The notes below the pieces were generated by a model. That model searched no databases and was not told the DNA's origin. It saw only the letters and a list, made by a program, of their open reading frames with translations. DNA of 25,027 nucleotides from a virus. Position numbers and translations under genes: made by a program. The DNA is taken from positions 1-25,027 of IMG/VR virus record IMGVR_UViG_3300045283_000128; one strand, given 5' to 3'. Of the stretch, positions 1-25,027 are shown piece by piece; within the stretch, counting starts at the first letter, position 1; the number at the start of each line of letters is the position of its first letter.

Positions 1-127
1 ACGCCTTGTCGGCGGGGATACGGATCCGGTCGGACGGGAGCCCTCTTCGTTCGGCGAGCTCGTACAGGTTGGTCCCGCCGGCGCCGGGGCGCGGGTTCCC
101 TTCGCTGTGGCAGTAGAACCACGCGTC
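1..127. repeat. Terminal direct repeat, left copy (circular closure overlap)
   Basis: These 127 bases are identical to the last 127 bases of the window (24901-25027). A coding frame for a glycosyltransferase passes through the junction with no stop or frame change when the ends are joined, giving a 24,900-bp circle. The length of 127 matches a k-mer size often used by short-read assemblers, so an assembly overlap is more likely than a physical terminal repeat. Confidence 0.95.
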
Positions 128-769
128 AGGGTGGGCGGCCATGAACCGTGCGAGCGCGGTGAACACGTTCGGGAAGTTTTTCCGGGGGACGTCCGAGTTC
201 CCGACGTTCGCGGCGACCATCCCGGCCAGGAACGCGTCGCGGGGAACGCCGAGCCTGTCGCGGGCCTCGCCTCTGAGCTCCGGGCGGGGCCGGAACAGGG
301 TGGTGTCGATCCCGTGCGGCACATACAGCGGCTCGAGGCCCGTGTCGCGCATCATCCGCTCCCCGAACCGGCTCATCGCGATCGGCCTCACACGGGGGTG
401 CGCCAATGGGGCCCGGACCATCGCGGGTAGCGGGGTGTGGTCGACCGGGGCCCACACCGCCACGGGTGGCCCGTCGGCCCATTCGTCGGGGTGGAGCACC
501 CACGCGTCGCAGAGCGCGATCACCTGGTCAGCCTCGAAGTCTTCTGCGTACGCGGGGAGGGTGCGGTTCCCGTACACCCCGTCGGCGGGGTAGCAGCGGA
601 TCCCGTCCCAGTGGAGTTGGGCGTCGTGGAACCCGTAATTCGACGCGACCGCGATGTCGTGCCCAAGCGCGGCAAGCTTGGGCACGAACAGCGCGGTTTG
701 TTGCCCGTACCCGGACCCGATCCACGGCGGGTTGCTCAACCAGAGGATCCTCACCAGCGGACCGTCCAT
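1..769 (-). CDS. GT-B fold glycosyltransferase (family 4-like), N-terminal part; continues at 24900-24443
   Basis: Joined across the circle, this gene runs from 769 down to 1 and on from 24900 to 24443: 1227 nt, 408 residues, no internal stop. The N-terminus reads as a Rossmann half (ILWLSNPPW, then the glycine-rich GSGYG loop near residues 18-22). The C-terminal half carries the donor-binding signature. Such enzymes move a sugar from a nucleotide-sugar to a protein, lipid or glycan. The ATG at 769 overlaps the preceding tail gene by 19 nt; an in-frame GTG at 754 would give a 4-nt GTGA overlap and is equally possible, since neither has a clear Shine-Dalgarno. A second glycosyltransferase gene follows directly. 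Target unknown: virion protein glycosylation or host surface modification are both plausible. Confidence 0.85.
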   Translation of the reverse strand, partial: MDGPLVRILWLSNPPWIGSGYGQQTALFVPKLAALGHDIAVASNYGFHDAQLHWDGIRCYPADGVYGNRTLPAYAEDFEADQVIALCDAWVLHPDEWADGPPVAVWAPVDHTPLPAMVRAPLAHPRVRPIAMSRFGERMMRDTGLEPLYVPHGIDTTLFRPRPELRGEARDRLGVPRDAFLAGMVAANVGNSDVPRKNFPNVFTALARFMAAHPDAWFYCHSEGNPRPGAGGTNLYELAERRGLPSDRIRIPADKA

Positions 770-1125
770 TCGCACCCGAGCAGGTCACCGTAGGGCCGGT
801 AGCCGGACCGCTCGTCGACGAAGAACCGCGGGTCGGTCTCCAAGGCCGCGCTCACGCTGGTAGGGCCGGCGAGCTCCATCAGCGTGAGCAGCACCTGCTG
901 CGCGGCGATGTCGTCCGGGGCGGTGACGCGGGCGCGGACGGTGACGGTCTCGTCCCAGTCGTTCTGCGCGACCTTGACCCCGGACACGTCGGCGGGGTAG
1001 ATGTCGATCGACGGTGGTGTCGGCGCCGCGTTCATGAACGCGGTGATCTGCAGTCCCGGCACCGCGAGTGTGAGCGGGTCGAGGCTCGCAGCGACCTGCG
1101 CGATCATCGCTGCGAGCCCCGGCAC
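751..1125 (-). CDS. Tail terminator / tail completion-like protein
   Basis: A 124-residue protein starting at GTG 1125, four bases after the stop of the head-tail connector gene. The sequence has a PSIDIYPAD stretch near residue 37, then an alternating beta-strand pattern (ETVTVRARV) and a GCEWTV C-terminus. This layout resembles tail terminator or completion proteins of actinobacterial siphophages, which cap the tail tube and join it to the head. Position between connector and tail genes agrees. The family call is from pattern memory, not a search; a generic minor head-tail protein is the alternative. Confidence 0.6.
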   Translation of the reverse strand: MPGLAAMIAQVAASLDPLTLAVPGLQITAFMNAAPTPPSIDIYPADVSGVKVAQNDWDETVTVRARVTAPDDIAAQQVLLTLMELAGPTSVSAALETDPRFFVDERSGYRPYGDLLGCEWTVRW

Positions 1126-1128
1126 GGT

Positions 1129-1464
1129 TTAGGCGATCCCTTCGTGGACGCGGAGCGGGTCGAGCATCCGGTGCCACCGCATCCACGAGTCGTTCCCTGC
1201 GTACGCGAGGATGTCCGACGCGAGCAGTGCGGCGCCGAACGTCGCGTACCCGAGGTTCCACAGCTCCCTCGCACGGCCGTAGCTGACGACCAGGACCAGC
1301 GTCGGCACCGGGACCGGCGCCGGCGTGTCGGTGCTGTAGTCGAGGTCCCAGTCGATCTCGGCCGCCGCAGCGTCGAGGCACAACTGGGCCTGCTCGACCT
1401 GGTCAGGCGACGGCGTCGTGTAGTTCAGCCGGCGGAGGAGCTCGTCCGTGGTCCCGTACGCCAC
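1129..1464 (-). CDS. Head-tail connector (adaptor) protein
   Basis: A 111-residue, mostly helical protein with a GTG start at 1464, directly behind the TGA of the 57-residue gene (TGAGTG, no gap). The N-terminus MAYGTTDELLRRL and the following helices fit the small adaptor proteins (HK97 gp6 type) that form a ring under the portal. Its place two genes after the capsid gene is the usual one. It ends in TAA, rare in this genome. Function assigned by position and size together; sequence similarity was not tested. Confidence 0.6.
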   Translation of the reverse strand: MAYGTTDELLRRLNYTTPSPDQVEQAQLCLDAAAAEIDWDLDYSTDTPAPVPVPTLVLVVSYGRARELWNLGYATFGAALLASDILAYAGNDSWMRWHRMLDPLRVHEGIA

Positions 1465-1638
1465 TCAGGTCACCTTGTCGCTCGTGACCGAGTCCGGCCT
1501 TTTCGCCGCTGTTTTCTTCGGGCCGGCTGTGCCGCCGCCGGTGCCTTCGTCCCACGGGGCGGACTCGTCAGGCCGGACGACCTGCTGGTTCGGGGCGTCC
1601 CATACCGTCCCGCCGGTGTCTTCCTCGGGGGTGCTCAT
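1465..1638 (-). CDS. Small hydrophilic protein after capsid gene
   Basis: A 57-residue gene starting at ATG 1638 with a 4-nt ATGA overlap with the capsid stop, and ending immediately before the GTG of the connector gene. The protein is acidic and G/T/D-rich in the first half, with a basic stretch near residue 41 (PKKTAAKR). It has no hydrophobic segment. The perfect packing between two structural genes argues that it is translated. Many actinophages carry a small low-complexity gene here, sometimes associated with the head, but I cannot assign a role. Confidence 0.6.
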   Translation of the reverse strand: MSTPEEDTGGTVWDAPNQQVVRPDESAPWDEGTGGGTAGPKKTAAKRPDSVTSDKVT

Positions 1639-2834
1639 GCGACCGTCACTTTCACGATCCCGCCGGGCTCGGTGACGAGGTCGGCGAAGTAGCCGGCGTA
1701 CGCGACCTGGACGCCCAATACGGACGGCTCGACGACCTGCAATGAGCCGATCCGGTCCTCGTACACCTCGGCGGCTGCGGTGCTCATGATCATCAGCCGT
1801 TTCGTGGCTCCGAACCCGGACGTGACGTACACGGGGATCCCGCCGATCGCGCCGAGCATCCCCTGCCCGAACGTGTCAGCGCTGAACCCTGTCGACTGCG
1901 AGTTGAGCGGGTTGATCGGCGCGAACAGCCCGCCGAGCGACCCGAGCACGTCGGGGGAAGCTGCGGCGATCAGGCGGCCCTGGCCCTTCGTGGCGGTGTA
2001 CACCTGCCCCGCCGCGGCCCAGAACGCGGCGGCGACGTTGTCGGCGGTCGGTGTGCCGGGAATGCTGACCGTCGCGGCGGTCCCGGCGGTGTAGAACGCC
2101 TGCACAGCGGTTGCCTCCGACAGGATCGCGTACTGCGCCGCTAGGTCCTGAATGATGATGTCCATCACCTGGGGCTGGCTCCAGTCGATCGCCTGCCTCG
2201 ACACGTTTACATACCCCCCCAGGGTAACGGGGGTGACAGTCATCTTCGTGATGCTCATCGCCTGCGACGTCAGCTCCGCCTTCTCAGCCGACTGCGCCGC
2301 GACAGCCGTGTGAACCGTCACCTTCGGCCGCGAGAACCCCGTCCCGGGCAGCTGCCTCGGGCCGAGCGCGGTCACGACGGGACGAACAGCGTCGATGAAG
2401 TTCAGGACCGGCCCGAGGATCGGGGTCGGCAACAGCCCGGCGATGTTCGCGGTGGTGTTGTGCGACGCCGCCCGGTTGTACGTCTCGATCCGGTGGCGGG
2501 CCTCCGGCTGCCCGAGCCCGGCCTGCCACATGTCGATCGCGTACTCGCCGGCGGAGCGGTACTCGACCTCTTTCGGCGGCCCCGGGGTATTGCTCATGTA
2601 CTTCGCGATCTCCGCGACGCGGGTGGCGGAGTCGCCGCTGATCCGGCGCATCTCGATCAACGGCTCGATCTTCCCGTTCACCTTCTCCATCTGCGCCTTC
2701 TGGTCCTTGACGAGGTCCATCTGCTCGTCGGACAGGTCTTTGCCGTCGGCGGCTTTGAAGATCCCGTCGACGAACTGTTGGCGTTCCTCGATCTCCGCCA
2801 TGTAGTTGGCGAGAACCTGGTCTGTTGCGCCCAT
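1635..2834 (-). CDS. Major capsid protein, HK97 fold
   Basis: A 399-residue protein. The start ATG at 2834 is chosen because AAAGGAG lies 8 nt upstream. The first ~95 residues form a charged helical region (EEIR/KDQKAQMEK-like heptads), as in the scaffold-like delta domain of HK97-type capsids. The rest is the mature shell part with an NIAGLLPTPILGPVLNF segment and E-loop/P-domain-like strands. It lies directly downstream of the prohead protease, which is expected to remove the delta domain. A 138-nt gap separates the two genes, the largest inside the virion module, so extra transcription may start there. Confidence 0.9.
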   Translation of the reverse strand: MGATDQVLANYMAEIEERQQFVDGIFKAADGKDLSDEQMDLVKDQKAQMEKVNGKIEPLIEMRRISGDSATRVAEIAKYMSNTPGPPKEVEYRSAGEYAIDMWQAGLGQPEARHRIETYNRAASHNTTANIAGLLPTPILGPVLNFIDAVRPVVTALGPRQLPGTGFSRPKVTVHTAVAAQSAEKAELTSQAMSITKMTVTPVTLGGYVNVSRQAIDWSQPQVMDIIIQDLAAQYAILSEATAVQAFYTAGTAATVSIPGTPTADNVAAAFWAAAGQVYTATKGQGRLIAAASPDVLGSLGGLFAPINPLNSQSTGFSADTFGQGMLGAIGGIPVYVTSGFGATKRLMIMSTAAAEVYEDRIGSLQVVEPSVLGVQVAYAGYFADLVTEPGGIVKVTVA

Positions 2835-2972
2835 CAGGGGGGCTCCTTTCAAGGGTTGCGCGAACGAAGGATGGGATCCCTTTGCTCGAGCGCCTAACCC
2901 CTGCTACACCCGTCCCGCCCTGCGGTTTGGTCTCTAACGGATGAGGAGCCTGCTCTCGGTGCGAACGCGAGT
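2835..2972 (-). promoter_or_regulatory. Leader between protease and capsid genes, possible promoter
   Basis: This is the only sizeable non-coding gap in the head gene cluster. On the minus strand it begins with a TAGACT hexamer (TANNNT -10 type) just past the protease stop. A TTGAAC lies 15 nt further upstream inside the protease 3' end. The gap ends with the strong AAAGGAG of the capsid gene. The spacer is short of the usual 17, so the promoter is only a candidate. High capsid demand would explain a separate promoter. Confidence 0.3.
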
Positions 2973-3620
2973 CTAGCTAACCCAGCGGCGGTTCAACGCG
3001 TCCGCCGCGGCCTTCTGCTCCGCGACGGTGAGTTTGTCGCGGTTCGGGGTCGCGTCGCCGTACAGCGGCTCCTGCGCGCCCCCTGGGGTGTTCCTGACCG
3101 ACTCGACGACCGCGCCGGGGTAGGCGGGGTCGGGGACCAATGCGACGTGGTCGAGCCACAACCGGTTCAGCCGCCGGACCGACCGGTTCTGTTCCCACAC
3201 CTCGGCGTCGTCCCAGACCGGGCCGCGGCCCTCGTCGCGGCGCAACAACGCGAACCCCGCGGACGCGTCGAGGCCGCCTTCGTCGCACTCGATCAGGGTG
3301 CGCTCCCCGATATCGGTCCCGAACATCCTGATCTCGGTCACCAGGCCTTCGGTCCGGGACGGGTGCAGCCCGACGACTTTCCCGACGAGCTTGTCCCAGA
3401 TGTGGTCGCGGTTCACCCGTAGTTTGCTCCGGGCGCGTTTCTCGATCCCGTCGAACGCGCCCCGCGTGACGACCTCGGTGAACGACCGGCCGCGCTCGTG
3501 AATCTGGGTGGGCTGCTCGTACGGCATCGCGATCACCGTCACGAGCCGTTTCGGGAAGTTGACCTCGGCGACAAGGGCCGCCCTCGTCTCGATACCGGTC
3601 TCGACCAGTGTCAAAGTCAT
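2973..3620 (-). CDS. Prohead protease, HK97/S78 family
   Basis: A 215-residue serine protease with ATG 3620 overlapping the portal stop by 4 nt (ATGA). The family triad can be seen in order: His near residue 73 in RDHIWDKLVG, Ser near 120 in LDASAGF, and an acidic residue near 157 in LDHVALVPDPAYPGA, the last being the typical C-terminal family motif. It processes the capsid delta domain during prohead maturation. The size fits a stand-alone protease without fused capsid. Confidence 0.88.
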   Translation of the reverse strand: MTLTLVETGIETRAALVAEVNFPKRLVTVIAMPYEQPTQIHERGRSFTEVVTRGAFDGIEKRARSKLRVNRDHIWDKLVGKVVGLHPSRTEGLVTEIRMFGTDIGERTLIECDEGGLDASAGFALLRRDEGRGPVWDDAEVWEQNRSVRRLNRLWLDHVALVPDPAYPGAVVESVRNTPGGAQEPLYGDATPNRDKLTVAEQKAAADALNRRWVS

Positions 3621-4870
3621 TGCAGCACCCCGCTTCCCGTGTCGGATCGTGTGGTGTCGGTGACGCCGAGCTGCTCACGGATCTCCTGGACGGTCAGCGC
3701 GGGCTGCCCTGTCACCGGGTCGACGATCCCGCTGTAGATCTGGATCACCTGCGCCTGCTCCAACGGCATCGGTGCGACGTACCGGCGGCTGTCGAGCTCG
3801 ACCGAGGTGCCGCGGGGTAGCGCCCACCCGGACAGCGCTTTCATCACGCTGACGGCTTTCGGCTCCAACCCTTGCCGCCAGTGCAGCTCCGTCCACATGT
3901 TCATGTTCTTGTACGTCATCGGGTCCGTCGAGGTGGGGATCCCGACGAGCTCGGACGGCATCCCCAATAGCTGCGCGATCCGGCCTTCCTCACGGTCGAG
4001 CAGGGTGGTGAGGCCGAGGTCGTTCGGGTTGATCTGCGTCGGTGTCCACTTGATCCCCCCCGACAGGACGGCGGGCTCACCGATCGACGAGAGCCTCGCC
4101 GCGACCCAGTCGGCCTTCAACGCTGCCGCTTGCGCCGGTGTCTGCTCCGCCGGGTGCTCCAAAACTCCTGATGGGATCCCGCCGCCGCCGACGAGCTTCG
4201 TCGCGTACGAGATCAACGCTTGCGCCGCGGCGACGCGGTTGCCGCCCGCCTCGAGCGGGCCGATCCCGTGCGCGACCCCGACCTGGCTCGAGTACCGGAT
4301 GTGCAATAGCTCACCGGTGACGTCGTCGCCGCCGATCTCGTAGGTTCGGAGCCCGTCGGCCATCGTGATGTTCACCCACCACGGCGGCACGACGTGGAAG
4401 CTGGCGGGCCACCCGGTCGCGTACCACGCCGTTGCCAAAACGAACGCCTCACCGACCGCCTGGTAGTCCCAGAACAGCTGCTTGCAGAACTCCTCCCACG
4501 ACGTGTACATGTTCGCGTCGGGGTTGGTGAGCCACCCGACCGGCGTCGACGGTGCGGCGCCTTTCAGGTAGGCGGGCATCGTCGACAGGATCGACGCTTG
4601 CCGGTCGATCACCATCCACGCCGTATCGGTCGGGGTCGGCATCATCATCCCGCCGGACCAGTTCGGCGTGTTCCAGTCCGCCGGCCACCCCGACCACGCC
4701 GACGGCGTGATCGACGGCGGCGACCAACCAACATCGGTGCCGGTGATGACCACGCCGTTCGGGTCGCCTGGTCTCGCCGATGGCGGCCCGACCGTCGCCG
4801 GCGGGACGTCGGCGGGGTCGTTCGAGTTCGGGATGTCAGGCGGCCGCGCCGACCTCGAGAACAGCCCCAT
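3617..4870 (-). CDS. Portal protein
   Basis: A 417-residue portal protein starting at ATG 4870, which shares one base with the terminase stop (TGATG). An upstream in-frame extension to 4921 is ignored because it only reads inside terminase. The protein has the HK97-type portal layout: a P/S/D-rich variable N-terminus, W-rich wing (WDYQAVGEAFVLA), the GIGPLEAGG segment, and the C-terminal LDREEGRIAQLLGMPSELVG followed by TYKNMNMWTELHWRQ, a classic portal stretch. It forms the dodecameric DNA gate and docks the terminase. Confidence 0.9.
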   Translation of the reverse strand: MGLFSRSARPPDIPNSNDPADVPPATVGPPSARPGDPNGVVITGTDVGWSPPSITPSAWSGWPADWNTPNWSGGMMMPTPTDTAWMVIDRQASILSTMPAYLKGAAPSTPVGWLTNPDANMYTSWEEFCKQLFWDYQAVGEAFVLATAWYATGWPASFHVVPPWWVNITMADGLRTYEIGGDDVTGELLHIRYSSQVGVAHGIGPLEAGGNRVAAAQALISYATKLVGGGGIPSGVLEHPAEQTPAQAAALKADWVAARLSSIGEPAVLSGGIKWTPTQINPNDLGLTTLLDREEGRIAQLLGMPSELVGIPTSTDPMTYKNMNMWTELHWRQGLEPKAVSVMKALSGWALPRGTSVELDSRRYVAPMPLEQAQVIQIYSGIVDPVTGQPALTVQEIREQLGVTDTTRSDTGSGVLQ

Positions 4871-6666
4871 CAGTACACCGCCGCCACCGGGGCGGGTGCG
4901 TGCGCGGCGTTGACCGCCCACACCGCCGCCTTCACAAGGTGCGAGTTCAGTGTTGTCGGCAGCGTCAGCCCGGTCTGCGACTCACGGACGCGGGCGTTCG
5001 CGACAGCCCCGTCGAGCTCGGTCGTGAACGGGTCGTGCGTCAATGTTCCCCGGGCGGCGAGGTCACGGAACAGCGCGAGCCCCACCCTGGTTTCGCGCAT
5101 CCCCGCCGGCACCGGTTGCGGTGTCGTTGATGCGGGGACGCTGTTCAGCATTGACGCGCCCACGAGGAGCTCCCGGATCTGGAACCTCGCGCCGAGCCAC
5201 TCGACATCGCCGCGGATCGCGGTGTCCCAGTCGTCGCGGAGCCACCCACCAACGTCGATCCGTCCGTCCGGCAATAGAGCGGCGGTCGCAACAGCGGCGC
5301 CTTTCCCGTAGTAGTCCTCGACAGCAACGAAGATCGCGTCGGTCGGTGCGAGCCCCGTGTCGCGAAGCCTATCCCACATCCCGGGCGGCAGCAGTTCTTC
5401 CCCGAACGCCGGCGACGCCGACAACGGCCACTGGTTCAGCCACTGCGCTCTGAACGACTCGATCGGGTCGGGCTCCTCGGGGTCGGGGTCCGCGTCACCC
5501 GACTGCGCCAGCTCCAAGCGTTTCTGGATCAGCTTCTGCCGTTTCGCGGTCCAGTACGGCGACGCCATCCGCCACGACCGGGTGTCGTCGAGCTCGGCGC
5601 TGCTCGGCGCCGACCACTCGACCAGCAGGTCGCCGTCGCCGCTCTCCAGCGACGCCAACGCGAGTTTCCGATGCTCGAGCATCAGGCTCGTCGCGCGGCG
5701 ATGGGCCGTCGAGACCAAGAGCATCTGCGGCTGCTCACGCTCGACCATCGTCGGCGCAAGTCCCTCCTCGATCGTCGCCGCCCGGACCTTCCACGCCTCA
5801 TCAGCAGCGCCGACCGACACCCCGTACCCGTACACCGCCTCCTTCGCCCGCAGCATCCACCGTGACCCGTCCGCGAGGAGCTCGATCTCCTCCTGCCCGT
5901 TCACCTCACGAACCTTGTACAAGTCCTTCCGCTGCTTCGCCCACAACCGCGCCGGGCGCTGCACCTCCTTACACACCGCCAAATCCTTCCCGGTGTGGAG
6001 GATGTCCTGCGGCTCACCGAACCGGTCGCCCTGATGCACACGCCACAACAACAACTCGCGGAGCAGCCACGACTTCCCGAGCTGCCGCGCCATCGTCAAC
6101 ACGAACGTCTCCCACACCAACCTGCCCTGGTCGTCGACCTCGAGCAACCTGACCGCGACGAGCTTCTGCCACCACCGCAAATCCCGGCCCGACCTGCCCT
6201 CGGCGAACCGCACGAACTCCTTCCCAAGTGACCCCGCCGCGGCGGGGTGCGGCACCGTCATGTACCTCGGCCACGTCGCGTTCCTCGGGACCGTCCGCAA
6301 CCCGCGCAACCACGGGACACGCCACCGCGGATCCCCAGCCTCGATCCCGACACGCTCCACAACCGTCGCCCTGGGCTCCCGCAACCACAACCGGCCGGCG
6401 GTCGCCCGGTTACACGCCCGATGCTCCGGCCCCGAATACCGGCCCTTGTCACCATCAACATGACCGAGGTCCCACGGCTCCAACGGCCCAATCGCGTCGC
6501 CGCACCTCGCGCACCGGCAGCCCCCAGCGGCGACGATCGGCTCCCACTTCTTCCGGAACGCGTTATGCCGGGCGTCGTAACCCCGCGCCGACGTACTCGG
6601 CCGAGCACGCCTCGCCGCGGTCACGCTCACCCGAGCTCGCCCAGCCTCGCCCCAACCCGGACGCAC
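4870..6666 (-). CDS. Terminase large subunit with N-terminal HNH endonuclease domain
   Basis: A 598-residue fusion. Residues ~28-92 form an HNH nuclease: zinc ligands around C50-C55, then DLGHVDGD with H69 and a downstream EHRACN (H82, N86). The terminase follows, with Walker A ARQLGKS (193-199), Walker B ending in D289-E290, a coupling-motif-like STAHRR (319-324) and an RNase H-like nuclease starting near VAVEDYYG (448). It cuts and pumps phage DNA into the prohead. Separate HNH proteins next to terminase are known to be needed for cos cutting in HK97-like phages; fusing them is unusual. The start is uncertain: GTG 6666 or GTG 6630, both with weak ribosome sites. No separate small terminase subunit is recognisable upstream. 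Confidence 0.88.
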   Translation of the reverse strand: MRPGWGEAGRARVSVTAARRARPSTSARGYDARHNAFRKKWEPIVAAGGCRCARCGDAIGPLEPWDLGHVDGDKGRYSGPEHRACNRATAGRLWLREPRATVVERVGIEAGDPRWRVPWLRGLRTVPRNATWPRYMTVPHPAAAGSLGKEFVRFAEGRSGRDLRWWQKLVAVRLLEVDDQGRLVWETFVLTMARQLGKSWLLRELLLWRVHQGDRFGEPQDILHTGKDLAVCKEVQRPARLWAKQRKDLYKVREVNGQEEIELLADGSRWMLRAKEAVYGYGVSVGAADEAWKVRAATIEEGLAPTMVEREQPQMLLVSTAHRRATSLMLEHRKLALASLESGDGDLLVEWSAPSSAELDDTRSWRMASPYWTAKRQKLIQKRLELAQSGDADPDPEEPDPIESFRAQWLNQWPLSASPAFGEELLPPGMWDRLRDTGLAPTDAIFVAVEDYYGKGAAVATAALLPDGRIDVGGWLRDDWDTAIRGDVEWLGARFQIRELLVGASMLNSVPASTTPQPVPAGMRETRVGLALFRDLAARGTLTHDPFTTELDGAVANARVRESQTGLTLPTTLNSHLVKAAVWAVNAAHAPAPVAAVY

Positions 6667-6731
6667 TCACCGGAAGGGGGGAAAACTCGGAAAGGGACGG
6701 GGGTCACGGTGGTGTCACCACAAAAAACCGC

Positions 6732-6812
6732 CTACCCCCAACCGTGGAAGAGCGCGATGACGAGGACGACGGCGATGATGACGCGGGCGATGTCGCTGAC
6801 GGGGATGGTCAT
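6732..6812 (-). CDS. 26-residue single-pass membrane peptide
   Basis: An ATGA overlap couples this short frame to the upstream 35-residue gene. The peptide is MTIPVSDIAR followed by a run of I/V/A/L residues and a HGWG end, so nearly all of it can span a membrane. It is the last frame before terminase. Such tiny membrane peptides are common in phages, but no function can be given; chance coding is possible though the overlap and composition argue against it. Confidence 0.45.
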   Translation of the reverse strand: MTIPVSDIARVIIAVVLVIALFHGWG

Positions 6813-6916
6813 TCGTCGTCGGGGTCGTCCGGCTCGGTGGGCTCGGGGTCCGGGGTGGTGGGCTCGGGCTGCGGGTCAGTCGTCGTGGTGGTGGTGGTGG
6901 TCTCTACGTCGCTCAT
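6809..6916 (-). CDS. 35-residue Thr/Pro/acidic peptide
   Basis: ATG 6916 has a strong ribosome site (AAGGGAG, 6 nt upstream), one of the clearest in the genome. The peptide starts MSDVE, has a run of eight threonines, then PEP/DPEP repeats and an acidic tail. It has no fold that I recognise; the composition suggests an extended linker-like peptide. It is followed through ATGA by a membrane peptide, so the two may act together. Confidence 0.5.
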   Translation of the reverse strand: MSDVETTTTTTTTDPQPEPTTPDPEPTEPDDPDDE

Positions 6917-6989
6917 GGGTTCTCCCTTGTGTGGTGGTGGTTTGTTCCAGGCCGGCCCCTGCGCCTGGCTCGGAAGCAGCGTCGGGGAG
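6917..6989 (-). promoter_or_regulatory. 73-nt gap before the 35-residue gene
   Basis: One of few gaps in the early operon. It ends in the strong Shine-Dalgarno AAGGGAG. I see no clear promoter hexamers and no terminator. Confidence 0.3.
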
Positions 6990-7175
6990 TCACGGGCTGC
7001 GGCCCCCGCCCGGCCTGGAAACCTGCGGGTTGCAGGCTATATGCCACGCCTCGTTCGTATGCGCTACGTGGTCGACGTGGTGCTGGAACGCCTGCTTCGA
7101 GGTGAGGATCCGTTGGCCACAGATCGCACACGTCTTCGGCATGTCCTTCGCTGGGGTGGCGTGGCTGCCGGTCAT
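6990..7175 (-). CDS. Small zinc-finger protein
   Basis: A 61-residue protein starting at ATG 7175 with an ATGA overlap. It has CAICGQ (C16, C19), followed by HHVDHVAHTNEAWHIAC, giving several possible zinc-ligand histidines and a third cysteine. The pattern resembles C2H2-like or degenerate HNH-type small zinc proteins near phage replication and packaging genes. It might bind DNA or be a subunit for packaging, but this is inference only. Confidence 0.65.
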   Translation of the reverse strand: MTGSHATPAKDMPKTCAICGQRILTSKQAFQHHVDHVAHTNEAWHIACNPQVSRPGGGRSP

Positions 7176-7345
7176 CGGCGTGCGAGGCGTGCGCGGGCGA
7201 GCTCGAGCTGCTTCTTGAGCTTGTAAGCGCGGTCGCGCCACGCTGCGGCGCGGCGGCGTTGGCGTTGCTCGCGCTCACGGGCTTTGTCGCGCTCGTCGGC
7301 GAGCTGGTCGATGCGTTGCCGGAGGCGGTACTCACGGTCGTTCAC
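7172..7345 (-). CDS. 57-residue basic coiled-coil protein
   Basis: This frame starts at GTG 7345 with a GTGA overlap on the replication gene and ends with ATGA on the zinc-finger gene. The protein is almost entirely charged helix (many R, E, Q, A; for example QLADERDKARERE), with heptad-like spacing suggesting a coiled coil, and ends very basic. It could be an accessory replication or terminase-related factor. No family recognised. Confidence 0.55.
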   Translation of the reverse strand: MNDREYRLRQRIDQLADERDKAREREQRQRRRAAAWRDRAYKLKKQLELARARLARR

Positions 7346-7983
7346 CGGTACTGGCCGTTCTGCTCGAGCTGGCGAAGCGTGCCGACGAAGTAGCTGATCT
7401 CGTTCCCGTGCAAGCGTTCGCTGGCCTCATGGGTGATCTCCAAGGCGTTCCGGAACGCTGCTTCGGGTAGCCCGCGGCGAACGAACGTCGCGATCACGGC
7501 CGGGGTGCTGCCGTCGCTGCCGTTCAGGCCGGTGATCTGCTCGACGAGGTCGTCGGGTAGCCGGCCGATCTTGGTGTTCGCCCGTGATTTCTCAGGAGCG
7601 GCGTAGTGCACTACGGCTGCTTGGAAATCAACAACATCAAGAGCAAGAGCTTCTCTCTCTACGCTGGCATGTTTGCCAGCAACCTTGCTGGCATGAATAC
7701 GGATGAATCCCGCATGGTTGAGCGCTTCAAGGTCTCGCCTCGTGACTTTCAGAGCGAGTCGTCGCGAGATCATGAGCGTGTTGTCAGGCAGTTCTCGGCG
7801 ACTCGTGGCGTACTCGAGCCAGAGGCCGTGTAGGACCGCTCGCCGGTGCCCGGTGAGGGTGAGGTAATTGTCGTCGTGGAGCAGCCGCGTGTACACCTTG
7901 ATCCACGGCATCGGCGATGTGCGTGCAGCGTCACGGTGCTGAAACTCCTCCCATCTCGGGATCTCGATTCGGCCGTCCACCAC
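7342..7983 (-). CDS. Replication initiator / replisome organiser-like protein
   Basis: A 213-residue protein starting at GTG 7983 (GTGGTG, second GTG also possible). The N-terminus (RIEIPRWEEFQHRDAARTSP, then WIKVYTRLLHD) with a following winged-helix-like part is typical of phage replisome organisers, which bind the origin and load the host helicase. The C-terminal third (ISYFVGTLRQLEQNGQYR) resembles the DnaD-type end. The gene follows the recombination gene, a usual order. Its middle, around residues 90-125, is coded by an AT-richer, repeat-bearing stretch that may be the origin. Confidence 0.7.
   Translation of the reverse strand: MVDGRIEIPRWEEFQHRDAARTSPMPWIKVYTRLLHDDNYLTLTGHRRAVLHGLWLEYATSRRELPDNTLMISRRLALKVTRRDLEALNHAGFIRIHASKVAGKHASVEREALALDVVDFQAAVVHYAAPEKSRANTKIGRLPDDLVEQITGLNGSDGSTPAVIATFVRRGLPEAAFRNALEITHEASERLHGNEISYFVGTLRQLEQNGQYR
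7663..7695. repeat. Overlapping inverted repeats inside the initiator gene (origin candidate)
   Basis: GCTGGCATG occurs twice (7663-7671 and 7687-7695) with an inverted GCCAGC between. Two alternative hairpins can form: GCTGGCA/TGCCAGC around TGTT (7663-7680), and GCCAGCAA/TTGCTGGC around CC (7675-7692), both perfect. The flanking stretch, about 7600-7740, is clearly lower in GC than the genome. Origins inside replication initiator genes with iterons are common in phages. Confidence 0.5.
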
Positions 7984-8658
7984 TCACTCGGGTGTGGCGT
8001 CGAGCTTTTCCTGGAGGGCTTCGACGACGGCGTTCTCGTCGTTCTCGTTCAGATACTCCGACACGAGCTCGTACTCCTCGACCGCGTCCAACGCCTCGAC
8101 GGGGTCGCCGAACGGGATCTCGTCATCGACGAGGTCGGCCGGCAGCTCCCCTGCCGTGGCTGTGGCGTCGATCTCCTCCGGGGTGTACACCCGCCCCGAG
8201 ACGACGTCGGGGCAGAACCATGCGACCCCGTTCGAGATCGCACGGGCGAACAGCATGTTCCGCGGGTACTGCTTCCACGGCCCCCGTCCCAACAGGCCGG
8301 CGTTCTTCGCGTCCTCGAGCACGAAGACGCTGTCGCCGGCGAACGCGCCACGGTCGAAGAACCGGATCGTGCATCGCTCCGCGGTGAGCTCCATCACCTT
8401 GTAGTCGTAACGCCCACTCGTGCGCACCAGGCTCGCGAGCGCCCCGGCCCCAAGCGTCGGTTTCCCTTCGATGACGTGGACCTCCGACATCGCCACCAGC
8501 GCGGGCAGGCCGAGCGAACGGCCCGCTTCGATCTTTACCAGGGCTTTCGCGATCGACGCGGTGTCAGGCCAGTAGCCCGACTCGGAATACGCTTTGGCGC
8601 GGCGCTGGTCGAGCTCGAACTCGCGCATCCCCGCGTCGACATGCACCATCTCGGTCAT
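7984..8658 (-). CDS. RecT-like single-strand annealing recombination protein
   Basis: A 224-residue protein starting at ATG 8658 (ATGA overlap; AAAGGAG just upstream). The stretches IEAGRSLGLPALVAMSEVHV, GKPTLGAGALASLV and RNMLFARAISNGVAWFCPDV are hallmarks of the RecT-like annealing proteins of actinobacterial phages. It anneals complementary single strands during replication and recombination. The C-terminal ~60 residues are acidic (EYLNENDENAV), as in many ssDNA-handling proteins. No partner exonuclease is visible next to it. Confidence 0.75.
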   Translation of the reverse strand: MTEMVHVDAGMREFELDQRRAKAYSESGYWPDTASIAKALVKIEAGRSLGLPALVAMSEVHVIEGKPTLGAGALASLVRTSGRYDYKVMELTAERCTIRFFDRGAFAGDSVFVLEDAKNAGLLGRGPWKQYPRNMLFARAISNGVAWFCPDVVSGRVYTPEEIDATATAGELPADLVDDEIPFGDPVEALDAVEEYELVSEYLNENDENAVVEALQEKLDATPE

Positions 8659-9194
8659 CTCGCTCCTTTCACGCTGACGCGGTACGGCGCGTCGACCACG
8701 ACGCGCGCCGCCGCCTCAGCCGCGGCATAGTTGGGGTTCGCGCCCGCGGCGTGTTTCAACACGAGCAGCTTCACGTTGTAGGTGACGGTCTGCACAACGA
8801 CCTCGGCGATCCGTTCCTCTGGCATCCCGGCCGCTCGAAGGGACTCCATCAGCTGCTCCGGGTCGTACTCGTTCTTCGGGCCGCCGCTGACCACCGCGTC
8901 CAACGCCCCCAGGTGCAGCGTCTTCGTGCCTTGCTTCTGGGCTTCGAGCCGGAGCACACCCTCGAGGAGGGCGCGGAGCTCGTCGAGTTGGCGTTTCACC
9001 TCCCGCACATGGGTGAGCGCTTCGGCGACCTCGACTGGTTCGCGGAGATCGACGATCGTCCCGACGAACGGCAGCACCACCGTCGGGGTCTCCGAGACCT
9101 GGGCTTCGACGTGTTCGAGGGTGGTGCCCGGCGCCTGGCCGCTGGGGATGTGTGACGGGAGCGGCGCAGGCACCGGATCCATGGGCGTGCTCAT
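8655..9194 (-). CDS. Hypothetical protein linked to RecT-like gene
   Basis: A 179-residue protein starting at ATG 9194, overlapping the Rpf-like stop by 4 nt. A P-rich N-terminus (~30 residues) is followed by a helical charged middle (VKRQLDELRALLEGVLRLE) and a C-terminal part with KTLHLGALDAVVSGG and YDPEQLMESLRAAGMPEERI. Similar proteins often accompany annealing recombinases in actinophages, so a role as recombination partner is inferred. I do not recognise a catalytic motif. Confidence 0.7.
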   Translation of the reverse strand: MSTPMDPVPAPLPSHIPSGQAPGTTLEHVEAQVSETPTVVLPFVGTIVDLREPVEVAEALTHVREVKRQLDELRALLEGVLRLEAQKQGTKTLHLGALDAVVSGGPKNEYDPEQLMESLRAAGMPEERIAEVVVQTVTYNVKLLVLKHAAGANPNYAAAEAAARVVVDAPYRVSVKGAR

Positions 9195-9532
9195 CTCAGC
9201 CCGCACAGCCGTGAGCTCGTGGGCCATTCGCGCCATGAGCCACCGTCTCGCGCCCAGACCATCCAGGCGCGGTAGAGCTGCTCGCGGGGTGGTTGTTGGG
9301 ACGGGCGGCCCTGTCCCCCGACGGACCGCCACGTCCCGGGGCTGAACTGCATCCCGCCCGAGTAGCCGTTACCGGTCTCGGATGTCCAGCCGCCTTCGTA
9401 GGAGTGTACGCACATGGCTTGGCGCATCCACCAGCCCTCGGCCTGCCAGTTCTTCGGGACGGCCTTCGCGCCGACGGCGGCGATAAGCGTGAGCAGATAC
9501 GCGACGAATATGAGGTGGGCTGCACGGAGGAT
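9191..9532 (-). CDS. Rpf/lytic transglycosylase-like secreted protein, non-canonical start
   Basis: The coding frame contains CVHSYEGGW, TGNGYSGGMQFSPGTW and a C-terminal WPTSSRLCG, matching the resuscitation-promoting-factor/transglycosylase fold; the Glu of YEGGW is the likely catalytic acid. Upstream the same frame reads a good Sec signal peptide (LRAAHLIFVAYLLTLIAAVG, then AKA cleavage site) but has no ATG, GTG or TTG before the previous stop. AAAGGA lies 8 nt before an ATC codon at 9532, used here as the tentative start (113 residues). Other readings: start at ATG 9427 without signal, or a frameshift or assembly error linking it to ATG 9549. It would cut peptidoglycan. A muralytic enzyme in an early operon is odd. 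Confidence 0.6.
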   Translation of the reverse strand: MLRAAHLIFVAYLLTLIAAVGAKAVPKNWQAEGWWMRQAMCVHSYEGGWTSETGNGYSGGMQFSPGTWRSVGGQGRPSQQPPREQLYRAWMVWARDGGSWREWPTSSRLCGLR

Positions 9533-9545
9533 TCCACCGTTCCTT

Positions 9546-9608
9546 TCATGAGCTTCTGATGGCCTCGCGAGTCGCTCTGCTCGCGGCGTTCTTATGTGTG
9601 GTTTTCAT
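9546..9608 (-). CDS. 20-residue basic peptide frame
   Basis: A short frame starting at ATG 9608 (ATGA overlap) and ending with another ATGA at 9549. The peptide is hydrophilic and basic (MKTTHKNAASRATREAIRSS). It may exist only to hand ribosomes on to the next gene. Weak claim. Confidence 0.25.
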   Translation of the reverse strand: MKTTHKNAASRATREAIRSS

Positions 9609-9712
9609 CGGTTCTCGCGGTACAGGTCGAACAGCTCGAGCACGTCGCCCCAGAGGGCGTTCAACGCTGCGCCGAACGCGACCCCGACCATGAACATCAG
9701 CGCCGCCGTCAT
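9605..9712 (-). CDS. 35-residue membrane-anchored peptide
   Basis: It begins at ATG 9712 inside the previous stop (ATGA) and ends at a TGA that overlaps the next ATG. The peptide has a hydrophobic first half (LMFMVGVAFGAALNALW) and a charged tail (DLYRENR), so one membrane segment is likely. No function recognised. The unbroken chain of overlaps supports translation. Confidence 0.5.
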   Translation of the reverse strand: MTAALMFMVGVAFGAALNALWGDVLELFDLYRENR

Positions 9713-9873
9713 TCGTCGTCCTCGGACGGGCGTTCGTGCTCGGCGTTCGCCCACAGCTCCGCGTAAAGCAGGTCGGGGTCCTCGCCACGTGCGACCCGGT
9801 GCAGGGAGGCGAGCAGCAGCTCGCCGGGGATCGTGTGCCAGCCGAGCGAGGCTGGGCGCTCCTGGTCGCTCAC
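9709..9873 (-). CDS. 54-residue hypothetical protein
   Basis: A frame starting at GTG 9873 with GTGA overlap. The protein (VSDQERPASLGWHTI... ending in HERPSEDDE) has an amphipathic middle, PGELLLASLHRVA, and an acidic end. Codon use matches neighbours. Not recognised; a small regulatory or host-takeover peptide is possible given its early-operon place. Confidence 0.55.
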   Translation of the reverse strand: MSDQERPASLGWHTIPGELLLASLHRVARGEDPDLLYAELWANAEHERPSEDDE

Positions 9874-10199
9874 GGCCGGTAACACCAGTTCGAATCCGCT
9901 AGCAGCTCGAGCTGCCGGTCGACCGGGACCGGTGCTGGCATCCCCGTCGCGTCACGGCGGAAGCACTGGTTGCCGGCGTGCCAGCCGATCGTGCGGCCGC
10001 AGTGCTGGCAGTAGCCGTCGCCGCGGTCGTGGAAGGTGCCGGTCACGCTTCCCGCCTTGAACGCTCGGTCGAATCCGGTAGGCGGGTCCGCCGGGTCGAA
10101 CTCGTCGAGGTCGTCCTCGGTCATCTCGTCGCCCGGTTCGACAGTGCATTCCATGCCGTCGCCGTACTCTCGATCTGCCTCGTCGTTGGGAACGTTCAC
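9870..10199 (-). CDS. Small protein with zinc-ribbon-like Cys/His cluster
   Basis: A 109-residue protein, GTG start at 10199. The first half is acidic (about one third D/E between residues 22 and 40). A CQHCGRTIGWHAGNQC segment (C64, C67, H74, C79) can bind one zinc ion. It ends LELLADSNWCYRP. The start lies beside two tandem CGTTAACG palindromes. Not recognised as a known family; nucleic-acid or protein binding is likely from the zinc cluster. Confidence 0.6.
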   Translation of the reverse strand: MNVPNDEADREYGDGMECTVEPGDEMTEDDLDEFDPADPPTGFDRAFKAGSVTGTFHDRGDGYCQHCGRTIGWHAGNQCFRRDATGMPAPVPVDRQLELLADSNWCYRP

Positions 10200-10202
10200 G
10201 GC

Positions 10203-10220
10203 CGTTAACGCCCGTTAACG
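10203..10220. repeat. Two tandem CGTTAACG palindromes, 10-bp spaced
   Basis: CGTTAACG occurs at 10203-10210 and 10213-10220 within the repeated unit CCGTTAACG. The pair covers the 3' end and TAA stop of the 63-residue gene, directly before the GTG of the zinc-ribbon gene. One-turn spacing suggests a protein binding site. Confidence 0.4.
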
Positions 10221-10396
10221 TCCGCTAGAGACGCGATGACTTCGGCGGCGCGAGCGGCTTCGGAGTCCGCGATGCACCGGGCGCACCCTGGGTCGTCTGG
10301 TTCGTCGCAGCCCCGAAGGTGAGGCGTGTGCGTTGCGATCTGCTCAAAGCCACGCTGCGCGTCACGCAGAGCGTCGAGGGCTTCGCCGCTGCTCAC
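10205..10396 (-). CDS. 63-residue hypothetical protein
   Basis: A GTG start at 10396 overlaps the stop of the 14-residue frame upstream (GTGA). The protein has two helices (EALDALRDAQRGFEQIA and SEAARAAEVIASLA) around a RGCDEPDDPGCARC segment with three cysteines, perhaps one metal site. It ends at TAA inside the CGTTAACG repeats. Not recognised. Confidence 0.5.
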   Translation of the reverse strand: MSSGEALDALRDAQRGFEQIATHTPHLRGCDEPDDPGCARCIADSEAARAAEVIASLADVNGR

Positions 10397-10437
10397 GCTG
10401 ACCGCCGTTTAGCCTGGTTCTGTTCCGATAACCGCAT
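10393..10437 (-). CDS. 14-residue frame bridging two early genes
   Basis: ATG 10437 starts one base after the previous stop (TGAGATG) and the TGA overlaps the next GTG. The peptide, MRLSEQNQAKRRSA, is hydrophilic. It may be translated only for coupling; chance cannot be excluded. Confidence 0.2.
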   Translation of the reverse strand: MRLSEQNQAKRRSA

Positions 10438-10438
10438 C

Positions 10439-11005
10439 TCAGAACTCGTCGGCGTCCTCGTCGTCGTCCTCAAACGGTTCGTTCTCGTCGACCTCTCCGA
10501 CCTTGTCGCCAATCTGGGCGACTCGCTCGTAACCAGCCGCACGCGCCTCCGTGGCGACGGCTTCGAGCCAATCGGCGACGACGTACTCAGCGTCACGGCG
10601 GCGGTCCGCGCTCTCTCTGACTAGCTGAGCCTTTTGGTCGAAGTCGTCCGGTGTCGCCGCGTCGAATCGAACACGGAACCCGGAACGCTCTTCAAGGGTG
10701 AAGGGGAGCGGGCCGAGGTCGGACCAGAACAACACGCCCTGTCCCGCGTACCGCTTGATCAGACCATTGGCCCTTCGATTTGCCCTCGACTCCTGATCAA
10801 CGACTGCGGTGCGCGCCGCGAGGCGAACGACCTCGACGTCGTCGAGCGGTTGATGCATTCGCGCCCAACTGATCGTGGGTTCCATCCACGAGCCATCCGC
10901 TCGTGAATAACGGGTCGGACGATCCCGGTTCAGGCGGACTGCGATCTGCTCGCGCCACTCAGCAACCATCCGTGGGGCTTCGTCGTCGTCAAAAGCGACA
11001 GTCAT
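10439..11005 (-). CDS. Hypothetical protein coupled to ParB-like gene
   Basis: A 188-residue protein starting at ATG 11005 with ATGA overlap. It has WREQIAVRLNRDRPTRYSR and then a mixed region with VLFWSDLGPLPFTLEERSGF. A helical part (ADRRRDAEYVVADWLEAVA) follows, and the tail is strongly acidic (ENEPFEDDDEDADEF). The tail looks like those used for protein contacts or DNA mimicry. Family unknown; tight coupling suggests it works with the ParB-like protein. Confidence 0.65.
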   Translation of the reverse strand: MTVAFDDDEAPRMVAEWREQIAVRLNRDRPTRYSRADGSWMEPTISWARMHQPLDDVEVVRLAARTAVVDQESRANRRANGLIKRYAGQGVLFWSDLGPLPFTLEERSGFRVRFDAATPDDFDQKAQLVRESADRRRDAEYVVADWLEAVATEARAAGYERVAQIGDKVGEVDENEPFEDDDEDADEF

Positions 11006-11637
11006 GCCGCTACTCCTTCCTTGAAGGGTTCGAGAACATGAAGAACAGCCGTGAGTTGGTCAGCCTCGTGATCCGCTAGACGCCTATGGATGCCATCGGG
11101 GACCGGGTGTCCTGCCATGCGGCCTAGAACGTCGAGGCCAGCGCGGATCCGAGCAGCCCATTCGTCTACCCGCTGTTCGTTCTGAGCTTGGACCAGTTCT
11201 GCTTCGTCAATGCTCAAGCCACCGCGAACGCGCTTGGCAAGATCGTCATCGAGCCGCGCTATGCGATCCTCCAACGGCTCTGCCCATTTCCGGGCAGGAG
11301 GAGGTTCATCCTCGTGGTCTGAGGCGGTGTCTGGCTCGTCGGCTGCCCGATTCTGGGCAACGTCGTCGGCGATGGTGCTTTTGCCAACCCCGAGCACAGC
11401 AGCGACGTCGCGCTGCGTCATCGGTTCTTCACCGCCCGTAAGTTCAGCCACAGCCTCGCGACGCTCCGAAATGCTCAAGCGGATGTAACCTCCGAGCCGC
11501 TGGTCGACCCATTCACGCGTCGTCATCCCGAGCGCGTCGGGCACACCGAGCCGTTCGCCGAGCGCGATCTGTCGCCAGCCCCCGGCGACGACCTGGCCGA
11601 GCGCCTGCGTGTACTCCTCGGCGTCGTCGACGTCCAT
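11002..11637 (-). CDS. ParB-like helix-turn-helix DNA-binding protein
   Basis: A 211-residue protein starting at ATG 11637 (GTG 11652 would add five residues). Residues ~50-96 carry YIRLSISERREAVAELTG and then a clear HTH, MTQRDVAAVLGVGKSTI, as in the KorB/ParB HTH domain. The N-terminal CTP-binding ParB domain seems to be absent, and no ParA gene is near. The helical C-terminus (DEAELVQAQNEQRVDEWAARI) could dimerise. It is the first gene of the early operon, behind an inverted-repeat-rich leader, so autoregulation, immunity or control of replication are all reasonable; plasmid partition is less likely without ParA. Confidence 0.7.
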   Translation of the reverse strand: MDVDDAEEYTQALGQVVAGGWRQIALGERLGVPDALGMTTREWVDQRLGGYIRLSISERREAVAELTGGEEPMTQRDVAAVLGVGKSTIADDVAQNRAADEPDTASDHEDEPPPARKWAEPLEDRIARLDDDLAKRVRGGLSIDEAELVQAQNEQRVDEWAARIRAGLDVLGRMAGHPVPDGIHRRLADHEADQLTAVLHVLEPFKEGVAA

Positions 11638-11654
11638 TACGCCAGAATCCACCC

Positions 11655-11830
11655 GTTTGCAGGGAAATATGGTTTTCCGGCGTAAAGCCTAGAACAGCGG
11701 TACTGTTCCGCTAGGCGACGGCTCGGGCACTTTCCCTGCGAAACTGCCGGAAAGGCACTAAACGCCTTTGTCCGCTTATCCGGGCGCCGCACCACTGATA
11801 GCGCCAGACCGGTCGGGGACACCGTTGCCA
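11655..11830. promoter_or_regulatory. Inverted-repeat-rich leader of the early operon
   Basis: At least five inverted repeats lie in under 180 bp. GCAGGGAAA (11660-11668) pairs with TTTCCCTGC (11731-11739), and TTTCCGGC (11674-11681) with GCCGGAAA (11746-11753), in interleaved order. An imperfect palindrome with GCCTAG and AACAG arms fills 11687-11716. AAAGGC/GCCTTT forms a short hairpin at about 11751-11769. ACCACTGAT/ATCAGTGGT pairs across about 32 bp near 11791-11838. A TAGGCT hexamer on the minus strand at the palindrome edge could be a -10 box. Base use is AT-richer than in the neighbouring genes. Confidence 0.6.
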
Positions 11831-11847
11831 TCAGTGGTTACCGCCAC

Positions 11848-12282
11848 TCATGTTTTGGGACCGAACCGGGCGCGGATCCAGGACGCGTTCAGGTCATGCA
11901 TGGGGTTGACGACGAGCCCCTGACTAGACAAGAGGCCGAGCTCGTCGGCGCCCGGAAAGTCCTCCTCGCCCGAGTGCCACGCGACCGGTTTGACGTAGGT
12001 GTGCGGAAAGCCCCCGTCCTTGTCCACGTCGGTCACGCCGGTCGACTCCCAAACCTCCTCGCCGTCCTTGTCCTTCGTGATTTTGTAGCGACGTTCGACG
12101 GTTTCGAGGAGCGCGAAAAAGGCGATCGGCTCGACGTAGGCGACGTCGTGGATTGACCCGCCTGTCGGGTCGTAGCCGTTGTCGTCGTCGCGGCGGGTCA
12201 GCGAGTACCACCCGGGCGGCGCCGCCACTATCGAGAGTATGCGCGTGTCCTCGATCCACTTGAGTTCCGGCTCGTCGCTCAC
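11848..12282 (-). CDS. Hypothetical protein coupled to integrase
   Basis: A 144-residue protein with GTG 12282 inside the integrase stop (GTGA). The sequence has PPGWYSLTRRDDDNGYDPTG, VEPIAFFALLETVERRY and YVKPVAWHSGEEDFPG, aromatic-rich and acidic, without membrane segment or catalytic motif that I recognise. A GxDDxN-like stretch is not enough for a family call. Co-transcription with integrase suggests a lysogeny-related role. Confidence 0.65.
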   Translation of the reverse strand: MSDEPELKWIEDTRILSIVAAPPGWYSLTRRDDDNGYDPTGGSIHDVAYVEPIAFFALLETVERRYKITKDKDGEEVWESTGVTDVDKDGGFPHTYVKPVAWHSGEEDFPGADELGLLSSQGLVVNPMHDLNASWIRARFGPKT

Positions 12283-13154
12283 AGCCGCGCAACCTTGGCG
12301 GCGATGTCCTCGAACTCGACGCGGCCGTACTGCCGCACGGTCGTCTCGGGGGACTCGTGCCCCAGTAGGGCTTGGCGTTCCTCGAGGTCGAGCCCGCCCT
12401 GCCGGAGCCACCACGCGTAGGTGTGGCGGGTCTGGTGCGGGTTCAGATACCGCACGTCGACGAGCTCGAGCTTCTGGGCGTACCAGGTCGCGAACGTCGT
12501 GGAGGCGATCGGGTCCTGCCGGCGGCGGTAGTCACCGACGGGATACATCTTGCGGTACCACAGGTAGTCGCCCGGGTTAAGCCGCTCGAGGAGGTCGAGG
12601 TCGGCGACCGCGGCCGCGACGCTCGGGGTGAACGGGATCTGGCGGTCCTTGTTGCCCTTCCCCGAGTAGACCATGAGGCGGCCGCGGTTCAGGTCGATAT
12701 GCGACCTGCGGAGGTGGCGTGCTTCGCCGCCGCGGATCCCGGTGCCGAACAGGATCGCGAACAAAGGGCCGTCCGGGGACGGCAACGCCTCGAGGATCGC
12801 GATCTCCTCCGGGCTGAAGATGTCCTTCGGCCTCCGGTGGCCCGCTGACATCTTCGGGACCTTCCGCATCGGTGAGCGCTCGATCCGGTCGTCCTGGATG
12901 AGCCACTCGAAGAAGCAGTTGTAGATCGAGCGGGGGATGTACCTCGACCTGGGGGGGCAGACGCGGAGCTCGGCGTTGACGTCCTCGCCGGTGAACTCGC
13001 CGACGTCCTTGCCGGGGTGCCGGCGCAGCAGCGGCGCGACGGAGCGTTCGTACATGTACAGCGTGCGGGTGCTTTTGCCTTCGAGGTCGAGGTAGTCGAT
13101 CCACGCCTCGAGGTCCGCGTAGGAGCGGGCGTTGGTGTGGCGGGTGTCACGCAT
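12279..13154 (-). CDS. int: Tyrosine-family site-specific integrase
   Basis: A 291-residue tyrosine recombinase. Catalytic residues are all visible: R141 (TGIRGGEARHL), K166 (SGKGNKDR), H240-x-x-R243 (HQTRHTYAWW), H266 (LLGHES) and Y276 (VRQYGRV). The N-terminal core-binding domain covers ~10-95. It inserts phage DNA into the host chromosome. Start ATG 13154 is chosen because the N-terminal domain begins there and because a short leader frame ends across it; a longer reading from 13277 would run through a hairpin and gives unlikely protein. An arm-binding domain seems to be missing or very short. Confidence 0.88.
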   Translation of the reverse strand: MRDTRHTNARSYADLEAWIDYLDLEGKSTRTLYMYERSVAPLLRRHPGKDVGEFTGEDVNAELRVCPPRSRYIPRSIYNCFFEWLIQDDRIERSPMRKVPKMSAGHRRPKDIFSPEEIAILEALPSPDGPLFAILFGTGIRGGEARHLRRSHIDLNRGRLMVYSGKGNKDRQIPFTPSVAAAVADLDLLERLNPGDYLWYRKMYPVGDYRRRQDPIASTTFATWYAQKLELVDVRYLNPHQTRHTYAWWLRQGGLDLEERQALLGHESPETTVRQYGRVEFEDIAAKVARL

Positions 13155-13206
13155 CTGCGCGTCCCCGACGAGCGCGAGCAGCGCTCTCGTAAGATCCTCC
13201 GTGCAT
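13147..13206 (-). CDS. Putative 19-residue leader peptide of integrase
   Basis: ATG 13206 lies 11 nt behind a strong AGGAGG; the frame (MHGGSYESAARARRGRADA) ends at a TGA that overlaps the integrase ATG by 8 nt. This would couple integrase translation to leader translation. The Shine-Dalgarno can pair with GCTCCC next to the ATG. Weak but testable. Confidence 0.3.
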   Translation of the reverse strand: MHGGSYESAARARRGRADA

Positions 13207-13230
13207 GGGAGCTGATCCCTCCTGTGCCGT

Positions 13231-13265
13231 GCCCGGGCCGTGTGAGCGGTGCCGGGCTTTTTATT
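13231..13265 (+). terminator. Rho-independent-type terminator, plus strand
   Basis: GCCCGG (13231-13236) pairs with CCGGGC (13252-13257), with an inner CCG/CGG pairing, and is followed by TTTTTATT. No plus-strand gene lies upstream, so it would stop a transcript antisense to integrase. The hairpin also forms in the minus-strand xis-int message. Confidence 0.6.
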
Positions 13266-13281
13266 GTCAGGAGGCATCGTA

Positions 13282-13482
13282 CTACTCGACACGCCTGGTC
13301 TTCCTGTCGCCGTTCCCGTTCTGGCGGTGGTACTGCTCGATCCACTCGTAGATCTCGTCGGGGTCGAACCGCAACCCGCCGGGGAGGTCGTAGAACGGGA
13401 GCCCCTTCTTTGTGTAGCGGAGCACCGTTTTGGTGCTGACACCGAGCTGCTTCGCGGCGTCGCGGGTCGAGAGGAGAGTCAC
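13282..13482 (-). CDS. xis: Excisionase / MerR-like small HTH protein
   Basis: A 66-residue protein with GTG start at 13482. The sequence LSTRDAAKQLGVSTKTVLRY, GLPFYDLPGGLRFDPDEIYEWIEQY is the winged-helix (AlpA/Xis, HTH_17) fold: recognition helix around 15-25, a beta wing near GGLRF. It directs integrase towards excision. It lies directly upstream of integrase, and seven phased repeats sit 40 bp before its start, where it may bind. Longer readings further upstream cross the repeats and are rejected. Confidence 0.82.
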   Translation of the reverse strand: MTLLSTRDAAKQLGVSTKTVLRYTKKGLPFYDLPGGLRFDPDEIYEWIEQYHRQNGNGDRKTRRVE

Positions 13483-13511
13483 AGTACGACCGGTTCTACC
13501 GCCTCGAGCCA

Positions 13512-13527
13512 GGCCCCGTCCGGGGCC
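13512..13527. repeat. 16-bp palindrome before xis
   Basis: GGCCCCG TC CGGGGCC is a perfect inverted repeat with a 2-base centre. It overlaps the first, degenerate unit of the phased repeat array and lies about 30 bp upstream of the xis start. There is no T-run on either side, so an operator is more likely than a terminator. Confidence 0.45.
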
Positions 13528-13590
13528 AAACGCGGACATGAGAGGACAATGAGAGACAACCGGGGACAAGCGGGGACAAACGAGGACATG
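13521..13590. repeat. Seven tandem 10-bp phased repeats (GGACA core)
   Basis: The pentamer GGACA (or one-base variants) recurs exactly every 10 bases at 13524 (GGCCA), 13534, 13544, 13554 (AGACA), 13564, 13574 and 13584. The consensus is close to CGGGGACAAG. One helical turn between units puts all cores on one face of the DNA. Its place between xis and the plus-strand HTH gene suggests binding sites for Xis, integrase arms or a repressor. Confidence 0.7.
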
Positions 13591-13748
13591 CGGAAGTGTC
13601 GCTGTTTGCGGCCGAAACGTTCGCGCCTGCGCAACGACGAGTCGCCAACCTGCCCCCCCAGATGTCGCCTGCCCGCGAACCGGCGACACTAACAACGCAT
13701 GGGTGCCCGTGCAAGCAGCGGGCGGCGGGTTCGGCCAACCTGTAGCGC
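13591..13748. promoter_or_regulatory. Intergenic switch region, candidate attP
   Basis: The region separates divergent xis and HTH genes. It has TGTCGCC (13663-13669) paired with GGCGACA (13682-13688) over 12 bases, and AGTGTCGC (13595-13602) paired with GCGACACT (13683-13690). GTCGC occurs four times. Integrase core sites are short inverted repeats of this kind, so attP may lie here; divergent promoters are also expected. No tRNA-like 3' end found. Confidence 0.35.
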
Positions 13749-13976
13749 GTGGCCCGCAACCCGCCCCGGGAGAGCGCCGACCGTGTCCGCGCCCTCCACG
13801 ACCAGCTCACCGCTGCGCGACGGGAAGAGGAGACCGCGAAGGAGGCTCTGTACCGCGCGACCTACGAGGCGAGCCTGGACGGGTGGAGCGACCGCGCGCT
13901 CGGGGCGGCGATCGGGGTGCCGTACCGCACCGTGCAGGACTGGCGGGAGATCGGCCGAAGCCTCGAAGAGCAATAA
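13749..13976 (+). CDS. Small helix-turn-helix protein, possible lysogeny regulator
   Basis: A 75-residue plus-strand protein, GTG 13749. Residues 10-40 form a charged helix (DRVRALHDQLTAARREEETA); residues 46-70, WSDRALGAAIGVPYRTVQDW, make a standard HTH. It faces the xis-int genes across the repeat region, where phage switch regulators are normally coded. It is shorter than usual repressors and has no dimerisation or cleavage domain. Cro-like or immunity role inferred from place only. No clear Shine-Dalgarno, so perhaps leaderless. Confidence 0.6.
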   Translation: MARNPPRESADRVRALHDQLTAARREEETAKEALYRATYEASLDGWSDRALGAAIGVPYRTVQDWREIGRSLEEQ

Positions 13977-14149
13977 GAGGGCCGGCGCCAAGCACTGGAC
14001 AGGGCTCGGCGGCCGACCCGACCTCGTACCGTAGCCCAGCCCCGGTCACCCCAGATGGGGGATACACCGCGGCCCGGCGGCCCGGTACTTTCCTTCGTGA
14101 ACCCCGGCGGATCAAGCCTCCGGGGGAACTGGACAAAGGAGTACTAGCG
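13977..14149 (+). promoter_or_regulatory. Leader of the secreted-protein gene
   Basis: This gap of 173 bases ends with AAAGGAG 8 nt before ATG 14150. A CCCCGG...CCGGGG hairpin with a 12-base loop lies at about 14102-14125, just before the ribosome site, and could control translation. I see no convincing -10/-35 pair. Confidence 0.35.
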
Positions 14150-14599
14150 ATGAAGTACCTGGTGATCTTTGCCGTGGTCGCGGCGGGCACATACGCGATC
14201 GCGAGCCACAGCAGCACTTCGAGCAGCGCCGAGACCACAGCCGCCGCGCCTGTCGAGACAGCTCACATAACGATGCTGCGTGGCGCCTCGAGCGACAACT
14301 CATGCACCGAGGACGACGGTGACGCCCGGATCTACGTCACGATCACTCTCCGCAACAGCGGCAGCGCAGCCGGGACCGTGAACCCGTGGGCGACGTTCGA
14401 CTACTCCGACGGCGGCAACTCGAGCGAGAGCTACCTCTCCAACTACGGGCACGGGATCAGCGTCCCTGCGCACACCGAGGTCGACGCATCGTTTTACCAC
14501 ACCTTCAACCCGCAGCAGCACTCGATGATCCGGTGCGCCGGCTACACCGACCTCGGCAGCAGCGACAACACCGGCTACTACCTCCCGGCCGGTCTCTAG
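14150..14599 (+). CDS. Secreted or membrane-anchored beta-sandwich-like protein (moron candidate)
   Basis: A 149-residue protein starting at ATG 14150 with strong AAAGGAG. Residues 3-19 (YLVIFAVVAAGTYAIAS) form a signal peptide or anchor, then an S/T/A-rich linker, then a domain with alternating strands (ARIYVTITLRNSGSAAGTV) like extracellular immunoglobulin-like modules. C52 and C129 may form a disulfide. No lipobox. It stands alone on the plus strand between the immunity and lysis regions, the usual place for genes expressed by the prophage, so a change of the host surface is a fair guess. Its stop shares CTAG with the convergent membrane peptide. Confidence 0.7.
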   Translation: MKYLVIFAVVAAGTYAIASHSSTSSSAETTAAAPVETAHITMLRGASSDNSCTEDDGDARIYVTITLRNSGSAAGTVNPWATFDYSDGGNSSESYLSNYGHGISVPAHTEVDASFYHTFNPQQHSMIRCAGYTDLGSSDNTGYYLPAGL

Positions 14600-14664
14600 C
14601 GTCGCATCGACGCGACGACCGCGACCGCGAGTAGGAGCGCGAGCACGAACAGCAGCCACGTCAC
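14596..14664 (-). CDS. 22-residue membrane peptide after holin
   Basis: GTG 14664 overlaps the holin stop (GTGA). The peptide is MTWLLFVLALLLAVAVVASMRR: one membrane helix with a basic end. Its TAG overlaps the TAG of the opposite-strand gene in the palindrome CTAG. It could be a second holin component or antiholin, as small membrane peptides in lysis cassettes often are. Confidence 0.5.
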   Translation of the reverse strand: MTWLLFVLALLLAVAVVASMRR

Positions 14665-14999
14665 CCCGGCGGTGGTTTGGGGGGGATTTCGGCGGTGTCG
14701 TGGCGGTCGGGCCAGTTCGGCAGCGCGGTGTGCGGGTTCGGCAACGGCTCAGGCCACTCCTCGAGCTCGTCGGGGGGGTGGCCGCCGTTGCCGGCGCGGT
14801 AGCCGATCCAGGCGCCGAGGATCCCCGCCATCGCGCCGAACGCCGTGGTTAGCACTGCCGACTCGTTCTCCGACAGCGAGCTGGCGGTGTTGCCGTGAGA
14901 GATCGCGGCCCAGATCACGCCGATCACGAGCGCGACGACGGCGGTTGAGAGGCCGCCGGCGAGGATGATCGCGACCCAGTCCGACGACGACCGCTTCAT
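14661..14999 (-). CDS. Holin
   Basis: A 112-residue protein starting at ATG 14999, sharing one base with the endolysin stop (TGATG). It has a short basic N-terminus (MKRSSSDW), a membrane segment at ~9-33, a polar loop, a second segment at ~48-68 and a long P/E/D-rich cytoplasmic tail. The size, topology and place behind the endolysin fit a class II-like holin that forms membrane holes at lysis time. Identity rests on context and topology. Confidence 0.75.
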   Translation of the reverse strand: MKRSSSDWVAIILAGGLSTAVVALVIGVIWAAISHGNTASSLSENESAVLTTAFGAMAGILGAWIGYRAGNGGHPPDELEEWPEPLPNPHTALPNWPDRHDTAEIPPKPPPG

Positions 15000-15919
15000 C
15001 AGGGTTCGGCGACGCGGGCGAACACGACCCCGCCGACCGTCCGGGTTTTGCGGCACACCTCGCCGCCGTTCGACTGGTCGCCGTGCGAGTCGCTCGAGGT
15101 GTTCCCTTCGATCGCGGAGAACCGGCCGCGGCCCCGGTCGACCCATTTCTCGAACAGCCCGATGTGGTCGTGGACACCGTCGTTCTGCCAGTCGAAGCAG
15201 ACGAGGTCGCCGGGGAGCGGATCGACAGTGACCGCGAGCCCGTTGCGGTAGTTGCGGGCGTCCGAGACGACGTAGGGGACGTAGGCGTACGTCTCACCCC
15301 TTCGGAACGACGGGCTGTTGCCGGCTTGCTCGTACGCCCACGTCGTGAACATCGCGCACCAGGGGCCGGTCATCCCGTACCACTCGGTGTACTTGGTCCG
15401 GTTCGAGTGTGGCGGCGACTCCTTCGTCCCGATCTGCGTGACCGCTCGAGCGAGCGCTTGCGAGCGCAGCGTCGTCTCGGGTTCGGGCGGTGGTTCGGTG
15501 CCGCCGAACTGCTCCCACGCCACCACGAGCAGGGATTGCGCGTATGCGTCCATCGCGAGCTGCCCGGCGTGGGGGCCGTCGGGGCAACGGATCGCGCGGA
15601 GCACATCGAAGGTTGCTTTGCCGATCCAGCCGGTGTCATCTATGCCCATCTGGCGTTGCACCCCGCTCACGCCGGTGTTGACGACGTTCGGGCCTTTCCC
15701 GTGCGCGAACGCGTTGGAGTACGCCCGGTCGAAGCTGCTGGCGGGGCCGGGCCACCGTCCCGCCCTCCAGACGGTGCGTTTGTACGCTTCGACGTCGGGG
15801 CCGTTCACCGACGGCACCCGGCCCGCCTCCGCGCTGTCGGGGGGGTACAGCGGCCGCGGGAACCCGGGTACCGGTACGGGGGGGCCGAGCTTGTACGGCT
15901 GCTCCCACCAGTCGGTCAC
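14999..15919 (-). CDS. Endolysin with CHAP amidase/endopeptidase domain
   Basis: GTG 15919 overlaps the fibre stop (GTGA) and gives 306 residues. A W/P-rich N-terminus is followed by a peptidoglycan-binding-like unit (~80-110; SGVQRQMGIDDTGWIGKATF). The CHAP domain (~155-300) has the catalytic Cys188 in GPWCAMFTTW, His252 in VHDHIGLFEKW and an acidic residue in AIEGN. The enzyme cuts cell-wall peptide bonds after the holin opens the membrane. The binding unit lies before the catalytic domain, the reverse of many lysins. Confidence 0.85.
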   Translation of the reverse strand: MTDWWEQPYKLGPPVPVPGFPRPLYPPDSAEAGRVPSVNGPDVEAYKRTVWRAGRWPGPASSFDRAYSNAFAHGKGPNVVNTGVSGVQRQMGIDDTGWIGKATFDVLRAIRCPDGPHAGQLAMDAYAQSLLVVAWEQFGGTEPPPEPETTLRSQALARAVTQIGTKESPPHSNRTKYTEWYGMTGPWCAMFTTWAYEQAGNSPSFRRGETYAYVPYVVSDARNYRNGLAVTVDPLPGDLVCFDWQNDGVHDHIGLFEKWVDRGRGRFSAIEGNTSSDSHGDQSNGGEVCRKTRTVGGVVFARVAEP

Positions 15920-17640
15920 GACACCCTCACCGGTATGTAGGAGACGCAGCACTGCCAGTATTGCCACACCGCGTTGTCGGGGGTCTGAACACCGAAGCCG
16001 GCGAGCGACCCGGCGCCATTACCGGGACTCAGGTAGTTGACCGCGACCTCGAGGAGCTGCGCGCTGTTGCCGCTGACGGTCACCTGGATACCGGGGCCCG
16101 AGATCAGCGCGCCGGCGGCGGCCGGGATGACGACGCAGGTGCCCGCTGTCGTGGCGCCGTTCGCGTACAAGGAGATCGCGCCGCGGAACAGGTAGTCCCC
16201 GGCGTGGGGCACCGAGGTGTACGTGTACCCGTAGAGGCCGTAATACCCGCTTCCCCAGTAGCCGCCGCTGTTGATGACGGCGTTTCCGCTTCCTTGCGTC
16301 AGGCGAGCGTCGGTGCCGCCGACGTACTCCCACTTGTACGCCGAGCTCGAGCCGGCGTTGTAGCGGAACCGCCACTGATACGACGGGTTCGTCGTCGAGT
16401 CGACGAGGATCGCCTCCTGCCCATCCGCAGGGCTCGCGGGGAGGGTGGTGCCGTAGGGGACCTTCAGCTGCGGCAGGGCGGCGGTGCCGGTGAGGTCGCC
16501 GGCGAGCTGCACGATCCCTTTCGCGCTGGTGGTGGCGTCGGCGGGGGTGGAGGCGGGGTACGCGATCGGTGTGCCGGGCCACGCGCCGGCTGCTTTGGGG
16601 CCGTACCGGAGCCCGGACGTCACGTCGAGGTAGATCGCGCCGGTCGCACCGACCGCTGCTGTGGGTGTGCCGGTGCCGCTGACGAAGCTGGTGGCGTCAC
16701 CGATGTCAGCCCACCCCTGGCTGGTGTTGATCCGGATCGGCCTGGGCTGGTCCGCGACGGTGATGTAGCCGGTACGGGTTTTAGTGTTCGACCCGGCGCT
16801 GTTCGTCGCGACGAGCGCGACGGTGTAGGTGCCGGCGGTGGTGTAAGTGTGCGAAGGGTTCTGGCTGGTGCTGGTGCCGCCGTCGCCGAACGTCCACGCC
16901 CACGACGTCGGAGTGTTCGTCGAGGTGTCGGTGAACGCGACCGACAGCGGTTCGGTGCCGCTGGTGGGGGTGCCGGTGAAGTCCGCGACCGGGATGGTGG
17001 CGGCCGCTGCGGGCGCCACCGCGATCGTGGCCGCCAGGCCGCCGGTGACGGCCGCAGCGTAGGTCGCCGCCGACGTTCCCGTCGCGCCGGTCGCCGCTTG
17101 CGCCTTGTCGGCAACCTCCAACGTCTCGAACACGGCCGCCCAAACGACGTCGTACCGTTCGGTGTCGGCGGCGTTCTGGGTGGTCGTGGTGTTGCCGGTG
17201 ATCCAGTACATGTGCAGCAGCCTGGTGTTCCCGACCGTCGTCGTCACCGACGGCGCCGTCTGGGTCGTCCCCGACGTCTCCGTGGTCGCGGTCGTGGAGA
17301 CGTTGATCGGGGTTGTCGTGTCGGCCCCGGTGTAGGCGCTCATGATCCCGCCCGCCTGCCCGCTCGAGCCGGTGTGCGCGAACGTGACCGACCCTGGTTC
17401 GCTGCCGCCGGCGACCCGGTAATACACGTACGCCCTCGCGGGCTGGGAGCCGTCGGACGTCGCGACGGGGCCATAAAGGAGCGTCCACCCGGACGGGGTC
17501 GTGGCGACGGTGGCGGAGTTGCCGACCATGTACTGGATGATCAGGAGGTCCCCGGAAGCGACCCCGGCCGGGTAGCTGATGACGGGGTTGCCGGAGCTGT
17601 TCGACGCGAACGCGGCGGCGGCACGGAACGCGACCGCCAT
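15916..17640 (-). CDS. Tail fibre / minor tail protein with PKD domain
   Basis: A 574-residue protein; ATG 17640 has AGGGAGGGG 7 nt upstream. An N-terminal beta domain (~1-210) is followed by a PKD domain (~215-300; SWAWTFGDGGTSTS and SHTYTTAGTYTVALVATN are diagnostic). Next come a TSAKGIVQLAGDLTGTA segment found at fibre junctions and a C-terminal jelly-roll-like part with a Y/G-rich turn (GYWGSGYYGLYGY). PKD modules often bind carbohydrate or protein surfaces, so this is the likely host-recognition fibre. Confidence 0.78.
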   Translation of the reverse strand: MAVAFRAAAAFASNSSGNPVISYPAGVASGDLLIIQYMVGNSATVATTPSGWTLLYGPVATSDGSQPARAYVYYRVAGGSEPGSVTFAHTGSSGQAGGIMSAYTGADTTTPINVSTTATTETSGTTQTAPSVTTTVGNTRLLHMYWITGNTTTTQNAADTERYDVVWAAVFETLEVADKAQAATGATGTSAATYAAAVTGGLAATIAVAPAAAATIPVADFTGTPTSGTEPLSVAFTDTSTNTPTSWAWTFGDGGTSTSQNPSHTYTTAGTYTVALVATNSAGSNTKTRTGYITVADQPRPIRINTSQGWADIGDATSFVSGTGTPTAAVGATGAIYLDVTSGLRYGPKAAGAWPGTPIAYPASTPADATTSAKGIVQLAGDLTGTAALPQLKVPYGTTLPASPADGQEAILVDSTTNPSYQWRFRYNAGSSSAYKWEYVGGTDARLTQGSGNAVINSGGYWGSGYYGLYGYTYTSVPHAGDYLFRGAISLYANGATTAGTCVVIPAAAGALISGPGIQVTVSGNSAQLLEVAVNYLSPGNGAGSLAGFGVQTPDNAVWQYWQCCVSYIPVRVS

Positions 17641-17659
17641 CTAGACGCCCCTCCCTGGA

Positions 17660-18136
17660 TCAGCCATCGGTGTCAACCCAGATCGCGCCGAGCGGGGCGC
17701 CCCCGGGTGCGGTGGTTTGTTCGTAGAACGCGACGGTGCCGTCCGCGCCCGCGGGGCCGGTCGGACCAGTGGCGCCCGTCGCGCCTGCGGGGCCTGTAGG
17801 CCCGGTCGCGCCGGTCGCGCCGGTCGGGCCTGTTGCGCCGGTAGATCCTGCGGGGCCTGTTGCCCCGGCAGCCCCAGTGTCGCCCTTGTCGCCTTTCGCG
17901 CCCGCCGGGCCGGTCGCGCCGTCAGCGCCGGGTGGGCCGGTGGGACCCGCCGGGCCTGTTGGGCCTGCGGGCCCGCCTGACGGCCCTGCGGGGCCGGTCG
18001 GCCCTGCCGGCCCCGCGGGGCCTTCGGGGCCGGCGGGCCCAACGCCACCGGAACCGTCGACGGTGATCACGCCGGCGCCCTCATCCGTGACGGTGAACCC
18101 GTTCCCCCACACGATCTTCGAGAACCTGGTGGTCAC
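17660..18136 (-). CDS. Collagen-like minor tail protein
   Basis: GTG 18136 overlaps the previous stop (GTGA) and gives about 158 residues; a longer start at 18169 is less likely. A short beta head ([19 protein letters not shown]) is followed by about 33 Gly-X-Y triplets with one phase break (GPSGGPAG) and a closing segment with YEQTTAPGG and GAIWVDTDG. Collagen triplets in phages form trimeric stalks. It probably makes a fibre shaft between tail tip and receptor-binding parts. Confidence 0.82.
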
Positions 18137-18582
18137 GGCGACACCATCAGGGCGCCCGAGTTGATCCACAGCGCGCCGGACACGCCGGGGTCGCTGGTCG
18201 GGAGACCCTGCACGATCAGGTTCCCGCTCCCGATCTCGAGCCGCAGGTCGCCGCTGCCGGTCTGCTGGATGATGATCGGGGCGGAGTTGCGGGACTGGAT
18301 GTTGATCCCGACGCCGTCGCCTTCGTCGTTCAGTTCGATCCCGCCGTCGTCCTGGTTGCGGATCGCGATCGGGTTGTTGTCGCCGGTGTCGTTGTTGTTG
18401 ATGAAGATCCCGCCGCCGTCGGTGTCGAACGCGAGGTAGCCGCCGTCTTGCGGGTAGGTGTCGAACAGGACCGCGCCGCCGGCACCTGCCCCGCCGGTGG
18501 ATTCCCAGGTGATCCGGACGGGGTCGGCGCCGCCGTGCTCATGATCGCGGCCATGAATGACGGGCTTGGTGGGTTTGCTCAC
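18133..18582 (-). CDS. Minor tail protein with beta-helix-like repeats
   Basis: A 149-residue protein coupled to the upstream minor tail gene through ATGA. The N-terminus [16 protein letters not shown] is a segment often seen at the start of actinophage minor tail proteins. The rest has short repeated strands with N/D/G turns ([21 protein letters not shown], partly), like a parallel beta-helix, ending [14 protein letters not shown]. It is likely part of the tail tip or a fibre anchor. Confidence 0.7.
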
Positions 18583-19937
18583 GACGGGAACGGGTTGGTG
18601 TCGTAGAACGCCTTCGGGGACAGATCCAACGTGAGCGTGACGTCGTCGTAGGTCTCGCCCAACGGCTGCACCTGCTCGTGGATCCCTTCGACGTAGTACG
18701 GCTCGAGGATGAACCCGCCGCCGCCGGGGGAGCCGACGGTGATGTCGACCTGGTCGCTGATGTCGACGAGGCTAAGGAGCCGCCACGTTTCGGCGGCGCC
18801 GACCTGATAGGGGGCCATCGTCCGGAAGCCGCAGGTGGTGACGCGGTTCTTCGGGGTCGCCATGTTGTCGACGTAGTAGGTCGCGAAGTACCTGGTCTCC
18901 TCGAGTGCGGTGGTGCCTGTCCCGACGGGCAGGATCCCGCGTTGCGTCAAGAGGTTCTGCGCGGACCAGGAGCGGATCCCGTAGAGCGCGATAGAGTCTG
19001 TGTCCTGGACGGTCTGCGCGGCGACGTCCTCGTCGGCGATGTTGATCGGGGTCGCGAGCGCCTGGTTGATGATCTTCGACAGTCCGCGGTTGAACGCGAA
19101 CTGGCGTAGCTGCGCCCAGTTCGCCGGGTCTGCGTTGACGGCCTCACCGTCGCCGGCCTGCCAGTGGTGCCAGTCCCACACGTCGGGGACCCCGTCGCCG
19201 GCGAGGACCCCGGCGGGGTCGAACTTCGCGAGCCGGCCGTGCGCGACGAGCCGGCCGAGCCGGTCGGTGTACACGTTCGAGACGCCGGGGAACTCGGCGT
19301 CGGCGGCCTGCTGGATCACGTCCATCGCCGACTCGGCGGGGCTGAACGTGGTCTCGAACAGCCACACGTTCCCGGTGAACACCACGTAGAACGCGGGTGG
19401 GATCCCGGCGTCGTCGAGCACGGCTTTCATCCGGTCGCCCATCTGGGCGTTGTCGAAGAAGATCTGGCCTTCCGACCCTTCGGGCGGGGTGTCGCCGAAC
19501 GAGCCGGGGACCATCTCGATCGCCGACAGGATCTCGAAGATGTCGACGAGCGTGACCGTCAACCGGTTCACCTGCTGCGACGGGTCGAAGTCGTAGTCCA
19601 TCTCCTCGATGAATCCGCGGTAGCGGGTGTGCCACGTCTCGGTGACCGGGTTCCACCGCCCGAGCGTGGCCTGCAGCAAAGGTCGGATCTTGGTGTCGTG
19701 GAGGGTGTCGTCCCAGAACGGGCCGAACGGGTTCGTGGGGTCGAGGATCCCGGTCGGGTCGGCGACCTGGACGGTCGCCCTACCGGTGTCGGTGCGGTCG
19801 AGCTCGTACTGCCGCCCGCGGTCGATCGTGTACGACGTGACGAGGTGGGGGTGGCTGTCGATCCGCGTCCACGCCGGCGACGGTTCCAGGGTGGGGTCGT
19901 CGAACGCGATCAGGAACCGACCGGTCGGATCCGGCAT
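18579..19937 (-). CDS. Minor tail protein (tail-tip)
   Basis: A 452-residue protein starting at ATG 19937, one base after the tape measure stop. It has the LVTSYTIDRGRQYELDRTDTG N-terminus and GRATVQVADPTGILDP, the mark of actinophage minor tail proteins that follow the tape measure. The middle has WNPVTETWHTRYRGFIEEMD. It probably forms part of the tail tip complex beneath the tape measure. An exact hub or distal-tail role cannot be told. Confidence 0.82.
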   Translation of the reverse strand: MPDPTGRFLIAFDDPTLEPSPAWTRIDSHPHLVTSYTIDRGRQYELDRTDTGRATVQVADPTGILDPTNPFGPFWDDTLHDTKIRPLLQATLGRWNPVTETWHTRYRGFIEEMDYDFDPSQQVNRLTVTLVDIFEILSAIEMVPGSFGDTPPEGSEGQIFFDNAQMGDRMKAVLDDAGIPPAFYVVFTGNVWLFETTFSPAESAMDVIQQAADAEFPGVSNVYTDRLGRLVAHGRLAKFDPAGVLAGDGVPDVWDWHHWQAGDGEAVNADPANWAQLRQFAFNRGLSKIINQALATPINIADEDVAAQTVQDTDSIALYGIRSWSAQNLLTQRGILPVGTGTTALEETRYFATYYVDNMATPKNRVTTCGFRTMAPYQVGAAETWRLLSLVDISDQVDITVGSPGGGGFILEPYYVEGIHEQVQPLGETYDDVTLTLDLSPKAFYDTNPFPS

Positions 19938-19938
19938 C

Positions 19939-22464
19939 TCAGGTTCCCCGCCGGGTGTGCGCCCGCGCCTTCGCGCGTTTCGTGAGCTCGTTCTCGAGCG
20001 CGGCCGCGTTCGACGCCGACGAGTGGAAATGCTCGATGTGGATCACGGCGCCACCGGTGAACTGGTGCGACGTCCCGCCCGGGACGGTGCCGCCACGCCC
20101 GACGGTCGTGAACCGTGCTTCGATCGCGCGGCGCTGCGCCCCCGTCAGGTTCAGGCCCAACGAGTCGACGAACGCCGTCGAGGAGAGATGCCGGAACTTG
20201 GTCTGGTCGCCCTGGTGCGACTTCAGCTTGTCGCGGATGTCCTTGTACATCTGGTCGATCGCCGACCGGACGCCCTGGCTGACCTTGCCGAACTTCCCGG
20301 CGAGGATGTTCCCGATCCGGTCGAGCTCCGTCCCGGTCTTGTCGGTGTCTAGGAAGGTGCCCTGGACGGCGGAGCGGAGCCCGGCGAGCCTGGTCTGGAG
20401 GTTCGCGACGCCGGGCACCAGGGCGCCGCCGGTGGGGCCGAGTCCGAGCTGGCTGAACTGGATCCTGTCGCGCCGTGCGGCGGCGGCCTGAGCGGCGGCC
20501 TCGGCGGCCTGCTTACGGCGTTGCGCCGCGGCCTCCCTCGCGGCTTTCGCTTCCGCTGCCGCCTGCTTCGCCGCTTCCTGCGCGGCTTTCACGGCGGCTT
20601 TGTGCGCGTCTATCTGCTGCTGCCGGTTCGACGCGATCTGATCCTGAACCGACTTGATGTTCGTCTCGACGCCGAGGAGCTGCTGCTGCAGCGCCAGGGT
20701 GGAGCCCTGGGTCGAGATGATGTTCTTCAGGACCGCCTGGTAGGTCTGTAGCGCTTTCAGGTCGTCGCTTAGCGTGTCGGTGAGGCCGGCCTTGTCGACC
20801 TTGAACTGGAGCCGGTCGAACAGGTTCTGTTGTGCCTGGGCGGCGCGCTGCTTCGCGGCGTCCGCAGCGGCCTTCGTTTTCTCGGCTGCTGCGGCTGCGT
20901 CGTCGGCGGTCTTCTGCCTCGCGGCCTCCAGGATGCTCGCGACCGTCGAGTTCGTCTGCTGGAGATCAGAGCTGTACGCGGTCACCTCGGCCACGTACTT
21001 CGCGTTACTGATCCGCCCCGACGCGCGGAGCTTCTCTGCGAACGCGAGGGCGGCCTGGTCGTGCGCGGCCTGGGCGCGGAGCAGAGCGAGGTTGTTCGGG
21101 TCTCCGGCGAGGCCGATCGCGCGGGCCTGCGCCGCCGACAGGGCGGGGTTCTGGAACGCGGCGCCGGCGACACGTCCCGGGACGTTCACGCTCGGGGCAC
21201 CGACAGGGCCGGTGAGCGCCGGCCGGGTCGGTGCGCCCAACGGGCCGGCGAGCCCGGCTGCGCCGCCGGCTGGGCGGTACAGGCCGGGGAACGTTCCCGC
21301 AAGTCTCGGGTCGTTCGCGGTGGTGCGGTTCGTGCCGCCGAGGAACCCGAGCCCGTGACTGTCGAGGAACCCGCTCACGGCCTTGTCGATCTGGCCCCTG
21401 TTCAGCAGGATCTCGATCGGGATCGTGATCAGCCCGATCCCCGCGAGCCGGCTGAGCGCACCGCGGAGCGCGGTCACCTCCCCGGCTGAGGTTGCGGCGG
21501 TCGAGCCGACGGTGGCGAGACCGCCGATCAGCTTGCTGACCTTGAACGCCGCGAACGCGGCGGCGAGCAGCTTTACCTCGTCCTTGGTGCCGCCGACCAT
21601 GTCACCCAATGTCTTGAACGCCGAAGCGAGGGGTTTCACGACCGCGAGGACACCCTCGAAGATCCCGGTCCCCGTCTTCACGACCTCGTTGACGTCCTTC
21701 TGCAACCGGCCCGACTCGTTCATTTTCTGCAACCAGTCGCCGAGCGAGGTGAGGAACTTGTTCAGCGTCGGCAGCAGGGCGGTGCCGATGATCACCTCGG
21801 TGTCGTGCAGGATGGCGTGGAACCGTTCGGCCTCCGTCGTCCCTGCTTTCGCCTGGCCGGCGAGCCGCTGCTGCGCCAGCGTGATCAGGTCCAATCCGTG
21901 CGCGTTCTTCTCCAGCCCCGGCACCGCGCGGCGCAACGCGGTCTCCTGGCCGCCGAACACTTTCGCCAATACGTTCGCGGCGGACGCGAGGTCGATGTTC
22001 TTCGCGCGGGCGAGGTCCGCGGCGGTCGACTGCAGCCCGATCGCCTTCGTGATGTTCCCCGTGCCGCGCTCGAGCACGGTGAGCGCCTTGGCGGAGTCCT
22101 CCGACGTGAACCCGAACTTCTCCAGGCTCAGTTCGGCTTTGGTGATCGCGGCCTGGTTCCCGGTGAACGAGTCCCCGGCTGCTTTCACCTGCGCCGCGAG
22201 TGAGCGTTGCGCAACACCCGCGTCGCGGGCGGAGCTGACGGAGTCCTCGAGGAACCTGGACACCCCCTCGAACGCGAGGAACCCACCCGACGCGAACGCC
22301 AATGAGCGGCCCAATCCGTGGAGCGCCCCCGTCCCGGTGAGGATCCCGCGGGTCGCTTTGTCCATCTCGGCGCCGAACAGCTTCGTCTGCTTCGCCGCGG
22401 TCTGCAGCCCGGCGGTGTAGCCCCTTGGGTCCGCGATCAGCTCGACGACAAGCTTGCGGGCCAA
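19939..22464 (-). CDS. Tape measure protein
   Basis: An 841-residue protein, the largest in the genome; TTG 22464 starts one base after the chaperone stop. It has helical A/K/Q-rich stretches (~520-560 and ~620-690) that make coiled coils, a hydrophobic central part (~310-360) and a G/P-rich loop near 390-430. It sets tail length and is ejected with the DNA. At about 0.15 nm per residue the tail would be near 125 nm. The TTG start is unusual here, and the ribosome site is weak, so it may depend on coupling. Confidence 0.9.
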   Translation of the reverse strand: MARKLVVELIADPRGYTAGLQTAAKQTKLFGAEMDKATRGILTGTGALHGLGRSLAFASGGFLAFEGVSRFLEDSVSSARDAGVAQRSLAAQVKAAGDSFTGNQAAITKAELSLEKFGFTSEDSAKALTVLERGTGNITKAIGLQSTAADLARAKNIDLASAANVLAKVFGGQETALRRAVPGLEKNAHGLDLITLAQQRLAGQAKAGTTEAERFHAILHDTEVIIGTALLPTLNKFLTSLGDWLQKMNESGRLQKDVNEVVKTGTGIFEGVLAVVKPLASAFKTLGDMVGGTKDEVKLLAAAFAAFKVSKLIGGLATVGSTAATSAGEVTALRGALSRLAGIGLITIPIEILLNRGQIDKAVSGFLDSHGLGFLGGTNRTTANDPRLAGTFPGLYRPAGGAAGLAGPLGAPTRPALTGPVGAPSVNVPGRVAGAAFQNPALSAAQARAIGLAGDPNNLALLRAQAAHDQAALAFAEKLRASGRISNAKYVAEVTAYSSDLQQTNSTVASILEAARQKTADDAAAAAEKTKAAADAAKQRAAQAQQNLFDRLQFKVDKAGLTDTLSDDLKALQTYQAVLKNIISTQGSTLALQQQLLGVETNIKSVQDQIASNRQQQIDAHKAAVKAAQEAAKQAAAEAKAAREAAAQRRKQAAEAAAQAAAARRDRIQFSQLGLGPTGGALVPGVANLQTRLAGLRSAVQGTFLDTDKTGTELDRIGNILAGKFGKVSQGVRSAIDQMYKDIRDKLKSHQGDQTKFRHLSSTAFVDSLGLNLTGAQRRAIEARFTTVGRGGTVPGGTSHQFTGGAVIHIEHFHSSASNAAALENELTKRAKARAHTRRGT

Positions 22465-22465
22465 C

Positions 22466-22680
22466 CTAGCTGCCCTGCGCTTTCACCCAGTCATGGCAGG
22501 CCTCGAGCTGCCGGGGGGTCATCCGACCGAGATCCTGGGGGCGGAGATGGCACCAGTGGCCGAGCCAGGGCTGCCAGAACCGTTCCCCGCGCTGGGTGCC
22601 GAGGCCGGCGCCGAAGTGGGCTCGGAAGTCCCGCCAGAACCGGCGCTCGTTGAGGTCGGCTCGGCGGCGCTGGGAGGAGG
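22466..22680 (-). CDS. Tail assembly chaperone, second (T) frame, reached by -1 frameshift
   Basis: In the -1 frame relative to the preceding chaperone, an open stretch codes a W/F/R-rich sequence (RRADLNERRFWRDF, RFWQPWLGHW, GRMTPRQLEACHDWVKAQ) ending at TAG 22466, two bases before the tape measure start. It has no ATG of its own. Siphophages make the T part by frameshifting from G. Two slip sites are possible: CTC CCT near 22683-22678, with a GGAGGAG 5' of it, or G GGG AAC at 22588-22582. Either gives a fusion of about 166 residues. The boundary start is approximate. Confidence 0.6.
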
Positions 22681-22965
22681 GAGCTCCTCCACCTCTTCGC
22701 TGATGTCCTGGAACACGTCCTGCAGCTCGGTCATCCTCAATCGCCCGACCTCGTCCCGGATCGTCCTGGCCGACTCGCCCGGCTCGCCGCGTGCGACCGC
22801 GATATGGATCAGGGCTTTGACGACACCGGGGTGCATCCCTTCGAGGTCGGGAATCTGGTCGAGGCTGACGTGCGCGTAGTCCCAGACGATGATCGCCTCG
22901 TCGATCGTGACGTCGTCGAGCGTGACGAGCTCGTACGGTTTCCCGTTGAACGTGATCTGCGGCAT
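22519..22965 (-). CDS. Tail assembly chaperone (G frame)
   Basis: ATG 22965 shares one base with the upstream stop (TGATG); 148 residues. The first ~95 residues are a compact domain (ITFNGKPYELVTLDDVTIDE, VVKALIHIAVARGEPGES) typical of tail chaperones of actinophages. The C-terminal ~52 residues are low-complexity P/S/A/T/G, a shadow of the other frame, as expected when the -1 frame is the selected one. It keeps the tape measure soluble while the tail tube assembles. Confidence 0.78.
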   Translation of the reverse strand: MPQITFNGKPYELVTLDDVTIDEAIIVWDYAHVSLDQIPDLEGMHPGVVKALIHIAVARGEPGESARTIRDEVGRLRMTELQDVFQDISEEVEELPPPSAAEPTSTSAGSGGTSEPTSAPASAPSAGNGSGSPGSATGAISAPRISVG

Positions 22966-23357
22966 CAGACAGCTCCGTGGTTGAACTCGTCCGAGATCCG
23001 GTCGAGGAGCTCCTCGAGGCGGGCTTCGACCTCGTCGATGTGCTGCTCGAGCGCTGGTTGCATCGCGCGGTCCATCAGCAGGTCGGCGAGGTTCGGGCGG
23101 CTGCTCGGACGGCGGCCACGGGTACTCCGTTGTCTCGGTGCGACGTAGACGACGTTGCGGGTGACGCCGACCCGCATCCGCGACCATTTCGGCGAGCGGG
23201 CCATGTTCCCGATCCCCGTCAGGGCGAGCTGCTCCGCGCCCCGTTGCACCGGTTCCGCGGCCTGGCGGAGTCCGCGCCGGACGCCGAGCCGCAGCGCACG
23301 GTCGGCGTGTGTGAGTGAGGCCAGCAGCTCGTGCTGCCCCCGGAGAACGATCGGCAT
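22965..23357 (-). CDS. HK97 gp10-like neck/tail completion protein
   Basis: A 130-residue basic protein, ATG 23357. The helical N-terminus (LTHADRALRLGVRRGLRQAAEPVQRGAEQ) followed by a short strand (VVYVAPRQR) and a C-terminal helix (EQHIDEVEARLEELLDRI) is the gp10-like neck/tail completion pattern. These proteins normally precede the major tail gene, but here it follows it, between tail tube and chaperone genes. Exact role not certain. Confidence 0.6.
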   Translation of the reverse strand: MPIVLRGQHELLASLTHADRALRLGVRRGLRQAAEPVQRGAEQLALTGIGNMARSPKWSRMRVGVTRNVVYVAPRQRSTRGRRPSSRPNLADLLMDRAMQPALEQHIDEVEARLEELLDRISDEFNHGAV

Positions 23358-23364
23358 CGCCGGC

Positions 23365-23796
23365 TCAGCTCGGCGGGACGGTGCCCCAGGAGAACAGCGA
23401 CCCTGGTGCCGGCTTGAACGTGACCGTCATCTGGGCGTCCGCGCCCAACGCGCCCGCCAATCCGTTGTAGTCGTACATCGTCGCGGAGCCGCCGAACACC
23501 GGGTTCGTCGCTGTCGGTGTCCCCGAGGTCGGGGAGACGTACATCGGGAACGCCGACCCGGACGAGTACAGCGGCTGCAAAGTGGCGTGGACGCTGTTGG
23601 CGGCGAAGTCGGAGCGGAACTGGACGGTGATCGTCTGGTCGGCGAGCCCGGGGAGGAACTCGCTGGTGTGCGTCGGCGTGAAGCCACTTACGTCTACTTG
23701 ACTTTTCACCTCGGGGGTGTCGACGTTGAACGCGTGGTCTGAGAGGTCCTTGTTGTTCACCATGACTTTGACTTCGTTGAGCAAAAACTTGCCCAT
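23365..23796 (-). CDS. Major tail protein (tail tube)
   Basis: A 143-residue protein. ATG 23796 is preferred since AAAGGGG lies 7 nt upstream; ATG 23802 (ATGA overlap) is two codons earlier. The sequence GKFLLNEVKVMVNNKDLSDH followed by VDVSGFTPTHTSEFLPG is characteristic of short actinophage tail tube proteins; strand-rich, ending SLFSWGTVPPS. It stacks as rings to form the tail tube. The short length means no extra Ig domain. Confidence 0.8.
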   Translation of the reverse strand: MGKFLLNEVKVMVNNKDLSDHAFNVDTPEVKSQVDVSGFTPTHTSEFLPGLADQTITVQFRSDFAANSVHATLQPLYSSGSAFPMYVSPTSGTPTATNPVFGGSATMYDYNGLAGALGADAQMTVTFKPAPGSLFSWGTVPPS

Positions 23797-23798
23797 TT

Positions 23799-24446
23799 TC
23801 ATGCCCCTTTCGTGACGGGTTGCTTGGTGAGGTCGTGCATCAGTTGCGCCCGTGTCTGGATCGACGCTCCCGGCGCCGCGTGAACGAACCGGGCGTCCGG
23901 GGGGTCGGGGTCGCGGCCGGGGAACCCCAATGCGTTCCACTCGAGCCCGAGCCAGTGGGTGCGGTAGTACACCTCGGTCGGACGGTCGAGCCGGACCGGA
24001 ACAAGGTTCGGGGTGTACCCGAGCAAATGTTGGAGGGCGGCTTGTTCCCACCAGCGGTGGTGGAGGTACTCGTCGTGCCGCCAGATCGCCTCCAGCACCG
24101 GCTGCAGCGGCTGGCGGACGTACCAGACCCCGGCGGACGGGACCTCGCCTTCGGGGGTGTGGTGGACGGTGATCGCCTGCCACGCCCCCGGGGGGACCTC
24201 GTCGGCGAGGTCGAGCTCGGGGTCGAGAACAACGACGTCGCAGTCGACCCACAATGCTTCCTCGTACTCGTCGAGGGCGGCGAGCAGGCAGGTGATCTTG
24301 TGCCACGACGGGGGCCGCTCCAGTGCGGGCGGGTCGGTGACAAGTGTGTAGCCGTGCAGGTCGGCGTACTCGGCGAGGCCGGGCCGTGCGATCTCTAGCA
24401 ATGGCTCGAACCCGGTGACCGCGAACGTGACGAGCGCACGGTTCAC
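23799..24446 (-). CDS. GT-A fold glycosyltransferase (galactosyltransferase-like)
   Basis: A 215-residue enzyme with GTG 24446, overlapping the GT-B stop. It starts ALVTFAVTGFEPLLEIA and has YADLHGYTLVTD, WHKITCLLAAL, then the metal-binding DCD motif (D68-C-D70 in WVDCDVVVLDP) and a later HHRWWEQAALQHLL, WNALGFPG stretch, like GT34-type galactosyl/mannosyl transferases. It needs a nucleotide-sugar and a divalent metal. Paired with the GT-B enzyme it could build a two-sugar unit on virion or host-wall acceptors. Confidence 0.78.
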   Translation of the reverse strand: MNRALVTFAVTGFEPLLEIARPGLAEYADLHGYTLVTDPPALERPPSWHKITCLLAALDEYEEALWVDCDVVVLDPELDLADEVPPGAWQAITVHHTPEGEVPSAGVWYVRQPLQPVLEAIWRHDEYLHHRWWEQAALQHLLGYTPNLVPVRLDRPTEVYYRTHWLGLEWNALGFPGRDPDPPDARFVHAAPGASIQTRAQLMHDLTKQPVTKGA

Positions 24447-25027
24447 GCGACCGGTTCCTTCCTTCTGGCGGCGCGGCGCTGCGCGCGGTTCAGCGGCACG
24501 GGGCCGCCGGTCAGCTCGAGCTCGGCGAGCGCCGGCCGCCAGTACCTGTCGACGACCCGGTCGACGTCGTACCCCTGGGCGAACTCGGTGGCGGCCGCGC
24601 GTAGCACCTGGTCGTCGCGGGCCTCATGGGCGTGCTCGAGCGCCTCGGTGATCGCGCCGACCGGCGGGAGGATGAAGTCGGCTTTCATCAGCCTGTCGTC
24701 CCACGGGTCGCCGCCGACGAGCCAGCCGTTCCGGGCGAGCTCGGTCATCGCGGAATGATCCGAGGCGATCACCGGGACACCGCACGCTTGCGCCTCGACC
24801 AGCGGGATCCCGAACCCTTCCCCCATCGACGGGAGCAGCAGCACATCCATGGCCGGGTAGACGGTCGATGCGAGGAACTCGGCGGGGATCCCGAGGTGCC
24901 ACGCCTTGTCGGCGGGGATACGGATCCGGTCGGACGGGAGCCCTCTTCGTTCGGCGAGCTCGTACAGGTTGGTCCCGCCGGCGCCGGGGCGCGGGTTCCC
25001 TTCGCTGTGGCAGTAGAACCACGCGTC
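24443..25027 (-). CDS. GT-B fold glycosyltransferase, C-terminal part (continuation from 769-1)
   Basis: C-terminal half of the gene that begins at 769; bases 24901-25027 duplicate 1-127. It contains the GT4-type donor-binding signature EGFGIPLVE with two glutamates eight residues apart (E284, E292 of the joined protein), followed by ACGVPVIASDHSAMTEL. The C-terminus is basic (RAQRRAARRKEP). Its stop overlaps the GTG of the GT-A enzyme. See the entry at 1-769 for the whole gene. Confidence 0.85.
   Translation of the reverse strand, partial: DAWFYCHSEGNPRPGAGGTNLYELAERRGLPSDRIRIPADKAWHLGIPAEFLASTVYPAMDVLLLPSMGEGFGIPLVEAQACGVPVIASDHSAMTELARNGWLVGGDPWDDRLMKADFILPPVGAITEALEHAHEARDDQVLRAAATEFAQGYDVDRVVDRYWRPALAELELTGGPVPLNRAQRRAARRKEPVA
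24901..25027. repeat. Terminal direct repeat, right copy (circular closure overlap)
   Basis: Identical to bases 1-127; see the left copy. Only one of the two should be kept when the genome is drawn as a circle. Confidence 0.95.

Follow-up and report, generated by a model that had tools for sequence, protein, structure and literature searches.

The analyzed window, a virus record of 25,027 bases, contains a 266-bp gap between two divergent genes, in which an array of seven decamers was located at positions 13520–13589 on the minus strand. On the left of this gap lies xis (13282–13482, minus strand), which starts with a GTG codon 37 bp from the array and encodes a 66-residue winged helix-turn-helix protein (HTH_17; TIGR01764, excise). 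On the right lies a plus-strand gene (13749–13976) for a 75-residue HTH protein, denoted HTH75, which matched general HTH families only and is followed by a gene for a DUF4352-like secreted protein. All genes of the window are directed leftward except those within 13749–14600. Beyond xis, the leftward series comprises the tyrosine recombinase gene int (12279–13154, minus strand), a gene for a protein of unknown function, genes for an HTH protein (called ParB-like in the original prediction) and a RecT-like protein, and then the terminase, the portal, and a putative capsid assigned from its position. Relatives of the terminase were found mostly in actinobacteriophages at less than 30% identity, and the known phage relatives of Xis and of the integrase are also distant.

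On the xis-coding strand, the array follows the consensus NTGTCCYCNN, repeated seven times with a 10-bp spacing and no gap. Its units, read from 13589 to 13520, are ATGTCCTCGT TTGTCCCCGC TTGTCCCCGG TTGTCTCTCA TTGTCCTCTC ATGTCCGCGT TTGGCCCCGG, and the plus-strand units are CCGGGGCCAA, ACGCGGACAT, GAGAGGACAA, TGAGAGACAA, CCGGGGACAA, GCGGGGACAA, and ACGAGGACAT. They were numbered from the xis-distal end as unit 1 (13580–13589), unit 2 (13570–13579), unit 3 (13560–13569), unit 4 (13550–13559), unit 5 (13540–13549), unit 6 (13530–13539), and the xis-proximal unit 7 (13520–13529). The array is real and exceeds what is expected by chance: the maximum of lag-10 identity in the entire 25-kb window falls on it (39/60, against 36 in the best of 300 shuffles), and 5-mers in decamer phase, with one mismatch allowed, form a run of up to 7, a length not attained in 400 shuffles (maximum 6). 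The information of the units is concentrated in TGTCC, at 1.3–2.0 bits per position over 22 units. The original prediction had described seven phased 10-bp units at 13521–13590, of which the number, the register, and the lack of gaps were confirmed, and the position was corrected by one base. GGACA is exact in five of the seven units (13534, 13544, 13564, 13574, and 13584), and one base is changed in unit 4 (TGTCT, or AGACA on the plus strand) and in unit 7 (TGGCC, or GGCCA). The degeneracy ascribed to both end units hence applies to the xis-proximal end, whereas the distal unit (ACGAGGACAT) matches fully and the second weak unit lies within the array. The helical phasing, described as exact, is a strict 10-bp register that falls slightly short of the 10.5-bp turn of B-DNA, which by arithmetic rotates successive sites by approximately 17 degrees and the whole array by approximately 100 degrees. 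The claimed 16-bp perfect palindrome at the xis-side unit turned out to be an imperfect inverted repeat with 7-bp arms and a 2-bp center (GGCCCCG-TC-CGGGGCC, 13512–13527), which overlaps the last unit. Within 13490–13560, perfect palindromes do not reach a length of 10 bp, so that the suggested competition of two proteins at such a site falls away. In a related phage, L007, this inverted repeat is broken (GGCACCG/CGGGGAC), and it is probably incidental.

The 66-residue protein belongs, by sequence profile and model, to the excisionase/BldC winged-helix group. It matched Pfam HTH_17 (3e-9), PHROG_66, and NCBIfam TIGR01764 (excise), the last with 29.3 bits that barely exceed the cut-off of 28.8; the homologue in phage L046 scored 48.5. 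A profile search against the PDB gave the BldC–DNA complexes 6amk and 6ama (5e-4), the Xis of mycobacteriophage Pukovnik (4j2n, E = 1.2e-3), and RppC. An AlphaFold model with a pLDDT of 82 matched RdfS (8dgl), BldC (6ama/6amk), and Pukovnik Xis at 1.4–2.3 Å, the value of 1.4 Å being that for Pukovnik Xis. The model also resembles small terminase subunits and RacA in Foldseek, and since all its Foldseek E-values are 0.01 or weaker, it shows the fold rather than the family. In the profile alignment, allowing for a 4-residue tag offset, R22 of Xis, which is invariant in the three phages compared here, would correspond to the base-reading Arg30 of BldC.

These three phages, namely the window, L007, and L046, constitute the whole comparison set, and two of them are closely related. 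L007 was obtained by searching viral contigs with Xis; its Xis is 92% identical, and the same seven phased units lie upstream, of which the last is an intact TGTCC in place of TGGCC. The region 13483–13748 is approximately 93% identical between the two phages. Their integrases share 28% identity, whereas the DNA flanking int is 90–98% identical on both sides, indicating that int was exchanged as a cassette. The exchange is precise, with 13203–12281 of the window corresponding to 4409–5416 of L007. A scan for the array pattern that was blind to proteins returned 35 stretches, including L007 and L046. The L046 array consists of three TGTCC units, a null unit, and four further TGTCC units, thus eight registers, and is directly followed by a Xis homologue (55–59%) and then an integrase (33%). 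When the window and L046 were compared in the identical register, 47 of 70 bases matched, and the weak unit 4 of the window coincided with the null unit of L046. When the Xis alignment was used independently to search proteins alone, three relatives were obtained, L007, L046, and L169. The first two have both the adjacent integrase and the array, whereas L169 (45% Xis identity) has neither an array nor an integrase match by tblastn. The inspected HTH_17 genes of L008–L012 and of bacterial genomes also lacked the array. Since these relatives, L169 included, are approximately 36–45% identical, the array is not general for the HTH_17 family. The tyrosine integrase gene adjoins xis in all three phages. 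As the array is kept with Xis in L007 and L046 while the integrase differs, it follows Xis and not the integrase. The phasing had been predicted to belong with this xis, and the finding survives the comparison: L007, with the same xis, has the phasing with an unchanged repeat number, and L046 keeps the register beside a diverged xis. The occurrence of one array and one Xis with unrelated integrases separates the sites of Xis from those of integrase without a bench assay.

A candidate xis-int promoter, TTGCAC-N17-TAGTGT, was located by sequence comparison at 13686–13714 on the minus strand. L007 retains it with unchanged spacing, L046 has it in the form TTGCAT-N17-TAGCCT, and this conservation is what marks it as a predicted promoter; a sigma-70 scan gave no promoter above threshold, the element itself scoring below it. 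The array is located downstream of this element, at a distance of approximately 90 nt in the window that increases to approximately 160 nt in L046. The distance between the array and xis is 37, 37, and 23 bp in the three phages, which is better kept than that between the array and the HTH75 gene (159 versus 230 bp).

The int product matched Pfam Phage_integrase (1.9e-23), Phage_int_SAM_4, and PHROG_1. Its probable start, MRDTRHTNARSYADLEAWIDYLD (ATG at 13154), lies directly at the core-binding domain and was deduced from the overlap with the stop of a mini-ORF and from comparison with L007 and L046. This mini-ORF, of 19, 19, and 30 residues in the three phages, stops over an in-frame ATG or GTG at the core-binding domain in each case. 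With the start codons so predicted, an arm-binding domain at the N terminus seems to be missing from each of the three integrases, which, if the start is right, removes arm-type sites as an explanation of the array and weakens a lambda-type intasome.

The mini-ORF is preceded by a conserved xis-int leader element, found at 13260–13147 (minus strand) in the window, at 4352–4412 in L007, at 2739–2799 in L046, and also in L182, L192, and L201. It contains a GC hairpin followed by GGCACAGGAGGnnnnnnCTCCCATGC, whose Shine-Dalgarno sequence can pair with a CTCC just 5' of an ATG; two covarying pairs were observed, and a search of Rfam gave no match. The same element precedes three genes for MHDQ... 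proteins in one actinomycete genome (G277), the only one among 396 searched with a strict pattern.

Binding to tandem repeats one turn apart in a head-to-tail manner is known for RDFs, and Apl, lambda Xis, Gifsy-1 Xis, and Pukovnik Xis bind such direct repeats cooperatively (PMC7498355). The closest likeness in arrangement is to Apl of coliphage 186, a P2-like RDF and switch regulator, which is also a small HTH protein acting on direct repeats 10–11 bp apart; seven Apl sites lie between pR and pL, its lytic and lysogenic promoters, and apl is the first gene of the 186 early operon (PMC7498355). Phage 186 differs in that its promoters face each other and a further array lies at attP, whereas a single array between divergent genes is present here; its TGTCCYC units are GC-rich and spaced by strictly 10.0 bp, and int belongs to the same operon. 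Pukovnik Xis shares the profile match and the fold, and is an actinobacteriophage excisionase described as acting on tandem repeats one turn apart (cited in PMC7498355). It acts at att together with integrase, whereas the integrase here seems to have no arm domain. BldC of Streptomyces, a 68-residue protein made of a winged HTH only, matches in both profile and fold and binds cooperatively head-to-tail to direct repeats of varying number, though it is a host developmental regulator with the consensus AATTXXXX(C) and 9-bp repeats at whiI (PMC5859096). RdfS of ICEMlSymR7A is an HTH_17 excisionase that forms filaments and binds both attP and its own promoter, which it represses; in contrast to the clear repeated motif found here, its sites have no consensus motif (PMC11963761). 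It also has an extra N-terminal helix that is absent from the Xis model.

We propose, with a probability of roughly 0.6, that the 66-residue Xis-like protein, whose gene follows immediately downstream, binds the array cooperatively and starts its assembly there, so that the array would serve as both operator and nucleation site. Each TGTCCYC decamer would accommodate a single Xis protomer, all protomers pointing the same way, and head-to-tail contacts between neighbors would build a filament of approximately seven protomers over the leader of the early operon that contains xis and int. Assembly of this filament would most likely repress or throttle xis-int transcription in a concentration-dependent manner, by blocking the promoter or by spreading to it; such a function is favored by the location of the array, which has the promoter-like element on one side and the xis start on the other and is opposed by the divergent HTH gene. 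By analogy with Apl of phage 186 and RdfS, this may amount to autoregulation at the divide between lysis and lysogeny, and the filament would probably also give the recombinase its direction. Of the three candidates named in the original prediction, the Xis filament is the best supported, by the conservation of the array with xis, by the family of Xis, and by the repeat binding of this group. Several points speak against an operator for Xis. The array lies well past the promoter-like element, so that a roadblock or spreading is needed; no second array as at the attP of 186 was detected when the window, L007, and L046 stretches were scanned with the unit profile, though these records may be incomplete; and the HTH75 gene is likewise present in all three phages. 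A bolder version, which we offer only tentatively and regard as doubtful, is that the filament on its single array acts solely as a concentration-dependent transcription switch beside an exchangeable, arm-less recombinase, in which case expression, rather than an excisive intasome, would determine the direction of recombination. The locus is most likely a switch of a type already known, in a phage group that is new, GC-rich, and uncharacterized. The array would constitute a clean operator, readable from sequence, for a filament protein of the excisionase type, and its natural variants (seven or eight registers, one position that is either weak or null, and two states of the end unit) would allow protomer number, register, and cooperativity to be tested.

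Among the other explanations, a pure intasome reading ranks second to the autoregulatory operator. The array would then be the X-site region of attP, where the bending of DNA by Xis would serve solely to assemble the excisive complex, with transcription affected at most incidentally. RDF sites do normally flank the attachment core (PMC7498355), and three unrelated elements carry arrays of TGTCC/GGACA decamers bounded by a tRNA-like 3' end and an integrase gene. We nevertheless regard this reading as rather unlikely. The region 13483–13748, highly conserved despite the 28% identity of the integrases, is unlikely to contain either core, and the integrase appears to be without an arm domain. The surroundings of the array yielded no tRNA-like core, and in a DNA search of 296 actinomycete genomes the matches to the array region were all short and weak; an attP core was sought by a tRNA scan, by the genome DNA search with the region upstream of xis, and by tRNA-like patterns, none of which revealed one. 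Integrated prophages with a close Xis match (E < 1e-19) were also not found in 396 Actinomycetota and 201 order-level genomes. A tRNA T-arm-like fragment behind L046 int was considered as attP and dropped, as it is one copy of a dispersed gene-junction repeat described below.

It is more improbable still that the array is an operator for HTH75 or another phage repressor and not for Xis. The HTH75 gene diverges from the array in three of three phages, but its distance to the array is less conserved than that of xis, and one-turn direct repeats are typical of Xis and BldC, whereas HTH75 matches general HTH families only. In addition, 5 of 106 other TGTCC-array loci have an HTH_17-like gene within 400 bp, which is more than the 1.7 expected (permutation p = 0.017), and no HTH75 homologue occurs at those loci outside this phage group. 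When HTH_17 genes and integrases were counted together, 9 of the 106 loci had one within 400 bp (4.0 expected, p = 0.0025). A general link of TGTCC decamers to such genes is thus statistically present, but the set is mixed and many of the arrays lie within long ORFs, some of 811–816 residues, so that it serves here as weak support. Direct repeats are common as arm-type sites of integrases, and the array is close to int, which is why the units might be bound by the integrase itself. This candidate of the original prediction is disfavored and very improbable, as the array is retained when the integrase is replaced and, given the probable starts, an N-terminal arm-binding domain would be absent from every one of the three integrases. 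The least probable explanation, near the limit of what we would consider, is that the repeats arise as a by-product of coding in a small leader ORF (13634–13479) whose stop overlaps the xis start. Its frame is open just before xis in all three phages, and six of the eight substitutions between the window and L007 in 13485–13612 fall on third codon positions; yet an excess of this kind has a chance probability of approximately 0.06 after three frames (binomial, by hand). Moreover, the 10-bp period is no multiple of a codon while TGTCC is kept in every reading phase, and L046 has no matching peptide beyond the residues dictated by the repeat. The operator for the Xis-like protein is hence the reading we prefer.

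Similar repeats were observed in unrelated contigs. The arrays noted earlier, with a tRNA-like 3' end on one side and an integrase gene on the other, are located at 500–800 of L125, 13400–13750 of L029, and 4650–6000 of L059, and L125 carries a second array of three AAATCCGTCACC units. Short TGTCC decamer arrays also immediately adjoin the 3' ends of small HTH_17-like genes in four unrelated phage contigs (L015 at 10849, L021 at 6396, L028 at 3291, and L104 at 9716), with no integrase match near those arrays. The dispersed repeat mentioned above is an asymmetric element of approximately 32 bp (CCTAGCGGAYTCGAACC...GTTANCGGC) at early-gene junctions, nearly always oriented along the direction of transcription. 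In the window, it was found at 9917–9863, 10092–10041, and 11728–11673, with weaker copies at 10438–10391 and 10229–10190, and there are five copies in L007 and at least seven in L046. It often contains the TAG stop of the upstream gene and resembles the stoperators and start-associated sequences of mycobacteriophages.
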